The position numbers and the translations under genes were made by a program. The notes under the pieces are model-generated. The model searched no databases and was not told the origin of the DNA. It saw only the letters and a program-made list of their open reading frames with translations. From the NCBI RefSeq assembly GCF_031085375.1, contig NZ_JAVCWF010000001.1, positions 2,852,001 through 2,916,000 of the forward strand: 64,000 bases of DNA, given 5' to 3'. Below are positions 1-64,000 of the stretch, in pieces. The DNA comes from Lactiplantibacillus brownii (GTDB taxonomy: Bacteria; Bacillota; Bacilli; Lactobacillales; Lactobacillaceae). Numbering within the stretch: the stretch's first letter is position 1; every line of letters begins with the position of its first letter.

Positions 1-576
1 AATGCCCCCATTAATGCGATTTTCTGGATCATGAAAGACGACAGTTTGCCACCAGTCATTAAAGTGGATGACCCCATCTTGGCCGCCACTTTCGGCGCCA
101 CTTTGGCAACTAAACGGAGTTCTGCCGAAAATATCGTCGGCGATGTTGATCGGAATGCGCTAGTCATCGAACCATTTGCTAATCCTTTCCGAGTTTATCC
201 CCTATCGGAAGATTATCATGATTTCAAAGCATTATTTGAAGAACAGCATTTAGATTGCTACCTATTAAATACCGGCTTTTTCGGTGACAAGAAGATCCCT
301 AAGGAAATTACGTTAGGCGCGCTTGAAGCCATCGTCAATAATACGACTGAATGGGAATCATTCGCTGGTTTGGATCACATGCAGAACTTAAAGCTAGCTG
401 ACTTTCCAGTAGATTATGATAACGAGGACTATCGTCACTTAGTTGCCACTCGTTTAGGGATTCGAGCTAACTTCGTTGATCATTATCAACATACCCATAA
501 TGACCGCTTGCCACATGAAATTACCGATGTGCTAGTTAATTTGCAAAAACAATTAACTGACAAAGTAACTCGTTAG
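1..576 (+). CDS. pckA: Phosphoenolpyruvate carboxykinase (ATP), C-terminal part
   Basis: The frame is open from base 1, so the gene starts left of the window; 191 codons are visible. The product is the ATP-dependent enzyme that interconverts oxaloacetate and phosphoenolpyruvate in the cytoplasm. The recognisable part is the N-A-P-I-N-x-I-F segment at the window edge, followed by the LPPVIKVDDP and GATLATKRSSAEN blocks typical of the C-terminal half of bacterial ATP-PEPCK. The C-terminus aligns to a normal family end, with no sign of truncation. In lactobacilli this enzyme usually acts in malate/oxaloacetate and gluconeogenic balance (family knowledge). A next promoter may lie just after the stop. 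Confidence 0.9.
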   Translation, partial: NAPINAIFWIMKDDSLPPVIKVDDPILAATFGATLATKRSSAENIVGDVDRNALVIEPFANPFRVYPLSEDYHDFKALFEEQHLDCYLLNTGFFGDKKIPKEITLGALEAIVNNTTEWESFAGLDHMQNLKLADFPVDYDNEDYRHLVATRLGIRANFVDHYQHTHNDRLPHEITDVLVNLQKQLTDKVTR

Positions 577-582
577 CCATTC

Positions 583-614
583 TTGCCCCGTTTTTCCCGA
601 TTTAAGGTTATAAT
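583..614 (+). promoter_or_regulatory. Weak promoter candidate before the small HTH gene
   Basis: A perfect TATAAT (609-614) lies 57 bases before the start codon of the small gene at 672. The best -35 match is TTGCCC with a long 20 bp spacer, so only the -10 is convincing. Confidence 0.35.
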
Positions 615-671
615 AAAAGTATCAGTTACCGCACTGAACTTTTACGAATTCTAATAATCGGGGTGAGGAGC

Positions 672-869
672 ATGGAACTACCATTGAGCCAATTGTCAGA
701 GAAACTGATTGCTTTCGAACGTCAGCACCATCTCACAGACGGTGATTTAGCTTTCGGCAGCCAAATATCTGTCGAGCGGATTCATAATATTAAATCTGGC
801 GAAGCAACACCAACGCAAGACGAATTACAACTGTTGAAAAAGTATATGAACAGCAAAGCGAAGGCCTAA
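672..869 (+). CDS. Small HTH-like protein, function unknown
   Basis: A 65-residue protein. An in-frame GTG at 663 exists, but the ATG at 672 follows a GGGGTGAGGAGC ribosome site at normal spacing and is preferred. The middle (about residues 25-58, with SVERIHNIKSGEATPTQDEL) resembles the helix-turn-helix of Cro/CI-type proteins: a short recognition-helix-like stretch, then 'SGEATPT' and a final helix. No other domain is present, so it would be a minimal DNA-binding or protein-binding module. It stands alone, ended by a strong terminator. No specific target can be named. Confidence 0.6.
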   Translation: MELPLSQLSEKLIAFERQHHLTDGDLAFGSQISVERIHNIKSGEATPTQDELQLLKKYMNSKAKA

Positions 870-885
870 ATAAGCCGGCCGTTTT

Positions 886-915
886 AGACATCCATCTCAT
901 TGGGTGTCTTTTTTG
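886..915 (+). terminator. Rho-independent terminator
   Basis: An 8 bp stem (AGACATCC with GGGTGTCT, one G-T pair) is followed by a run of T. It closes the small HTH gene. Confidence 0.8.
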
Positions 916-977
916 TTTTCAACGTTATTCGAGCAGCCCAATTTGCCAGTTTTCCTGGTTAAGCACCCTAAGACAGC

Positions 978-1009
978 AAAAAAAAAGCCGCTCATCAAAG
1001 ATGAACGAC
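978..1009 (-). terminator. Terminator of the autolysin gene
   Basis: On the minus strand a 10 bp stem with a 3-base loop is followed by nine T. A second perfect palindrome (1015-1035, arms ATTAACGTCA) sits between it and the stop codon and may add structure at the mRNA 3' end. Confidence 0.85.
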
Positions 1010-1040
1010 TCGTGATTAACGTCAATGACGTTAATTTTGA

Positions 1041-2090
1041 TTACATATGGATTGCAAAGCTTGGTGTGTAGTAAGCGGTACTCTTAACAGAAGCTGGATC
1101 ACCATAGTCATGGGCACCAATATATTGGCCGCCGCCTAAGTAGATCGCAACGTGATAAGGTGCACTGTCAGAACCCCAGAATACTAAGTCGCCAGCTTGA
1201 GCTTGGCCGAATGAAACATGTGAGCCAATTGTTGCTTGAGCGTAAGTAGTCCGGCCAATTTGACGTCCAGCCATTGCAAAGGCTTTTTGCGTAAATGCTG
1301 AACAGTCTAATTGTTCGTAAGGTGTGCCCACCAAAGTGTAAGCAGCTGAAATAGCTGAGCTGGCACTTACAGCAGTACTAGTTGATGCTGAACGAGTCGT
1401 TGTTGAAGCGGCACGGTAAGCAGTAGCCGTTGTCCGAGTTGAACTTTGGCTAGCAGTACTGTTTGAGCTTTGTGAACTGGTACTTTGTGAGCTAGTGTTT
1501 TGTGAAGAATAGCTAGTTGTGTTTGAACTTTGTGACGTTACTGCACTTTGGCTCGTTGAACTTTGTGAAGCAACTGAACTTTGACTAGCTTGGCTAACAA
1601 CACTTGAGCTTTGTGAAGTAGAAGCGGCGCTTGATGCGACACTGCTGCTTGCACTAGCAGTTGAAGTGCTTGATTGAACAGCGGCACTCGTTGAAGCTAC
1701 GCTGCTGCTTGAAGCTGCTTGGCTCGTGCTACTTGCACTAGTAACAGTTGAGCTCGTTGCAACGGCGCTGGTTGCTTGACTACTTGTTGAAGTAGCAGCA
1801 CTCGTTGACTTAACACTGCTTGCACTAGCAGTAGTTGTTGTCTTTGAGTTGTCAGAAGTTTTAACACCAGGGATGTTAATCTTTTGGCCAGCGATGATTA
1901 AGTCTGCGCTACCTAAATGGTTTTGCTTAACAATATCGTTAATGGCAACGTGATATTTTTGTGAATAGGCCCAAACCGTGTCCCCAGATTTGATGGTCAT
2001 TGAATCAGCGTTTGCGACTGCTTGGCTGGTTACCATTAAACCGGCTAAAGCAGCTGTCCCTAACATAACTTGTTTAATATTTACTTTCAT
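1041..2090 (-). CDS. lytA: LysM + NlpC/P60 peptidoglycan hydrolase (secreted autolysin)
   Basis: A 349-residue secreted cell wall hydrolase. Starting at ATG 2090 (GGAGTG site 15-18 bases upstream) gives a clean signal peptide of about 27 residues ending VANA; an upstream in-frame start would spoil it. Next come one LysM domain (about 28-72, with SGDTVW and AGQKINIPG), a roughly 170-residue linker made almost only of Ser, Thr, Ala, Gln and Val, and a C-terminal NlpC/P60 domain (about 245-349). The catalytic Cys is in LDCSAF and the His in YHVAIYLG, with a second His in GAHDYG. The family cuts the gamma-D-Glu-mDAP bond in stem peptides. The L. plantarum homologue beside pckA is called LytA; the name is given on that resemblance. 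The linker type is known to be O-glycosylated in this species. Confidence 0.88.
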   Translation of the reverse strand: MKVNIKQVMLGTAALAGLMVTSQAVANADSMTIKSGDTVWAYSQKYHVAINDIVKQNHLGSADLIIAGQKINIPGVKTSDNSKTTTTASASSVKSTSAATSTSSQATSAVATSSTVTSASSTSQAASSSSVASTSAAVQSSTSTASASSSVASSAASTSQSSSVVSQASQSSVASQSSTSQSAVTSQSSNTTSYSSQNTSSQSTSSQSSNSTASQSSTRTTATAYRAASTTTRSASTSTAVSASSAISAAYTLVGTPYEQLDCSAFTQKAFAMAGRQIGRTTYAQATIGSHVSFGQAQAGDLVFWGSDSAPYHVAIYLGGGQYIGAHDYGDPASVKSTAYYTPSFAIHM

Positions 2091-2144
2091 TTTAATGATG
2101 ATCACTCCAAGAAGAATGTCACGCATATGTACTTCAAGCCAATG

Positions 2145-2221
2145 TCTATACTACTCAATTAGTGTTACATACAAGTACCAACGAAATAACAATATGTTAC
2201 GAAGATTACAGAACCTTAACA
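2145..2221 (-). promoter_or_regulatory. Autolysin promoter with WalR-type box
   Basis: On the minus strand TTGTAT (2169-2174), an 18 bp spacer and TATAGA (2145-2150) form a promoter. About 30 bp upstream lies TGTTAA-N5-TGTAAT (2205-2221), an exact fit to the WalR/YycF consensus TGTWAH-N5-TGTWAH. WalRK controls cell wall hydrolases in Firmicutes, which fits the gene downstream. Confidence 0.6.
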
Positions 2222-2352
2222 ATATACCACAAACGTAACATTCAAATTTCAAAACGCCTCAACCACGGCGTTTCAAGGTGGTCAATAATTCACCACTTTT
2301 GCTAATTTTTTCGAAACTTTTTTACAAAAAATTAAAAATTATCATAAAAAAT

Positions 2353-2384
2353 AAAAGAAAGGGCATGATTTAATCACGTCCCTT
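2353..2384 (-). terminator. Terminator of the 110-residue hypothetical gene
   Basis: The minus strand shows an AAGGG...CCCTT hairpin with a bulged A in the stem, followed by a T-rich tail. It lies just past the stop codon at 2394. Confidence 0.65.
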
Positions 2385-2393
2385 CGTTTTTCG

Positions 2394-2726
2394 TTACATC
2401 GCACGGTGCCGATGATGGGTTCTGGGCAGGCCCAATAACCACCGTACATCGTTGCCAGTGAAATTCAATTTTAAAAATTCAGTCTGACTGGCCTGCTCAT
2501 ACATCGTGGCAAGCACGGCATCACCCAACTCAACCACTCGCTGGGCGATTACATCATCAAATAAGTACAATAGGGTCGCATCCGCAATTTTACTAACCGT
2601 GAAAATCTCGTTAGCATTCTCAAATAAGGCTTCTTTCGAACGCTGTAGCTGGATTTGTTTAAAGTTGTCATAGGCTTGATTCAGAATTTGTTCCGCTTCA
2701 CTCATCAATACAGTTGTCTCGGCCAT
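2394..2726 (-). CDS. Hypothetical protein, 110 residues
   Basis: I do not recognise the family. The ATG at 2726 has an AAGGGGG ribosome site 7 bases upstream. The protein is soluble, predicted mostly helical, with an acidic N-terminal half and a basic tail ending HHRHRAM. There is no signal peptide, membrane segment or catalytic motif. It is a single-gene unit with its own terminator, back to back with the gene at 2842. It resembles the many small lactobacillus-restricted cytoplasmic proteins of unknown role. Confidence 0.6.
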   Translation of the reverse strand: MAETTVLMSEAEQILNQAYDNFKQIQLQRSKEALFENANEIFTVSKIADATLLYLFDDVIAQRVVELGDAVLATMYEQASQTEFLKLNFTGNDVRWLLGLPRTHHRHRAM

Positions 2727-2841
2727 AATGGCACCCCCTTGAATACCCTCATTTTAACGGGAAACGGGCTAGATAGCTATTCTTTACCGTTGATTTCAAT
2801 CAAAATTTGTTATACTGAATGTTGTTAAGGGGGAAAGTCAC

Positions 2842-3213
2842 TTGCCAAATATGAATAACCGTTATTACCAACCAAATGACCTTAAAGATGCGTTCCAAAC
2901 GATTCAAAAATTATTCAATTCCTATACGGATGCCCCACTGACGCCAGAATTATTGGCTTATCATCAAAAATTAGTTCACCAATTAGAGACCAACCTCTTA
3001 CCGCTCGCGCAACAGAACCATGATCAGCTGCGAAGCGACCAAGCCAACAGCATGATTACGGTGATGCAAGATTGGTTGAAATTGCGCCTAAGTGGCCAAG
3101 TCTTCAATGGTAAAATGCAACATTTTAAATTTGTCAGTAAAAACCAGCCGCAATTCAAACGCCGCGTCCACAAAATTCGTGGTGGCCAGAATCATCGGGC
3201 CAGTCGTCACTAG
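2842..3213 (+). CDS. Hypothetical basic protein, TTG start
   Basis: A 123-residue protein of unknown function. The TTG at 2842 is chosen because AAGGGGG sits 8 bases upstream; the in-frame ATG at 2851 would be 17 bases away. The body is helical and Gln/Leu-rich; the last 30 residues are strongly basic (KRRVHKIRGGQNHRASRH), suggesting nucleic acid or membrane-surface contact. A TATACT -10 (2811-2816) lies upstream. Just before it is TTGA-N6-TCAA (2790-2803), which matches an Fnr box but overlaps the -35 region rather than sitting at the activating distance seen elsewhere in this window. Confidence 0.6.
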   Translation: MPNMNNRYYQPNDLKDAFQTIQKLFNSYTDAPLTPELLAYHQKLVHQLETNLLPLAQQNHDQLRSDQANSMITVMQDWLKLRLSGQVFNGKMQHFKFVSKNQPQFKRRVHKIRGGQNHRASRH

Positions 3214-3253
3214 CGATGTCGTTTCTTTTGCAATTACACTAAATATAGGATGA

Positions 3254-3562
3254 CTTGGAAAGCTGAATCATTCAATCATTCCTGAGATTCGTCCCGTCAT
3301 TAAGAGTTTATTAGAAAATCAACAGTTGCCCACTGAATCCCAGGAGCACCAATTAAAGCGCCAATCTTCGGCTTATCAAGAATTTCATTTGCGGGCCACG
3401 CCAGTCGAAAAAGCCAATACTATTAGCGAGCTAACGTTCATTGGAATTCGCGTTGACTCACGCTCTCGCCTATTCAAAAATCAGAATACTTCTGTTAACT
3501 ACCAAAAGCCTCAAAAGCAACTGACACTGAACTATCATGAAAAGTCTCATTTAACGCACTAG
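3254..3562 (+). pseudogene. Possible decayed small gene
   Basis: A frame open from 3254 encodes about 100 residues without a convincing start: only a TTG at 3326, with no ribosome site. A short ATG frame at 3250 (MTWKAESFNHS, then stop) ends where the longer frame could continue after a shift, so a frameshifted remnant is one reading. Composition is like neighbouring genes. It may equally be chance open frame ahead of the tRNA promoter. Confidence 0.25.
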
Positions 3563-3569
3563 TTAGGGC

Positions 3570-3597
3570 TTGCAAGCGCTCAATTTTGCGGTATACT
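3570..3597 (+). promoter_or_regulatory. tRNA promoter
   Basis: TTGCAA, a 16 bp spacer and TATACT lie 13 bases before the tRNA 5' end. Confidence 0.75.
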
Positions 3598-3610
3598 AAT
3601 TATTGTACTT

Positions 3611-3683
3611 GGGCCCTTAGCTCAGTTGGGAGAGCGCCTGCTTCGCATGTAGGAGGTCGTCGGTTCAAATCCGGTAGGGTCCA
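3611..3683 (+). tRNA. tRNA-Ala (CGC)
   Basis: Seventy-three bases fold into a full cloverleaf. The acceptor is GGGCCCT with AGGGTCC and carries the G3-U70 wobble that identifies alanine tRNAs. The D arm is GCTC/GAGC, the anticodon arm CCTGC/GTAGG with loop TTCGCAT (anticodon CGC, codon GCG), and the T loop TTCAAAT. The discriminator is A and no CCA is encoded. It stands alone with its own promoter and terminator. Confidence 0.95.
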
Positions 3684-3697
3684 TCATTGATTAAGCA

Positions 3698-3727
3698 AAA
3701 GCTGGCAGTCGTTGTCAGCTTTTTTTG
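3698..3727 (+). terminator. tRNA terminator
   Basis: An AAAGCTG...CAGCTTT stem is followed by a T run, 15 bases after the tRNA. Confidence 0.8.
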
Positions 3728-3784
3728 TGTCTTGTTGCCGCCCACAACGATCTGTCATATAATTTAGTTAAGTGGGGGTGCCAC

Positions 3785-4138
3785 ATGGATCAAGAGACAA
3801 ACGACGAATTAGTTGCAACGTTAACCGATCAACTGAGTGCGGCCTACACGGCGGCTCAGGCCAATAATGATCAAGCCATGCAAAAACTACTGTTGAAAAA
3901 TGCCACCGATTTGAATAATGACCAACCTTATCTGGATGTCATTACCAACTTAACGCATGACATTTCGAAATATTACATTCATAATCACCAAGTTCCAGAA
4001 TCCGTCATGGCAATTTACCATGAACTGCAAGCCGACGTTAAGCGTGGCAAAATCGATGCGGATGAGATGCGCAAACGCAACATCGCGGTCGGCATCGTCA
4101 TGTCGCCAATCATGTTTGGTGGAATTGGTGGCTGCTAA
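3785..4138 (+). CDS. Hypothetical protein, 117 residues
   Basis: The start is the ATG at 3785 with a GGGGGTGCCAC ribosome site; an upstream TTG would run through the tRNA terminator and is rejected. The protein is soluble and helical for about 100 residues, then has a short hydrophobic Gly-rich tail (GIVMSPIMFGGIGGC) ending in Cys, which could insert into or lie on a membrane. I do not recognise the family. It is a single-gene unit with a strong terminator. Confidence 0.6.
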   Translation: MDQETNDELVATLTDQLSAAYTAAQANNDQAMQKLLLKNATDLNNDQPYLDVITNLTHDISKYYIHNHQVPESVMAIYHELQADVKRGKIDADEMRKRNIAVGIVMSPIMFGGIGGC

Positions 4139-4155
4139 CCATTAAATTGCAACTG

Positions 4156-4197
4156 AAACACGAGCCGCGGGTCTATCGCCCAAGCTCGTGTTTTTTT
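4156..4197 (+). terminator. Strong terminator
   Basis: The stem AAACACGAGC with GCTCGTGTTT is followed by seven T. Confidence 0.85.
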
Positions 4198-4339
4198 GGC
4201 ACTGTTACGTTAAGATAAGCACCCCGTTATACCGGGCTGTTGACTCACAAGTCAAATGGGAGTCTTTTTCAAAAGTTAATTGCAACAACATCTGCTATAG
4301 TAGAGCTATACAGCGTTACTTCAAGGAGGTCACGATCCA

Positions 4340-5062
4340 ATGGCAAACCGTTATTTACATAATGTTCACGGGCTTTTCGATACGATTGCCCCGAACTACG
4401 ATCGCATGAACAATATTATTAGTCTGGGCACTCATCGGCATTGGCGCAAGCAAACGATGGCACAAATCTCACTCGCTCCCAACGCGCAAGCACTAGATTT
4501 GTGTTGTGGTACCGGGGATTGGACCATCGCAATCGCCAAGGAACTTGGCCCCACTGGCGAAGTCATTGGTTTCGATTTTTCTGCCCCGATGTTAAAAATC
4601 GCGCAACAGAAAGTGACCCAAGCAAAATTAACGGATCGTGTTTGGCTCCGACGTGGCAACGCCATGCACCTCCCCTTTAAAACCAACAGCTTTGACTTAG
4701 TCACCATTGGTTTTGGCTTGCGGAACTTGCCAGACAAACGACAAGCCTTAGCCGAAATCTATCGGGTTCTCAAACCTGGTGCTCAACTGGTCTGCTTGGA
4801 AACCTCACAACCCGACCAACCAGTAATCAAACCAGTCTGGCAGTGGTACTTTACCAAGGTTGTGCCTTTCTTTGGCCGGATTTTTGCCCATCAATATCAA
4901 GAATATTCTTATCTACAAGAAACCACGCGCCACTTCGTCAGCTATCAACAACTCGTCATCCTGTTTGAACAAGCGGGCTTTGAAGGCGTCCACTATGAAC
5001 GGTTCAATTTTGGTGCGGCAGCGGCCCATTTTGGGATTAAACCGGAGGCCGACCATGAGTGA
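4340..5062 (+). CDS. ubiE: Demethylmenaquinone methyltransferase (UbiE/MenG)
   Basis: A 240-residue SAM-dependent C-methyltransferase for the last step of menaquinone synthesis. The N-terminal V-H-G-L-F-D-x-I-A-P-x-Y-D-x-M-N signature is followed by the SAM-binding DLCCGTGDWT (about 52-61), and later by the UbiE motif IGFGLRNLPD. Length is normal. The ATG at 4340 follows AAGGAGGTCACGATCC. The gene overlaps the next by 8 bases (ATGAGTGA), so the two are translationally coupled. Lactobacilli of this group are menaquinone-dependent for respiration, and the enzyme may act on imported or salvaged quinone precursors (inference). Confidence 0.9.
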   Translation: MANRYLHNVHGLFDTIAPNYDRMNNIISLGTHRHWRKQTMAQISLAPNAQALDLCCGTGDWTIAIAKELGPTGEVIGFDFSAPMLKIAQQKVTQAKLTDRVWLRRGNAMHLPFKTNSFDLVTIGFGLRNLPDKRQALAEIYRVLKPGAQLVCLETSQPDQPVIKPVWQWYFTKVVPFFGRIFAHQYQEYSYLQETTRHFVSYQQLVILFEQAGFEGVHYERFNFGAAAAHFGIKPEADHE

Positions 5063-5753
5063 ACTTACAGACTTAAATCGCTGTTTAGCTTGGTTAACAA
5101 AACCAGCGCCAAAACTGGCTGACATCGACGGGTTAGTATTATGTGGCAATAGTCTACCCTTAACTGCCCAACTGGCAGCACGAGTCGCCACCGAGCAACA
5201 ATTACCAACTCTGATTATCGCTGGCGGGATCGGCCATGCCACCAAGTATTTACGCCAAAACATGGGCGTCACCTATAATTTGAGTGAAGCTGAATTAATG
5301 GCAACACTGGTACGACAAGCCGGCTATCATGGCAAGATCTTACAAGATCGCACCTCAACCAATACCGGCACCAACGCCAGTCATGCCTTAGCCCTAGCGC
5401 CAACGAGTTGGCGAAAAGTCTTGCTCGTTCAGGACCCCTTATTGGCTTTACGCACGCAACTAACCTTTGAACAAGTTTGGGGAGCAAGCACTCAGTTGAC
5501 GCGCTTGCTCCCACCAGCATTTCAATTAAGTCAACTTGAGCCCATCGCCTTTGGCCTGAATCAAGCCTACCAAGGCGCTTGGCGCAGGGCCTATTTTACT
5601 GAATTACTATTAGGTGAAATCCAACGACTTTGGGATACACCCCAAGGTTATGGCCCACTGGGGACTGGGTTCATCCGACACATTGACTGTCCAGAAAACG
5701 TTACGGCGGCCTATCAACGACTATTGGCCCGACCACTACATCGCGAACGCTAA
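5055..5753 (+). CDS. DUF218 (YdcF/SanA/ElyC-like) protein
   Basis: A 232-residue protein. The ATG at 5055 is chosen because GGAGG in the end of ubiE serves it; the frame extends upstream only by overlapping ubiE. The DUF218 core is visible: DGLVLCGNSLP near residue 25, LIIAGGIGHAT near 55, DRTSTNTGTNASHA (the usual D/E-x-x-S-x-N-T-x-x-N motif) near 100-113, and LLVQDPLLALRT near 125. Family members (SanA, ElyC, YdcF) affect envelope integrity or bind nucleotides, but their reaction is not settled. No signal peptide or membrane anchor is seen, unlike SanA/ElyC, so it is closer to cytoplasmic YdcF. Confidence 0.75.
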   Translation: MSELTDLNRCLAWLTKPAPKLADIDGLVLCGNSLPLTAQLAARVATEQQLPTLIIAGGIGHATKYLRQNMGVTYNLSEAELMATLVRQAGYHGKILQDRTSTNTGTNASHALALAPTSWRKVLLVQDPLLALRTQLTFEQVWGASTQLTRLLPPAFQLSQLEPIAFGLNQAYQGAWRRAYFTELLLGEIQRLWDTPQGYGPLGTGFIRHIDCPENVTAAYQRLLARPLHRER

Positions 5754-5784
5754 AAAGAGTCTGGAAAAATCCAGGCTCTTTTTG
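5754..5784. terminator. Bidirectional terminator
   Basis: An AAAGAGTCTGG / CCAGGCTCTTT hairpin with A/T runs on both sides serves the DUF218 gene and the convergent esterase gene. Confidence 0.8.
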
Positions 5785-5806
5785 ATATTTAGCACGTTGC
5801 TAGTTC

Positions 5807-6778
5807 TTAGCCAGTAAAAATTTCTGGATATAGCTGGCGTAACGCTTGTGCCAAGCAGTGTCCAGCCAGCTGTGAACCAGCCAAGTCCAAATGTACATGA
5901 TCTGTCGTACTTGGTTCCCAGTCAGCCGTTTCAATCAATTGTACGTCCATAAACTCCGGGACAACTGTCCGAATAACCTGATCAAAACGTTGATTAAATG
6001 GGATCAACACGGCTAAACGACTATTGGGATACAACAACGCTACCTGATTAATGAACTGTTTGAGCAACGCCGTGAAACTGGTGGCCGATTCCAAGCCGTC
6101 GTTAGTCCCGACATTAATCACCACCACATCCGTGGGAGTCGGTTGCCAAGCGGTCTGACCATCAATGGCGGTCAATACAGCTGGTAATGGCGGAACACCA
6201 CCTTTGCCTGGCTTATTGAGACCAATTGCACTATACGCAATTCGGACATTGCGAGCGCCCAATAAATCGCTAGCGATGGCGGCATAATTAGCCTCACCGC
6301 GATAGTCTTCTGCGGGCGTCTTGCCGGCAACCCAGCAACCAGCCGTAATCGAGTCACCAATAAAGGTCACGCTATGCTGCCCCGGTTTAACCGCTTGTAA
6401 GTCACCATCCGTTTTTAGCCCTGATACAGCAAAGCCGCTCGTGCCATCCCAAATGGGGTCTTGATCCGTATTACCACTCATCACCACACGAATAACATGT
6501 GGCCGACCGTCTAAAGTCAGCCGCAATGGTAGTGTTTTGACGGCCACACGCTGATAAGGCAAACCATCAATCTGAATCGCGATCCAGGCTCCGGCCGCCA
6601 CAGCCAAATCTAACATGCTGATCATGACATAGCTCGCCCGTTGAACTTGGAACCAAAGCTCAGCGCCTAAATTCGTACTAAACATGACTGGGATATTTTT
6701 AATCGTCTTTACGGTCCAGCGACCTTGAAAATAAGCCGGTATAATCGGATTATTCGCCGTTGTTACTTGGTATTTCAT
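5807..6778 (-). CDS. SGNH/GDSL hydrolase, two-domain carbohydrate-esterase type
   Basis: A 323-residue protein without signal peptide. The C-terminal SGNH hydrolase has block I GDSIT (about residue 140), block III VGTNDG (about 223) and block V DHVHLD (about 295), giving Ser, Asp and His of the triad. The first 130 residues look like the beta-sandwich that precedes the catalytic domain in CE2-like acetylesterases. Such enzymes remove acetyl groups from sugars or oligosaccharides. The ATG at 6778 has a CGGAG site 10 bases upstream. It is a single-gene unit convergent with DUF218. Confidence 0.8.
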   Translation of the reverse strand: MKYQVTTANNPIIPAYFQGRWTVKTIKNIPVMFSTNLGAELWFQVQRASYVMISMLDLAVAAGAWIAIQIDGLPYQRVAVKTLPLRLTLDGRPHVIRVVMSGNTDQDPIWDGTSGFAVSGLKTDGDLQAVKPGQHSVTFIGDSITAGCWVAGKTPAEDYRGEANYAAIASDLLGARNVRIAYSAIGLNKPGKGGVPPLPAVLTAIDGQTAWQPTPTDVVVINVGTNDGLESATSFTALLKQFINQVALLYPNSRLAVLIPFNQRFDQVIRTVVPEFMDVQLIETADWEPSTTDHVHLDLAGSQLAGHCLAQALRQLYPEIFTG

Positions 6779-6816
6779 GCCATCACTCCGTTAAATTTTA
6801 ATCTTATTTCGCAAAC

Positions 6817-6858
6817 TTGATACACGTCAATTTCTAATCAAGGACTAGCTTATATACT
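6817..6858 (+). promoter_or_regulatory. Fnr/Flp-box promoter of the P1B ATPase gene
   Basis: TTGA-TACACG-TCAA (6817-6830) is a perfect Fnr box. Its centre is 32 bp from the centre of TATACT (6853-6858), there is no good -35, and the start codon is 33 bases further on. The same 32 bp geometry occurs at 14739-14780 and 15053-15094, and matches class II activation near -41.5. Confidence 0.75.
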
Positions 6859-6890
6859 AGACTCATCAAATCAAATAAGGAGTCCTTAAA

Positions 6891-8804
6891 ATGAAATTTC
6901 AGCAGTTCTTAACCAAACATACGAATCAAATCACGCTGATCACTGGTGTCCTCATCGTGCTCGGCTTCCTGAGCAAATACGCACTCAACTTTACCCTCGG
7001 CTATCAACTTATTCTAGCCGTTGCTTCCATTATCGCGGTGATTCCCATCGCGGTTCGAGCCTGGAGCGCTCTGATCAACAAAGTCTTCAGTATTGAACTC
7101 TTGGTCAGTATCGCCGTTATCGGGGCCTTCATTATTGGTGAATTCAATGAATCAGCCATCGTCACTTTTCTTTTCCTATTCGGTTCTTACCTTGAAAGCA
7201 AAACGCTACAAAAAACGCGCAATGCTATTAAAGGCTTAACAGACCTCTCACCAACTACTGCGACTTTAGTGACTGACACTGGTACTGAAGAAGTCGATGT
7301 CGATGATGTTGACGAAGGAGATGTCGTCCTCGTTAAAACTGGGAGCCAAGTGCCGGTTGATGGCGTTGTCGTTGAAGGCAATGGCTACATTAACGAAGCC
7401 TCGATCACTGGTGAATCCCGTCAGATCAACAAAAATCTTCAGGATCAAGTTTTCTCAGGCACCATCGTTGAAAACGGCTATTTAAAAATCAAGGCCACCC
7501 AAGTTGGTGACGATACGACCTTTGCGAAGATCATCGAATTAGTTGAAGAAGCGCAAGACACCAAGTCTAAAGCCGAAAAGTTTATCGACCGCTTCGCGCA
7601 ATATTATACCCCAGCTGTCCTAGTCTTGGCTGCCCTAGTGTTCGTCTTTTCCCGTGACTTCCGACTAGCCATCACGGTCCTAGTGCTTGGTTGCCCTGGT
7701 GCCTTAGTTATCGGCGCCCCGGTTTCAAACGTTGCCGGAATTGGGAATGGTGCTAAACGTGGCATTCTTATCAAAGGTGGCGAGGTCATTGATACCTTTG
7801 CCAAAGTTGATACGCTCGTTTTCGATAAAACTGGAACGCTAACTGAAGGCAACACGGCAGTTTCAAGCTTCAAAGCTTACACAACGAACCAAGATCAACT
7901 ATTAACTTTAGCCGCTGCCGTTGAAGGCGTTTCTGACCATCCTCTTGGCAAAGCCATCATTGATTACGCGGGGAGTCACGCTAAAGCTATGCCGGCACCA
8001 AGTTTAGACAACACTGAAACAGTTAAAGGCCAAGGTATTTGCGCCGACGTTAACCATCAACAAGTCGTTATTGGGAATCAAAAAATGTTAACCGCACATG
8101 AAATTAGTTTATCAACCGACCAAGCTCACGACCTTAGTGCCATGCAACAAGCCGGTAAATCAACCGTTATCATGGCTATTGATGGCGTCGTTCAATTGAT
8201 CTTCGGTATTTCTGACACGGTGCGGCCAAATGTCAAAGAATCCTTAGCCGCATTGAAGGCCCAGGGAATCAAAAGACTCGTTATGTTGACGGGTGACAAT
8301 GAATTAACTGCGGACGCCGTTGCACGTGAACTTAATATTGACGAAGTCCACGCCAACCTCTTGCCTGAAGAAAAAGTTGATTACGTTAAGAAACTCAAAA
8401 CTGCCGGTAACACCGTTGCCTTCATTGGCGATGGCATCAACGATAGCCCTTCAATTGCCAACGCTGACATTGGGATCGCGATGGGCAGTGGGACCGACGT
8501 TGCCATCGATACTTCCGACGTCGTCTTAATGCAATCCAGTTTTCCAGCGCTAGTTCATGCCCACGGCTTAGCCAAAAAGACCGTTTTGAATACGCGTGAA
8601 AACATCATCATTGCCATTGCGACCGTCGCCTTCTTGCTCATTGGGTTAATCTTCGGCTACATCTACATGGCCAGTGGGATGTTCGTCCACGAAGCCAGCA
8701 TCCTAGTCGTTATCTTCAATGCAATGCGCTTAATCAACTTCCAAACCAAGTTTGATAAGACGCGTAAGGCGCCTGTTCAACGAACCGCAACGACTACCGC
8801 TTAA
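6891..8804 (+). CDS. P1B-type heavy-metal ATPase with CPG motif
   Basis: A 637-residue membrane ATPase that exports a transition metal. Order: two N-terminal hydrophobic hairpins (residues 15-105), actuator domain with the TGES loop (about 171), metal-site helix with C-P-G-A-L (about 267), DKTGT phosphorylation site (about 311), SDHPLG (about 348), MLTGDN, GDGINDSP (about 513), then two last helices. There is no N-terminal HMA domain. The metal-site motif is CPG rather than the CPC, SPC, TPC or CPH of described subtypes, so the metal cannot be called. The two separate HMA chaperones at 14.5-15 kb have promoters with the same Fnr-box layout and may deliver metal to it (inference). RBS is AAGGAG. 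Confidence 0.85.
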   Translation: MKFQQFLTKHTNQITLITGVLIVLGFLSKYALNFTLGYQLILAVASIIAVIPIAVRAWSALINKVFSIELLVSIAVIGAFIIGEFNESAIVTFLFLFGSYLESKTLQKTRNAIKGLTDLSPTTATLVTDTGTEEVDVDDVDEGDVVLVKTGSQVPVDGVVVEGNGYINEASITGESRQINKNLQDQVFSGTIVENGYLKIKATQVGDDTTFAKIIELVEEAQDTKSKAEKFIDRFAQYYTPAVLVLAALVFVFSRDFRLAITVLVLGCPGALVIGAPVSNVAGIGNGAKRGILIKGGEVIDTFAKVDTLVFDKTGTLTEGNTAVSSFKAYTTNQDQLLTLAAAVEGVSDHPLGKAIIDYAGSHAKAMPAPSLDNTETVKGQGICADVNHQQVVIGNQKMLTAHEISLSTDQAHDLSAMQQAGKSTVIMAIDGVVQLIFGISDTVRPNVKESLAALKAQGIKRLVMLTGDNELTADAVARELNIDEVHANLLPEEKVDYVKKLKTAGNTVAFIGDGINDSPSIANADIGIAMGSGTDVAIDTSDVVLMQSSFPALVHAHGLAKKTVLNTRENIIIAIATVAFLLIGLIFGYIYMASGMFVHEASILVVIFNAMRLINFQTKFDKTRKAPVQRTATTTA

Positions 8805-8817
8805 ATTTAAACAGTTT

Positions 8818-8855
8818 AAAATGACCACCTTCATATTTTGAGGGTGGTCATTTTG
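8818..8855. terminator. Terminator after the P1B ATPase, possibly bidirectional
   Basis: The stem AAAATGACCACC / GGGTGGTCATTTT has short T runs on either strand. It is the only candidate terminator for the convergent LacI gene. Confidence 0.75.
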
Positions 8856-8923
8856 TAGGCAAAGTCTGCCTAATTTAAACAGGATATAATTATCAATTAA
8901 AACGTGGTTGAGCCCTATTTCAG

Positions 8924-9865
8924 CTACCAATTATTAATAAACTCAGAATCAATTGCAATCCGCCGTTTTTCACCACTCACAGCTAGCTGTAAGGCTTGTT
9001 GCCCAACGATTTGGCAATGATGATCAATCGTTGGAAATTGGGCCAGCTCGCCAGAAAGTTGGTGTTCCTGCCCAATTAAAACGGGGACCGGCAACTTTGC
9101 TTGCTGATAAGCACGCTGTACGCCAACCGCAATATCATCACTATTGGCAAAGATCGCCTCAAAAGTCTGTCCTGACGCAATAAACCGTTCGGCCGCGCGT
9201 TGCCCATCCGCCATCGTAATGACATCCGTCGCCAACATTGCTGGTCGTGGTGACTCCCCATAGACGATTCGATAAGCTTCCGCCGTGGCTTGACTCGTTT
9301 CACTAACCGCAATCGGCCGACTCATCAGTAAAGCAACTCGCTGACAGCCCTGCACTTTCAATGTCGTTAAGGCTTGCACATAAGTTTGCCGCCGATGGGC
9401 ATATGCGGCTGACAAACCGCTATCTCGAGGTGGCTGACAGATGACAATCGGCCCATATTTTTGATACGTCGCAATTTCAGCCAAAGGTAACCCGTGTGAA
9501 GTGAAAATTAAGGCATCGTAGGCTTTACGCCGAAAAGCGGCCAAATAAGTGCGTTCAATCTCAGCCTCAAATCGTGAAGATAACAAAATGACGTGATAAT
9601 CAGCGACAAACGCGGCCTTCGTAATGCCTTGAATCAACTGAACAAAATACGGATGGTCCAGGTTAGGCAAGATGACACCAATCGTCATCGTTTTGCCACG
9701 ACTTAAATCACGCGCCACATCATTTGGCACATAATCCAGCTCATCAATCACTTTTTGGACCGCCGCTCGCGTTTCGGTCGTCACGTAATCTTTATGATTC
9801 AGCACCCGTGACACCGTCGAGACTGAATAACCCGATAACCGTGCCACGTCATGTATATTGGTCAT
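8924..9865 (-). CDS. LacI-family transcriptional regulator
   Basis: A 313-residue regulator. The N-terminal HTH and hinge are typical: NIHDVARLSGYSVSTVSRVLN (residues 3-23), then YVPNDVARDLSRGKT. The periplasmic-binding-like effector domain follows (GVILPNLDHPYFVQLIQGI onward, ending with a DDIAVG segment). The start is taken as the second of two adjacent ATGs (9865), 6 bases after GAGGG. No sugar gene is adjacent; the neighbours are the ATPase and darTG, so the effector and targets are unknown. It is not GalR, which is at 40.4 kb. Confidence 0.82.
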   Translation of the reverse strand: MTNIHDVARLSGYSVSTVSRVLNHKDYVTTETRAAVQKVIDELDYVPNDVARDLSRGKTMTIGVILPNLDHPYFVQLIQGITKAAFVADYHVILLSSRFEAEIERTYLAAFRRKAYDALIFTSHGLPLAEIATYQKYGPIVICQPPRDSGLSAAYAHRRQTYVQALTTLKVQGCQRVALLMSRPIAVSETSQATAEAYRIVYGESPRPAMLATDVITMADGQRAAERFIASGQTFEAIFANSDDIAVGVQRAYQQAKLPVPVLIGQEHQLSGELAQFPTIDHHCQIVGQQALQLAVSGEKRRIAIDSEFINNW

Positions 9866-9928
9866 CATTAGCCCTCTTTCACTCGCCAGCACGCCTCATC
9901 CATCGACACATTAAGCACTACAGCACAA

Positions 9929-10975
9929 TTAAAATGGCAATTCATCTTTCGTTTGATCATATTCACCTAGATATGCCAGATGACCATCTATCCTTACTTC
10001 TAGTTTATAAGATGACTCCGGTCGATTCAATATAAACGGCATGGTTGTATTTAGTAACGCTTTATATCCCGGTTTCGGCCAGATCACAGTCCTACCAGTT
10101 GGTGTCACAGATTTTATGCTCACATTCAAGTAGCGATCCACGCTGTCAGGATTAATTGCATATTGTACATGTCCCCAATCGCTAGGATAGGAGTCCTGCA
10201 CACTGCATTTAAGTGTGAACTTAGTTGAATCCAAACTCACATTTTGGATAAAATTCCTGTCCATATAAAAAGTAGACTCATCCCCAATCTGAATCATTGC
10301 ATCATATTTGAATATGCCAACTTCGTGCAGTTCTGCCAATAACATTGTTTTCTCTGCAATAGATCTGACGTAAATAAATTTGAGTAATTTTAAATCCAAC
10401 TCATCCGGTACAACAATTTCAGCATGTTTATGATGAGTAATTGTTTTTTTCTGTGTATAATCCAATCCATTAAAGCTAGAATCGTGATAGATTTGTTCAA
10501 AGGGCAAGTTGTTAAAAGCTTCGGGTGTATTAAATAATGGTACATTTTTCGAAGCCAGTGACCGATTAGAAAATTTAGTAGCCGGCAAGTTTAAAAGTCC
10601 AACCATATCAAACAAAAAGAAAACCGGCACCGGACAGTTGGCATTATAGGGCTTTCTTTCTCGCTTATACTTCGTCTGGAAACCCTCATTGTAAAATTGT
10701 GTTGGTGTCCGTGGTCTAAAATATAATCGCACCATTTTCTTTATTTCTGATTCAGTTTGATCGATAACCTCATTGCTCGCATTATCATTCGCCATGACAC
10801 CATTTTGTTCTGCATATGCCCTTGAAATCAATGATCCCCTTTTCAAAATATCAATAACATTGTCACTATCAGTAAAATGAAAAGCAAAGCGTGGCCAGTA
10901 TCTCCGTTTAGCAGGATTCAAATTAGTTGTCTTAGTGCCATTAAGTAGTTCTGCTACAATATCAGAGTACGTCAT
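9929..10975 (-). CDS. darT: DarT-family DNA ADP-ribosyltransferase toxin, extended
   Basis: A 348-residue protein. Residues 1 to about 225 match the DUF4433/DarT fold: FAFHFTDSDNVIDILKRGSL (NAD-binding start), VRLYFRPRTPTQFYNEG (the conserved F/Y-x-P-R-T/S-P motif with the key Arg), and HAEIVVPDELDLKLL, whose Glu is the catalytic residue, followed by IYVRS. Classical DarT enzymes are about 210-230 residues; here about 120 extra residues of beta-rich sequence follow. DarT modifies single-stranded DNA (thymidine for DarT2, guanosine for DarT1), and which base applies here cannot be seen. It starts 2 bases after the darG stop with a strong GGAGGGG site. Base composition is clearly AT-richer than its neighbours. 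Confidence 0.85.
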   Translation of the reverse strand: MTYSDIVAELLNGTKTTNLNPAKRRYWPRFAFHFTDSDNVIDILKRGSLISRAYAEQNGVMANDNASNEVIDQTESEIKKMVRLYFRPRTPTQFYNEGFQTKYKRERKPYNANCPVPVFFLFDMVGLLNLPATKFSNRSLASKNVPLFNTPEAFNNLPFEQIYHDSSFNGLDYTQKKTITHHKHAEIVVPDELDLKLLKFIYVRSIAEKTMLLAELHEVGIFKYDAMIQIGDESTFYMDRNFIQNVSLDSTKFTLKCSVQDSYPSDWGHVQYAINPDSVDRYLNVSIKSVTPTGRTVIWPKPGYKALLNTTMPFILNRPESSYKLEVRIDGHLAYLGEYDQTKDELPF

Positions 10976-10977
10976 AA

Positions 10978-11913
10978 TTACCCCTCCATCAAAATATCGG
11001 GCTGCTTCGATTGACCTTTTTTAGAAATTTCAGATGAGACTTGTTTACGCAATTCCAGTGCAGTGGTATGTTCATCGCCAATTGTAATCGAAACAGTCTT
11101 GATGTAAGCCAATTTAACCAATAGTTTCTTTAAAAAGCCATTATCACGATGCACTAGCACCGCTTGTGGTAAATCAATGTCTAACAATATTCCCTGATCT
11201 CGTAGCCGTGTCCACATGTCGACAAAGTTAGATTGCGTAATGGCGTATGCTTCCTTATTTTCGGCACTGATTGTCATGAATTTTCCGGCTGTTACATCTA
11301 TTTTTTCAGTACCATCAATAATTCGAACCCGCCGTTGGTCTTCAACGAAATCACTCCCAGGTTGTGCACTGATAAAGTCTTGTTTAAATTCTGTAAAGCT
11401 TAATGAAGTTGGTTCACTTTCAATCCAAGTTCGCATTTCCCTAATATCTTTATATTCTGGTTTCTTTTCCCAGCCAGTATAGATGTGTATATATACTTTG
11501 ATAGGTAACTTACGCAAGTACTTTTCCATTAACGGTTTTACTTCATGTTCCCAATCCAGGCCACCATTACCAGTCCCCAACTGTGGAAATGCAATTGATT
11601 CTATTCCTTTTTCTTGATAAGTGTCCACAAATTTTTTTAACCCAGATTCAATATAGGTTAACTTTGATTTTTTTCGCCAATTCTTTTTAGTTGGAAAGTT
11701 TAAAACCCACTTATTAGGGGTTTTATAAAGATACAATTTTCCAATAGTTAATTTCCCATCCTCACAAAAACGTTGATAGTTTCTAAACATTTCTGGATAG
11801 AGCTTTTTAAATTGCAACGCAATTCCTTTACCCATAACACCAACAGTATTTACCGTATTCACTAATACTTGGGCTGGGCTATCAAAAAGATTCGAATCCA
11901 CATACATTAACAT
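10978..11913 (-). CDS. darG: DarG macrodomain antitoxin
   Basis: A 311-residue protein. Residues 1 to about 155 are a DarG-type macrodomain: VLVNTVNTVGVMGKGIALQF (ADP-ribose loop), NFPTKKNWR whose first Lys matches the catalytic Lys of DarG, and PQLGTGNGGLDW. This domain removes ADP-ribose from DNA. The remaining 155 residues form the C-terminal domain, which in known DarG also binds and blocks DarT directly. The ATG at 11913 follows GGAGGG; an ATG two codons later is an alternative. The antitoxin comes first, the reverse of the darT-darG order known from Mycobacterium and Thermus. Function in phage defence is inferred from characterised DarTG systems. Confidence 0.88.
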   Translation of the reverse strand: MLMYVDSNLFDSPAQVLVNTVNTVGVMGKGIALQFKKLYPEMFRNYQRFCEDGKLTIGKLYLYKTPNKWVLNFPTKKNWRKKSKLTYIESGLKKFVDTYQEKGIESIAFPQLGTGNGGLDWEHEVKPLMEKYLRKLPIKVYIHIYTGWEKKPEYKDIREMRTWIESEPTSLSFTEFKQDFISAQPGSDFVEDQRRVRIIDGTEKIDVTAGKFMTISAENKEAYAITQSNFVDMWTRLRDQGILLDIDLPQAVLVHRDNGFLKKLLVKLAYIKTVSITIGDEHTTALELRKQVSSEISKKGQSKQPDILMEG

Positions 11914-12079
11914 CGGGCATGCCCTCCTATTGTTAAAACAGTCTACACCAACTATCTAGTAATTCTAATTATCACACTAACTTCTGGATAAAGACTAGTA
12001 ATTTATCACAAATTTCAAAGATTAGATGTCCATTCCCCCTTGATATGTTTTTTAATTAAAACGAGGACGAACAAATAAG

Positions 12080-12108
12080 TTGTTTTTAGATACCCATGGG
12101 GGTATATT
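12080..12108 (+). promoter_or_regulatory. CsoR/CstR-type operator inside the thioredoxin-cstR promoter
   Basis: TTGTTT (12080-12085), a 17 bp spacer and TATATT (12103-12108) form the promoter. The spacer and -10 carry the palindrome ATACCC-ATGG-GGGTAT (12090-12105), the G/C-tract type operator bound by CsoR/CstR-family repressors. The second gene of the operon encodes such a repressor, so autoregulation is likely. Confidence 0.75.
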
Positions 12109-12145
12109 GATAACAGTTAATCACCACACAATTGGAGGAATGACC

Positions 12146-12466
12146 ATGATTAAAGAAATTCACGATCAAGATTTTGCTAAAGAAACTGATACCGGGATTG
12201 CCGTTGTCGACTTTCGTGCCGACTGGTGTCCGCCATGTAAAATGATGGACCCAATCCTGCAATCACTGTCCGAAGATCCTGCTTACAAGGACAAGGTCAA
12301 CTTTGTCTCATTGAATGTGGATAATGACCAAGAAGTTGCCAGTCAATTCCAAGTTCAAGGTATTCCAACCTTCCTAATCAAAAAGGATGGGCAAGTCATT
12401 AGTCACATGGTTGGCGCGCGGCCAAAATCCAACTTTGAAATCGAGCTCAAGAAAGCGGTCGATTAA
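12146..12466 (+). CDS. Thioredoxin-family protein (WCPPCK)
   Basis: A 106-residue thioredoxin fold. The active site is WCPPCK (about residues 28-33) instead of the usual WCGPCK, and the cis-Pro loop is QGIPTF. The start at 12146 has GGAGG 7 bases upstream; earlier in-frame codons fall inside the promoter and operator. Two bases separate it from the CstR-like gene. With a persulfide-type sensor beside it, a role in reducing persulfides or disulfides during sulfur or metal stress is plausible (inference). It is a secondary thioredoxin rather than the housekeeping TrxA, judged by its regulation. Confidence 0.82.
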   Translation: MIKEIHDQDFAKETDTGIAVVDFRADWCPPCKMMDPILQSLSEDPAYKDKVNFVSLNVDNDQEVASQFQVQGIPTFLIKKDGQVISHMVGARPKSNFEIELKKAVD

Positions 12467-12468
12467 TT

Positions 12469-12741
12469 ATGGCTAGTGCTGAAGAACATTACGTCACCAG
12501 TAAACAGATTACGACGCGCCTAAAACGTTCTGCCGGCCAGCTTGACGGTGTTTTGCGCATGATGGCCGACGATCGACCTTGTGATGAAGTTCTAGTCCAA
12601 CTTTCAGCGGTCAAATCGAGTATCGACAAGGCAATGAAGCTCGTGATTGCCCGTAATATTAACAACTGCGTCGATAACATGGCCGATGCAGATGTCAAAA
12701 ATTTAGAACAGTCACTGGATTTATTGTTAAAAACAAAATAA
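12469..12741 (+). CDS. CsoR/FrmR-family repressor, CstR-like
   Basis: A 90-residue all-helical DUF156 protein. The fold signature RLKRSAGQLDGVLRMMADDRPC is followed by VQLSAVKSSIDKA. The sensing Cys are C38 and C67, the CsoR/CstR spacing. Four residues before C67, copper-binding CsoR has His; here it is Asn (N63), as expected for persulfide-sensing CstR rather than a Cu(I) sensor. The operator 360 bases upstream fits this family. Ends at a strong terminator. The choice between CstR and another non-copper member is inference. Confidence 0.8.
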   Translation: MASAEEHYVTSKQITTRLKRSAGQLDGVLRMMADDRPCDEVLVQLSAVKSSIDKAMKLVIARNINNCVDNMADADVKNLEQSLDLLLKTK

Positions 12742-12745
12742 TCCT

Positions 12746-12775
12746 AAAAAAATCCGCGCCATGGCGGATTTTTTG
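12746..12775. terminator. Bidirectional terminator
   Basis: AATCCGC / GCGGATT stem with A run before and T run after; placed between convergent genes. Confidence 0.8.
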
Positions 12776-12785
12776 TCGTTTTCAG

Positions 12786-12989
12786 TTATTTATCGTCCCA
12801 GTGACCCTTTTTCCAATCGTCGTGAGCCCAGCTGTCCTTATCCCAATCGTCTTCTTTGGGAGTGCCTTTAAACTCATCAGTTGGGCGATTCTTGGCTCGA
12901 CGCATTAACACCGCTGTCGAAATCACAGTAATAAAGCCAGTTGCTAAGATGAAGACAAACGTCCAAATAATGATTTCACTGATTGACAT
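12786..12989 (-). CDS. Small single-pass membrane protein
   Basis: A 67-residue protein of unknown function. The ATG at 12989 follows GGTGGGAG; the longer frame upstream has no ribosome site. Residues 4-28 are one transmembrane helix, followed by an RRAKNR positive cluster (so the tail is cytoplasmic) and a tail with repeated Trp amid acidic residues (DDW, DSW, HDDW, GHW). Many lactobacilli carry such short anchored proteins; no partner can be named. Confidence 0.6.
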   Translation of the reverse strand: MSISEIIIWTFVFILATGFITVISTAVLMRRAKNRPTDEFKGTPKEDDWDKDSWAHDDWKKGHWDDK

Positions 12990-13192
12990 CGTTGGCTCCC
13001 ACCTTCCAGTTTTCGTTAGCGTTAGTATAGCGCAAGCTATGAGGAAAACCAACAGATGTCATTTTATCGTGATATAAAGATTACATCATTTTTTAGTGGG
13101 ACATTAAAAGCTAATTTAGTTGGGACAAACTTTGTACTTTGAACATAGTGTGGTACTTCAATTGGTTGTTTAAATCGTTTGATTTTTGCCAA

Positions 13193-13651
13193 CTAGCGGA
13201 CAATTTCTTGTGTGAAATACTCGGCCATTAATGCCGGCGCAATCGGCTGTCCTAAAGTTGTCTGTCGCCATGGCTTTTCTGTATGTGTCCGCTTAACTAA
13301 TTCAACCGTCGACAAATCGCCGAATGCCAGCCAAACTGCATTTAGAACTTGTCCCAACGACGAAGTTTCTGAAATTGCTTGATAATCGGCCACATCTTGT
13401 GGCGTCAATTCCCCAACAATCGCTGTTTGTCCTTGATAATCACGTTGTACAGCTGGAACAATGGGGCCTTTTTCCGAGGCAATGATTTCATCAGTAAAGG
13501 CTTTTTTACCATATAATGCTAAATGAGTTCCTTGAACATAATATAGCAGGCGCATAGCTCTTGCTAAAGTTAATTCATCCGCATCATACAGCCGCATTTG
13601 TGCATTGCTCGCCACCCGCAACCAATTTAAAATCTTAAAAACACTTGTCAT
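13193..13651 (-). CDS. Panacea/SocA-like (DUF4065) protein
   Basis: A 152-residue protein. MRLLYYVQGTHLALYGKKAFTDEI (about 35-58), EKGPIVPAVQ and a final TEKPWRQT segment are the hallmarks of the DUF4065/Panacea domain, the antitoxin domain of many toxin-antitoxin pairs (SocA, GepA-like). The start at 13651 is 9 bases after GAGGG; an ATG 3 codons earlier abuts the ribosome site. No toxin-like gene is adjacent on either side, so it is an orphan or acts on an unlinked partner. The 140 bases downstream and 250 upstream hold no other gene I can see. Confidence 0.72.
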   Translation of the reverse strand: MTSVFKILNWLRVASNAQMRLYDADELTLARAMRLLYYVQGTHLALYGKKAFTDEIIASEKGPIVPAVQRDYQGQTAIVGELTPQDVADYQAISETSSLGQVLNAVWLAFGDLSTVELVKRTHTEKPWRQTTLGQPIAPALMAEYFTQEIVR

Positions 13652-13841
13652 TAATTTCATCCCTCAATTAACCATTCTGAACAATTGCACCGTGCACTGG
13701 CTGGTCAACAAGCATGTCCGCTTTGCTTGTGATGCTGAGGACATCATACCATGCCGCTGTGTCTAAAGTATTAATCGTACCCAAAAGCAACACAAATTTT
13801 ACATAATCTTTTTAACAAGAATCACCCTCATTGACGTCACT

Positions 13842-13891
13842 AAAATAGCGACCCTAGATTAGCTCACAGACTAATCCAAAGTCGCTATTTT
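13842..13891 (-). terminator. Terminator of the copZ-dps operon
   Basis: A long hairpin with outer arms AATAGCGAC / GTCGCTATT and inner arms ATTAG / CTAAT, followed on the minus strand by T-rich sequence. Confidence 0.8.
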
Positions 13892-13905
13892 TACTTCATT
13901 AACGT

Positions 13906-14463
13906 TTAATCTTCGTCATCATCATCGTCTTCTTCGTCTAAACCAGTCCGGGCATCGTTGCCCAAGAAGGCTTGTAATTGACGAATGTTGCGGTTGTTAC
14001 CGCCACGGTAGCCCACTAACCAGGCAGCCAATGCTGGACGTTCTTCCTTTTCGGCTAACTTGATGGCTCGGTCGACAAAGAGGTTTTCAGTATCGAAATC
14101 TTGAATGGTCGCGGCAACCAATGTGTTGGCGTCGTTGTACTTGAAAGCCCCATTTTCTTCCAACATTGAATACTTCGTTAATTCCGCCGTTGTTGATGAA
14201 GGTTTTTGGTTTTCATCAAGCAATAATTCGGCTAAGTCCGCAAAGTTCTTCGTATTCAACGCTAATAAACGAGCATATTCTGAGCGTAATCCAAACGCGT
14301 TTGCGCCCTTCACGTACCATTTTACTTGGTTTAATTTGACATATTCTACCAGTAAATTCGACAAGATGTGATTCGTCATTGCTCCCGCCGTCGGGGTATG
14401 ATGATCGATGTCACTCTGTTTTAGTTCCGCTGCGTATTGATCTTCGATAGTTAATTCACTCAT
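13906..14463 (-). CDS. Dps/ferritin-like protein with acidic tail
   Basis: A 185-residue helical protein resembling the Dps family: an N-terminal helix with HILSNLLVEYVKLNQVKWYVKG (about 32-53), the region holding the ferroxidase-type His and the W-Y dyad of Dps, then long helices. The last 12 residues are almost all Asp/Glu. It lacks some canonical D/E ferroxidase residues as far as I can align by eye, so iron oxidation is unproven. It lies 11 bases after the first HMA gene with an AGGAGG site and shares its Fnr-box promoter, suggesting control by oxygen or metal status. Confidence 0.65.
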   Translation of the reverse strand: MSELTIEDQYAAELKQSDIDHHTPTAGAMTNHILSNLLVEYVKLNQVKWYVKGANAFGLRSEYARLLALNTKNFADLAELLLDENQKPSSTTAELTKYSMLEENGAFKYNDANTLVAATIQDFDTENLFVDRAIKLAEKEERPALAAWLVGYRGGNNRNIRQLQAFLGNDARTGLDEEDDDDDED

Positions 14464-14474
14464 GGGGATTCCTC

Positions 14475-14696
14475 CTATTTTACCTTGACGCTTTGAACTT
14501 CGTAGCCCAAGCCAGTTACAACATCCGTTAATTTATCAGCGTCCGTGACGCCTTCGTCAAAATTAGTTTTGACTTTGCTGGCATTGAATAACACTTTGAC
14601 GTTTTCAACCCCGTTTTGATTTTCTAAGGCTTTTTCGATTTTAGTCATGCATGATGGGCAAGTTAATGTGCCTAATTGCATCGTTGCTTTTGCCAT
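14475..14696 (-). CDS. copZ: HMA-domain metallochaperone (CopZ-like)
   Basis: A 73-residue single heavy-metal-associated domain. The metal-binding motif is TCPSCMTKIEKAL (Cys 13 and 16), followed by the usual beta-alpha-beta-beta-alpha-beta pattern and GLGYEVQSVKV at the end. CopZ-type proteins carry Cu(I) between transporters and regulators. CPSC rather than the common CxGC loop is shared with the next gene. RBS GCGGAGG. First gene of a two-gene unit with the Dps-like gene; promoter with Fnr box at 14739-14780. Copper is the likely but unproven cargo. Confidence 0.78.
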   Translation of the reverse strand: MAKATMQLGTLTCPSCMTKIEKALENQNGVENVKVLFNASKVKTNFDEGVTDADKLTDVVTGLGYEVQSVKVK

Positions 14697-14738
14697 AATG
14701 ATTACCTCCGCTTAGTTTAAATCTCATTGATTGACTCT

Positions 14739-14780
14739 AGTTTACCGGCTAAGCCGGCTTTTGAAATTGACCACCATCAA
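14739..14780 (-). promoter_or_regulatory. Fnr/Flp-box promoter of the copZ-dps unit
   Basis: On the minus strand a TTGA-N6-TCAA box (14767-14780) overlaps the stop codon of the second HMA gene. The -10 TAAACT is at 14739-14744. Centre-to-centre distance is 32 bp. A GC-rich palindrome (CCGGCTAAGCCGG, 14745-14757) lies between them. Confidence 0.72.
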
Positions 14781-15010
14781 GAAATGGCAGCTTTTACTTT
14801 AATTTGTTTAACGGTATAGCCTAACTCAGTCACAACATCGGCCAGCGTCTCGGCGGTCGTCGACGTTTCATCAAAACTAACTTTAACCTTGCTAGCATTG
14901 AACAACACTTTGACCGTCTGGACACCGGGTTGTTTTGCCAACGCTTTTTGAATCTTAGTCAGGCACGATGGGCAAGTCAACGTGTCTAATTGCATAATGG
15001 CTTTTGTCAT
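14777..15010 (-). CDS. Second HMA-domain metallochaperone
   Basis: A 77-residue paralogue of the gene at 14475, with the same TCPSCLTKIQKAL motif and FNASKVKVSFDE core, so a local duplication. The ATG at 15010 has GGAGGG 8 bases upstream; the GTG three codons earlier is too close to that site. It has its own Fnr-box promoter (15053-15094). Metal and partner are unknown; the HMA-less P1B ATPase at 6.9 kb has the same promoter design. Confidence 0.77.
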   Translation of the reverse strand: MTKAIMQLDTLTCPSCLTKIQKALAKQPGVQTVKVLFNASKVKVSFDETSTTAETLADVVTELGYTVKQIKVKAAIS

Positions 15011-15052
15011 TTTTAACACCCTCCGTTGTTTGATTTCTTATTTGATGGGTCT

Positions 15053-15094
15053 ATCATAACGAGAATTTGTTGATAAGAACTTGACCGCCGTCAA
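15053..15094 (-). promoter_or_regulatory. Fnr/Flp-box promoter of the second HMA gene
   Basis: TTGA-N6-TCAA at 15081-15094 and TATGAT at 15053-15058 on the minus strand, again 32 bp centre to centre. It lies in the divergent interval with the Flp gene. Confidence 0.75.
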
Positions 15095-15270
15095 GAAATA
15101 AAATCTTTTTTCGTTATATGATGATTGTGTTCTAAAAAGGCATTTACTGACCGCTTAATTTAGGGAAACGTAAATCAAGTCCATGCAAACTACTATATTA
15201 GTGAGCATTTAAACCCAACTCGCCAAAAATTCTGATATAGTTATGATGAAATATAAGGGAGGTTATCGCC

Positions 15271-15945
15271 ATGGCAGCACAAGCAACTCATGAGTGTGTT
15301 CAATTAGTACCTATTTTTCAAGAACTCGCGGCAGATCAACTCGATACGATCGAATCCATCGTGCAGCATCATCATTATCAACCCGGAGAAACGTTGTTTA
15401 ACGCCGATGATCCGTTAGACACGCTAATGATCATCTCCGGTGGTCAAGCAAAGGTCTATCAACTTGCAGCAAATGGTCGGGAGCAATTATTATATTTATT
15501 ACAAACTGGGGATATTGACGGCGAAGCGGCATTATTTGAAACGAAGCATCGGACGTCTTACGGGGAAGCTTTGGTGCCAACGGATGTTTGTAGCATTCGA
15601 CGCGAGGACTTCCAAAAATTAATGCAAAAATATCCAAGTATCAGTATCAACGTCTTGAATGTGTTCGGTAAACGGTTAACGCAACTGGAACGGCAGACAA
15701 CCAGTACGGCGACCGAATCGGTGGAAGCCCGTTTAGCCAATTATTTGACCGAAACAGCCGCATCGTTAAACGAACCTGCTTTCAAATTACCTTTGAAGAA
15801 AAAAGACCTCGCAACCTTTTTAGGCACGACGCCAGAAACGATTAGTCGAAAGTTGACCCGTTTCGAGCAGGCCGGTCTGATCACGCAAAAGCCAGGCAAG
15901 ATCATTCAGATCAATGACGCGGATCAATTATTATTAGTGGAATAA
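15271..15945 (+). CDS. Crp/Fnr-family regulator (Flp-type)
   Basis: A 224-residue regulator. Residues about 15-125 form a cyclic-nucleotide-binding-like beta barrel (QPGETLFNADDPLDTLMIISGG, then GDIDGEAALF). A dimer helix follows, then the winged HTH (KKKDLATFLGTTPETISRKLTRFEQAGLI, about 175-203) whose recognition helix carries the E-x-x-S-R of Fnr-type proteins that read TTGA...TCAA. Like lactobacillus Flp it lacks the N-terminal four-Cys cluster of E. coli FNR; only two Cys are seen (C9 and one near 112), which could form a redox disulfide. The matching boxes near it are strong evidence for target choice. RBS GGGAGG. Confidence 0.85.
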   Translation: MAAQATHECVQLVPIFQELAADQLDTIESIVQHHHYQPGETLFNADDPLDTLMIISGGQAKVYQLAANGREQLLYLLQTGDIDGEAALFETKHRTSYGEALVPTDVCSIRREDFQKLMQKYPSISINVLNVFGKRLTQLERQTTSTATESVEARLANYLTETAASLNEPAFKLPLKKKDLATFLGTTPETISRKLTRFEQAGLITQKPGKIIQINDADQLLLVE

Positions 15946-15953
15946 ATTTATGT

Positions 15954-15977
15954 TGGTCGGGGAAAACTCGGCCTTTT
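15954..15977 (+). terminator. Terminator of the Flp gene
   Basis: GGTCG / CGGCC stem followed by seven T. Confidence 0.7.
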
Positions 15978-16047
15978 TTTGCGCTCTCATTTTTAATCTA
16001 CGGTATAATTAAAGCTGTATTAGAAAATTAATCGAGGAGTGGATTTA

Positions 16048-17964
16048 ATGGCAACAATCAGTCAAGCAGCAGTTAAACAAGATCTCTATGACGCCGTCAA
16101 CGGTGACTGGCTCAAGACCGCCGAAATTCCCGACGATCATGCTTCAACCGGTGGCTTCATGGACCTCGTTGATGCGATTGAAAAAACGTTAATGCACGAT
16201 TTTGATGCCATGGCTGCGGGTGAAACGGCACCAAATGACCCACAGTTAGCCGAATTCATTAAATTTTATCAATTAACCAAAGATTTCAAACAGCGGAACG
16301 CTGCGGGGGCTAACCCAATCTTGCCGTGTTTGAAACAGATCGATAGTCTCAGCGACTTCGCAGACCTCCAGCAACGGATGCCCGATTGGCTCTACGATGG
16401 CTTACCACTACCATTTAGTTTGGACGTCGATGCCGATATGAAAAATACCAAGGTCAACGCCCTCTTTGCACAGGCACCGAATACGATTTTGCCTGACAAG
16501 ACTTACTATGATGACGGTAATGAGTCCGGCCCTAAATTATTAGCTGTTTACGGTCAAATGATGACGCAATTGCTTCAATTAACCGGTTATAAAGAAGTCG
16601 AAGCCCAACAAATCGTGGCTGACACGCTGAAATTTGACCGGCTGATCGTCCCATGGGTCAAGAGTGCCGAAGAAGCCGCCGATTATAGTAAAATGTATAA
16701 TCCACGGGCATTCAAAGACTTCGCCAATGACAGCAAGTACCTCGATTTAGCTGCCATTACGTACTCTGTGATCAATGGCAACCCAGAAACGGTTATTTTG
16801 CCAGAACCCGCATTCTTTGATCATTTCAACGAAGTCGTTAATCCCGAAAACTTTGAGATGATGAAAAACTGGATGAAGGCCAAACTCGTTCAACGGTTGA
16901 GTGGTTATTTGAGTGATGAGATGCGGACGCTGGGAACCACTTATTCGCGGACGTTATCTGGTCAAAAACAACCTCGAAATCAAGCTAAGAGCGCGTACTA
17001 CCTCGCAGCTGGGGCTTTTGATCAAGTCGTGGGCTTATATTATGGTCATACCTATTTCGGTGAAGCAGCTAAAGCCGATGTTCATCAAATGGTCGAAAAA
17101 ATGATTGGTGTTTATAAACGGCGCTTGGAAGCAAATACTTGGTTGAGTGCGGATACGCGTGCGAAAGCCGTCACTAAACTGAACAATTTAGGCATCCAGG
17201 TCGGTTATCCTGACAAATTGGAAGCCGTTTATACGAAATTCCATACCCTGTCCGCTGCGGATGGTGGGAGTGTCTTGAGTAACGTGCTGGCCTTTGGTCG
17301 CATTGCGCGCAAAGATATGTTCGCTAAATGGGGCCAGCCAACTGACCGGACCCGTTGGGAAATGAGCGCTGACACGGTCAATGCTTACTACCATCCCTTT
17401 ATGAACATCATCGTGTTCCCAGCGGCCATCTTGCAAGCACCATTCTACAGTTTGGCACAATCCTCCAGCGCAAACTATGGTGGGATTGGGGCCGTGATTG
17501 CCCACGAAATCTCACATGCGTTTGATAACAACGGGGCCTTGTTTGATGAGTTTGGGAACCTGCATAATTGGTGGACTGAAGCAGATTCTGCCCACTTTAA
17601 GGAACTTGCTAAAGCGATGATCACCGAATTTGATGGTCTCGAATTCGCTGGCGCCAAGGTCAACGGGACCCTAACCGTTTCCGAAAACATCGCGGACGCT
17701 GGTGGGTTAAGTTGTGCCGAAGAAGCTGCTAAGAATGAAGCCGACGTTGATCTCAGCGCCTTCTTCACCAATTGGGCCATGGTCTGGCGGATGAAAGCCA
17801 CCAAACAATATATGCAATTATTGCTCTCAATTGACGTGCATGCTCCCGCAAAACTACGAGCTAACGTGCAACCTAAGAATTTAGATGATTTCTATACTAC
17901 TTTTGACATTACGCCGGAAGATCCAATGTACCTCGCTCCCGACCAACGGGTTAAAATCTGGTAA
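16048..17964 (+). CDS. pepO: M13-family endopeptidase PepO
   Basis: A 638-residue zinc metallopeptidase of the neprilysin family. The zinc-binding VIAHEISHAFDNNG motif (about residues 488-501) provides two His and the catalytic Glu; ENIADAGGL (about 550) provides the third ligand. No signal peptide, so cytoplasmic, as for lactic acid bacterial PepO, which cuts oligopeptides taken up by Opp. Length is normal. The ATG at 16048 has GAGGAG upstream; an in-frame GTG three codons earlier is unlikely. Monocistronic with its own terminator. Confidence 0.92.
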   Translation: MATISQAAVKQDLYDAVNGDWLKTAEIPDDHASTGGFMDLVDAIEKTLMHDFDAMAAGETAPNDPQLAEFIKFYQLTKDFKQRNAAGANPILPCLKQIDSLSDFADLQQRMPDWLYDGLPLPFSLDVDADMKNTKVNALFAQAPNTILPDKTYYDDGNESGPKLLAVYGQMMTQLLQLTGYKEVEAQQIVADTLKFDRLIVPWVKSAEEAADYSKMYNPRAFKDFANDSKYLDLAAITYSVINGNPETVILPEPAFFDHFNEVVNPENFEMMKNWMKAKLVQRLSGYLSDEMRTLGTTYSRTLSGQKQPRNQAKSAYYLAAGAFDQVVGLYYGHTYFGEAAKADVHQMVEKMIGVYKRRLEANTWLSADTRAKAVTKLNNLGIQVGYPDKLEAVYTKFHTLSAADGGSVLSNVLAFGRIARKDMFAKWGQPTDRTRWEMSADTVNAYYHPFMNIIVFPAAILQAPFYSLAQSSSANYGGIGAVIAHEISHAFDNNGALFDEFGNLHNWWTEADSAHFKELAKAMITEFDGLEFAGAKVNGTLTVSENIADAGGLSCAEEAAKNEADVDLSAFFTNWAMVWRMKATKQYMQLLLSIDVHAPAKLRANVQPKNLDDFYTTFDITPEDPMYLAPDQRVKIW

Positions 17965-18003
17965 TTTAACTTAATCCGGATAACCACTATTATCCGGTGA
18001 CCC

Positions 18004-18037
18004 AAAACGAGTCCGGGATTATCCGGGCTCGTTTCGT
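18004..18037 (+). terminator. Terminator of pepO
   Basis: AACGAGTCCGG / CCGGGCTCGTT stem followed by T-rich sequence. Confidence 0.75.
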
Positions 18038-18057
18038 TTTTAAAAGGAGTCCTATTG

Positions 18058-18543
18058 ATGCCTAAGCTAGAAAAGTACCATCCGATTTTAACGCCCCATT
18101 ATACATTTGATTGGCTGACCAAAGCCCGCGTCAAAGACGTTTTGACGTTAATTCAGGAAACTGACGCTAGGCAGCAGCCAACCATTCTCAGTGTCGCAGA
18201 CCGCATCAATCAAACGATGCGTGAGATCTTTCATGATCAAAAACTTGTATGGGGGATTACGCAACGTACAACCGATCAACTGATTGGGATCGCCGGCTTC
18301 ACGCCGTTGGATTTAACCGCTAACACTGCGACGCTGACCGTCACGGTGTTGCCAGCACAACAACAACCTGCCGTTTTAGCTGAAATCTATACACGTCTAA
18401 CAGCGTTCGCCACACATGAACTCGGACTAACACAATTAAGCGTGCACTTGTCACAACCAGATCAATCACTGACAAAGATCTTCACTGAATTAGGCTTCTC
18501 AGTCATGACCACCGACCCGTTAGATTTTAAATTAACCCGCTAA
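18058..18543 (+). CDS. GNAT-family N-acetyltransferase
   Basis: A 161-residue protein with the GNAT layout of the RimJ/RimL type: N-terminal helix-rich part, QLIGIAGFTPLDLTANTATLTVTVLP (strand 4 region, about 75-100), and HELGLTQLSVHL with FTELGFSVM near the end. The pyrophosphate loop is not canonical. Substrate unknown. ATG 18058 with AAAGGAG; the TTG one codon earlier is not needed. It starts 20 bases after the pepO terminator and has its own terminator. Confidence 0.72.
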   Translation: MPKLEKYHPILTPHYTFDWLTKARVKDVLTLIQETDARQQPTILSVADRINQTMREIFHDQKLVWGITQRTTDQLIGIAGFTPLDLTANTATLTVTVLPAQQQPAVLAEIYTRLTAFATHELGLTQLSVHLSQPDQSLTKIFTELGFSVMTTDPLDFKLTR

Positions 18544-18555
18544 GCTCACGCTCGC

Positions 18556-18590
18556 AAAAGACTCACTTTCACAAGCTTGTGAGTCTTTTT
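18556..18590 (+). terminator. Terminator
   Basis: AAAAGACTCAC / GTGAGTCTTTT stem with T run. Confidence 0.85.
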
Positions 18591-18860
18591 TGTTTATGAT
18601 TGCGTTTTCATCAATTGACCTTTATAATGATTTTATGACATGTGGTTAACTATTTTTATAAAGAAATATCAAAATCATCAACTTTGGTTATCAGCGGTAT
18701 ATCAGCATTTGATTATCAGTCGATTAATGAGTGCTGTTAACTTTTAACCGCTTTACGGTTGTGTTTTGCTTTTAATCAAGTACAATAAAATTGTTAGCAA
18801 ATACATGTTGTACAATTTCAATTGTGAATTGACACACATTAACTAAGGAGTGTTTTAAAT
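18591..18860 (+). promoter_or_regulatory. AT-rich leader of nox with promoter candidate
   Basis: No gene is seen here. TTGTGT (18759-18764), 16 bp, TACAAT (18781-18786) is the best promoter. Near the start codon lies CAATTGTGAATTG, a short inverted repeat that resembles half of a Rex site but does not complete one. Confidence 0.4.
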
Positions 18861-20213
18861 ATGAAAGTTATCGTTATTGGTTGTACCCACGCCGGCACCG
18901 CTGCGGTTAATCAGATTTTGGCTTCAAACCCTGAAACAGACGTCACGATTTACGAAAAAAATGACAACGTCTCATTCCTTTCTTGTGGCATTGCGCTTTA
19001 TCTAGGCGGTCAAGTCGCCGACCCTCAAGGGCTTTTCTATTCTAGTCCAGAAAAATTAGCTGAACTTGGGGCAACTGTCCACATGCAACATGATGTGACA
19101 GCCGTTGACACCGACCAACACACGGTAACCGTTACCGACTTAGTTAATGGTGAAGAAAAAACGGATCACTATGACAAGCTAATTATGACAACCGGTTCTT
19201 GGCCAGTTATCCCACCAATCGATGGCATCGACAACCCAAATGTCTACCTTTGCAAAAACTGGGGCCATGCACAAAAGCTCTGGACGGATGCCAAGGAAGC
19301 CAAACGCGTGATCGTCATCGGCGGTGGTTATATTGGGACTGAATTAGTCGAAGCCTATCAACGTCAAGGTAAAGAAGTGACCTTGATCGATGGCTTACCA
19401 CGGATTTTAAATAAATATTTAGATCAAGAATACACCGACCGAATCGAAAAAGATTTCGTCGACCACGGCATTGAAATGGCCCTTGGTCAGATGGTCAAAG
19501 GGTTCAGTGGCGATGGCGATGAAGTCACCGTTACGACCGATAAAGGCAGTTATACCGCTGACATGGCTATCTTGTGCGTTGGGTTCCGGCCAAACACCGC
19601 CTTACTCAAAGGTAAAGTGGACATGAACGCCAACGGTTCAATCAAAACGAATGATTATATGCAAACTTCTGACCCTGACATTTATGGGGCCGGTGACTCA
19701 GTCGCAGTGCATTATAACCCAACCCATAAAGATGCTTATATTCCATTGGCAACGAATGCGGTGCGGCAAGGGACCTTAGTTGGGCTGAATATCTTCAAGC
19801 CAACTCGGAAATACATGGGAACCCAATCTACTTCTGGTTTGATGCTATTTGGTAAAACTATCGTTGCTTCTGGGATGACCTTGGAACATGCAAAAGCAGA
19901 AGGCATCCCTGCCGCTGCAGTGACAGTTGAAGATAACTACCGGCCAGAATTTATGCCGTCAACAACGCCAGTTTTGATGCAATTGGTTTACAATCCAGAA
20001 ACTCGCGTTATTTTAGGCGCACAATTCATGAGTGACTACGATGTTTCTCAATCAGCCAACACGATCTCAGTGCTGATTCAAAACAACAACACTATTGATG
20101 ACTTAGGCTTTGTGGACATGTTCTTCCAACCAACTTACGACCGGCCATTTAACTACTTGAACATTCTCGGCCAAGCCGCGATTGCCCAAGCCGCAAGTAA
20201 AGTAACTGAATAA
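18861..20213 (+). CDS. nox: NADH oxidase, H2O-forming type
   Basis: A 450-residue flavoprotein of the pyridine nucleotide-disulfide oxidoreductase family. FAD-binding start VIGCTHAGTAA (residues 4-14), the redox-active Cys in FLSCGIAL (C42), the NADH-binding VIGGGYIGTEL (about 152-162), DIYGAGDS for FAD (about 273-280), and the C-terminal dimer domain. A single active-site Cys plus this length fits Nox-2 enzymes that reduce O2 to water with NADH, or a closely related CoA-disulfide reductase. It removes oxygen and regenerates NAD+. Strong RBS (AAGGAG). Its place right before the csc operon matches L. plantarum. Confidence 0.9.
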   Translation: MKVIVIGCTHAGTAAVNQILASNPETDVTIYEKNDNVSFLSCGIALYLGGQVADPQGLFYSSPEKLAELGATVHMQHDVTAVDTDQHTVTVTDLVNGEEKTDHYDKLIMTTGSWPVIPPIDGIDNPNVYLCKNWGHAQKLWTDAKEAKRVIVIGGGYIGTELVEAYQRQGKEVTLIDGLPRILNKYLDQEYTDRIEKDFVDHGIEMALGQMVKGFSGDGDEVTVTTDKGSYTADMAILCVGFRPNTALLKGKVDMNANGSIKTNDYMQTSDPDIYGAGDSVAVHYNPTHKDAYIPLATNAVRQGTLVGLNIFKPTRKYMGTQSTSGLMLFGKTIVASGMTLEHAKAEGIPAAAVTVEDNYRPEFMPSTTPVLMQLVYNPETRVILGAQFMSDYDVSQSANTISVLIQNNNTIDDLGFVDMFFQPTYDRPFNYLNILGQAAIAQAASKVTE

Positions 20214-20240
20214 TTTATTCTGCTGACCTCCTATAAAACT

Positions 20241-20284
20241 AATCCCCGATGCTAACTGATACGAGCTAGCATCAGGGATTTTTG
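20241..20284 (+). terminator. Terminator of nox
   Basis: AATCCCCGATGCTA / TAGCATCAGGGATT stem, then T run. Confidence 0.85.
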
Positions 20285-20333
20285 TTGTGGCGGTCGATTA
20301 TCAGATATCATTAAAGAAAGCGAGGTGTTAGCC

Positions 20334-20648
20334 GTGAGTATCAATACGCATTCCCTGCAACAAGCCTATTTAGATTGGGTAACGCAAAAACAGGTATTCA
20401 AACCACAAGCAAACTTTACAACCATTCAAACCCCTTTCGTAGACATATATCACGATACCATTGAACTTTTCATTGAAAAACATGCTGGACATTATATTCT
20501 GAGCGATGATGGTTACACACTTGATGAACTGGATACGCTAGATTTACAATTAAGTCCCAAGCATGCATCAAAAAAACGACAAGCCCTTTTTGAACAAACC
20601 TGCTTAAACTTCGGTATTCAAATTAATCAACTAAAGGTTGAAAGTTAA
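20334..20648 (+). CDS. DUF1828-containing protein, probably C-terminally truncated
   Basis: A 104-residue protein. Residues about 25-65 (TTIQTPFVDIYHDTIELFI, then YILSDDGYTLDEL) match DUF1828, a domain found in mobile-element and defence-linked proteins. Such proteins usually continue with a DUF1829 part to roughly 250 residues; here the frame stops soon after, just where a large folded repeat begins. The GTG start at 20334 has GCGAGG 8 bases upstream; the earlier GTG at 20325 overlaps that site. Likely a remnant, or a short stand-alone form. Confidence 0.6.
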   Translation: MSINTHSLQQAYLDWVTQKQVFKPQANFTTIQTPFVDIYHDTIELFIEKHAGHYILSDDGYTLDELDTLDLQLSPKHASKKRQALFEQTCLNFGIQINQLKVES

Positions 20649-20704
20649 AAATTGCCGGTCTGCACCACTACGTCAACAATCCGGTAATGAAAACTAGTCG
20701 ACTA

Positions 20705-21069
20705 CTGCCGCTTCCGGTTGTTGCCGATAACATGCGGTCGAGGGACCGGTTCAAGCCATAGAAACGTCTTGAACCTCGCCCGGAAACTTTGCCAAAGCCT
20801 CAAATCTCCCGGACGTGCAGGTGGTGTAAGGCCGGCAAAAGAACGCCGGTCAAACACCACCTGCACGTCCGATGCTATCAGCAACAACCTCCAGCTAAGT
20901 CAGTCAAAATCGGTGTGCAGTGTCGGCGAGATTAATCGGCGTTCTTGGCTGACTAATCTCGCGGGGCAATTCAAAGACGGGTTTTGTCGGCTTGGAATTG
21001 AGGCGTCAGACCGTACCTTGGCTGGCGACGTCCCCCACAGCACACCGATTTTGACTGACGGAGCGCTAA
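20705..21069. repeat. Large multi-hairpin palindromic element (A)
   Basis: About 365 bases of intergenic DNA with two strong compound folds. The first: an outer stem (GGTTGTTGC...GCAACAACC), an inner GGTTCAAG/CTTGAACC hairpin and an 18 bp perfect stem (20810-20827 with 20854-20871) that holds a further GCCGG/CCGGC hairpin. The second: a 20 bp perfect stem (about 20898-20917 with 21039-21058) enclosing GCGAGATTA/TAATCTCGC and CAATTC/GAATTG hairpins. It begins GCCGCTTCCGGTTG and ends GCGCTAA, like element B at 48059-48212. A short reading frame across it is not a gene. Confidence 0.65.
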
Positions 21070-21165
21070 ATTTAGGTGAGTCTACTTTAGGCTTATGGGT
21101 TACCGATACGACAACATTTGTGATACTTTTGAGTCTTTCAACCTTTAGTTATATTAGCCACAATT

Positions 21166-21206
21166 CAAAAAGCTACCACCAACACAAAGTCGGTGATAGC
21201 TTTTTA
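21166..21206 (-). terminator. Terminator of the csc operon
   Basis: On the minus strand AAAGCTATCACCGAC / GTTGGTGGTAGCTTT is followed by T, just past the cscC stop. Confidence 0.8.
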
Positions 21207-21211
21207 AAACG

Positions 21212-23359
21212 TTAACTTGGCGCATTTGAAAGCGTCCACGTTATTTTTCCAGAATATGCCCCAGGTGTTGCTGCCGCATTAGTTTCAAACAATAACCCAG
21301 TATCTTTGGTCCAATTTTTTGTCACATCGTATTCATCCGCATCACTGGTACTTTCGTGACTGTCAATCACGGTACCAGACCCATTAATGACGGTTGATTG
21401 GTCACCATTTTTATAGACGACCTGACCAGGTAACTTGCGACCAGCTTCAGTCGTAAAGTCACCGGCACTTGCTTGCAATTGCCAGCTAGATCCCTTGCCA
21501 CGATCATCAGCGACAACTAATTCCCAGTCATCTTCTCGCTGCGAGGTTTGGGCCTTACCGTCTAACGTAATAGCTGAAAACTTGCTGGCACTGGCAACGG
21601 TCTTGAAGCCGAGCGAACCACTGGTCACATGAATTTTAATATGAACCGTATCTGACGTATTTTCGTCATCATCCATCACATACACATCTAAGGTATTATC
21701 ACCAACATGCAGCTGATTTGACTTCAAGGCTATTCTCAATACCCCAGATTCATCATCATCACTTAGCCTAAAAGGATCTAAATCCGTGCCGTTTAATTCG
21801 GAATAAACCGTAATCCAACTGTTGGTCAGCTGTTCTGAGTCTTCGGCTAACACTAGGCCAGAAATCTTTAAATCACTACCGTTATCAATCGTATAATCCT
21901 GAGTTGGAATGTAGAGTGTCAATGGCTGCGCAACTGTAATCAGGTAATCCGGTGCGGTAGTTTTAGCTTCATATTTTTCATTCGCGAAAACGGCATCCGT
22001 TGCCGTTGTTTGCGTGTTAACTTTGACACTATCGGCTTTACCGGTCAACGTAATCGTCGCCTTGGCATTGCCAGCATGCAGATTCTTCCCAATGTCATAC
22101 GTCACACTCTCGGCGCCAGCTTCAGGCGCTTTTAAGAACTGAGTCGCGCCATCCGCGTATTTAATCGTTGCCTCGCTAAAGGTCACCGCTTTTGGCAGAT
22201 CGATGTTTGCCGTAATCCGCTCCCAATCGATTTGCCCGTCTTTATAATTAAGATTGTAGGTATATTCCAACTCATCATTGGCTTTTACCTTACTACCAGT
22301 GGTCACTTCGCGATTCTTCGTCTTATCAAAGACCTTCATATCCGCATCCACATCAATATTTAAATGCGTGATGGATTCGAAGACGACCAAACTATTCCCA
22401 GCATTACTCCCGTTGGTACCGACAAAACCCCAGTGAACCAAGCCATTAGTACTATGGAACTGACTTGTATCGATCACTTCCGAACGTGTGATTGGGTTAG
22501 CATTGGTCGACCCATCAGGATTAACATCATTCAAGGTATAAGTCATCGTTTTAGTGCTAGCATCCCACTTTAAAACCAAGTGATGCCAAGCCGCATCCGT
22601 CAAGCTCAAGCTCGGAACTGGATTGGTATGTGCTTGGGTAAAGAGATAGCGATCTGCCCATAAAAGTTGCGTGACTTTTTTATTAATATACGTGTCCGCT
22701 AAACCCGGATAACCGGTTGCCATGTGCTGACCTTTAATGCCGACATCAAAGGCACTACCACTCCCGGCATCACTATAGGAACTCGACGTGTTGGAATACG
22801 TATCAAATTCAAGCGCCCAACTATTCTGAATCGCGGTTGCCGCAATTTCCGCCGAATCCGTTCGACTTTTATCGTCATCAACGCCCCAAACCCCCATCGT
22901 TTCACCGATGATGTTTTGCTTGGTGTAACTGGAAGCGGCAGTGGTGCCATTAGGATCATTTTGCAGGACAAACGCCAGCCCGTCACCGGCTTTGCTTTTA
23001 GAAGCCCCAAAGTAGAGCCACATGGATAAAGTCGTATCTTGGTTTAAGTCAAACTGATTGGTATCACTTGACCAAACCCCACCTAATTGGCGTTTAGAAT
23101 TATTAATCTGAACTGCTTGCGTATTAGGTGAAGCTGAATTGGTCACATTTTGAATGCTCGCAGCATTTGACACGCCATCTGAAAAGACGGCCGGAACCGT
23201 AAATAATTTGTCTAACTGATCTAACCCACTCGGTGCCGTATCTAATGGTGACGCCGCAGTCGGATCAGTGTCCGCAGCTTGCGACCGCATGGCGGTGAAG
23301 CCTAAGCCCACCATCACCATTAATCCGGCTAATAATCCTATTGTTAGTCGCTTGCGCAT
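21212..23359 (-). CDS. cscC: WxL-domain surface protein with L-type lectin domain (CscC)
   Basis: A 715-residue secreted protein. Signal peptide 1-28 (ending SQAA). Residues about 45-330 resemble a legume/L-type lectin beta-sandwich (GGVWSSDTNQFDL, GDGLAFVLQND, WALEFDTYSN, HHLVLKWD), which binds carbohydrate. A beta-rich middle with repeat-like modules follows, then the C-terminal WxL domain with DWELVV near 605 and TWTLSNAPS at the very end. WxL domains attach non-covalently to peptidoglycan. Last gene of the csc operon, 19 bases after cscA, with GAGGAG. Likely the adhesin or glycan-binding part of the cell surface complex. Confidence 0.85.
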   Translation of the reverse strand: MRKRLTIGLLAGLMVMVGLGFTAMRSQAADTDPTAASPLDTAPSGLDQLDKLFTVPAVFSDGVSNAASIQNVTNSASPNTQAVQINNSKRQLGGVWSSDTNQFDLNQDTTLSMWLYFGASKSKAGDGLAFVLQNDPNGTTAASSYTKQNIIGETMGVWGVDDDKSRTDSAEIAATAIQNSWALEFDTYSNTSSSYSDAGSGSAFDVGIKGQHMATGYPGLADTYINKKVTQLLWADRYLFTQAHTNPVPSLSLTDAAWHHLVLKWDASTKTMTYTLNDVNPDGSTNANPITRSEVIDTSQFHSTNGLVHWGFVGTNGSNAGNSLVVFESITHLNIDVDADMKVFDKTKNREVTTGSKVKANDELEYTYNLNYKDGQIDWERITANIDLPKAVTFSEATIKYADGATQFLKAPEAGAESVTYDIGKNLHAGNAKATITLTGKADSVKVNTQTTATDAVFANEKYEAKTTAPDYLITVAQPLTLYIPTQDYTIDNGSDLKISGLVLAEDSEQLTNSWITVYSELNGTDLDPFRLSDDDESGVLRIALKSNQLHVGDNTLDVYVMDDDENTSDTVHIKIHVTSGSLGFKTVASASKFSAITLDGKAQTSQREDDWELVVADDRGKGSSWQLQASAGDFTTEAGRKLPGQVVYKNGDQSTVINGSGTVIDSHESTSDADEYDVTKNWTKDTGLLFETNAAATPGAYSGKITWTLSNAPS

Positions 23360-23378
23360 CGCAATCCGCTCCTCTCAA

Positions 23379-24401
23379 TTATTGTTTTTCATCATGCCGA
23401 CGGTTCTTGAGTAACAACCAAATGACTAAGCCGAGTAAGGCCACAATCACTACGCCGAAGCCAACGAACCACCAGAAGTAATTAGTCTGTTTCTCTTGGC
23501 CGACCGCCGTCTTATTCAATTCCTTAGCTTTTTGTTCACTAATGGTGAAGTTGCGCGTGAAGGCCCACTTATAGTTGCCTTTTTCCGCGGTCGCCGTTAA
23601 ATGTAACGTGTAGTTTCCCGCTTTAAGCGCCTTCGTCCCATCACCAATAGCAAAGTTGAAGTTACTATTTGGTGCCATGGCCAAATTTTCTTTGTCCGCA
23701 GTCACAACTTTTTTAGTACCGCCCGCGTTCGTCACGTAACTCTTGATCTTCAACCCATGCATGATCACAGGTTGATTATTTTGCAAATTAGCCGTGACAT
23801 AATTACGATAATTAACTTGTTTGGCTTTTACGCCCAATAGTTTCATTTTAGGTTTAGCGGTCACCTTAGCTTGTTCTTGTAATTGCAACCCGATGACATA
23901 AGCGTACTGGTTTTCAATCGTCATGCCACTAGACTTCTTCTTGCTAGCCGTTGTTTCTTGAACCACGTTGATACCGCCTAACGCGATGCCCTCAAACCCT
24001 TTTTTCGGTACCGTTAATTTGAACGTGACGGCTTTAGTCGACTTCGCCGGCACCGAAACCGTTTGTGATTTCGACAAGGCTGACTTGAGATCAAACTTTA
24101 GTGAGGCATCCGCCTTAGCTTTGCTTTGACTATAATCAATGACCCCATTATCATTGGTCGTCGCCCGATTTGGCGTGATCACATATTTATGCGCTTGAGA
24201 ATCACTATTCTTAATGCGAATCGTCAAATCCTGTTTCTGTCCAGGTGTGACTTTCAAATCAAAATAGGACACTTTTGAATTAAGTTGATTCTGGGGCAAG
24301 TCCGCCGAAACCGTGTAGTTCAAATTTTCGGCGTGTGCCACAGTCAACCCACCAAAAATCACTCCTATAATAACCGTTAAACTTAATAATAATTTTTTCA
24401 T
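23379..24401 (-). CDS. cscA: CscA: DUF916/DUF3324 surface protein with C-terminal anchor
   Basis: A 340-residue protein. Signal peptide 1-25 (ending AHA); an Ig-like DUF916 domain (about 26-145, NYTVSADLPQNQ onward); a DUF3324 domain (about 155-290); one transmembrane helix (about 308-330, FWWFVGFGVVIVALLGLVIWLLL) with basic tail. Such proteins hold WxL proteins and peptidoglycan together at the membrane. The start at 24401 is the ATG 8 bases after GGGG; the ATG two codons earlier abuts it. A long hairpin (24448-24554) separates it from the WxL gene upstream. Confidence 0.85.
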   Translation of the reverse strand: MKKLLLSLTVIIGVIFGGLTVAHAENLNYTVSADLPQNQLNSKVSYFDLKVTPGQKQDLTIRIKNSDSQAHKYVITPNRATTNDNGVIDYSQSKAKADASLKFDLKSALSKSQTVSVPAKSTKAVTFKLTVPKKGFEGIALGGINVVQETTASKKKSSGMTIENQYAYVIGLQLQEQAKVTAKPKMKLLGVKAKQVNYRNYVTANLQNNQPVIMHGLKIKSYVTNAGGTKKVVTADKENLAMAPNSNFNFAIGDGTKALKAGNYTLHLTATAEKGNYKWAFTRNFTISEQKAKELNKTAVGQEKQTNYFWWFVGFGVVIVALLGLVIWLLLKNRRHDEKQ

Positions 24402-24447
24402 CGTCATTACCCCTTCCTTTTTTCAATGGTAATTTTATGTAGCGCGC

Positions 24448-24554
24448 AACCCGTGACTGGCAGGATGTCATTGAGTAGCGCCTAACCAGCAACACAATCT
24501 TAATTGCCGATTGCCAAGCTGGGTAGGCGTTACTCACGCCTGTTGTCACGGGTT
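24448..24554 (-). repeat. Intra-operon long hairpin (element D)
   Basis: The outer arms AACCCGTGAC and GTCACGGGTT are perfect; the inner arms (about 24470-24490 and 24516-24535) pair over some 18 bases with few mismatches. There is no T run, so it is not a simple terminator. It sits between two genes of the csc operon and could stabilise the upstream WxL mRNA or lower cscA/cscC expression. Confidence 0.6.
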
Positions 24555-24565
24555 TCACAGTAATG

Positions 24566-25249
24566 CTAACTCGGTGCATTCGTTAATGACCAAGTTAGGG
24601 TACCGGTATAGTGTCCGGCTGAAAATTTTTGATCTGCCAAGTGTAAGGTCGTCGGTTGCGAACCACGGTTCATGATCAATAGCCATGTGCCGAGCCCAGC
24701 TTGTTGATCAGCCTTTAACACATTATTGACTGATCCGGCCGTTAAATGACCTTCATTAACCAATTGTGGGGCGGTGCTAACATTGGTCGTGGCCGGTTTG
24801 ATTTCGACTGACCCCAAATCAATCGTCGCCGCTAATGCTTGTTGCCCATTGCGTGGTGCGCTGGGTAAAACTTGCAACGTCCAGCCACTACCAGTTGCTC
24901 GGCGATCCGAGATTTGGACCATCGCTTTTTGATTCTTTGCGGTGGTCGTGGTTGGACCACTCGCCACCGTAATATTGTTAAACTTTAAGTTACTTAAATA
25001 ATCAATTGTTAAATTTCCCCGTGAACCTGTCCCATCAACATTACCAGGATCGGCATCATCGCCAGGATACGGTTTCGACGGCTCATCTGGATCAACCGGC
25101 TTGACCGCACTATCATCTTCACTAGGGGTAATCTTAATCTCAATCTGCGACTGCGTCATTTGCGTGGCGGCACGGCCAGCCATTGGTGCAACTAACCAGC
25201 CGCCAAGACAAACACCGCTTAATGCCAACCACCAAATTAACCCGCGCAT
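24566..25249 (-). CDS. cscB: WxL-domain protein (CscB type)
   Basis: A 227-residue secreted protein. Signal peptide 1-28 (WLVAPMAGRAA), a short Pro/Asp/Gly-rich spacer (DPDEPSKPYPGDDADPG, about 50-68), and a WxL domain over the rest, with SGWTLQVL (about 120) and the terminal TWSLTNAPS. RBS GAGGTG. It lies between another WxL gene and the hairpin before cscA. Expected to bind peptidoglycan and assemble with CscA. Confidence 0.82.
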   Translation of the reverse strand: MRGLIWWLALSGVCLGGWLVAPMAGRAATQMTQSQIEIKITPSEDDSAVKPVDPDEPSKPYPGDDADPGNVDGTGSRGNLTIDYLSNLKFNNITVASGPTTTTAKNQKAMVQISDRRATGSGWTLQVLPSAPRNGQQALAATIDLGSVEIKPATTNVSTAPQLVNEGHLTAGSVNNVLKADQQAGLGTWLLIMNRGSQPTTLHLADQKFSAGHYTGTLTWSLTNAPS

Positions 25250-25292
25250 CAGTTACACCTCACTCCCATCAGTGCAGCGCTAACTGATTAAC

Positions 25293-25886
25293 CTACGATT
25301 CAATGCCTGATGGTGCATTGCTAAGGGTCCAAGTTAAGGTTGATTTGTAAGCCCCAGCAGAGTTACCAGCCGGTACCAGTAAGCTGACCTGGTCAGTGGT
25401 ATGTGACATGTCATAGACCCCAATACCTTCATTTTCGTCAGCCGACAAGATCGGTTGCGATTCAGTATTGATCGTCACTTCTTTAGCAGTTGGCGCCTTG
25501 GAGGCATTGTTGTTATCGGCGGCTGCAACAGTCCCCTTTTTAAAGGTTAAAGCCGCGCCACGTAAAGTTCCAGTACTGCCACTCGTTTGGAAAGCCGTTG
25601 CACTAACTCCCACATGCCAACCAGAGATATTACCCGGGTTTTTAACTTCAACTAAGTCAGTTACTTCTTCGGCAGTATAGTCTTGAGAAGCCAAATCATT
25701 GACATGTTCCCCTAAATTAATTGTTGGCGCTTTTTCCAACGTGATTTCTTTAGCGGTCTCATCTTGAGTCAAGTTGATTTCTGCAGTAGTATCCTTTTGG
25801 GTATCCGTATCAGCAGCCTGAGCAGCTAAGGGTAAAACAGCGAAAAGTGACATCCCAGCGATAAGTGTTCCAATTGTCTTCTTCAT
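25293..25886 (-). CDS. cscB: WxL-domain protein (CscB type)
   Basis: A 197-residue secreted protein. Starting at ATG 25886 (AAAGGAG upstream) gives a signal peptide ending AAQAA; a longer upstream frame is a shadow inside cscD. The WxL domain spans nearly all of the mature protein, with SGWHVGV (about 104) and TWTLSNAPSGIES at the end. Its start codon shares one base with the cscD stop (TAATG), so it is translationally coupled. Confidence 0.83.
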   Translation of the reverse strand: MKKTIGTLIAGMSLFAVLPLAAQAADTDTQKDTTAEINLTQDETAKEITLEKAPTINLGEHVNDLASQDYTAEEVTDLVEVKNPGNISGWHVGVSATAFQTSGSTGTLRGAALTFKKGTVAAADNNNASKAPTAKEVTINTESQPILSADENEGIGVYDMSHTTDQVSLLVPAGNSAGAYKSTLTWTLSNAPSGIES

Positions 25887-26167
25887 TACGATTGCTCCTT
25901 TATTTGTCGACGGCTTTGCCACCAAATTTTGATTAGTAATCCTAATAGACCAATGATGAGTAACCCAATCCCACACAAGAGCCATTGCTGGCTTTCATTC
26001 ATTTGCGGCAGCAACCCTGCCAGCGGCCCTTGATCCAGATTGGTTCCCGCCGAGTGAGTTTGTGTGACGGTCACATCATAAGTTCCACGTTGCACATCTG
26101 CACCGGCAATGAGCGGGCGGCCACTCAGAGCAGTTATTAAACTAGCGCAACCAATTTTCCAATGCAT
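25886..26167 (-). CDS. cscD: CscD: small sortase-type surface protein
   Basis: A 93-residue protein, first gene of the operon. An N-terminal signal-like segment (1-22) leads to a short mature part, then LPQMNE, a single hydrophobic helix (WLLCGIGLLIIGLLGLLIKI) and a basic tail. L. plantarum sortase recognises LPQTxE; here Thr is replaced by Met, so whether it is processed is open. CscD proteins are the short wall-linked members of csc clusters. The ATG at 26167 has AAAGGATG upstream; earlier in-frame starts lack a site. Confidence 0.75.
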   Translation of the reverse strand: MHWKIGCASLITALSGRPLIAGADVQRGTYDVTVTQTHSAGTNLDQGPLAGLLPQMNESQQWLLCGIGLLIIGLLGLLIKIWWQSRRQIKEQS

Positions 26168-26838
26168 GTCATCACATCCTTTACCCAACTTTACAATTAG
26201 TCAATTAACAAAACCAAACATAGCTACCAATAGTTTTTTTTGTAAACTTATCCTATCAGCACGCAAAATATATCACGGCAATGTAATCGCTGTCAATTAA
26301 TAAGAGGGGTTAACCAACGGCCAAAAATCCTTTTCTAACGGACTTATGTGGAGTTTCTCATTTTAATCAAAATACAATTAATTTTATATAAACTGTCCAA
26401 ATCAGTTTATTATCAAGGGTTTTCATAATTTGTATTTTTTGTTTTTTGAGAAACTGATTACCCCTTTAATCAATCATCCCGTTAATATTATATTTTAATT
26501 AAATTAAAATGAGAACAGCTATTAGCTATTTGTAGCCATCATCATAACCAATAAGCCGTGATATAAAAACAGAATAATTGGCTGTATTTAGTTGCTATGA
26601 TTGCCTTTGGTTAACGGTTCTCATATTTGGACTAATGTAACAATGATTCATATTAACAAATATATTTATTACATTGGCTCAACTATTGATTAGAGGTTAC
26701 TGTAAAAACAAGTATCTTTATATACTAAAATCAAATTTTAAATACTCAGATAATCGACATCCAACCCTCAGCAGGCCAAGTCATGGTCTATGGTATACTT
26801 AGAAAAAATAAGTTGCTTTATTGAAGGGAATGAAACAT
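26168..26838. other. AT-rich control region between csc operon and tetR
   Basis: About 650 bases without a gene. Copies of a GTTTCTCAT / ATGAGAAAC-like motif occur in both orientations near 26351, 26446, 26508 and 26617; the first and third, extended by TTTAAT/ATTAAA, form an inverted repeat with about 150 bases between. These could be operators for the csc promoter. An extended -10 (TGG-TATACT, 26791-26799) fits the tetR promoter. Nothing else is recognisable. Confidence 0.4.
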
Positions 26839-27423
26839 TTGCCAGCCAAGAAAACCTTTAGTGACGAGCAAGTCATTGAACTAATCATGCGACTATTCTG
26901 GCAAAATGGGTATTATCATACATCCATGGATGAGATCGTCGTCACCAGTGGCGTCAAGAAACAGAGCTTATACAACGCGCTCGGTGACAAACACACCATT
27001 TACCTCAAAGCCTTACAACGTTACCATCAGCTCACGTTGACCGCTTGTGCACAAGCGATGCAATCGTTGGAACAAGCCGGCGAGACGCCATTAACAGTCC
27101 TAATGATGTTGTACAGTCGCGATTTGACGCGTACTGATCAGCCAACCGGGGACTTAATGGCTAATGCCGTCGCCGAATTTGGGGCAAGCGATGCAACGGT
27201 CAAACAAGCCACCAATCAGTTCTATGAAGATTATCTTACGCTATTGGCTTCAGTTATTTTAAAAGGCCAAGCCAACCAAACCATCATTAATACCGAAGCT
27301 AGTATGGGGTTGGCACAGAGTTTGTTGGAAGTACGGATCGGCTTGCAAACTCGGATTCGCCAGGGCCAACAGCCTAATATTGACCAACGCCAACACGCAT
27401 GGCGACAATTTTTACAAAAGTAG
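26839..27423 (+). CDS. TetR/AcrR-family regulator
   Basis: A 194-residue regulator. HTH at about residues 8-50: EQVIELIMRLFWQNGYYHTSMDEIVVTSGVKKQSLYNALGDKHTIYLKAL, in the YxaF/AcrR style. The C-terminal ligand domain is all helical (DLMANAVAEFGASDATVKQA). The TTG at 26839 is preferred because AAGGG lies 10 bases upstream; the ATG at 26830 abuts that site. Its neighbour on the other side, the csc operon, is divergent and a possible target; the convergent genes downstream are less likely. Confidence 0.8.
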   Translation: MPAKKTFSDEQVIELIMRLFWQNGYYHTSMDEIVVTSGVKKQSLYNALGDKHTIYLKALQRYHQLTLTACAQAMQSLEQAGETPLTVLMMLYSRDLTRTDQPTGDLMANAVAEFGASDATVKQATNQFYEDYLTLLASVILKGQANQTIINTEASMGLAQSLLEVRIGLQTRIRQGQQPNIDQRQHAWRQFLQK

Positions 27424-27429
27424 CCCTGC

Positions 27430-27470
27430 TAAAAAGGCCTGCAAATTTCAGTTTGCAGGTCCTTTTTTAC
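27430..27470. terminator. Terminator between convergent genes
   Basis: AAAGG-CTGCAAA / TTTGCAGG-CCTTT stem with flanking A and T runs. Confidence 0.8.
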
Positions 27471-27475
27471 TCGTT

Positions 27476-27775
27476 TCAAATATAAGGTTGAGCTAACCAG
27501 CGTTGTGCAGCCGGGCTGAGTTGGTTGCCAAAGTATTGACTGATTGCTTGCACCCCGGCATAACGATCAAACTGGAAACGGCTGGTCAACGTGCCACTAT
27601 CTAATAAAGCTTTCGCAAATTGTAAGTCTTCCGGCTGAATCATTTGTCGAAAAGGCCGTTCTTCTTCAGCGATGATGGGCAACCAATGACCCTTTAGCAC
27701 TGCCGCGGCACGTTGATAACGCCAATCATGCGTTAGTAGCGATTGCATGTCGGCTGGTTTCAATAAGTTAGCCAT
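27476..27775 (-). CDS. Hypothetical protein linked to VWA/AAA genes
   Basis: A 99-residue helical, soluble protein of unknown family. The ATG at 27775 overlaps the stop of the VWA gene by 8 bases (ATGGCTAA), so the two are tightly coupled; the GGGGG site lies in the end of that gene. It is the third member of an ATPase-VWA-small protein operon and is likely an accessory or adaptor of that complex (inference). Confidence 0.6.
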   Translation of the reverse strand: MANLLKPADMQSLLTHDWRYQRAAAVLKGHWLPIIAEEERPFRQMIQPEDLQFAKALLDSGTLTSRFQFDRYAGVQAISQYFGNQLSPAAQRWLAQPYI

Positions 27776-29102
27776 TTAGCGAAGTGCCCCCTTGTAAAGT
27801 CACCACTTGACCAATAACTGGTTGAACGGACAGGTGATCCGTCGCATGCGCCAGCAACCAGATTACATTGGTAAAGCCAGCAGTTGCCACCGTCCGTTCA
27901 CCACGCCCGTCTGTCAAAATCAATGCCAGTGTTGACCGATTCGTCACATGATGCTGCGCTAAGTCATCAAAGATACTCTGATAGACCGTCCCACCACCGC
28001 CTTGACGAACAAAGCGAACTTGTTGTGGCAGACTGGCTTGATAAGTTTGACCCGGTTGAACAATGGCATCGAATGGTTTAACCGTAATCGTCACAGCCAT
28101 TGCCCGCGTCAGACTAGCCACTTGGCTCAATAAATACTGTAGTGTTTGGTCACTGATGGAGCCCGAATTATCAACATAGACTTGCACGTTCAAACGCAGC
28201 TCACTAATTTGACCAGGCAATTCCATACGAGCTGGTTGGCGCCGATTAAAGCGTGCTCGGGAGGGCTTCTTCCCACTTGGAATTTGTCCCAAGCCACGGA
28301 CTAATAACCGTCGCCAGTTTAAAGCCGCCGGTGCCTGCCTGACTTTTAAGTGCGCAACTACTTGGCCTGCCACCAGTCCCCGCCCAGCTTCTTGGGTGTG
28401 TGTCCAAGCATCATGGGTTAACTGTTGTAGTCGATTTGCCGCTAAGTTTGGATTAGTCAACTGACCGGAACTAGCTTGCCATCCACTTGGATCATCGATT
28501 AATTGGGGTGCTGGCTGGTGACCAACACTTTTTTGTGGTGCTTGGCCAGTTGCTGATGGTCCGGGCTGACTAGCTGATTTAGCTGGTGACGGTGCTGGTT
28601 GCAAGAGCTTTAAATACACACTCGAATCGGCCTTCAACGGCAATGGCGTTTTAACTAACGCTTGTGCCGTGCTCAGGCTGGTCATCCCAGCCGGTAACCC
28701 ATCAACGTATTGATTGACCGCCAAATCGGTTGCTAATGTGACCAGTTGCCGCTGCGTTGTTAGTTGTTGCCGGTAACGCAATGGATGCTGCCATACAATA
28801 TGCAACGCCACATGTTTTAACCCAGCTTGTAAACTGTCGAAACGCGGAAAAGTCTGTGCCAAATGACTTGCTGAAAACTGCAATATTAGCTGGTTTGATT
28901 GCCAGGTCAGAGCAAATGCAGCCTTCAATCGCGCCGATTTGCGTGGCAAACGTGTTAAAACCTCACCATAAAATTGGTCAGCTGCCAATAACTCAATCAC
29001 AGCGCGATCGACCATGGTCTGGCCAGCAGCGACTAAAGCCGTGGTTGGATGCTGATTAATTTTTTGACGCCAACGGGCATATTCCGCCGCATTATTTAAC
29101 AT
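27768..29102 (-). CDS. VWA-like (DUF2201-type) protein
   Basis: A 444-residue protein. Residues 1-150 are a helical domain resembling the metallopeptidase-like part of DUF2201 proteins, but without a clear HExxH. A Gln/Pro/Ser-rich linker (about 165-215) follows. The C-terminal VWA domain has the MIDAS motif D-N-S-G-S (VYVDNSGSISD, about 310-320), a GGGGT turn and LILTDGRGE. It forms a pair with the AAA ATPase just upstream, as in MoxR-VWA chaperone systems such as RavA-ViaA. The ATG at 29102 is chosen; a GTG three codons earlier is possible. Confidence 0.78.
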   Translation of the reverse strand: MLNNAAEYARWRQKINQHPTTALVAAGQTMVDRAVIELLAADQFYGEVLTRLPRKSARLKAAFALTWQSNQLILQFSASHLAQTFPRFDSLQAGLKHVALHIVWQHPLRYRQQLTTQRQLVTLATDLAVNQYVDGLPAGMTSLSTAQALVKTPLPLKADSSVYLKLLQPAPSPAKSASQPGPSATGQAPQKSVGHQPAPQLIDDPSGWQASSGQLTNPNLAANRLQQLTHDAWTHTQEAGRGLVAGQVVAHLKVRQAPAALNWRRLLVRGLGQIPSGKKPSRARFNRRQPARMELPGQISELRLNVQVYVDNSGSISDQTLQYLLSQVASLTRAMAVTITVKPFDAIVQPGQTYQASLPQQVRFVRQGGGGTVYQSIFDDLAQHHVTNRSTLALILTDGRGERTVATAGFTNVIWLLAHATDHLSVQPVIGQVVTLQGGTSLNG

Positions 29103-29117
29103 CCTGATCACTCGTTT

Positions 29118-30311
29118 CTACTGATTCGACCAACTCGCCACTTGTTGTAAATACTGATAAAGTGCCGTGGCATACGGACTGGTTTTAGTGACGTTCGCCG
29201 TATAAAGTTGTTTCAATAAATCCTGATTTTGACCGATTTGTTGCACTAACGCAAATTGGCCGTCTTGACTCAGCGCTTGCAAAAGTTGTAAAAAACGACC
29301 CGCATGTTGATCGGCTGTTAACGGATACTGACTCGTCACGCCTAAGCAACTGCGTAAGACGGCGCTCTTCTGAGGTTCACTCATCGCCTGAAATTGTTTG
29401 AGGACCGGTGCCGGAACAACTGCACCTGCAGGCTGTTCGTGATAAATCATCGCTGGCGTTAAGTGAATCGCTTGCTGGGCCAAATATTGTTCAAACGCAT
29501 AGCCTAAATTTGCCCCAATATCACCTTGAAAAATATCCAACGCCACTTGTTCACGAGCCGCTGCCGGTAGCTTTTCTAATTCGACCAAGTTCGCCGAAAC
29601 CCGCGCCCAGGCGCGGGGAGTCACAATTAAGTCAGCTTGTTCATCCGCCTGATTCAATCGTGTGACATCTTCCCCAATAAATTGCTGCACCAATGGCGCA
29701 ATATTGGGCTGTTGCGTTTTAGGATTTGTCGCCGCGGCCCAACGTAACCAATCCCCGGCATCCGTGCGCATTACCAAGCGCACCGTCCGATCCTTGATTG
29801 CCGCATCACCGGCTACTACCCCATAGTCGCTCCCTTCAAAGCCCGTCATACTAGCATCCGGATTCTCCGCTAAAATCAATTGAACTTGTGCGGGTAGCGT
29901 TAATGTATTGATCGTTCGTTGTAAAACTAAGTTCATCAATTCACTTTGAACCGCTTGAGTTCCACGATTGAACTCATCTAAGAACCACAGAATTGGTTGC
30001 TGCGGATGGGCTTCGGCATAACTAATAATCTCAATCAATGTGTGAGCATAGCCAAATTGAACATCTGCTAATTGACCATAGGCTTTTGTTTGAATAAAAG
30101 AATCACTCGTTAATGGCGGTACCGGAATCGCCAAATCACCCTTTTCTGATAAACTCACGACCGTTGTAAATAGCTTAGCTCCCAGGCGTGTGGCAACCTC
30201 ACTAACTAGCGCAGATTTACCAATTCCCGCTTCACCGACAATGTTGGGGACATTACCAGCCTTCAAAACAACCGGTACTGCGGTTAATAGTCCTTGATAT
30301 GATAATGCCAT
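29118..30311 (-). CDS. MoxR-type AAA+ ATPase
   Basis: A 397-residue ATPase. Walker A is GEAGIGKSA (about residues 27-35), Walker B LWFLDEFNRG (about 108-117), sensor-like region around LILAENPDASMTGFEGSDYG, and a DRTVRLVM arginine-finger region. A C-terminal helical domain follows. The ATG at 30311 has GGAGG 6 bases upstream; an in-frame ATG six codons earlier lies next to the parS site. Together with the VWA and 99-residue genes it should form a remodelling complex of unknown client. Confidence 0.82.
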   Translation of the reverse strand: MALSYQGLLTAVPVVLKAGNVPNIVGEAGIGKSALVSEVATRLGAKLFTTVVSLSEKGDLAIPVPPLTSDSFIQTKAYGQLADVQFGYAHTLIEIISYAEAHPQQPILWFLDEFNRGTQAVQSELMNLVLQRTINTLTLPAQVQLILAENPDASMTGFEGSDYGVVAGDAAIKDRTVRLVMRTDAGDWLRWAAATNPKTQQPNIAPLVQQFIGEDVTRLNQADEQADLIVTPRAWARVSANLVELEKLPAAAREQVALDIFQGDIGANLGYAFEQYLAQQAIHLTPAMIYHEQPAGAVVPAPVLKQFQAMSEPQKSAVLRSCLGVTSQYPLTADQHAGRFLQLLQALSQDGQFALVQQIGQNQDLLKQLYTANVTKTSPYATALYQYLQQVASWSNQ

Positions 30312-30332
30312 TTTTTCCTCCATTTTCATGAT

Positions 30333-30348
30333 TGTTTCACGTGAAACA
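30333..30348. other. parS chromosome-partition site
   Basis: TGTTTCACGTGAAACA is a perfect 16 bp palindrome identical to the consensus ParB (Spo0J) binding site. It sits 1 base past the sbcC stop codon and 22 bases before the ATPase start. ParB loads at such sites, spreads and recruits SMC, and they cluster around oriC, so this window is probably in the origin-proximal part of the chromosome. Confidence 0.92.
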
Positions 30349-30349
30349 G

Positions 30350-33300
30350 CTAGTCAAATGCTAACTGATAGTTTACCCGACTTTCGCCGTTACCTTCTGG
30401 AATCACTTGTAATTGTGCTGGTAACTGACTTTCTAGCTCTGTCACATGACTGATAATCCCGATCATCCGTGATTGCCCTTCAACTTGTTGTAAAGTTTCC
30501 ATGGCCATTTCTAAGGCTTCTTCATCTAATGACCCAAAGCCTTCATCAATGAACAAGGCATCAATTTTGATGCCACCGGCTTGCTCTTGAATCACTTCGG
30601 CTAACGCTAACGCCAAAGATAGTGCAGCAACAAAGCTCTCACCACCAGATAACGTATGCACGCTACGAACTTTCCCGGCATTATCATCATAGATATTGAT
30701 TTCCAAGCCAGTCCCGTTACGATAAGTGCCATAAGACGTTTCCAATTGGAATTGATAACGCCCACGTGTCAACTGCTGCAGCCGTTGATTTCCTTTGTGC
30801 AGCACCTTTTGCAAATAGGTCTGTAGCACAAAACGTTCTAAGCTGAGTTTTTGCGCGCCATTACCATTGGCCACTTGTGACAATTGTGAGAGCTCCGCTA
30901 ACTGTGCCTGTTGCTCATGCACCGCAGCCAAGGTCGTCTGCATTTTTTTGACCAAAGCTTGATTAGCTCGTAGTTGACGATCTAAGTCATAATACTGTTG
31001 TTCCACTTGTTGCTCCACCGTTTGCGCCGTTCGAACTTGTTCAGATAGCGCCGCTAGATCAGGCGCGGGGCGCTCGGCAATCGCCTGCTTCACCGTTGTC
31101 AGTTGGCCTTGTAACCCCGAACGTTGCTGATCATAATCGCTAATCGTTTGTCGCAACTCAGGTAACGTTGGCAACTGACTAAGAAGTTGTTGCAATCGTT
31201 CAAAGTCGGCTGTTCCCCATGTCGCAGTCATCGCGGCCGTTAAGTCCGCTGTTTGACTAGCCACCGTCGCCTGGGCCGTATTCAAATGCTTTTGGGTGGT
31301 ACTCAATTGAGCCTTAACGGCCGACAACTGATCATTTAACTGAGCCAATGCTTGGTCAGCCTGTTTTACGGTTGCTTCATATTTGGCCTGGTCAGCCTTG
31401 AGTTGTTTCAGATAAGTTTCAAGGGCCGTCAAAGTTGGATAATCCGGCGATAATTGTTTTTGCCGATCAGTTAATTGCGTTTGTAATTGCAGCACTTGGT
31501 TCGTGGCGGCCGTGACAACTTGGGCTTGTTGCTGTTGTTGGGCGGTCACTTCAGCAAGTTGCGTTTTTAACGCTGTTAAACGTTGTTGCGCTTGCTGAGC
31601 GCGTTTGATCTGGTCGGCATTGGCTCGTTGCTTTAAAGCCAATGCTTGTTCTGCGGTCTGCAGCTTAGTTTCGATCGTCGCTAATGTCGCGGCTTCATCG
31701 GCAAGATCACCGATTGCGGTTTTAAGCGTAGTCATCAAACTCGTTAATTGGGCTTGTGCCGTCGTGACGGCTTGTTGCTGACTGGCTAACTGACTTTGCC
31801 CTGAAGCCAACTTCTTGTTTGCCTCAACACTCGCGGTTTGCGCTTTTTTAACGGCGGCTTCGGTTACCGTAATCGTTTCAACAGGGGCCGGTTGTGGATG
31901 TTCGGTTGAGCCGCAGACCGGGCAAGGCTGATTCGGCAAGAGTCGCTGACTCAATATCGCAATCTGTGCACTGGCCCAATCGCTATCTAATTGTAGATAA
32001 CGCTGTTCCTTTTCGCTCACCTGAGCCTGCTGTTTTGTCACTAATTTTTGTTGCTGAGTAACCGTCTGTTGGGCTTTTTCAATCACTTGTTGTTGCCGTT
32101 TCACAGCGCTTAGCTGTTGATGCCAATCAGCCAAATCACGTTGCCGGGTGGTTAAACCTGCCGCTTGCGTCATGAACTCTGGCAATTGGGCGCCAATTGG
32201 CGTAAGTGTCGTTTGCTCTGATGTCAATTCAGACAAGGTGGCTGTCGTCGTTGCTTGAACGTTCTGTTGCTTGCTTTCTGCTTGTTTGGCCTGCTTTAAG
32301 GCTTGCTTTGTTTGATCCACTTGTTCATAAACGCGGCGTTTTCCCGTCAAAGTGGTAATGTCGGCTTGTCGTTGCTTAGCAACCGTTTGTTGATCGGCCA
32401 ACCGTTTAACAGTAGCGCTCGCTGCGGCTTGTGCCGTTGTCAATTCAGCTTGTCGTGTCGTCAACTGTTGTTGTTCAGCGGATTCAGTTTGCACCTGTTT
32501 TTGTGCCAAGGTACGTTGTTGTGCAGCATTTGCTAAGCCTTGACCCCATTCCAACGTTTTGACCTGTGTCCGCTGTGCCTCAATGATTGGTCGCTGCTCA
32601 GTCAATCGTGCTTGTATAGTCAGTAATTTCGCTAACTGATCATGATTTTTTTGTAAAGTTTGACCCGTTTGCTCAGCTTGTTGGGCTTTTTCTAGCGCTT
32701 TTTTAGCCGCATCAAATGTTGTTTTCAGTTCAGCACGTTGTGTCGTTTGAGCCGCCTGTGCCGTTAATTGGCGGTCAACTGCCGCTTGTGGCGCTAACTT
32801 GGCCGCTTCAGCCGTTGCTAAATCTGTCCAAGTTAACTGCTGCTGATAGGTTTGTAGTGTCTGCGTGGCTTGGGCGCTCACTTGTTGCTGCTGCTTCAAT
32901 TGCCGCCGCAGTTGATCCGCCCAATCGCGATACAACGACGTCCCAAAAATATCACGCAATACTTTTTCTTTATCATCACTGTTAGCCATCAAAAATTGGC
33001 GAAATTGACCTTGTGGCAATAACACGATTTGTGAAAATTGTTCACGAGTCAGTTGTAATAAGTCACGAATATAAGCTTGAACTTGGTTAACTTTAGTTAA
33101 CTCATCAACTTCCTGTCCAGCCTCGTCAAAAACCGTCAAAGTCACTGCTGCGGGCTGTACATGGGTACCGTCACCACGCTTTTTTGCGACTTCTTGTTCT
33201 GGTAAACGGACGACCTGATACGTCCGCCCCTGATGTTCAAAGTTAAAGGTGACACTAGTCTCATCATCAAAGGTCGCAAAGTCTGAACGCATTTGCTTCA

Positions 33301-33484
33301 CTTGGCGATCGCCACCAGACGTGCCGCCAAACAAGGCAAAGCACATCGCATCAAAAATCGTCGTTTTACCTGCACCTGTCTTCCCGCTAATCAAAAAAAC
33401 TGGAAAATCAGTAAATTTAGTAAAGTCTATTTTTTGTTGACGAAAGGGGCCAAAAAAGGCCAATTGTAACGTTAAAGGTCGCAT
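30350..33484 (-). CDS. sbcC: Exonuclease subunit SbcC
   Basis: A 1044-residue SMC-like ATPase. Walker A GKTGAGKTTIFDAM (about 34-47); two very long Gln/Ala-rich coiled coils; the zinc hook CPVCGSTEHP (about 521-530) at the apex; the ABC signature LSGGESF near 950; Walker B/D-loop ALFIDEGFGSLDEEAL near 985. With SbcD it forms the Mre11-Rad50-type nuclease that cuts hairpins and protein-blocked ends at replication forks. It follows sbcD after 1 base, with GGAGGACAACTAAG upstream. Confidence 0.93.
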   Translation of the reverse strand: MRPLTLQLAFFGPFRQQKIDFTKFTDFPVFLISGKTGAGKTTIFDAMCFALFGGTSGGDRQVKQMRSDFATFDDETSVTFNFEHQGRTYQVVRLPEQEVAKKRGDGTHVQPAAVTLTVFDEAGQEVDELTKVNQVQAYIRDLLQLTREQFSQIVLLPQGQFRQFLMANSDDKEKVLRDIFGTSLYRDWADQLRRQLKQQQQVSAQATQTLQTYQQQLTWTDLATAEAAKLAPQAAVDRQLTAQAAQTTQRAELKTTFDAAKKALEKAQQAEQTGQTLQKNHDQLAKLLTIQARLTEQRPIIEAQRTQVKTLEWGQGLANAAQQRTLAQKQVQTESAEQQQLTTRQAELTTAQAAASATVKRLADQQTVAKQRQADITTLTGKRRVYEQVDQTKQALKQAKQAESKQQNVQATTTATLSELTSEQTTLTPIGAQLPEFMTQAAGLTTRQRDLADWHQQLSAVKRQQQVIEKAQQTVTQQQKLVTKQQAQVSEKEQRYLQLDSDWASAQIAILSQRLLPNQPCPVCGSTEHPQPAPVETITVTEAAVKKAQTASVEANKKLASGQSQLASQQQAVTTAQAQLTSLMTTLKTAIGDLADEAATLATIETKLQTAEQALALKQRANADQIKRAQQAQQRLTALKTQLAEVTAQQQQQAQVVTAATNQVLQLQTQLTDRQKQLSPDYPTLTALETYLKQLKADQAKYEATVKQADQALAQLNDQLSAVKAQLSTTQKHLNTAQATVASQTADLTAAMTATWGTADFERLQQLLSQLPTLPELRQTISDYDQQRSGLQGQLTTVKQAIAERPAPDLAALSEQVRTAQTVEQQVEQQYYDLDRQLRANQALVKKMQTTLAAVHEQQAQLAELSQLSQVANGNGAQKLSLERFVLQTYLQKVLHKGNQRLQQLTRGRYQFQLETSYGTYRNGTGLEINIYDDNAGKVRSVHTLSGGESFVAALSLALALAEVIQEQAGGIKIDALFIDEGFGSLDEEALEMAMETLQQVEGQSRMIGIISHVTELESQLPAQLQVIPEGNGESRVNYQLAFD

Positions 33485-33485
33485 C

Positions 33486-34607
33486 TTAGTTGTCCTCCTT
33501 AGTCGCTGCCGTGAGCGCTTGGGCCGCCCAAGTTTGTTGCTGCGCGGTCATCTCATCATTAGTCATCTGCTCAAAAAATTGGGTCATCAAAGTCATCGGA
33601 TCAAGTGTTGGATCAATTTGTGCCGTGGCAGTATCCGTCAGCACGGGGCCATCAGCGCGCTCCAGCTCAATAATATTAGGATAGATTTCTCGTAAAGCCT
33701 GCATCACGTTGGGAATCACGCGTTTATCGGTCAACCGAATGGCTAAATAGTCATCTTGTTTTTGTTGTTGATAGTATTGAGGGTTGGTGAGCGTTGCAAA
33801 ATCATTTTCCAATACTCGGACATCGCGTTCAGGGCTCAATGGCTTAAATTCAATCTTGAAGGGGTCGGTATCCACGATCCACACGCCCTTTTGTTGCTGT
33901 GCCTCAGAAACTGAAAATTTCACCGGTGAGCCACTGTAACGGACACGGTCCGCATGCAAAGCATCTTTGCCATGCAAATGGCCCAAGGCAACATAATCAA
34001 ATGGTGCAAGCAAGCCTACTGGAATGGCATTTAAGCCTCCCACAGTCACCTGAGTTTCAGAGTCAACATGCTCACTTCCAGCAGCAAAAAAATGCGCAAC
34101 TAAAACGTGCTTTTTGGCTGGGTTAAATTTGGCCTGCATCGCCGCGACAATTTTAATCATGCCAGCTTCAGCTGTCCGAATTTGGTCATCTTCAAAATAA
34201 CGCCGCGCTTCAAACGGTTCAAAATATGGTAGTAAGAAAAATTGCGTGTCCGCAAATTCAATTGGCGTTAAAGCCTGACTTAATTTTGTATTTAAATAGT
34301 ACTTAGTTTCTTTAAACCAACGGCTCCCCGTGCGCAAACGCGTGGCACTATCATGGTTACCGCTGATTGCCAGAATTGGAAAATGTTGTTTCAAGTTTAA
34401 ATCAATCAACATCTCATCCAACTGTGTGACAGATTTTTCATTTGGAATCGCGCGGTCATAAAGATCCCCCGCAATGACCACTGCATCAACTTGTTCATCG
34501 ATTGCAAGTTGCCGAATCTGATGGTACGCGTGGGTTTGTGCCTCAGATAAATCAAATCCATGTAACTTTTTGCCAATATGCCAATCGGCGGTATGTAAAA
34601 AGCGCAT
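33486..34607 (-). CDS. sbcD: Exonuclease subunit SbcD
   Basis: A 373-residue metallophosphoesterase. The five motifs are present: LHTADWHIGKKL (residues 4-15), VIAGDLYDRAIPNEKSV (about 45-61), ISGNHDSATRL (about 80-90), VAHFFAAGSEHVD (about 170) and YVALGHLHGKDAL (about 205). It is the nuclease subunit of SbcCD. RBS TAGGAGG. A LexA-type box lies 113 bases upstream, and the transcript continues into sbcC. Confidence 0.93.
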   Translation of the reverse strand: MRFLHTADWHIGKKLHGFDLSEAQTHAYHQIRQLAIDEQVDAVVIAGDLYDRAIPNEKSVTQLDEMLIDLNLKQHFPILAISGNHDSATRLRTGSRWFKETKYYLNTKLSQALTPIEFADTQFFLLPYFEPFEARRYFEDDQIRTAEAGMIKIVAAMQAKFNPAKKHVLVAHFFAAGSEHVDSETQVTVGGLNAIPVGLLAPFDYVALGHLHGKDALHADRVRYSGSPVKFSVSEAQQQKGVWIVDTDPFKIEFKPLSPERDVRVLENDFATLTNPQYYQQQKQDDYLAIRLTDKRVIPNVMQALREIYPNIIELERADGPVLTDTATAQIDPTLDPMTLMTQFFEQMTNDEMTAQQQTWAAQALTAATKEDN

Positions 34608-35004
34608 CGGTAAAGCCTCCTAAAAATCACTTATTTTTGACGGCCATCAGCCGTATTAATCCTTATCATGGCACGGAATGTGGGCCTTGTCTAATGATAT
34701 CACAAGTAGCCGCGTAAGGGAACGTGTGTTCTAATTAGTTAGTTTGTGTGTTGAACCAACTAGAATCGACTAGCGACCCTCGACAGTTTACATAAAATAA
34801 TTTATCAGCGAACGACATCACATTTTTAATTAGATCACATAATTGGTGTTGCTAGTGGCATACTCGCTTTTAAGCGTAACGATATTCTTGTATTTAACTT
34901 ATCAAAATCATTAATATTTTGAGTCTATCACGAGCGACTCATGACAAAATATTGTAAAATGGAAACAAGTTAGTACTTATTCTAAAAAGGGAGCGTGAAT
35001 TTTC
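34608..35004. other. Divergent control region of sbcDC and aquaporin
   Basis: About 400 bases without a gene. It holds the LexA-type box given separately. No clear -35/-10 pair is visible for either gene apart from a weak TAAAAT about 45 bases before the aquaporin start. Otherwise nothing recognisable. Confidence 0.4.
34720..34731 (-). promoter_or_regulatory. LexA (SOS) box candidate for sbcDC
   Basis: GAACGTGTGTTC fits the Gram-positive LexA/DinR core GAAC-N4-GTTC. Placement before a DNA repair operon supports it. Confidence 0.6.
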
Positions 35005-35655
35005 ATGCGCAAATATTTAGCCGAATTCCTCGGCACGTTCATGCTAGTTTTTCTTGGGACTGGCGCAGTCGTTGTCGCTAAAGGTGACGTTTTAACGATT
35101 GGCTTAGCTTTCGGGTTGGCAATTACCGTCTCTGCTTATGCTTTCGGGGGCATCTCTGGCGGCCATTTCAATCCTGCAGTCACAACAGCAATGTTAATTA
35201 ACCGTCGAATCGAAGCAATGGATGCCTTATGGTACATCGTTAGTCAAATCTTAGGCGCTATTGTGGCTTCTGCGGCAATTCGCAGTTTCGTCAGTGCTTT
35301 GGGCCTATCAACGACTGCTTTGGGTCAAACTGATTTTTCAAAAATTAATGCTGGGATGGCCTTCTTTGTAGAAGCGCTCGTCACATTCTTGTTCTTAATG
35401 GTTATTTTAAACGTCACCAGTGCCGCACATGGTAACAGTGACTTCGCTGGCGTCACGATTGGGGTTACTTTAGCCTTCTTAATTATCGTGGCTTTGAACT
35501 TAACTGGTGGGTCATTGAACCCAGCACGTTCAATTGGACCAGCAATCTTTGCCGGTGGTACTGCACTTTCACATCTATGGGTTTATATTTTAGCCCCAGA
35601 AGTCGGCGCGATTCTGGCCGCCTACTGTGCACGTGTCATGGGTAGCGAAGACTAA
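35005..35655 (+). CDS. Aquaporin (MIP family, AqpZ-like)
   Basis: A 216-residue integral membrane channel with six helices and two NPA half-helices: GGHFNPAV (about 53-60) and GGSLNPARS (about 171-179). The short length, tight loops and the residues after the second NPA (ARSIGPA) are nearer to water channels (AqpZ) than to longer glycerol facilitators. L. plantarum has several paralogues that pass water, glycerol or H2O2 (family knowledge). RBS AAGGGAG. Monocistronic. Confidence 0.85.
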   Translation: MRKYLAEFLGTFMLVFLGTGAVVVAKGDVLTIGLAFGLAITVSAYAFGGISGGHFNPAVTTAMLINRRIEAMDALWYIVSQILGAIVASAAIRSFVSALGLSTTALGQTDFSKINAGMAFFVEALVTFLFLMVILNVTSAAHGNSDFAGVTIGVTLAFLIIVALNLTGGSLNPARSIGPAIFAGGTALSHLWVYILAPEVGAILAAYCARVMGSED

Positions 35656-35672
35656 TTTTTGACATATAAATG

Positions 35673-35716
35673 AAATCGGCTCACTTGACCGCATTGGTCT
35701 TGTGAGCCGATTTTTT
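35673..35716 (+). terminator. Terminator of the aquaporin gene
   Basis: AAATCGGCTCAC / GTGAGCCGATTT stem followed by six T. Confidence 0.88.
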
Positions 35717-35803
35717 AGGTCCCGATTATGTTATATTTCACATATAATCATGAATTATATCCAATTAAAAACATATTTTACTATCATTACTCGTTGTATA
35801 GAA

Positions 35804-37534
35804 TTATTTTTGCCGCCAGTGTCGATACCAGGAATGTAACGTTCCGATTAGTAACCCAATAATCACGACAACGGCTGTAACATAGCCAAAAATTCCAATA
35901 TAAGTGATCCAATTATTATCCGAATGACTTTGAACTAATAAGGATGAGCCAACAATCAAGGCCGCTAGAATGACTGCCAAGACAACTTTGTTGACCATGG
36001 TGTCGATGCGATCAATAAACATCTTGCGGTGTGAAAAGACAATGTTAACACGCGTCTGACCATTTTCAAAAGTATCTAAAGCGGAAAGTAATCGTGAGGG
36101 TAATTTTGGCGTATCACGCAAACTTTGCGCGGTGGCTAACAGACCATCTTCTAATTCATTGCGCAAATTCAAATGTTCGCGCATATATTGTCGTGCAAAC
36201 GGTCGTGCGACATCCATCATCGATAAATTAGGATCTAATGTTTCGACGATACCTTCAATCGTTCCAAAAGCCTTCCCCAGCATCGTTACTTCGGGATTAA
36301 CCTGGATATTATTGCTGCGACAAACTTTAACCATTTCAAAAATCAAGCCTTGAAAATCAATGTCGCCCAGCCCGGAATTATAATACTGGCCTAAAAATGG
36401 GGCTAATTCACTAAAAAAGGCTTCTTCATCGACTTCACCGGTTCGATTAGAGATGGCCAAAATGGCCTTCCCAACTTGACGGGTATTTTCAGTAGTGACA
36501 GCAATCACCACATTGGCGATCCCGTCCATCAAGTTGGGGCTAATCGACCCCATCATTCCAAAATCCAAATAGACCAAACGATACGGTGGCAGTTTACGTT
36601 TACCAATAATTCCCGTCTTTTTCGCTACAGTATCGTTATAGCCCATATCGCTTGGCTTTAACTCACGTAACAGAATATTGCCAGGGTGTGGGTCAGCATG
36701 AAAGAAGCCGTCTTCGAAAACTTGTTTCAAAAAGTTTGTCACCAAGACATGTGCCAAGTATTGACGTTCTTCGTCATACTGATGATCACTGGTTTCGTCG
36801 GCTTGCACCATTTTGGCCATAAAATGCTGAATGCTGGTCCCCGACATATATTGGTTCACCAATACTTTTTGCGTGCTATATTTCGCATAAACATGTGGAA
36901 CGCGAATAATATCATCATGATCATTTAAGTGATAAAAACGCGTGCCATTGCGCACTTCAATGCTAGTATCAAGTTCATTAAATAGTGACCGTTTAATTTC
37001 GGCGACCATTTCGCTCAAATCAATGACCGAGGAATCTGGAATATATCGTAAGAGTGGCAAGGCCCGCTCAAACAATGAAATATCTAAGGCAACTTCCGCA
37101 TCAATGCCGGGATGTTGAACTTTAACTACGACTTTTTGGCCATTCAACAGTGTTGCATGATGAGTCTGACCCATTGAAGCCGACGCAAATGGGGTCTCAT
37201 CGAAGCTGGCAAACATCTCGGACATCTGTTTTCCCGTCTGGCGTTCAATCGTCTCTTTAACGACGGCATACTCATCTGAACGAACATTGTCTTGGAGTTT
37301 CTTAAATTCATTTGCAAATTCTGGCTTCACAATATCAGTCCGTGACGACAAAATTTGCCCAATTTTAATAAAGGTTGGCCCGAGTTCTTCAAAGGCGGCC
37401 CGTACTTGATCTGGATTTTTTTGACGGGCTAAGTTGCTTAACACGTTGTATTTGCGCAAGACCCCAACAATCGTCCGAAAACGTGTATGCCGATTTTGAT
37501 TGACTTGCCACTTAGGAATTGTGTCATCAGCCAT
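35804..37534 (-). CDS. UbiB/ABC1-family atypical kinase
   Basis: A 576-residue protein of the AarF/UbiB/COQ8 family. The N-terminal K-x-G-Q motif GPTFIKIGQILSSR (about 52-65), the Ala-rich loop SASMGQTH, VVKVQHPG (catalytic Lys), E-L-D, GFFHADPHPGNIL (about 275-287) and YLDFGMMG are all visible. Two transmembrane helices close the C-terminus (about 510-560). Family members support quinone metabolism or membrane lipid handling by an ATPase activity. L. plantarum lacks ubiquinone, so a menaquinone link with ubiE at 4.3 kb is only inference. RBS TAGGAGG. Confidence 0.85.
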   Translation of the reverse strand: MADDTIPKWQVNQNRHTRFRTIVGVLRKYNVLSNLARQKNPDQVRAAFEELGPTFIKIGQILSSRTDIVKPEFANEFKKLQDNVRSDEYAVVKETIERQTGKQMSEMFASFDETPFASASMGQTHHATLLNGQKVVVKVQHPGIDAEVALDISLFERALPLLRYIPDSSVIDLSEMVAEIKRSLFNELDTSIEVRNGTRFYHLNDHDDIIRVPHVYAKYSTQKVLVNQYMSGTSIQHFMAKMVQADETSDHQYDEERQYLAHVLVTNFLKQVFEDGFFHADPHPGNILLRELKPSDMGYNDTVAKKTGIIGKRKLPPYRLVYLDFGMMGSISPNLMDGIANVVIAVTTENTRQVGKAILAISNRTGEVDEEAFFSELAPFLGQYYNSGLGDIDFQGLIFEMVKVCRSNNIQVNPEVTMLGKAFGTIEGIVETLDPNLSMMDVARPFARQYMREHLNLRNELEDGLLATAQSLRDTPKLPSRLLSALDTFENGQTRVNIVFSHRKMFIDRIDTMVNKVVLAVILAALIVGSSLLVQSHSDNNWITYIGIFGYVTAVVVIIGLLIGTLHSWYRHWRQK

Positions 37535-37626
37535 TTACAGGCCTCCTAACTAATCATAATTTTACTCTATTATCCATCTTTCACGCGAAAATCGCACTAA
37601 CTGAATCACTTTTTTCAGAAAAAAGG

Positions 37627-37655
37627 TTGACAGGCTATAAAATCGGCAGTAGATT
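37627..37655 (+). promoter_or_regulatory. Promoter of the brnQ T-box transcript
   Basis: TTGACA, 17 bp, TAGATT. The transcript would start about 60 bases before the T-box Stem I. Confidence 0.65.
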
Positions 37656-37699
37656 ATAGACACATTAAAAAATGGTTAACAAACGCGTTGATAAACACA

Positions 37700-37970
37700 G
37701 TACGTCATCACAATTGTTCCAAGAGAGTGCCGCTTTGGTGAAATGGCATAACATTGTGCAGACCGAAAATCAGTTTTGAGCGGCAGTGACGATGGCTACG
37801 GCCTAGTTGCAGTTGGGTGCTCCCATTATCGAGCCAAGGTATCGCAAGCGACCGGTCACTTGCCGTACCTCTGAAGGTGATGGTAGCGATACTGTCGCGA
37901 AGCTAAGGTGGTAACACGTTTTAAACGTCCTTGTATCTGAGAGATTTCTCAGACTGCAAGGACGTTTTTT
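37700..37970 (+). promoter_or_regulatory. T-box riboswitch, isoleucine specifier likely
   Basis: The T-box motif AAGGTGGTAACACG (37905-37918) is followed by a terminator hairpin (AACGTCCTTG...CAAGGACGTT plus T run, 37923-37970). Stem I is short: TGCCGCT (37728-37734) pairs with AGCGGCA (37779-37785), then GGT with ACC, leaving an internal loop with GAAA-ATC-AG on the 3' side. ATC (37769-37771) is the best specifier, so uncharged tRNA-Ile would favour readthrough into brnQ. The TGGT bulge suits a discriminator A. Confidence 0.82.
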
Positions 37971-38002
37971 GTTTAACCAACAAAATTATAAGGAGACTTT
38001 CT

Positions 38003-39388
38003 ATGCTAAATAAAATCCAAAAACGCAACTTAACTAAACGCGACTATGTGACCCTCAGTTCCATGATCTTTGCCCTTTTCTTTGGGGCCGGTAACTTAAT
38101 TTTTCCACTACATTTGGGTCAATTAGCTGGCAGTCACTGGGGTATCGCCGCCCTGGGATTTCTCGTAACGGCCGTCTTGTTACCGCTACTTTCAGTGCTA
38201 GCCGTCTGTGTCACGAAATCCAAAGGGGTCTACGACATTGGTAAACCCCTGGGTGCCACGTTCGCCGTCGTTTTCATGGTCTTGATCCACTTTACTATTG
38301 GCCCGTTTTTCGGCACGCCCCGAACAGCAACAGTTTCCTTTACCGTTGGCCTGGCACCATTCTTCTCCGCTAAATATCAAACCTTAGCGTTGCTACTATT
38401 TTCGGCGGCCTTCTTCGGACTCGCCTACTATTTGTCGCTGGAGCAGCATAAGATCATGAACCGCGTCGGCAAATTATTAAATCCATTATTTTTATTATTG
38501 TTAGTTGTTATTTTCTTTGTCGCTTTCAGTAGTCCATTAGCCAGTGCCGGCACGACCACAGCCACCGCCGCTTATCAAACGGCCGGCTTTACTAACGGCT
38601 TTTTACAAGGTTACAACACGATGGATGCTTTAGCCGGCCTAGCTTTAGGGGTAACCATCGTGACGGCAGTGAACTTTATGGGCCAAACCGATCCGAATAA
38701 AGCGGCCTGGGTCACCGCTCGAGCGGGGCTATTTTCCATGAGTTTTGAAGGCGTCATCTACGTGCTGCTCATCTTAGTCGGGGCACAATCATTAGGTGTA
38801 TTCAAACTTTCCGACAATGGCGGGGTCGCCTTTAATCAAATCGTGAATCACTATATGGGTGCCTTTGGTCAGGCAGTTTTAGCAGTTTTGATCATCACTA
38901 CCTGCCTGACTACAGCAATTGGTTTAGTTGCCGCATTCGCACAAGACTTCCATAAACACTTTGGCTTTTTAAGTTATAAAGCCTGGTTACGTGTCACTTG
39001 TTTGGCCTCATTTTTGACGGCAAATGTCGGTTTAAACCAGATCATTGCTTGGTCGACCCCTGTACTAATGTTTCTTTACCCATTAGCGATGGCTTTGATC
39101 TTCCTGTCGATCTTGTCGCCACTGTTTCATAAAGCCGCAGTCGTTTATCGGTGGGTCGTAGTCTTCACAGTTGTGCCAGCCGTATTCGACATGATGGCTG
39201 CGTTCCCAGCAGCTGTTAGTCAAAGTACCCTCGGTCGGGCAATGGCACAGGTTCAGTCCTTCATGCCATTAGCGTCAAGTGGGATGGACTGGCTGGTTCC
39301 CGCCTTAGTTGGTGCTGTATTTGGCACGTTGCACTATTTGGTACTGCAACATGGTAAGAATAATGTGACCGTTGGTGAACACGAGTAA
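38003..39388 (+). CDS. brnQ: Branched-chain amino acid transporter BrnQ (LIVCS)
   Basis: A 461-residue carrier with about 12 transmembrane helices. The family start is clear: YVTLSSMIFALFFGAGNLIFPLHLGQLAG (about 14-42), then the conserved GPFFGTPRTATVSFTVG. It imports Ile, Leu and Val with Na+ or H+. The ATG at 38003 has AAGGAG 10 bases upstream; a longer upstream frame lies inside the T-box terminator and is rejected. Control by a T-box with an ATC specifier agrees with the substrate. Confidence 0.92.
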   Translation: MLNKIQKRNLTKRDYVTLSSMIFALFFGAGNLIFPLHLGQLAGSHWGIAALGFLVTAVLLPLLSVLAVCVTKSKGVYDIGKPLGATFAVVFMVLIHFTIGPFFGTPRTATVSFTVGLAPFFSAKYQTLALLLFSAAFFGLAYYLSLEQHKIMNRVGKLLNPLFLLLLVVIFFVAFSSPLASAGTTTATAAYQTAGFTNGFLQGYNTMDALAGLALGVTIVTAVNFMGQTDPNKAAWVTARAGLFSMSFEGVIYVLLILVGAQSLGVFKLSDNGGVAFNQIVNHYMGAFGQAVLAVLIITTCLTTAIGLVAAFAQDFHKHFGFLSYKAWLRVTCLASFLTANVGLNQIIAWSTPVLMFLYPLAMALIFLSILSPLFHKAAVVYRWVVVFTVVPAVFDMMAAFPAAVSQSTLGRAMAQVQSFMPLASSGMDWLVPALVGAVFGTLHYLVLQHGKNNVTVGEHE

Positions 39389-39397
39389 CTCACAATA

Positions 39398-39508
39398 AGT
39401 GCCTGCTCGGCCTACCACTTCGGTTGGTCTGACCGAACTCTTTACAGCTTGAAGGCGTCAATCAACGGAGACGGACAATTAATATTCTTTATAAGCACGC
39501 CGAGGCAC
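39398..39508. repeat. Palindromic intergenic element (C)
   Basis: The ends GTGCC-TCGGC and GCCGA-GGCAC pair (bulge on the left arm), and TTCGGT/ACCGAA forms an inner hairpin. No T run. Similar in plan to elements A and B but shorter; family membership is uncertain. Confidence 0.4.
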
Positions 39509-39522
39509 CATTGATTCGTTAA

Positions 39523-39562
39523 AAAACAGCATCCAAGATTAAAGGCCTTGGATGCTGTTTTG
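39523..39562. terminator. Bidirectional terminator between brnQ and hicB
   Basis: AAAACAGCATCCAAG / CTTGGATGCTGTTTT perfect stem with A/T flanks on both sides. Confidence 0.85.
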
Positions 39563-39970
39563 CTATGCTTCTAATTTTTCTTTCAGGGATTCAGCAAGCA
39601 CTTGCGAAAAGTTGATGCCGGCTTCAATTCCAGCTTCATTTAGATAGTTAGGAATCGTCAGTGTTTTTTTAATGACGCGATTATCATGCTTACGACGATA
39701 CTCATCAACATTGACATCTACTAACGTCACAATGTCATCCTTATTAGTCGTTGTTGGCAACTTCTTCGGCATTTCTGGTAGTTCTTCATCATCAGCCAAT
39801 AAAGTGATTGCCTTCAAGCCGATAAAGTCACGTGCCATTTGAATACTATCTGCGACTGATTTACCTTGGGTCATGCCATCCAGCGCCGGAATCGCTACCA
39901 AATATGGCACATCGGTTCCATCTTCTTCATAGCTAATAACAATTGGATAAACAACTATTCTATCTTTCAT
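39563..39970 (-). CDS. hicB: HicB-family antitoxin
   Basis: A 135-residue antitoxin. The N-terminal half is the partial RNase H-like HicB fold (VVYPIVISYEEDGTDVPYLVAIPAL, then GKSVADSIQMARDFIGL); the C-terminus (KKTLTIPNYLNEAGIEAGINFSQVLAESL) is a ribbon-helix-helix DNA-binding domain. It binds HicA and represses the operon. RBS GAGCGAGG. It starts 28 bases after the hicA stop; ends at the shared terminator. Confidence 0.88.
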   Translation of the reverse strand: MKDRIVVYPIVISYEEDGTDVPYLVAIPALDGMTQGKSVADSIQMARDFIGLKAITLLADDEELPEMPKKLPTTTNKDDIVTLVDVNVDEYRRKHDNRVIKKTLTIPNYLNEAGIEAGINFSQVLAESLKEKLEA

Positions 39971-39998
39971 TGCAATACCTCGCTCTATGATTTCCCAG

Positions 39999-40172
39999 TT
40001 ACTTTAAAATGTGCTTTTTTATCAGGTGCTGTGCCAAGCGCTCGTTTTGCTCACGATGCCGCGGAATAATTTCCTTTTCAGTGCCATTAGTCCAGACATC
40101 ATGATCATGGCCGTGCCTAAAAAGTACCCAACCATTAGTCAAAAATAGCTGCAACAATTTACGATTTTTCAG
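39999..40172 (-). CDS. hicA: HicA-family mRNA interferase toxin, CTG first codon
   Basis: A 57-codon frame upstream of hicB with HicA features: KLLQLFLTNGWVL, then RHGHDHDVWTNG holding the conserved His, and EIIPRHREQNERLA. HicA is a small dsRBD-like ribonuclease that cuts mRNA. The frame has no ATG, GTG or usable TTG at the right place; the codon aligned with the family Met is CTG (40170-40172). There is a stop four codons further upstream, and the only ribosome-site-like sequence is AAGAAAG. So the toxin either uses a rare CTG start, giving low expression, or has lost its start codon. Promoter and operator lie directly upstream. Confidence 0.72.
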   Translation of the reverse strand: MKNRKLLQLFLTNGWVLFRHGHDHDVWTNGTEKEIIPRHREQNERLAQHLIKKHILK

Positions 40173-40194
40173 CCGTAATCTTTCTTAAGACAGT

Positions 40195-40227
40195 TTTGAT
40201 AATACACGTATCAAACACGTGTTTCAA
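40195..40227 (-). promoter_or_regulatory. hicAB promoter with inverted-repeat operator
   Basis: On the minus strand TTGAAA (40222-40227), 17 bp, TATTAT (40199-40204). The repeat TTTGATA-N7-TATCAAA (40195-40215) covers the -10, as expected for HicB autorepression. Confidence 0.6.
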
Positions 40228-40293
40228 TTAATTAATCTTTTGTTCAGCTTTTAGCTGGCTTGTACCTAATTTCATTGTCTGGCTATGCTTTTC

Positions 40294-40329
40294 AGTATAC
40301 CCACTCTCAAGAGAAAAGAACATACGTTC
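40294..40329 (-). promoter_or_regulatory. LexA-box promoter reading toward hicAB
   Basis: GAACATACGTTC (40318-40329) fits GAAC-N4-GTTC with one mismatch to a perfect palindrome. On the minus strand TGTTCT (overlapping the box), 17 bp, TATACT (40294-40299) forms a promoter. The first gene downstream is hicA. Confidence 0.6.
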
Positions 40330-40334
40330 TAAAT

Positions 40335-40373
40335 AAAAAGTAAGCCAAATCGATTTTCAATTTGGCTTACTTT

Positions 40374-40375
<2 letters not shown>
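40335..40375 (-). terminator. Terminator of the gal operon
   Basis: AAAAAGTAAGCCAAAT / ATTTGGCTTACTTTTT, a perfect 16 bp stem overlapping the galR stop codon by two bases. A/T tracts are part of the stem, so it can act in both directions. Confidence 0.85.
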
Positions 40376-41396
<1,021 letters not shown>

Positions 41397-41433
41397 CTAT
41401 CCCGGTCAAACCAGGACTGATTTCAAAATAACA

Positions 41434-42900
41434 TTATTTTGCTTGTACTGCCGCTACAAACCGATCAAAAGCCGCTTCGCCTTGGGCATCCCATTTAAAT
41501 ACCCCAGCATCCGTTAAGACCCGGGCAAAGACTTGGCCCACTTCACGATCGATAATTTCAGTGACGTTATCGGCAGTAAAGTCATGCTTCGCCTTTAGGG
41601 CGTCTGCCCAAGGTTGATGCATGGCTACCATCTGATTATGACGGCCCAAAACGTAATTTGCAACCTCATGAAGTTCCGTCTTCAACCGTGCTGGCAAAAT
41701 AGCCCGTCCCATCACTTCGATCAAGCCGATATTTTCTTTTTTAATATGTTGAACATCCTGATGGGGATGAAAAATACCATCGGGATAAGTGGCAGAAGTT
41801 TGATTGTCACGCAAGACTAAATCTAAAACGTAGCGATCGCCAACTTTACGAGCAACTGGAGTCGTCGTATGATGCCGAACACCTGCCGTCATTGCGCGAA
41901 CCTCAACACTTTCATCTGAATAAGTTTGCCAGATTTGATGCACCTTAGTTGCGGCATCCAACAAGGCCTCAGTGTTCGAACTCATCAAGCGAATCGTTGA
42001 CATGGGCCATTTAACAATGCCGGCTTCAACATCCGCCACACCTAAGTCAATTTTGCGAGCAATCGGCGCCTTCATCATTGGGAAAACGTGTCGTCCACCT
42101 TGATAGTGTTCATGCGTCAACATCGACCCGCCGACAATTGGCAAATCGGCATTGCTGCCCACGAAATAATGTGGAAATTGTTTAACGATTTCAATTAAAT
42201 TACTGAACGTTTGCCGATTGATCACCATCGGTCGGTGCACTTGATCCAAAAAGATCGAATGTTCCTTAAAATACGCATAGGGCGAATATTGGAAGCCCCA
42301 AGTTTCGCCACCGAGCGTTAACCGCACAATTCGATGATTACTCCGCGCCGGGTAACCGAGCCGTCCAAGATACCCTTCATTCTCCATGCAGAGTTGACAC
42401 AACGGATAACCATTTTCTGGTTGATCCTTTGCGGCCGCAATGGCTTTCGGATCTTTTTCAGGCTTGGATAAATTAATCGTGATTTCTAAGTCACCAAAAT
42501 CAGTCTTGGCCGGGAAAACCACATTTTTCGCAATCGCACGAGTCTTAATGTAGTCATTGGCTTGACTCAAATGATAAAAATAGTCGGTCGCCGCTTGTGG
42601 ACTCGTTTGATATTTATTCCAGAACGTTTGATTTAAAGCCGAGGGTAATGGCGTCACGAGATCCATTAATTGATCCGCCAAAATAGCCTTATCTGAAGGA
42701 CTATCTTCAATCTTACCTTGATTGATGGCCGTTTGAACTAGGGCATCCGTTAGACTCGTTAATTGGTCATCGACCGCTTCAATTGGCGCTTCATCGCCCA
42801 CGAGCGCGCAGACGCGATTATGCACATAGATCTGGTCTAATTCCGTATATTGTGACGGTGAGGCAATCACCGCGGTAACAAATTGATCGACAGTTGTCAT
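41434..42900 (-). CDS. galT: Galactose-1-phosphate uridylyltransferase, type 2
   Basis: A 488-residue enzyme of the Firmicutes GalT type 2 family, which exchanges UMP between UDP-glucose and galactose-1-phosphate (Leloir pathway). Visible blocks: YPLCQLCMENEGYLGR (a Cys-containing segment, about 173), WGFQYSPYAYFKEHSIFL, and VGGSMLTHEHYQGGRHVFPM (about 258-277), which holds the His nucleophile region. Its start codon overlaps the galE stop (TAATG). Confidence 0.92.
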   Translation of the reverse strand: MTTVDQFVTAVIASPSQYTELDQIYVHNRVCALVGDEAPIEAVDDQLTSLTDALVQTAINQGKIEDSPSDKAILADQLMDLVTPLPSALNQTFWNKYQTSPQAATDYFYHLSQANDYIKTRAIAKNVVFPAKTDFGDLEITINLSKPEKDPKAIAAAKDQPENGYPLCQLCMENEGYLGRLGYPARSNHRIVRLTLGGETWGFQYSPYAYFKEHSIFLDQVHRPMVINRQTFSNLIEIVKQFPHYFVGSNADLPIVGGSMLTHEHYQGGRHVFPMMKAPIARKIDLGVADVEAGIVKWPMSTIRLMSSNTEALLDAATKVHQIWQTYSDESVEVRAMTAGVRHHTTTPVARKVGDRYVLDLVLRDNQTSATYPDGIFHPHQDVQHIKKENIGLIEVMGRAILPARLKTELHEVANYVLGRHNQMVAMHQPWADALKAKHDFTADNVTEIIDREVGQVFARVLTDAGVFKWDAQGEAAFDRFVAAVQAK

Positions 42901-43904
42901 TAAGCTTGGCCCCCTCGATCATCATAACCAGCTGGATGACGCTGTTTCCAGTTCCAAGCCGTCTTGATAATTTCTTTGACATCATCATACTGTGGTGTCC
43001 AGCCTAAAACATCGCGCGCTTTATCACTAGCCGCAATCAACGTGCTGGGATCGCCTGCTCGTCGTGGTGCCATCACAGCTGGAATCGGCTTACCCGTAAC
43101 AGTCCGTGCTGCATCCAACATCTGCTTATTTGAAAAGCCGGTCGAAGAACCTAGGTTGAAAGCATTGCTATCATGACCTTGTTTCAAATATTCCAAGGCT
43201 AAAATATGGGCATCTGCTAAATCAACCACGTGTACATAGTCACGGACATTGGTCCCATCAGGCGTTGGATAATCGTCACCAAAAATTTGTAATTGGTCTC
43301 GTTCACCCGCAGCCACTTGTAAAATAATTGGCACTAAGTGGGTCTCAGGATGATGATCTTCACCGATGCTGCCGTCTGGTTTTGCGCCTGCCACATTGAA
43401 ATAACGTAGGGCGACAAATTTGATGCCATACGCCACATCCGACCAATGCATGATCTTTTCCATCGCTAGTTTACTTTCACCATAAGGATTGGTTGGCACT
43501 TGGGGATCAGTTTCCTTGATTGGCACTTGTTTGGGTTCACCATAAGTTGCGGCAGTTGATGAAAAGACAATCCGTTTTACGTCATGCTTTTGCATCACTT
43601 CTAATAACTTAACCATACCTGCCGTATTATTATCAAAGTATTTGAGCGGATTTTGCATGGATTCTGGGACAATCGAAAAGGCTGCAAAGTGAATGACCCC
43701 TTCAACATCTTCCTTATCAAAAACTTCAGTCATAAAAGTCGTATCCCGAACATCGCCTTCGTAAAAACGTGCCTTGGGATTAATCGCATCCTTATGCCCG
43801 GTGACCAAGTTATCCACGACCGCGACATCATAACCTTTTGCAACCAATCGATCAACGGCGTGTGAACCAATGTAGCCCGCGCCACCTAAAACTAAAACTG
43901 CCAT
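42900..43904 (-). CDS. galE: UDP-glucose 4-epimerase
   Basis: A 334-residue extended short-chain dehydrogenase. NAD-binding [14 protein letters not shown] (7-20), the DVRD and HFAA segments, the catalytic S-x(n)-Y-x-x-x-[11 protein letters not shown] then [10 protein letters not shown] (about 148-157), and LRYFNVAGA. It interconverts UDP-galactose and UDP-glucose. RBS TGGAGG; 27 bases after galK. Confidence 0.94.
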
Positions 43905-43931
43905 CTCAATTCCTCCACTTCTACTTAATCC

Positions 43932-45110
43932 TTATGCTTCAACTAAAGCCAATTCTTTGGGGCCATCCGCAATTTCTGCAATATAGAAATCTGTGTCATA
44001 ACCGATCGCATCACGATAAGCCTGACCAACGTTGGCTTTAAAGTTAGCCACTTCAGCTTTAGCCACAATCGCAATCGCGCAACCACCGAAACCAGCGCCG
44101 GTCATCCGAGCCCCTAGCACGCCTGGTTGTTGCCAAGCGGCTTCAGCCAGCGTATCGAGCTCTTTCCCCGTCACTTCATAATCAAAATGCAATGAGACAT
44201 GTGAAGCTGTCACTAACCGACCAAAGGTGTCCAGATCATTATTGGCCAAAGCCTTCGTTGCCCGAATGGCCCGTTGATTTTCAAATACAGCGTGGCGGGC
44301 GCGCTTAATTAACGTTTCATCATTAATGAGATAAGCTGCTTCGTCAAATTCAGCCTCATTCAAGTCACCTAACGATTTGATCGCCAACTTTGTCTGCAAA
44401 CGCCGTAAGCCTTCTTCACACTCTGAGCGGCGTTCGTTATACTTGGAATCCGCTAATTCGCGGCGTTTATTTGTATTCATAATGACAATAACGTGGTCGC
44501 CTAATTGTACCGGCGCATATGAATAGGCCATCGTATTAGTATCTAATAAAATGGCTTGATCCTTTTTGCCCATGCCGACCGCAAATTGATCCATGATGCC
44601 TGAATTGACGCCAATATAGTTGTTTTCACACTTTTGGCCTAATTTAACCAATTCTAATTGGCTCACCTCTAACTTGAAGGCCGTCTTTAAAACGATCCCT
44701 GTCAAGAGTTCGATGGACGCTGACGAAGATAACCCCGCGCCATCCGGCAGGTTACCATGGATGTATAAATCAAAGCCATGATCAAACGTAACGCCCGTTT
44801 TGACCAATTCAGCCATCATGCCTTTCGGGTAATTCGTCCAACCAGCAGCCTTATCGTAAGTTAACTCATTAACATCAAAAGTAACGATGCCTTGCGCCGG
44901 AATATTCGCTGAGAATAGCCGTACCGTCTGATCAGTCCGTGCCGCATAAACGCCATACGTCCCAATGCTAATGGCACAAGGGAAAACGTGTCCCCCATTA
45001 TAGTCGGTGTGTTCACCAATCAAATTAATTCGACCGGGTGAAAAGAAGACCCGTTCTGCTGTTCGGTTAAAGGTTGTTTTAAATTCTTGCTGTAAGTCGC
45101 TGGTTCTCAT
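43932..45110 (-). CDS. galK: Galactokinase
   Basis: A 392-residue GHMP kinase. GRINLIGEHTDYNGGHVFP (about 29-47) is the galactokinase signature; GDGAGLSSSASIELL-like LPDGAGLSSSASIE (about 118-131) is the ATP loop; GARMTGAGFGGCAIAI near the end is motif 3. The start at 45110 has TGGAGGG upstream; the long upstream frame crosses promoter and operator. First gene of galKETR. Confidence 0.94.
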   Translation of the reverse strand: MRTSDLQQEFKTTFNRTAERVFFSPGRINLIGEHTDYNGGHVFPCAISIGTYGVYAARTDQTVRLFSANIPAQGIVTFDVNELTYDKAAGWTNYPKGMMAELVKTGVTFDHGFDLYIHGNLPDGAGLSSSASIELLTGIVLKTAFKLEVSQLELVKLGQKCENNYIGVNSGIMDQFAVGMGKKDQAILLDTNTMAYSYAPVQLGDHVIVIMNTNKRRELADSKYNERRSECEEGLRRLQTKLAIKSLGDLNEAEFDEAAYLINDETLIKRARHAVFENQRAIRATKALANNDLDTFGRLVTASHVSLHFDYEVTGKELDTLAEAAWQQPGVLGARMTGAGFGGCAIAIVAKAEVANFKANVGQAYRDAIGYDTDFYIAEIADGPKELALVEA

Positions 45111-45124
45111 CTTGTGACCCTCCA

Positions 45125-45199
45125 TTTTTACTAAAAGTTTTACTAGAATTAATATAAGCCTTTCCATTGCTGGTGTCAATCGAATTCAACCGTTTTCAA
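45125..45199 (-). promoter_or_regulatory. galK promoter with GalR-like operator and cre
   Basis: On the minus strand TTGACA (45174-45179), 17 bp, TATATT (45151-45156). Right after the -10 is CTAGTAAAA-CTTTTAGTAAAA (45125-45146), the GalR-like operator. Just upstream of the -35 lies a cre-like TTGAAAACGGTTGAA (45185-45199) for CcpA. Confidence 0.72.
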
Positions 45200-45286
45200 T
45201 TTTAACTAAATTTTTTCAACACTAAAAGGGGCTGTTATCATCACGACTCTAACAATAATGTTAATCAAAGAGGTTATTTTCAGCAA

Positions 45287-45350
45287 AGAAAGCGCTTGAC
45301 ATTAGGCCAACTTTTGAACTAAACTCCTTTAAGTAAACTTTAGTAAATAA
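45287..45350 (+). promoter_or_regulatory. galP promoter with cre and GalR-like operator
   Basis: cre AGAAAGCGCTTGACA (45287-45301) overlaps the -35 TTGACA (45296-45301); the -10 TAAACT is 18 bp on. TTTAAGTAAAC-TTTAGTAAAT follows (45328-45348), matching the operator before galK. Confidence 0.7.
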
Positions 45351-45388
45351 ATTCACGATTTGTTAACAGATTTTAGGAGGAATTGATT

Positions 45389-46831
45389 ATGGCATCTAAG
45401 GAAGAGACCCATCGTAAGTTTTACGTCATCCTCATCTCACTTGCAGCTGGGATGGCTGGCTTATTGTATGGTTATGATACGGCTTGTATTTCAGGAGCCA
45501 TTGGCTTTTTAAAGACCCTTTATCACCTGTCCCCGGCCGCACAAGGCTTCATTACATCCAGTATTATGATTGGTGGCGTCGTTGGGGTCGCCTTTTCCGG
45601 CTTCTTGAGTGATCGCTTTGGACGCCGTAAAATTCTCATGTGGGGCGCTGGCTTGTTCTTCATCGCCGCCTTGCTTTCCGCTGCGACCCATAGCCCAGCT
45701 GAATTAGTGGGCGCTCGGATCGTTGGTGGGATTGGGATTGGCTTAGCTTCTTCATTAGCCACCACGTATATTTCAGAAGTCGCCCCAGCTGCGATTCGGG
45801 GTACGTTGTCCTCCTTATACCAACTCTTAACCACCATCGGGATTGCCCTAACTTATTTCGTTAACCTCCTAATTGTTAATCAAGGCGGTTACCATTGGGG
45901 CGAAGTCACCGGCTGGCGTTGGATGCTCGGTATTGGCGCAGTACCAGCCTTGCTCTTCTTCATTGCGTTAGTCGTTGCACCTGAAAGTCCTCGTTGGTTG
46001 ATCCAACACACTAAAGTCGAAGCCGGCTTCAATATTTTAGTTAAGATCAATGGTCAAGCTGGCGCGCAAAACGAAATGACGGAAATTGCGACGGCGATTC
46101 GTCGCGATCGCAACTCAACTTTGGCTAAACTGTTCCAACCCGGGCTACGACGCGCACTAGGTATCGGGATCTTCTTAGCCTTCTGTAACCAGGCTGCTGG
46201 AATGAATGTCATTATGTATTACGGCCCACAAATTTTTCAGACGGCCGGATTTGGTGGTAACTCCCAATTCATGGCAACTGCCGGTATCGGGGTCATTAAC
46301 ATGGTCGCCACGATTGGCGCAACGTTAATGATCGACCGCGCGGGCCGCAAAAAGTTATTGATGATCGGTGCGGGCTTATTAACCGCTTGGTCGGCCGCCA
46401 TTGCGTACGCTTTTGCAAGTGGTAACGGTCTGTTACTCTTAATCAGCCTCTTTGGTTTCGTGATCTCATTTGCCATCTCCATGGGACCAATTCCTTGGAT
46501 CATGATTCCTGAATTGTTCCCCACCTATTTACGGGCCCGAGCCTCCGGTATCTGTACCATCTTTCTGTGGGGCGCCAACTGGGCGGTTGGGCAATTTACA
46601 CCCGTCATGTTGAACGCTTGGGGCGGACGTAACACCTTTATCTTCTTCGCGCTAATGAACGTGATCATCTTCGTCGGCGTACACTTCTTTGTACCAGAAA
46701 CCAAAGACAAAACTTTGGAAGAAATCGAAGCCTTCTTCTGGCCGAAGAATCAGGCACACGCCACAGATACCAGTGTCAATTTAGAGCAAAGTCAAAACCA
46801 AACTCGCGCACAACTAAAAAAAAGTAAGTAG
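45389..46831 (+). CDS. Galactose/sugar:H+ symporter (MFS sugar porter)
   Basis: A 480-residue transporter with 12 helices. Sugar porter motifs: GYDTACISGAIGFL (about 23-36), GFLSDRFGRRKIL (loop 2-3, about 71-83), PESPRWLI (loop 6-7), a second DRAGRKKLL, and PETKDKTLEEIE after helix 12. Closest in style to GalP/AraE/XylE carriers. Divergent from galKETR with shared operator type, so it most likely imports galactose. Start at 45389 (TTAGGAGG). Confidence 0.87.
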   Translation: MASKEETHRKFYVILISLAAGMAGLLYGYDTACISGAIGFLKTLYHLSPAAQGFITSSIMIGGVVGVAFSGFLSDRFGRRKILMWGAGLFFIAALLSAATHSPAELVGARIVGGIGIGLASSLATTYISEVAPAAIRGTLSSLYQLLTTIGIALTYFVNLLIVNQGGYHWGEVTGWRWMLGIGAVPALLFFIALVVAPESPRWLIQHTKVEAGFNILVKINGQAGAQNEMTEIATAIRRDRNSTLAKLFQPGLRRALGIGIFLAFCNQAAGMNVIMYYGPQIFQTAGFGGNSQFMATAGIGVINMVATIGATLMIDRAGRKKLLMIGAGLLTAWSAAIAYAFASGNGLLLLISLFGFVISFAISMGPIPWIMIPELFPTYLRARASGICTIFLWGANWAVGQFTPVMLNAWGGRNTFIFFALMNVIIFVGVHFFVPETKDKTLEEIEAFFWPKNQAHATDTSVNLEQSQNQTRAQLKKSK

Positions 46832-46884
46832 AAAACCTAACATTATTTAAATAATGTGCTATTATTAATATAATTATTAGGTAC

Positions 46885-46922
46885 AGTAAGGGCCGCATCT
46901 TTCGATGTGGCCCTTACTTTTT
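46885..46922. terminator. Bidirectional terminator between galP-type gene and galM
   Basis: AGTAAGGGCC-CATC / GATG-GGCCCTTACT stem with A/T flanks. Confidence 0.85.
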
Positions 46923-46923
46923 G

Positions 46924-47955
46924 CTATTTTGTTAACCGTTCATATTGATAACTAATGGTGTGCGTTACTGGCTGACCGGGACGTAGCACGATATTGCCGA
47001 AGTCAGCGTGATTGATCGCATCTGGCAAAGTCTGCGCTTCTGTGGCTAAAGCATTATACTGATGCGCCGCTTGTTGCGCCCCATCAAAGGGATTAGCCGT
47101 GAAAATGATTAGACTATTCCGATCTGAATATAAGCTGATCCGGCGTTGACCATCAGTATCCCCTAAAGCCGCGATTGGGGTCGTCGCACTCGGCGTCACT
47201 TCATAGGCGTCATCAAATTCCACCCCATCGCTTTCCACTTTGAGCTGTTTTAAAGCTTCCTGAATTGGTTGCGGATAATTAAAATCGTAAGCTGAATCTT
47301 TAACCGGTAATTTCCGACCGGTTGGCACCTTCTCGGTATCAAATTCAAGATGCTTTGCGCTATGAATCTGTAACCACTGATGAGCTAGTGTCGTCCGATC
47401 ATTGGCCACATTCCAATACACATGGTTCGTGGGATTGAAGAGTGTCGCCGCATCCGTCGCACCGGTAAAGGCAATTGAGACTCGATTCTGATTAGTCAAA
47501 GTGAATTTGATCTGGACATCTAAATTACCTGGATAATTGTCATCAGTTGCACGAATATGATGACTTAACGTCACGCTCACGCTATCGGCCGTCCGACTAA
47601 ATTCACCCGTAAAGTTCAAGGTGTTGAAACCGTGCAAGCCACCATGTAATGAGTGCGTCTGTTCATTCATATCTACTTGATAAGGTTGACCGTCAATCTC
47701 AAACTTAGCGCCACCGATGCGACCCGCGACACGGCCAATCGACTGGCAAAGGCAAAAACCCACGCGTTGATAGTCGGCCATGGTATCTAAGCCCCAAATG
47801 AGTGGTCGCTCCACCCCATCTTCATTGACCACAAACTCTTGCCAAGTTCCACCATAACTCAGGACTGAAATCCTGGTCTGTTGATCATTAATTAAGGTAT
47901 ATCGCAGTACATCCTGACCATTCAATCGATCAAAAACTGTTTCTTTTGTTTCCAA
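46924..47955 (-). CDS. galM: Aldose 1-epimerase (mutarotase)
   Basis: A 343-residue beta-sandwich enzyme. Catalytic His in FNPTNHVYWN (about 178) and Glu in ALATEAQTLPDA (about 310); HSLHGGLHGFNT (about 99) is the substrate loop. It converts beta- to alpha-galactose for galactokinase. RBS CGGAGG. Own promoter region with cre and GalR-like site. Confidence 0.92.
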   Translation of the reverse strand: METKETVFDRLNGQDVLRYTLINDQQTRISVLSYGGTWQEFVVNEDGVERPLIWGLDTMADYQRVGFCLCQSIGRVAGRIGGAKFEIDGQPYQVDMNEQTHSLHGGLHGFNTLNFTGEFSRTADSVSVTLSHHIRATDDNYPGNLDVQIKFTLTNQNRVSIAFTGATDAATLFNPTNHVYWNVANDRTTLAHQWLQIHSAKHLEFDTEKVPTGRKLPVKDSAYDFNYPQPIQEALKQLKVESDGVEFDDAYEVTPSATTPIAALGDTDGQRRISLYSDRNSLIIFTANPFDGAQQAAHQYNALATEAQTLPDAINHADFGNIVLRPGQPVTHTISYQYERLTK

Positions 47956-47977
47956 TTGCCAAGCACCTCCGTGTTTT

Positions 47978-48042
47978 ATAAACCGTTTTCATTATTTATT
48001 ATAGCAGATGCCATGGCGAACTTTAGTAAAACATTTAACTAG
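47978..48042 (-). promoter_or_regulatory. galM control sites: cre and GalR-like operator
   Basis: cre-like TGAAAACGGTTTATA (minus strand, 47978-47992) lies 23 bases upstream of the start codon. TTTAGTAAAAC-N-TTTAACTA (48022-48041) is the same operator type as at galK and galP. The -10 between them is TATATA (47998-48003); its -35 is poor. Confidence 0.6.
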
Positions 48043-48058
48043 GGGATATCTGCTTAAC

Positions 48059-48212
48059 TTGCCGCTCCGGTTGGTCTGGCTTGATGCTGGAACGTGGTGG
48101 CCACGTTTGTGAGCCAAAGTGCGGTCTCACAAGCCGGGCTTTTTCTAAGCCGGAAGCCCAGCAGCTAAGAAAAACTTCACCACTGAGCATCATCCAGCCC
48201 GCCCTGCGCTAA
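48059..48212. repeat. Multi-hairpin palindromic element (B)
   Basis: About 154 bases that begin GCCGCTCCGGTTGG and end GCGCTAA, as element A does. Outer arms (about 48074-48100 and 48176-48198: CTGGC-TTGATGCT with AGCATCA-TCCAG, then CGTGGTG with CACCAC) enclose GTGAG/CTCAC and CCGGGCTT/AAGCCGG hairpins. The rest of the 48213-48478 interval holds nothing I can recognise. Confidence 0.6.
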
Positions 48213-48478
48213 TTAGTGATTCTAATTTCAATTGATTACTACCAAATTCTAGCTTTGCCAATATTCCATTAATTAAGCCACCAGCTTATGTTTAAGCTAA
48301 CCAGTTCGTTCACCTTGCAGATCTGTGCTTTCACTGTAAGTTTGCTTTACGACGACTGTGCTGGCCACTGGAGACGGATATTTGATGACTCATTTTAAAC
48401 CTAAGCGCTACAAAGCATTAGACCACAGCTGATTGCCAAGTCTCCCATTGACAGCTTTCGTTAAAATTGCTAAGCTTT

Positions 48479-48517
48479 TAGAAAGCGCTTTATTAAGTGA
48501 ACAAACAACGCTAAAAT
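48479..48517 (+). promoter_or_regulatory. cre-overlapped promoter of the 73-residue gene
   Basis: AGAAAGCGCTTTATT (48480-48494) is a near-consensus cre. It overlaps the -35 TTTATT (48489-48494), followed by 17 bp and TAAAAT (48512-48517), so CcpA repression is expected. Confidence 0.6.
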
Positions 48518-48533
48518 TCTAGGAGGATAACTC

Positions 48534-48755
48534 ATGATTTTTGTAAACTCACCACTAATGCAAGATAAAATTATTGATCTATTAAACAACTATAACGAAG
48601 ACGGCGTCACTTTTGAATTCGTTGAAAAGCAAGGTATGAAACTACGCTTCAAGACCAGTTCAGACGACCCAGAAGCCGCTGCTAAGCTTGCTAAATCAGC
48701 AATCAAAGGCCAAGACTGGGGTACTGCCATCTTCTTCCAAGCTGCCGCTGAATAA
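48534..48755 (+). CDS. Small cytosolic protein, catabolite-controlled
   Basis: A 73-residue alpha/beta protein of unknown family, with an excellent AGGAGG site and strong terminator, so clearly expressed. It starts MIFVNSPLMQDKIIDLLNNYN, has a beta hairpin (FEFVEKQGMKLRFKTS), and a helix rich in Ala (DPEAAAKLAKSAIK). No Cys or His sites, no membrane segment. The promoter overlaps a cre, so it should be repressed on glucose. Confidence 0.7.
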   Translation: MIFVNSPLMQDKIIDLLNNYNEDGVTFEFVEKQGMKLRFKTSSDDPEAAAKLAKSAIKGQDWGTAIFFQAAAE

Positions 48756-48763
48756 ACTAATCA

Positions 48764-48802
48764 GCATTTAGCGATGTCTCAATCTGAGGCATCGCTATTT
48801 TT
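48764..48802 (+). terminator. Terminator of the 73-residue gene
   Basis: TTAGCGATG-CTCA / TGAG-CATCGCTA stem followed by five T. Confidence 0.85.
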
Positions 48803-49136
48803 ATACAATTAAATTTATAAGTTGACACGATTTAGCTAAGTTCATCTACCGAGTCGCGCAGGACCAGAAAACAAAAAAATAACCACCTACAAAAACTTTA
48901 GCCAGTTTTAGGTGATTATTTTTATTAATTTACCAATTATCGGCCACTACTCTTAAAAGGGTTTGCCTGTAGGAAGTGCTCATTTGCACTTCTTTTTTAC
49001 ATTTTTACTATAACATAAGTATAGTACATATGATATTTTTTGAACTTTAATCCTAAAATATGCTTCACCAGTGACTAAGCACCCCACATATTCAAAAAAC
49101 CAGTCAAATTTTAGCGTCTGACTGGTTTTTTCATTA
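48803..49136. other. Gene-free stretch with three terminator-like hairpins
   Basis: Hairpins at about 48886-48926 (AATAACCACCT / AGGTGATTATT), 48970-48998 (GAAGTGC / GCACTTC + T run) and 49097-49131 (AAAAACCAGTCA / TGACTGGTTTTT). The last serves the flavin reductase gene on the minus strand. The other two have no gene to end; they may be left from lost genes or close short transcripts. Confidence 0.45.
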
Positions 49137-51431
49137 TTAGATTGTGACCTTAGCTGGCTTCAATGACAAGCTATCTAAGAAATTGTTGAAGCATTGGGTC
49201 AAGAAGTGCTCACTGCCATCATCGTTCAACTGGCCAAATTCATTAAATTTAGTTCCAGCTTGCGGCAACATGAACTCATTGCCTGGCATCACTTGGGCAT
49301 CCACACCGGGCGCATCCAGAATCTGCCGGAGATTCATTTGGGCGCGAACCGTTCCTTGAATGCCAAGCGACGTTCCGACGATCATGACCGGCTTGTCTTT
49401 AAACGGATGTTCCGCACAGGAGAACCATTCGATGGCACTCTTTAACGCGGCAGGAATCGCATGATCATATTCGGGTACCCCGATGACCACACCATCCGCG
49501 GCCGCAATTTTGGCACCTAGTGCTTTGACATTGGCCGGTTCATGGTCTAAATCATCTTCATTAAACAATGGCAAATCCGCAATCTCGCAAATTTCAAAGT
49601 TTACTTGGGCATCAAATAATTCCTTCATCGCAGTCAACAATTTTCGATTATAAGATTTGGAAGCATTGGTCCCAACAATAGCCACGAGGTGCGCTTCATT
49701 ATCGCCAGCACTGGCTTGACGCTTAGCATTGGCACTCGCCGCTGCGCCAGCAACATAACCTGAAGAGATTCCCCAAGTGTTCATCATACTTGGCATTGAA
49801 TCATGCCCGTTGGCACCGCCGATAACTTCACCAGCACCAAAGTAGTTCGCGACCGGCGTGTTTTTAGTCGTCAACAGTTGTAAGTTATGTGCATCCGCCG
49901 CATAGCCACCTAAAGTCGTCGCAAAACGGTCGCGTTGTTCGATGACATAGTAAGTCTCACCTTCAAATTGATGCAAGAACTGCGGATCACGGCCAAATTC
50001 ACGATCATGACCAGCCGCAACATAACCTTGATAGGCTGCCACCGTTTTAGCCAAATGCGCGCTATCAATCCCGGCGATCGTAGCGACCGTCTGTAAATCA
50101 CCCTTCGCAAAGATGGGCCGTTTGGCCGGATCCGCGAAGTAGCCTTGAATTTCTTGGGGCGTAAAGTCATGCAAGATCAAGAGGTCATAGACTTTCTTCC
50201 AAGTCCGCTCGTCCATTAGCAAGTAAGCCACTTTATCGTCCTGCTTCAAAATGGCATTGCGGAACGCCGTATAAACGTTCGATTCATTGACGATCCGTTC
50301 ACCTTTTGAGTTCACGTAAATCGAACCCATATCGGTCGCTTGTTTAGACGCATAAGTCGTTAACTTAGCCACGCCCGGTTCAACTTCAACCCCATGTGGA
50401 TAGATCTTGTACCACCCTAAATCATGGGTCTGCAAGTCCAGCGCATCGTTAAAGCGATAGGCATCACCAGTCGACGTCATTGGCCCATAATAATCGATGC
50501 CTGTACTTTCAGCACCACGCATCTTTTGATTAGCACCATGACCACCCGTGGCGAGCACGACCGAACGTGCTTTGATCTTAACCGTTTGACCATGTTGCTT
50601 GGCAATCACGCCCGTCACTTGCTTTTGCCGATTAAGCCGCAAAGATTGAACCGGCATATCCAGCAAAATCTGACCACCCGCAGCAGTAAAGGCTTTGGAA
50701 ACTTTTTGAATGAATTCGAAACTAGAAGCAGACGGCAATTCGATTTGACGATTGATTGAATGTTCAGGCGTTTGCGTTTGGGCTTTTTGATAATGCAAGT
50801 TGGCAAACTGACTAATAAAATCAATCGCTGGCCCAATATGCTTGACCATTAAATCCGTCAAGGCCGGATAGTTCGTTTCTAAGCTTTCACGAGCCACATC
50901 CTGCGCCAACATTTCGGGCGTATCATGATTATTGTCAAAGATTTGCGCAGAAACATCTGAACCGGTACCGACCACATTTGAACCATTTAAAACAGTCGCG
51001 CCACCTAAGTAGCCATTCTTTTCGACTAAAATCACTTTTTGACCTTGCGCTAAGGCTCGACAGCCAGCAACTAAGCCCGCTTCACCACCGCCAATAACTA
51101 AGACATCAGTTTGATAGTGCTTGATGGCCCCAGACTGGGCTTTCTTAGGCACGGGTGTCACCGAAATACCTTGCTTAGTCACTGCTTGGTCCGCTGACTT
51201 CAGTAGCGCCTGCGTCATCACTGTCGCCCCACTGATCGTATCGACATTAAACGACTGTTCTTCAATAATGTTATGTTTTAATTTATCAATGACTTGATTG
51301 AAAATACCGGACGTTTCTGAATGCTTCAAAATTTTCAGATCTTCAATTTTATTATCCTGAATATCCACTTCATAATTAATAATGCCATTGTGGCCCATTG
51401 CTTGGCCTTGAATTTGTTCATTTTTACTCAA
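49137..51431 (-). CDS. FMN_bind + FAD-binding fumarate-reductase-like + FMN_red fusion
   Basis: A 764-residue cytoplasmic flavoprotein, no signal peptide. Residues about 10-95: FMN_bind domain with DTISGATVMT, the S-G-A-T motif whose Thr ApbE flavinylates. About 105-565: FAD_binding_2 domain (VLVIGGGEAGLVAGCRAL, later VVLATGGHGANQ and FGAGEVIGGANGHDSMPSMMNTWGISSGYVAG), like fumarate and urocanate reductases; the usual HG-x-NR active site is altered. About 580-764: NADPH-dependent FMN reductase domain (VAIVGTNASKSYNRKLL, VPEYDHAIPAALKSAIEW). It can pass electrons from NAD(P)H to an enoate-type acceptor. TTG start at 51431 (AAGGAG), overlapping apbE by 8 bases. Substrate inferred from the operon. 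Confidence 0.85.
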   Translation of the reverse strand: MSKNEQIQGQAMGHNGIINYEVDIQDNKIEDLKILKHSETSGIFNQVIDKLKHNIIEEQSFNVDTISGATVMTQALLKSADQAVTKQGISVTPVPKKAQSGAIKHYQTDVLVIGGGEAGLVAGCRALAQGQKVILVEKNGYLGGATVLNGSNVVGTGSDVSAQIFDNNHDTPEMLAQDVARESLETNYPALTDLMVKHIGPAIDFISQFANLHYQKAQTQTPEHSINRQIELPSASSFEFIQKVSKAFTAAGGQILLDMPVQSLRLNRQKQVTGVIAKQHGQTVKIKARSVVLATGGHGANQKMRGAESTGIDYYGPMTSTGDAYRFNDALDLQTHDLGWYKIYPHGVEVEPGVAKLTTYASKQATDMGSIYVNSKGERIVNESNVYTAFRNAILKQDDKVAYLLMDERTWKKVYDLLILHDFTPQEIQGYFADPAKRPIFAKGDLQTVATIAGIDSAHLAKTVAAYQGYVAAGHDREFGRDPQFLHQFEGETYYVIEQRDRFATTLGGYAADAHNLQLLTTKNTPVANYFGAGEVIGGANGHDSMPSMMNTWGISSGYVAGAAASANAKRQASAGDNEAHLVAIVGTNASKSYNRKLLTAMKELFDAQVNFEICEIADLPLFNEDDLDHEPANVKALGAKIAAADGVVIGVPEYDHAIPAALKSAIEWFSCAEHPFKDKPVMIVGTSLGIQGTVRAQMNLRQILDAPGVDAQVMPGNEFMLPQAGTKFNEFGQLNDDGSEHFLTQCFNNFLDSLSLKPAKVTI

Positions 51432-52380
51432 TTGAATACACTCCTTTGCGTCGCGGCTGTAAGCCACTGGTAACAATAACGTGTTGTTGATGATCGACAA
51501 ATACGGCTTCCGTTTGTGGTGTCTGGGCAATCAAAGTAGCGCCAGCTTGAGGTCCTTTGAAATAACAAACGGTCGCTAAAACTTCGGCTAACTCTGACTG
51601 GGCGGTGATAATCGTCACTTGATCGACCTGATTTCGGACCGGATAACCGGTTTGCGGATCTAGAATGTGATGATACATATGATTGCCGACCTTAAAGTAA
51701 CGTTCAAAAATACCAGAGGTCACAATCGTGCGGGCAGGCATTTGAACTTGTAACAACGGAATGCCCCGAATGGCTTGCGGTGCTTGGATGCCAACCTCCC
51801 AGCGACCATCTACCGTTAAAGGATTCTCACCCAAAAGCTTCACATTACCACCAAGATTAACGATGGCACTCGCAACCCCCGCGGCTCGTAATTGCGCCAC
51901 CAGTTTATCGGCAAAATAACCCTTAGCAATCGCGCCGAGATCTAATTGCATCCCTGCTTGTTTTAAATAAACCGTCTGCGCTGAAGCATCCAAAGCGACT
52001 TGGCTTAAATCCATCAACTTCAATCGCCGCTGAATCTCAGTTTCAGCTGGCACTTGCTCCCCGCCAAAACCAATTCGCCACAGCTTTACTAAGGGGCCAA
52101 TCAAAACGTTGAAGCTATCCGCATGTCGCTGTGAATACTGCAACGCATCATGAATCAGCTCAAATGCAGTGGCACTGACCTTAACAGGTCGCACGCCGGC
52201 TTGCTGATTGATCGCCATTAACTCCGAATCCGGTCGATTCATCGAAAAGACCTGATCCATCCGTTGCAAATAATCGTAGCTCGCTTCAATCAGTGCCAGT
52301 TGTGGGTCAAACAGCGTGATGGCGATGACGGTGCCCATCATCTGAAACTGGGACACATATTTCTTGTGTGACTGTCTCAC
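51424..52380 (-). CDS. apbE: ApbE flavin transferase
   Basis: A 318-residue FMN transferase without signal or lipobox, so cytoplasmic. Motifs: MMGTVIAITLF (14-24), LIGPLVKLW (about 92), LDLGAIAKGYFADKL (about 152), GVASAIVNLGGN, VTSGIFERYF, and HHILDPQTGYPV (about 235). It links FMN from FAD to Thr in FMN_bind domains; the target is almost certainly the fused reductase encoded by the overlapping next gene. GTG start with AAGG 9 bases upstream; 24 bases after aroD. Confidence 0.9.
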   Translation of the reverse strand: MRQSHKKYVSQFQMMGTVIAITLFDPQLALIEASYDYLQRMDQVFSMNRPDSELMAINQQAGVRPVKVSATAFELIHDALQYSQRHADSFNVLIGPLVKLWRIGFGGEQVPAETEIQRRLKLMDLSQVALDASAQTVYLKQAGMQLDLGAIAKGYFADKLVAQLRAAGVASAIVNLGGNVKLLGENPLTVDGRWEVGIQAPQAIRGIPLLQVQMPARTIVTSGIFERYFKVGNHMYHHILDPQTGYPVRNQVDQVTIITAQSELAEVLATVCYFKGPQAGATLIAQTPQTEAVFVDHQQHVIVTSGLQPRRKGVYSIE

Positions 52381-52404
52381 GGATGGTCACCTTCCTTTCA
52401 AAAA

Positions 52405-53163
52405 TCACTTTAGTTTCAACGTTTCCAGCGCTGGCCGTAAGTGGTCGAGCGCGATTTGGCCGGGCGCCGAGGCAGCCCCGACTGTGGCAAATGATAAACA
52501 TGAGCCAAACACTTCTCCAGCTAGGCGTGATACCTTGCCTAAATCCCCCATCGACATCGTAATAATCGGTTGTGACAGTGATTGTCGAGCTTCGTTCGTT
52601 GCTGCCAGTAAGGTCAACACATCCGCAACAGATTGTGGCATCACGGCCATTTTGGCGATGTCCGCACCGAACGCAACCATACTGGTTAACCGTTGAACGA
52701 TTTCTGCTTGCGCTGGAGTCTTGTCGAAATCATGATTACTCATAATCACGATGACGTTCGCGGCATGAGCTTGGGCCACGAGTTGTTTCACGGCAGCTTC
52801 AGCATGATAGCGTTCAATGTCGAGCGCATCCGTAAAGTGACCAGTTAAGACGTTGGCGCAAACTTTGAAGTAATCGCTATCGCTTAACGTCCGCTCGCCA
52901 CCTTCACCTTTTGTGCGAAAAGTCGTGAGTAACGCCAGATCACCTAAAGCGGCTCGTAATTTTCGGCCAGCGGCTTGTAGCGTTTCCGCGTCCGTTACAC
53001 CGTCAAAATAATCAATCCGCCATTCCACTAGATCTGGTTGCGCGGCTTTAATTGGCTTCACGGCAGCAAGAATTTCTGCGAGCGTTTTACCGGTAATCGG
53101 TACAGCGATTTTTGGTCGCCCCATTCCTAAGCTCAGGTTGCGACAGTTAACGACTGGTTGCAT
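52405..53163 (-). CDS. aroD: 3-dehydroquinate dehydratase, type I (copy 1)
   Basis: A 252-residue class I dehydroquinase. The Schiff-base Lys is in ADIAKMAVMP (about 170) and the catalytic His in MSNHDFDKTP (about 145). VEWRIDYFDG holds the substrate-binding Glu-Arg, and QPIITMSMGDLGKVSRL closes the site. It interconverts 3-dehydroquinate and 3-dehydroshikimate. Sits between aroE and apbE, not with biosynthetic aro genes, so a catabolic role is likely. RBS AAAGGGG. Confidence 0.92.
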   Translation of the reverse strand: MQPVVNCRNLSLGMGRPKIAVPITGKTLAEILAAVKPIKAAQPDLVEWRIDYFDGVTDAETLQAAGRKLRAALGDLALLTTFRTKGEGGERTLSDSDYFKVCANVLTGHFTDALDIERYHAEAAVKQLVAQAHAANVIVIMSNHDFDKTPAQAEIVQRLTSMVAFGADIAKMAVMPQSVADVLTLLAATNEARQSLSQPIITMSMGDLGKVSRLAGEVFGSCLSFATVGAASAPGQIALDHLRPALETLKLK

Positions 53164-53199
53164 GTTTAACGAACCCCTTTCTGGTTTATCACTGGCTGA

Positions 53200-54078
53200 C
53201 TACGCATCTTCATCGAATAAAATATGGCGAATATAATCGACCGGCATCTCTTCACCAGTCCACAATTTGAAAGCCGCAGCGCCTTGTTCAAGCATCATAC
53301 CCAGACCATTGAAGACCTGCGTCACACCAGCAGCTTGTGCCACTTTCATCAATTTGGTGGTTCGTGGGGCATAAACGGTATCAAAAACGATCTGGTCTTT
53401 ACGGAACCAAGTTGGATCAGTCACTAGCGTTTCATTTTCCAATGGCTTCATTCCAACACCGGTGGCATCCGTATAAATCGCCGAATCTTGAATTTCTGCT
53501 TTAAAATCGTCACGATCTTCCAAGGCGTGTAATGTTGCCCGACAATTGGTTCGTTCATTAATGAGCTTGACATTGCGCACGGCATTATCCCATTCGGCAT
53601 CGTGCCGATTAAAGATCGATAGGTCGCTGACGCCATCTAAGGCAGCTTGAACCGCAATCGCAGTTCCGGCGCCACCAGCCCCTGCTAAGGTCATCTTCTG
53701 GCCACGAATATTGAGGCCTTCATCATCCAATGACTTCATGAACCCAAGCCCATCAGTCGTATATCCGGTTAAAATGCCTTTATCATTCACAACAGTGTTA
53801 ACTGCCCCAATCATTTCAGCGGCTGGATCTAATTTGTCTAGTAAAGGAATGACCTTTTGCTTATTCGGCATTGAAATGTTAGACCCCCGCATATCCAAAG
53901 TCCGAATCGCTTGAATTGCGGCTGGTAATTGGTCATTACCTACTTCAAAGGCTAGGTAAGCATAATTTAGGCCCAACTTGGCAAAAGCGTTATTGTGCAT
54001 CGTCGGCGACATTGAATGCCGAATCGGGTACGCCATCAAACCAATTAGTAAAGTATGTCCGTCAATTCGTTCCGTCAT
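53200..54078 (-). CDS. aroE: Quinate/shikimate dehydrogenase, YdiB-type (copy 1)
   Basis: A 292-residue dehydrogenase. Substrate site AYPIRHSMSPTMHNNAF (about 16-32) and SMPNKQKVIPLLD with the catalytic Lys; the NAD(P) loop is GAGGAGTAIAVQ (about 135-146). The SMPNKQ and GMKPLENE wording matches E. coli YdiB more than biosynthetic AroE, so it may use quinate as well as shikimate. Start at 54078 by comparison with copy 2. First gene of aroE-aroD-apbE-reductase; promoter at 54138-54166. Confidence 0.9.
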   Translation of the reverse strand: MTERIDGHTLLIGLMAYPIRHSMSPTMHNNAFAKLGLNYAYLAFEVGNDQLPAAIQAIRTLDMRGSNISMPNKQKVIPLLDKLDPAAEMIGAVNTVVNDKGILTGYTTDGLGFMKSLDDEGLNIRGQKMTLAGAGGAGTAIAVQAALDGVSDLSIFNRHDAEWDNAVRNVKLINERTNCRATLHALEDRDDFKAEIQDSAIYTDATGVGMKPLENETLVTDPTWFRKDQIVFDTVYAPRTTKLMKVAQAAGVTQVFNGLGMMLEQGAAAFKLWTGEEMPVDYIRHILFDEDA

Positions 54079-54137
54079 CATTAATCACTCCTCATAAAAT
54101 TTTAAATATCGGTTATTTGTTACTCAATTCACTTGTC

Positions 54138-54166
54138 ATCTTAGCAAAATGGTTTAATATAATAAA
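54138..54166 (-). promoter_or_regulatory. Promoter of aroE copy 1
   Basis: On the minus strand TTTATT, 17 bp ending in TTTGC, TAAGAT. The same boxes and spacing occur before aroE copy 2 (57595-57623); divergent from the LysR gene. Confidence 0.6.
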
Positions 54167-54224
54167 TAAACGTTTTTTAATTAATTGATTGAATTTTTCT
54201 ATCAATGAAAGGGGTTCCATTTCT

Positions 54225-55154
54225 ATGAATCTACGTCACCTCCAATTTTTCAAAGAATTGGCCCGCACACAACACATGGCTAAAGCCGCTGAGAACCTTG
54301 GTATTTCGCAACCGACACTCAGTTACGCCATCAAAAAGCTGGAATCTGAACTTGGGGTGCCGTTATTTGAGCCAGATGGTCGTAATATTAAATTAACAGC
54401 CATTGGCGGCACCTATTTAACGTACATCACTGCCAGTTTAAATGATTTATCACAAGGCAACGAATTGGTCCAACAATTAATGAATCCAGATACCGGCCAC
54501 GTTAAACTAGGCTTTACTTACACCCTAGGACAAGAACTGGTACCAGAACTAATCGCCAACTTTCAAGCTGATTCGCAAAATCGTGCGATTACATTTCAAC
54601 TGGGACAAGGTAATTCCAATGACTTGTTGCAAGACCTAGCCAACGAACATTATGATCTCGTTTTAGCTTCCAATGTGGAAAAACTAGGAGCGAGTGCCGC
54701 TAACGATGTCCTCGACTTCATCCCAATCGTCCAACAAACGATTATGGCTGCCGTCTCGGCCCAGCACCCTTTAGCCGTCAAATCAGAATTGAAAGTGACC
54801 GACTTAGCTCCCTACCCGATGATCCTATTCACTAAGAATAGTGGCTTACGCCCACTCATCGACCAAATTTTGGCACGCGCCCACGTGACCCCCAAAGTTG
54901 CCTACGAGGTCGAAGAAGACCACACCATGGCTGGATTCGTACGGTACAACTTTGGCGTGGCGTTAATGCCTTACTTACCACTATTAGAACAAAGTAGTGT
55001 CTTGCTCAAGCCATTGGTCGACCAACCGCTACAGCACCAACTCTACTTAGTCATGAAGCGTAATCACTTCATCACGCCGTCGGTCCAACGCTTTAAGGAG
55101 TTCAGCCGCAGTTATTGTTGGCAACACTATACCGCTCAGGATCGGTTAATTTGA
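54225..55154 (+). CDS. LysR-family regulator of the aro cluster
   Basis: A 309-residue LysR protein. HTH MNLRHLQFFKELARTQHMAKAAENLGISQPTLSYAIKKLESELG spans residues 1-44; the co-inducer domain (about 90-295) has LGFTYTLGQELVPELIANF at its start. The ATG at 54225 follows AAAGGGG; an earlier in-frame ATG gives a non-family extension. Divergent from aroE copy 1 and 2.4 kb from aroE copy 2, whose promoter is alike, so it probably controls both with quinate or shikimate as co-inducer (inference). Confidence 0.86.
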   Translation: MNLRHLQFFKELARTQHMAKAAENLGISQPTLSYAIKKLESELGVPLFEPDGRNIKLTAIGGTYLTYITASLNDLSQGNELVQQLMNPDTGHVKLGFTYTLGQELVPELIANFQADSQNRAITFQLGQGNSNDLLQDLANEHYDLVLASNVEKLGASAANDVLDFIPIVQQTIMAAVSAQHPLAVKSELKVTDLAPYPMILFTKNSGLRPLIDQILARAHVTPKVAYEVEEDHTMAGFVRYNFGVALMPYLPLLEQSSVLLKPLVDQPLQHQLYLVMKRNHFITPSVQRFKEFSRSYCWQHYTAQDRLI

Positions 55155-55191
55155 TTGACTGCGATGTAGCCAAAAAGGATGGTGCAAAATT

Positions 55192-55761
55192 ATGTCTGGA
55201 AATAACGACGGTTTATCACAAAACAACGACAAGACTCCTCATCATATTTTGAATAAAACAATTTCTCGTGAATTTTCACAACAAGGTCTTCAAATTCTAG
55301 TGTTCGGCTCCAATGATCAAGTTAAAACAAGATTCGTACACCATTACTTGGACCAACTGCAAAAAGATTGCGGAACCAATCACATTACGATGACGCTAAC
55401 CAGTCAAACAACCCTAATTGGTTTTTTGACCGAGGTTACTGCTAAACTTGAATCATCATTTTCTATTAAATTTCCATCTTCTGAATTACTTCCTGTTACC
55501 AATTATTTTATAGCTCTAGCAGAAATACTCTTCACACATAACGTCGTTTTAGTGGTGACCGACATGACAGTTTCAACTGAGCAAACCAAGCACTTGAAAC
55601 AATATTTAGCTAATCTTGCCAAAAACATGTCCGATGATGCCATCAATTATGCGGATTCTCATGCTAAAATCATCTTCATTGGTAACACCGAAACAGCTGA
55701 GGAACTATGGTCCGATGTTCAATCTTTAAAAAGTCGGCTAGCAACCATTCTAGCTAGGTAG
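55192..55761 (+). CDS. Unknown protein with P-loop-like features
   Basis: A 189-residue soluble protein. FGSNDQVKTRFVHHYLDQL (about 38-56) has the place and shape of a Walker A strand-loop-helix but lacks the last Gly of GK[ST]; NVVLVVTDMTVS (about 116-127) resembles a Walker B strand; AKIIFIGNTETAEELW resembles a sensor strand. So it may be a degenerate AAA/STAND-type ATPase domain that no longer binds ATP well. No family is recognised. It is 37 bases after the LysR gene in the same direction and may be co-transcribed. Confidence 0.6.
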   Translation: MSGNNDGLSQNNDKTPHHILNKTISREFSQQGLQILVFGSNDQVKTRFVHHYLDQLQKDCGTNHITMTLTSQTTLIGFLTEVTAKLESSFSIKFPSSELLPVTNYFIALAEILFTHNVVLVVTDMTVSTEQTKHLKQYLANLAKNMSDDAINYADSHAKIIFIGNTETAEELWSDVQSLKSRLATILAR

Positions 55762-55857
55762 TTTGTGGTAATAAATTGTGATAATCCATGATAGGAAATA
55801 ATCAGTTTGTCTGAGATTGATAAGAAAAAACGTTTATATTGTATAAATCCACACAAA

Positions 55858-55887
55858 AATACCCAATGCCCAGTCGGCATCGAGTAT
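55858..55887 (-). terminator. Terminator of the second aroE-aroD unit
   Basis: ATACTCGATGCC / GGGCATTGGGTAT stem (minus strand), with two G-T pairs, then T run. Confidence 0.75.
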
Positions 55888-55904
55888 TCAGTTAATCTCT
55901 TCTA

Positions 55905-56657
55905 TTAATTGTTCAATGTTAACTCATCTAAAATTGGACGCAAGCGTTCGACCGAAATTTGTCCCGGCGCTGATGCTGCACCAACTGTGGCAAACGATAA
56001 ACATGACCCAAAAACTTCCCCAGCCAAACGTGAGACTTTACCTAAATCACCCATTGCCATAGTGATGACTGGTTGTGTTAACGTCTGCTGGGCCTCGTTA
56101 GTCGCGGCCAATAAAGTTAAGACGTCAGCGGCAGACTGTGGCATCACTGCCATCTTAGCAATATCAGCCCCCCAGTCAACCATGCTGGCTAATCGCTGAA
56201 CGATATCACTTTGCGCTGGGGTTTGCTCGAAGTCATGATTACTCATAATGACGACCACGTTTTGTTGATGCGCTTGCGCAACTAAGCGTTTGACGGCCGT
56301 TTCGTCATGATAGCGTTCAAGATCTAACGCATCAGTATATCCTCCAGCTAACGCCGTAGCGCAAATATCAAAGTAAGCTGCCTCGGTCAATGCCAAATTG
56401 CCGCCCTCACCAGATGTCCGAAAAGTTGTTAACAAGGCAATATCTCCAAGCACGGCTCGCAATTGTTGACCTGTTTGTTGTAGTTTTACGGGGTCCATGA
56501 CGGCATCATAAAAGTCAATCCGCCACTCGACTAAATCCGGTTGGGCGGCTTTGATTGCTGGGACGGCTGCTAGAATATCAGCCATCGTGTGCCCGGTAAT
56601 TGGTACCGCAATTTTCGGTCGGCCCACACCCAATTTCAGATTACGACACTTGACCAT
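55905..56657 (-). CDS. aroD: 3-dehydroquinate dehydratase, type I (copy 2)
   Basis: A 250-residue paralogue of the gene at 52405, about as similar as a recent duplicate, with the same catalytic Lys (ADIAKMAVMP) and His (MSNHDFEQTP). The ATG at 56657 is taken; another ATG four codons earlier overlaps the aroE stop (GCGTAATAAGATG). No separate ribosome site is seen, so translation is coupled to aroE. The unit ends here, with no apbE or reductase following. Confidence 0.9.
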   Translation of the reverse strand: MVKCRNLKLGVGRPKIAVPITGHTMADILAAVPAIKAAQPDLVEWRIDFYDAVMDPVKLQQTGQQLRAVLGDIALLTTFRTSGEGGNLALTEAAYFDICATALAGGYTDALDLERYHDETAVKRLVAQAHQQNVVVIMSNHDFEQTPAQSDIVQRLASMVDWGADIAKMAVMPQSAADVLTLLAATNEAQQTLTQPVITMAMGDLGKVSRLAGEVFGSCLSFATVGAASAPGQISVERLRPILDELTLNN

Positions 56658-56661
56658 CTTA

Positions 56662-57549
56662 TTACGCATTGGCCGCATCGTCGTCAAACAAAATTTGATG
56701 AATATAATCAACCGGCATCTCTTTCCCGGTCCACAACTTGAAGGCAGCCGCGCCTTGTTCAAGCATCATGCCAAGACCATTGAAGACGTGTTCAACACCT
56801 GCAGCTTGCGCTACGGTCATCAATTTTGTCGTCCGTGGGGCATAAACTGTGTCAAACACGACTAAATCCTTCCGCAGCCAACTAGGATCATCAATCAAGG
56901 TTTGACCCTCTAAAGGCTTCATCCCAACACCAGTCGAATCAGTGTAAATGAATGAGTCTTGAATTTCGGCTTTGAAATCATTCCGATTTTCTAACTCATG
57001 CAAAGTCGCATGACAGTTCGTCCGATCATTAATCAGCTTAACGTTACGGACCGCGTTATCCCATTCTGCATCATGTAAGTTAAAAATCGAGATTTCGCTA
57101 ACCCCATCTAAAGCCGCTTGAACCGCAATTGCGGTTCCGGCGCCACCAGCACCAGCCAACGTCATCTTGTGACCACGGATATCGATTTCTTCATCATCTA
57201 AAGCTTTCATGAAACCAATGCCATCGGTCGTGTAGCCAGTCAAAACACCGTCATCGTTAACGATCGTATTCACTGCGCCCACCATTTCGGCAGCTGGATC
57301 CAATTTATCTAGTAATGGAATGACTCGTTGCTTATTCGGCATGGAAATATTAGTGCCACGCATCTCAAGCGTTCGGAGTGCGTCGATTGCGGCCGGTAAT
57401 TTTTCAGCCGTGACATCAAAAGCTAAATAAGCGTAGTTAAGTCCAAGCTTTGCAAAGGCATTATTATGCATCGTCGGCGACATAGAATGTCGGATAGGGT
57501 ACGCCATTAAGCCAATTAAGATCGTGTGACCATCAATTCGTTCTGTCAT
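56662..57549 (-). CDS. aroE: Quinate/shikimate dehydrogenase, YdiB-type (copy 2)
   Basis: A 295-residue paralogue of the gene at 53200, nearly identical over the substrate site (AYPIRHSMSPTMHNNAF) and NAD(P) loop, differing mainly in surface residues. It keeps SMPNKQ with the catalytic Lys. RBS CAGGAG. Different substrate or cofactor preference from copy 1 (quinate versus shikimate) is possible but not visible. Confidence 0.9.
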   Translation of the reverse strand: MTERIDGHTILIGLMAYPIRHSMSPTMHNNAFAKLGLNYAYLAFDVTAEKLPAAIDALRTLEMRGTNISMPNKQRVIPLLDKLDPAAEMVGAVNTIVNDDGVLTGYTTDGIGFMKALDDEEIDIRGHKMTLAGAGGAGTAIAVQAALDGVSEISIFNLHDAEWDNAVRNVKLINDRTNCHATLHELENRNDFKAEIQDSFIYTDSTGVGMKPLEGQTLIDDPSWLRKDLVVFDTVYAPRTTKLMTVAQAAGVEHVFNGLGMMLEQGAAAFKLWTGKEMPVDYIHQILFDDDAANA

Positions 57550-57594
57550 TATAAATCACTCCTGAAATTTTAATCATTTTTTAACTTAACTACC

Positions 57595-57623
57595 ATCTTA
57601 GCAAACTCTTAGACTGTAATAAA
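57595..57623 (-). promoter_or_regulatory. Promoter of aroE copy 2
   Basis: TTTATT, 17 bp ending in TTTGC, TAAGAT on the minus strand; the flanks resemble those of copy 1 (54138-54166), including CTAAGATG downstream. Confidence 0.6.
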
Positions 57624-57632
57624 TAGCCAAAA

Positions 57633-57669
57633 TAAAAAAATAGTGCTCAGCAAGTTTGCCGAACACTAA
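57633..57669 (-). terminator. Terminator of the first beta-glucosidase gene
   Basis: Minus strand TAGTGTTCGGCAA / TTGCTGAGCACTA stem followed by a long T run. Confidence 0.82.
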
Positions 57670-57679
57670 TTCTAACGTG

Positions 57680-59188
<1,509 letters not shown>

Positions 59189-59225
59189 TTACCTATTTTA
59201 TAAACATGTTAGCCCTTACATTTCC

Positions 59226-59255
59226 AGTATAATCAATATTGGTTAGTAAATTCAA
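59226..59255 (-). promoter_or_regulatory. Promoter of the first GH1 gene
   Basis: TTGAAT, 18 bp, TATACT on the minus strand, about 60 bases before the start codon. Confidence 0.6.
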
Positions 59256-59289
59256 CCTTAAATGTAAACGACTAACTAAACGTTAGCTA

Positions 59290-59326
59290 AATAGCGACTA
59301 CCGGTAAATTGCCAGTAATCGCTATT
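59290..59326 (-). terminator. Terminator of the PTS-bgl operon
   Basis: AATAGCGA-TAC-GG / CC-GTA-TCGCTATT stem (minus strand), short T tail, just past the second GH1 gene. Confidence 0.7.
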
Positions 59327-59330
59327 CAAC

Positions 59331-60812
<1,482 letters not shown>

Positions 60813-60820
60813 CTATCTGA

Positions 60821-62836
<2,016 letters not shown>

Positions 62837-62854
62837 TCATCTTGGGTAAACAAA

Positions 62855-62962
62855 AACCCAAACGTCTTTGCTTAAAACGACTGCGACTAAAGAGCCGCTG
62901 AATCGCTGAAAAGTTTTAAGCAAAGATATTTGGGTTCATGCCTGCCTAACCAGTAACACACC
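62855..62962 (-). promoter_or_regulatory. RAT antitermination switch before the beta-glucoside PTS
   Basis: On the minus strand a ribonucleic antiterminator (62932-62962: GTGTGTTACTGG, TAGGCAGGC, AACCC) overlaps the left arm of a terminator whose arms (AACCCAAAT-TCTTTGCTTAAAA and complement) run 62855-62936 and end in T. This is the classic LicT/BglG target: the phosphorylation-controlled protein binds RAT and prevents termination. Confidence 0.9.
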
Positions 62963-62976
62963 TACTAAATCTTCGG

Positions 62977-63825
62977 TTATTCAGTTTTTTGACGATGCGT
63001 TACGCGCCAAATGTGCAAGGTCAAATAGACCTTGTCATCTGGTGATAACGACCAATCTGTTTTACTTTGTAAAAAGGTATCGATTCGTTCAACCGTTTCA
63101 TAGGCAAACGAATACTTCACTTGCATTAATTGTAGTAACGAAGCATCTAAGTCACCGCCACCAGCATTAGTATTGGCTACTCGTTGTACCATCAGTGAGC
63201 GCAAATGTGCAACAAACCGATTGTAGTTGAACGAGTCTGGATCAAGGGTCAACTGATATTGATATTGAACAATATCGATAACTCCTGCAATTAATTTAGT
63301 GATTTTAATGGTTTCTTGGAGCTTAGAACCATCAGACGCTGCATTGACGAAGTGGTAGGTCATGAAGACCACCTCACTCTTAGGTAAAGAAATCTTAGCG
63401 CAGTCTTTAATCAATGCGACCGCTTTTTCAGCAGCTTGATATTCTTTACTAAAAAGCTTGCGCACTTCCCATCGAACCGTCCCATTGTCAACATCGATAC
63501 CATCATTAGCGCGCTTGATGGCAAAATCGATATGATCGGCTAAAACAAAATATTGATAATCGCTAAAACTAAGGCCTAACAATGGTTCGACTAAATGGAT
63601 GACTTTCGTGGTGATCAACAAGGCCTGTGGTTTAATATCTTTAAAACTATCAACATCGATATTGCCCTTCATCGTTGCAATAAAGCGACGCTCAATCTTG
63701 TCTTCATCGAGGGCGTCCCCCGGATGTTTGCCAAAACCGATACCCTTGCCGATTACAACCCACTCAACACTTTCGTCATCTTCCACCAGGGCAGCGTTAT
63801 TATTAAAGTTCCTTAGAAATTTCAG
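62977..63825 (-). CDS. bglG: LicT/BglG antiterminator gene, start codon destroyed by an IS end
   Basis: About 282 codons. The RNA-binding CAT domain (KFLRNFNNNAALVEDD...GKGIGFGKHPGD, about 2-58) and PRD1/PRD2 domains with phosphorylation His (LLADHIDFAIKR near 109, MTYHFVNA near 215) are intact. The frame aligns with LicT from codon 2 on, but where LicT has ATG there is CTG: TG belongs to the gene and C is the last base of an ISL3-like inverted repeat. A stop lies two codons upstream and no ribosome site remains. An IS terminator points at it. So the product is probably absent or scarce. Confidence 0.85.
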   Translation of the reverse strand: MKFLRNFNNNAALVEDDESVEWVVIGKGIGFGKHPGDALDEDKIERRFIATMKGNIDVDSFKDIKPQALLITTKVIHLVEPLLGLSFSDYQYFVLADHIDFAIKRANDGIDVDNGTVRWEVRKLFSKEYQAAEKAVALIKDCAKISLPKSEVVFMTYHFVNAASDGSKLQETIKITKLIAGVIDIVQYQYQLTLDPDSFNYNRFVAHLRSLMVQRVANTNAGGGDLDASLLQLMQVKYSFAYETVERIDTFLQSKTDWSLSPDDKVYLTLHIWRVTHRQKTE

Positions 63826-64000
63826 GGTCTAGAATTTTTGGTGTTGGAAAGTATTTCCATTCCAAAAGTACTAGGCCCTTTTTGATAACAAAAAAAGCAT
63901 CTAAGCCTCCCTAGTGCTATGCTTTAAGCGACTAAACTCAAGATAAGCGGGGTAGGAATAGATGTCTCAACTAGATAATACACTTAAATTACTGGGAATT
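63825..64000 (+). mobile_element. Left end of an ISL3-family-like insertion sequence
   Basis: The element begins GGGTCT-AGAATTTTTGGTGTTGG, like ISL3 terminal repeats (GGxTCT...GGTGTTGG). A hairpin AAAGCAT/ATGCTTT (63890-63925) followed by T on the minus strand would stop transcription leaving the element toward bglG. The start of a plus-strand gene lies 137 bases in. The other end and the target duplication are outside the window. Confidence 0.75.
63962..64000 (+). CDS. Transposase start (partial)
   Basis: ATG at 63962 with a GGGGTAGGAATAG site; 13 codons (MSQLDNTLKLLGI) up to the window end. The wording resembles the N-terminus of ISL3-family transposases, but the visible part is too short for certainty. 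Confidence 0.6.
   Translation, partial: MSQLDNTLKLLGI

Follow-up and report, generated by a model that had tools for sequence, protein, structure and literature searches.

A flavin ene-reductase encoded with AroE and AroD in Lactiplantibacillus brownii: a candidate route for the reduction of quinate and shikimate

We have analysed a stretch of 64,000 nucleotides from Lactiplantibacillus brownii (hereafter, the window), where an operon combines genes of the shikimate (quinate) dehydrogenase family (AroE) and of 3-dehydroquinate dehydratase (AroD) with those of an FAD:protein FMN transferase (ApbE) and of a three-domain flavin ene-reductase, which we refer to as RED. In the reading that we favour, with a probability of roughly 0.7, AroE and AroD make 3-dehydroshikimate (DHS), and flavinylated RED saturates the ring double bond of DHS, while NAD+ is regenerated; plant quinate and shikimate would serve as cytoplasmic hydrogen acceptors. 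Fruit, coffee and vegetables commonly contain quinate and shikimate, and the physiology of the reduction of these acids by lactobacilli has been described; Whiting and Coggins, in 1974, reportedly found that lactobacilli reduce both compounds to dihydroxycyclohexane carboxylates. In the part of the open-licence literature that was surveyed, we have met neither an account of this conversion nor genes assigned to quinate/shikimate reduction in lactobacilli; the RED operon renders the old pathway genetically testable.

The operon is located on the minus strand, where the first gene, aroE1 (53200..54081, 293 aa), is followed by aroD1 (52405..53163, 252 aa), apbE (51424..52380, 318 aa) and the RED gene (49137..51431, 764 aa), in a single tight arrangement. 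An earlier note on this DNA had described these four genes at the same place and strand, and their Pfam matches all exceed the gathering scores: Shikimate_dh_N 106.9 bits in AroE1, DHquinase_I 237.9 bits in AroD1, 265.8 bits in ApbE, and FMN_bind 47.7, FAD_binding_2 118.1 and FMN_red 129 bits in RED. The mechanical ORF of RED opens at a TTG codon at 51530, inside apbE; the true start is likely the TTG codon at 51431, 9 nt downstream of an AAAGGAG ribosome-binding site that lies within the end of apbE (site and start 51429..51447), and with this start apbE and RED overlap by 8 bp. The stop codon of RED is followed by an intrinsic terminator (49094..49131, minus strand), a strong hairpin of 15 bp with a U tract (-18.1 kcal/mol, z -6.57). 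The products of the operon all look soluble: inspection by eye shows no hydrophobic leader at the N-terminus of RED or of the apparently cytoplasmic ApbE, RED shows no heme domain or signal peptide, and neither by eye nor by Pfam does any part of the operon look secreted or membrane-bound. Since no such part is seen, an external hydrogen acceptor would be used in the cytoplasm, for which the term “respiration-like”, used in the earlier note, seems wrong. The operon of the window has no MFS gene; in many relatives, an MFS gene sits between aroE and aroD.

AroE1 scores 513.6 bits against the shikimate dehydrogenase model NF001313 (cut-off 431) and 313 bits against the quinate/shikimate dehydrogenase model NF009390, below the cut-off of 349; the “catabolic-type” label that had been given to it is plausible but tentative, with the shikimate model being the only one of the two that it passes. 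Its best PDB match is 3tnl, a shikimate dehydrogenase, and its motif positions hold the Lys, Asn and Asp residues whose roles we take to be the usual ones. AroD1 is a type I enzyme, scoring 232.8 bits against TIGR01093 (cut-off 139.3), with the motifs around the presumably catalytic His, Lys and Arg all present. A second pair of genes is located nearby on the minus strand: aroD2 (55905..56657, start set at the ATG codon at 56657), another type I dehydroquinase with 74% identity to aroD1, and aroE2 (56662..57549), another shikimate dehydrogenase with 84% identity to aroE1.

These genes could instead supply aromatic amino acids, if exogenous quinate or shikimate were to enter the lower shikimate pathway by way of AroD and AroE, with RED providing a side reaction or acting as a redox helper. 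The genome has chorismate synthase, shikimate kinase and prephenate dehydrogenase, and DHQ synthase was not found in it by a search that detects the control in 11 of 14 genomes; this weakens de novo aromatic biosynthesis, while salvage from outside by AroE and AroD would make sense. Saturation of the ring, however, destroys the aromatic precursor, in this assembly an in-frame stop interrupts aroA, and aromatic supply leaves unexplained both the presence of ApbE and a flavin ene-reductase in the operon and the fusion of RED to AroD described below, so that we consider this explanation very unlikely.

RED consists of an FMN_bind domain (residues 13-84, 51180..51395, the Pfam position being renumbered to 764 aa), a FAD_binding_2 core (residues 109-545, 49797..51107) and an FMN_red module of the NAD(P)H:FMN reductase type (residues 582-725, 49257..49688). 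The first domain carries the ApbE target motif that the earlier note had recognised in RED: D64-T-I-S-G-A-T70 fits the flavinylation pattern D-x-x-[S/T]-G-A-[S/T] printed in a passage of PMC12052999. In 121 aligned rows, drawn from the best 120 of 833 matches, D64 occurs in 120 and T/S70 also in 120, with one row being gapped. RED thus has both the domain and the motif of an ApbE-flavinylated protein, and FMN is expected on Thr70, where ApbE would attach it.

The AlphaFold2 model of RED (mean pLDDT 86.4, pTM 0.84) is nearest in fold to urocanate reductase and flavocytochrome c3, and the core fold of the flavocytochrome c type fumarate reductases is retained, but their active site is not: seven of the eight positions compared are replaced. 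The site compared comprises His365, Thr377, Glu378, Arg381, Arg402, the His-His pair 504/505 and Arg544, in what we take to be the fumarate-site numbering (H505, E378, R381, R402 and H365 are named in PDB titles). The core of RED has Y344, S/T362, K363, T366, Y387, R391, A/C504, T505 and S545; the substitutes are Y344, K363, T366, Y387, A/C504-T505 and S545, and a Ser/Thr is kept only at the place of Thr377. K363, Y387 and R391 are invariant in 121/121 rows of close homologues (best 120 of 833 matches); the altered active site noticed earlier is genuine, and it is fixed across the clade. Against the flavocytochrome c subfamily model TIGR01813, RED scores 179.7 bits, below the cut-off of 285.45, while the HcrB protein of the same genome scores 340.4 bits. 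The database names of the relatives, fumarate or urocanate reductase, are ruled out for RED by its active-site residues.

Among 398 genomes drawn evenly from the phylum, matches to RED at E<=1e-50 occur only in its own genome and two others; the latter two are 29-32% identical to RED and do not show the clade pattern. In a sample of 295 genomes from the order, 21 match RED at E<=1e-60: 14 clade members and seven distant reductases at 31-34% identity. These seven share Y344, A504, T505 and S545 with RED, so that only part of its residue pattern is clade-specific; they have Asn at the place of Y387, they lack K363, T366 and R391, and the short stretches flanking them, of about 1.5 kb, show no AroE or AroD. 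An Arg402Tyr mutant of flavocytochrome c3 has been crystallised, according to a PDB title, and is said to be impaired; for this reason, the Tyr at Y387 is by itself no proof of an acid.

The linkage of RED to AroD and AroE is not due to chance. Of 38 loci of relatives, 34 have AroD and 36 an AroE-family gene no more than 5 kb from RED, in at least five gene orders; AroD is absent from the vicinity in four, the broken L041, L031 and two from Tetragenococcus (L035 and L042). Among 301 genomes drawn evenly from the family, 35 have RED, and in 30 of these AroD is located within 5 kb, where about 0.3 would be expected by a rough estimate; the 30 include a broken AroD (G286) and two broken RED genes (G078 and G118), and the other five have no AroD inside 5 kb. 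In Ligilactobacillus pobuzihii, RED and AroD are fused in one ORF; when the fused protein was used to scan viral contigs, no relative was found. Members of the clade among the best 120 of 833 matches also come from Lactobacillus species, presumably dwellers of the bee gut.

The module that the earlier note had called RED's own NAD(P)H-FMN reductase is clear in the window, and FMN_red is missing from RED in 13/38 loci; ApbE is not alongside in 13/38 loci, and the donor and the flavinylation may therefore differ there. The FMN_red part has YieF/chromate reductase as its best matches among solved structures, as would suit a general electron-disposal enzyme (a quinone, azo or metal reductase) placed beside aroE and aroD by accident; the basal members of the clade, however, lack FMN_red and yet keep the core pattern and, in most cases, the linkage to AroE/AroD, which makes such an enzyme highly improbable.

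It is also conceivable, although unlikely, that the target of RED is the side chain of another plant acid occurring alongside, for instance the caffeate half of chlorogenic acid, and that RED shares no more than its regulation with the quinate genes: chlorogenic acid, according to a passage of PMC12248444, releases quinate and caffeate together, and the domain kit of RED is similar to that of HcrB. The same genome, however, has HcrAB-like genes elsewhere, whose HcrB retains Arg402, the His-His pair and Arg544, all replaced in RED, and the RED-AroD fusion points to a ring intermediate. The active-site residues and the domain order of HcrB (FMN_red-FMN_bind-FAD, with FMN_red first) exclude an HcrB-type hydroxycinnamate reductase. 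Likewise, RED is not the hydroxycinnamate reductase Par1, described as an SDR_a5 protein in a passage of PMC10269891, since no SDR family is found among the Pfam matches of RED.

A LysR-type regulator, a candidate quinate/shikimate sensor, is encoded divergently (54189..55154, plus strand), with a relative of at least 45% identity within 7 kb in 31/38 loci. Between it and aroE1 lies a conserved box, RCAAGTGAATTGAGTAACAA (54117..54136, minus strand), found once in the window and in none of 100 shuffles; its core is kept at 25/38 loci, among which are loci with AroD or RED as the first gene. The box is a candidate operator to which LysR would bind, turning the operon on, and it overlaps a promoter-like site (54127-54099) that scores 9/12, where such sites occur region-wide at chance level (17 vs 15.9). 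The symmetry of the shared box is imperfect, and a scan for a T-N11-A LysR box of strong palindromic symmetry, shared by the intergenic regions, found none in the window.

Returning to the reduction of DHS by RED, we propose that AroE would convert quinate to 3-dehydroquinate, or shikimate to DHS, and that AroD would dehydrate 3-dehydroquinate to DHS; DHS is probably the direct substrate rather than shikimate. The ring double bond of DHS is flanked by a carboxylate and a ketone, the double activation through which fumarate is reducible. The C-terminal FMN_red module would take hydride from NAD(P)H, and the electrons would run through the covalent FMN to the FAD of the core and so reach the double bond; as a guess, Y387, at the place of the proton-donating arginine of fumarate reductases, may be the acid, and K363 and R391 may hold the carboxylate. 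AroE paralogues or an SDR would then reduce the ketone to dihydroshikimate-type products, with one NAD+ gained, by our count, per quinate or shikimate. A ring-alkene reductase linked to quinate and shikimate, in line with the earlier suggestion, is the best reading of the linkage, the fusion, the box, the non-fumarate site and the failure to find DHQ synthase, but dihydroxycyclohexane carboxylate is beyond RED alone, because the loss of a hydroxyl and reduction of the ketone are also needed. A second cluster elsewhere in the genome, with a TIM barrel, an SDR and two AroE paralogues, may carry out these remaining steps.

A wider scheme is possible, though we hold it tentatively and think it rather doubtful: both clusters, like the single cluster into which they are merged in L. 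plantarum (L013), would form the complete gene set from quinate/shikimate to dihydroxycyclohexane carboxylate; RED would represent a class of ring reductase new to the fumarate-reductase fold, with Tyr as the proton donor; the L. pobuzihii fusion would channel DHS; the Lmo2234-like TIM barrel would eliminate a hydroxyl from the ring-saturated ketone instead of making protocatechuate; and the co-travelling SDR would be the hydroaromatic dehydrogenase that was reported in the 1970s for L. plantarum. Counting against our reading of RED, a passage of PMC7464816 describes catechol and ethylcatechol, an oxidative fate and not a ring reduction.

Should RED prove to be the ring reductase, this electron sink could guide the prediction or selection of strains for plant ferments, and, if experiments confirm the operon as an electron dump, it would bear on the workings of fruit and vegetable ferments. 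The fumarate-reductase fold would also gain a new specificity class, and names would be corrected for relatives now listed as fumarate reductase (PDB 2lfc, from L. plantarum) or urocanate reductase (several among the best 120 of 833 matches).

Among known systems, the quinate/shikimate loci of Listeria (QuiR, QuiC2) combine LysR with AroE/AroD-type genes, as here, and are not known to contain a RED-type reductase; in some relatives a TIM barrel is linked to RED, and its nearest PDB entry is Listeria Lmo2234, which we take to be QuiC2. The 3-ketosteroid and cyclohexanone dehydrogenases, which run in the oxidative direction, share 18-21% identity with RED, and the catalytic and carboxylate-binding residues of UrdA and flavocytochrome c3 are largely replaced in it. 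The soluble fumarate reductase of Klebsiella pneumoniae is said to use NADH as its donor. Like RED, it is cytoplasmic, with a cytoplasmic ApbE and FMN on D-x-x-[S/T]-G-A-[S/T], as described in a passage of PMC12052999; the differences, judged by description, are that most residues of the fumarate site are missing from RED and that its gene belongs to a quinate/shikimate locus. HcrAB of L. plantarum, which requires NADH and FMN and is under LysR-type control according to a passage of PMC10295242, shares the FMN_red, FMN_bind and FAD modules with RED, but HcrB differs from RED in their order and in its active-site residues, with about 25% identity in the core.

The operon, read on the reverse strand of the window, is real and conserved: aroE1 (53200-54081) is followed by aroD1 (52405-53163), apbE (51424-52380) and, as the last gene, the gene of the 764-residue flavin reductase RED (49137-51431, start corrected), with 36 bases between aroE1 and aroD1, 24 between aroD1 and apbE, and an overlap of 8 between apbE and the corrected start of RED; a strong hairpin with a U tract lies directly 3' of RED. 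A LysR gene (54189-55154) diverges from the operon, and the box RCAAGTGAATTGAGTAACAA (54117-54136, reverse strand) occurs once in the window, compared with no match in 100 shuffles, while the frequency of promoter-like sites in the operon region is not above that of the shuffles. Past the LysR gene, a 189-residue ORF (55192-55761), with no match in Pfam or NCBIfam, precedes a second pair, aroE2-aroD2 (55905-57549), whose members are 84% and 74% identical to aroE1 and aroD1, respectively; this pair, which has neither RED nor the conserved upstream box, adjoins two GH1 glycosidases and a PTS gene. The surrounding genome comprises 3.35 Mb, and its nearest named relative, judged by RED (91% identical), is Lactiplantibacillus pingfangensis.

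The linkage of RED with the dehydroquinase AroD has been examined in 301 genomes of the family, 38 of which match RED at E<=1e-60; in 35 of them the match takes in the FAD core with at least 50% identity, the other three matching the FMN_red part only, or less strongly. Of these 35 genomes, 30 have AroD no more than 5 kb from RED, where random placement would give, as a rough expectation, 0.3; these 30 include a broken AroD (genome G286) and two broken REDs (G078 and G118). In the remaining five genomes, AroD is 8.9 kb away (G271), on a different contig (G122 and G019), represented by a single weak match that is not placed relative to RED (G099), or without a match (G226). In a second sample, counted apart, of 38 RED loci with record titles, AroD occurs within 5 kb in 34 and an AroE-family gene in 36 (diverged paralogues only in locus L031, a broken one in L041), accompanied by an MFS gene in 30, a LysR relative (>=45%, 7 kb) in 31 and ApbE (>=45%, 1.5 kb) in 25; eight loci have an SDR relative and three a TIM barrel. 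The gene order varies: LysR< aroE-MFS-aroD-apbE-RED, LysR< aroE-aroD-apbE-RED, LysR< aroD-apbE-RED..aroE, MFS-RED-aroE-aroD, and RED then LysR< aroE-aroD. In Ligilactobacillus pobuzihii (L039:9998-12475), a two-domain RED is fused to a type I dehydroquinase in a single 825-residue ORF, the dehydroquinase part spanning 228 of 230 profile positions; a protein database entry (P0067) has the same length and domains.

The 17-base core of the box, with variation permitted at three positions, is located beside the LysR gene and ahead of the operon in 25 of the 38 loci, the first gene being aroD in four of them and RED in one; six loci have the LysR gene and no such core, and the other seven do not have that LysR gene. 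The box is also absent from the region upstream of aroE2 in the window and from the second cluster described below. We infer that the LysR protein binds this candidate box.

The second cluster of this genome (L099:7777-15216, corresponding to G000:C1, about 736.8-744.2 kb) contains MFS, LysR, TIM barrel, SDR, two AroE paralogues and MFS, the paralogues and AroE1 and AroE2 being the four AroE-family genes of the genome. The RED operons of L. plantarum (L013) and of L. herbarum (L011) each have the second cluster immediately upstream; TIM, SDR, MFS, RED, AroE and AroD are contiguous in Tetragenococcus (L036, L038) and Ligilactobacillus (L037), and four loci of Secundilactobacillus, as well as Limosilactobacillus gastricus, have SDR orthologs (60-75%) near RED with no TIM barrel. 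The closest PDB match of the L. herbarum TIM barrel, 91% identical to that of this genome, is Lmo2234; quinate/shikimate loci with QuiR and QuiC2 are found in Listeria. A third type I dehydroquinase of the genome is a weaker match and has no such neighbours. This assembly seems to lack a complete route for making aromatic compounds de novo: an in-frame stop breaks the aroA frame (L129:11576-12883), and the search for DHQ synthase gave no match in the genome; chorismate synthase is present.

By ORF reading, RED has three domains in 24 of the 38 loci (23 by a stricter rule), lacks FMN_red in 13 and is in pieces in L041. In a quick tree of 46 rows, with SH-aLRT support only and 13 of its 43 inner branches weak, the two-domain REDs lie outside, and the three-domain REDs form a nested clade of 26 rows (support 99) within a clade of 29 rows (support 100) where ApbE is usually adjacent. 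FMN_red is absent from L031, and since this locus groups within the three-domain clade, the domain has probably been lost there. The root falls on long outgroup branches and is unsure; if it is right, linkage with AroE/AroD would have preceded linkage with ApbE, and FMN_red would have come last.

The active site has been compared by alignment with flavocytochrome c3, whose residue numbering is used for the fumarate site, several numbers being backed by PDB mutant titles. His365, Glu378, Arg381 and Arg402 are replaced by Y344, K363, T366 and Y387 of RED, and Arg544 by S545; instead of the His-His pair 504/505, RED has A504-T505, the first position being Ala or Cys and the second Thr. Ser or Thr is retained in the RED clade at the place of Thr377. 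Among RED and the best 120 of 833 homologues, Y344, K363, Y387, R391 and T505 are invariant (121/121), S545 occurs in 120 and T366 in 117. Seven reductases of the order that are more distantly related (31-34% identity) have Y344, A504, T505 and S545 in common with RED, carry Asn at the place of 387 and lack K363, T366 and R391; because they share only the former residues, K363, T366, Y387 and R391 mark the clade, and the other replacements are older.

Taken together, the genomic findings suggest a route in which AroE and AroD would convert shikimate or quinate to 3-dehydroshikimate, RED would saturate its double bond with electrons passing from NAD(P)H through FMN to FAD, and a ketone reductase would perform the final step, with a net one NADH re-oxidised per quinate or shikimate by our own count; substrate, electron route and product are all inferred. 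L. plantarum is reported to yield dihydroxycyclohexane carboxylate, and lactobacilli, according to Whiting and Coggins, reportedly reduce quinate and shikimate to such carboxylates. This product would require the removal of one hydroxyl, which the TIM barrel could eliminate from the saturated ketone; alternatively, the TIM barrel could be a plain dehydroshikimate dehydratase, leading through protocatechuate to catechol in an oxidative branch, which would fit what is described for an apple ferment (PMC7464816). For the reductive route through RED, the operon is a credible candidate gene assignment, predicted from sequence, for the reported physiology.

Other reductases occur beside RED. This genome has a further ApbE (L100:7520-8964) and, at L101:2238-6464, a pair resembling HcrAB from which a LysR gene diverges, so that one strain contains two different reductases with the flavinylation motif; in two genomes of genus g38 (L082: 1432-3309, 6726-8492; L084: 3153-5027, 8333-10045), a second reductase, 25-26% identical, is separated by about 3.4 kb from the cluster with RED and retains the places of Arg402, His-His and Arg544. 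In HcrB of this genome, a putative hydroxycinnamate reductase from that HcrAB-like pair, Arg402, both His and Arg544 are likewise retained, whereas His365, Glu378 and Arg381 are not. RED would be a variant within a known kind of enzyme, new as a variant and with a predicted function.
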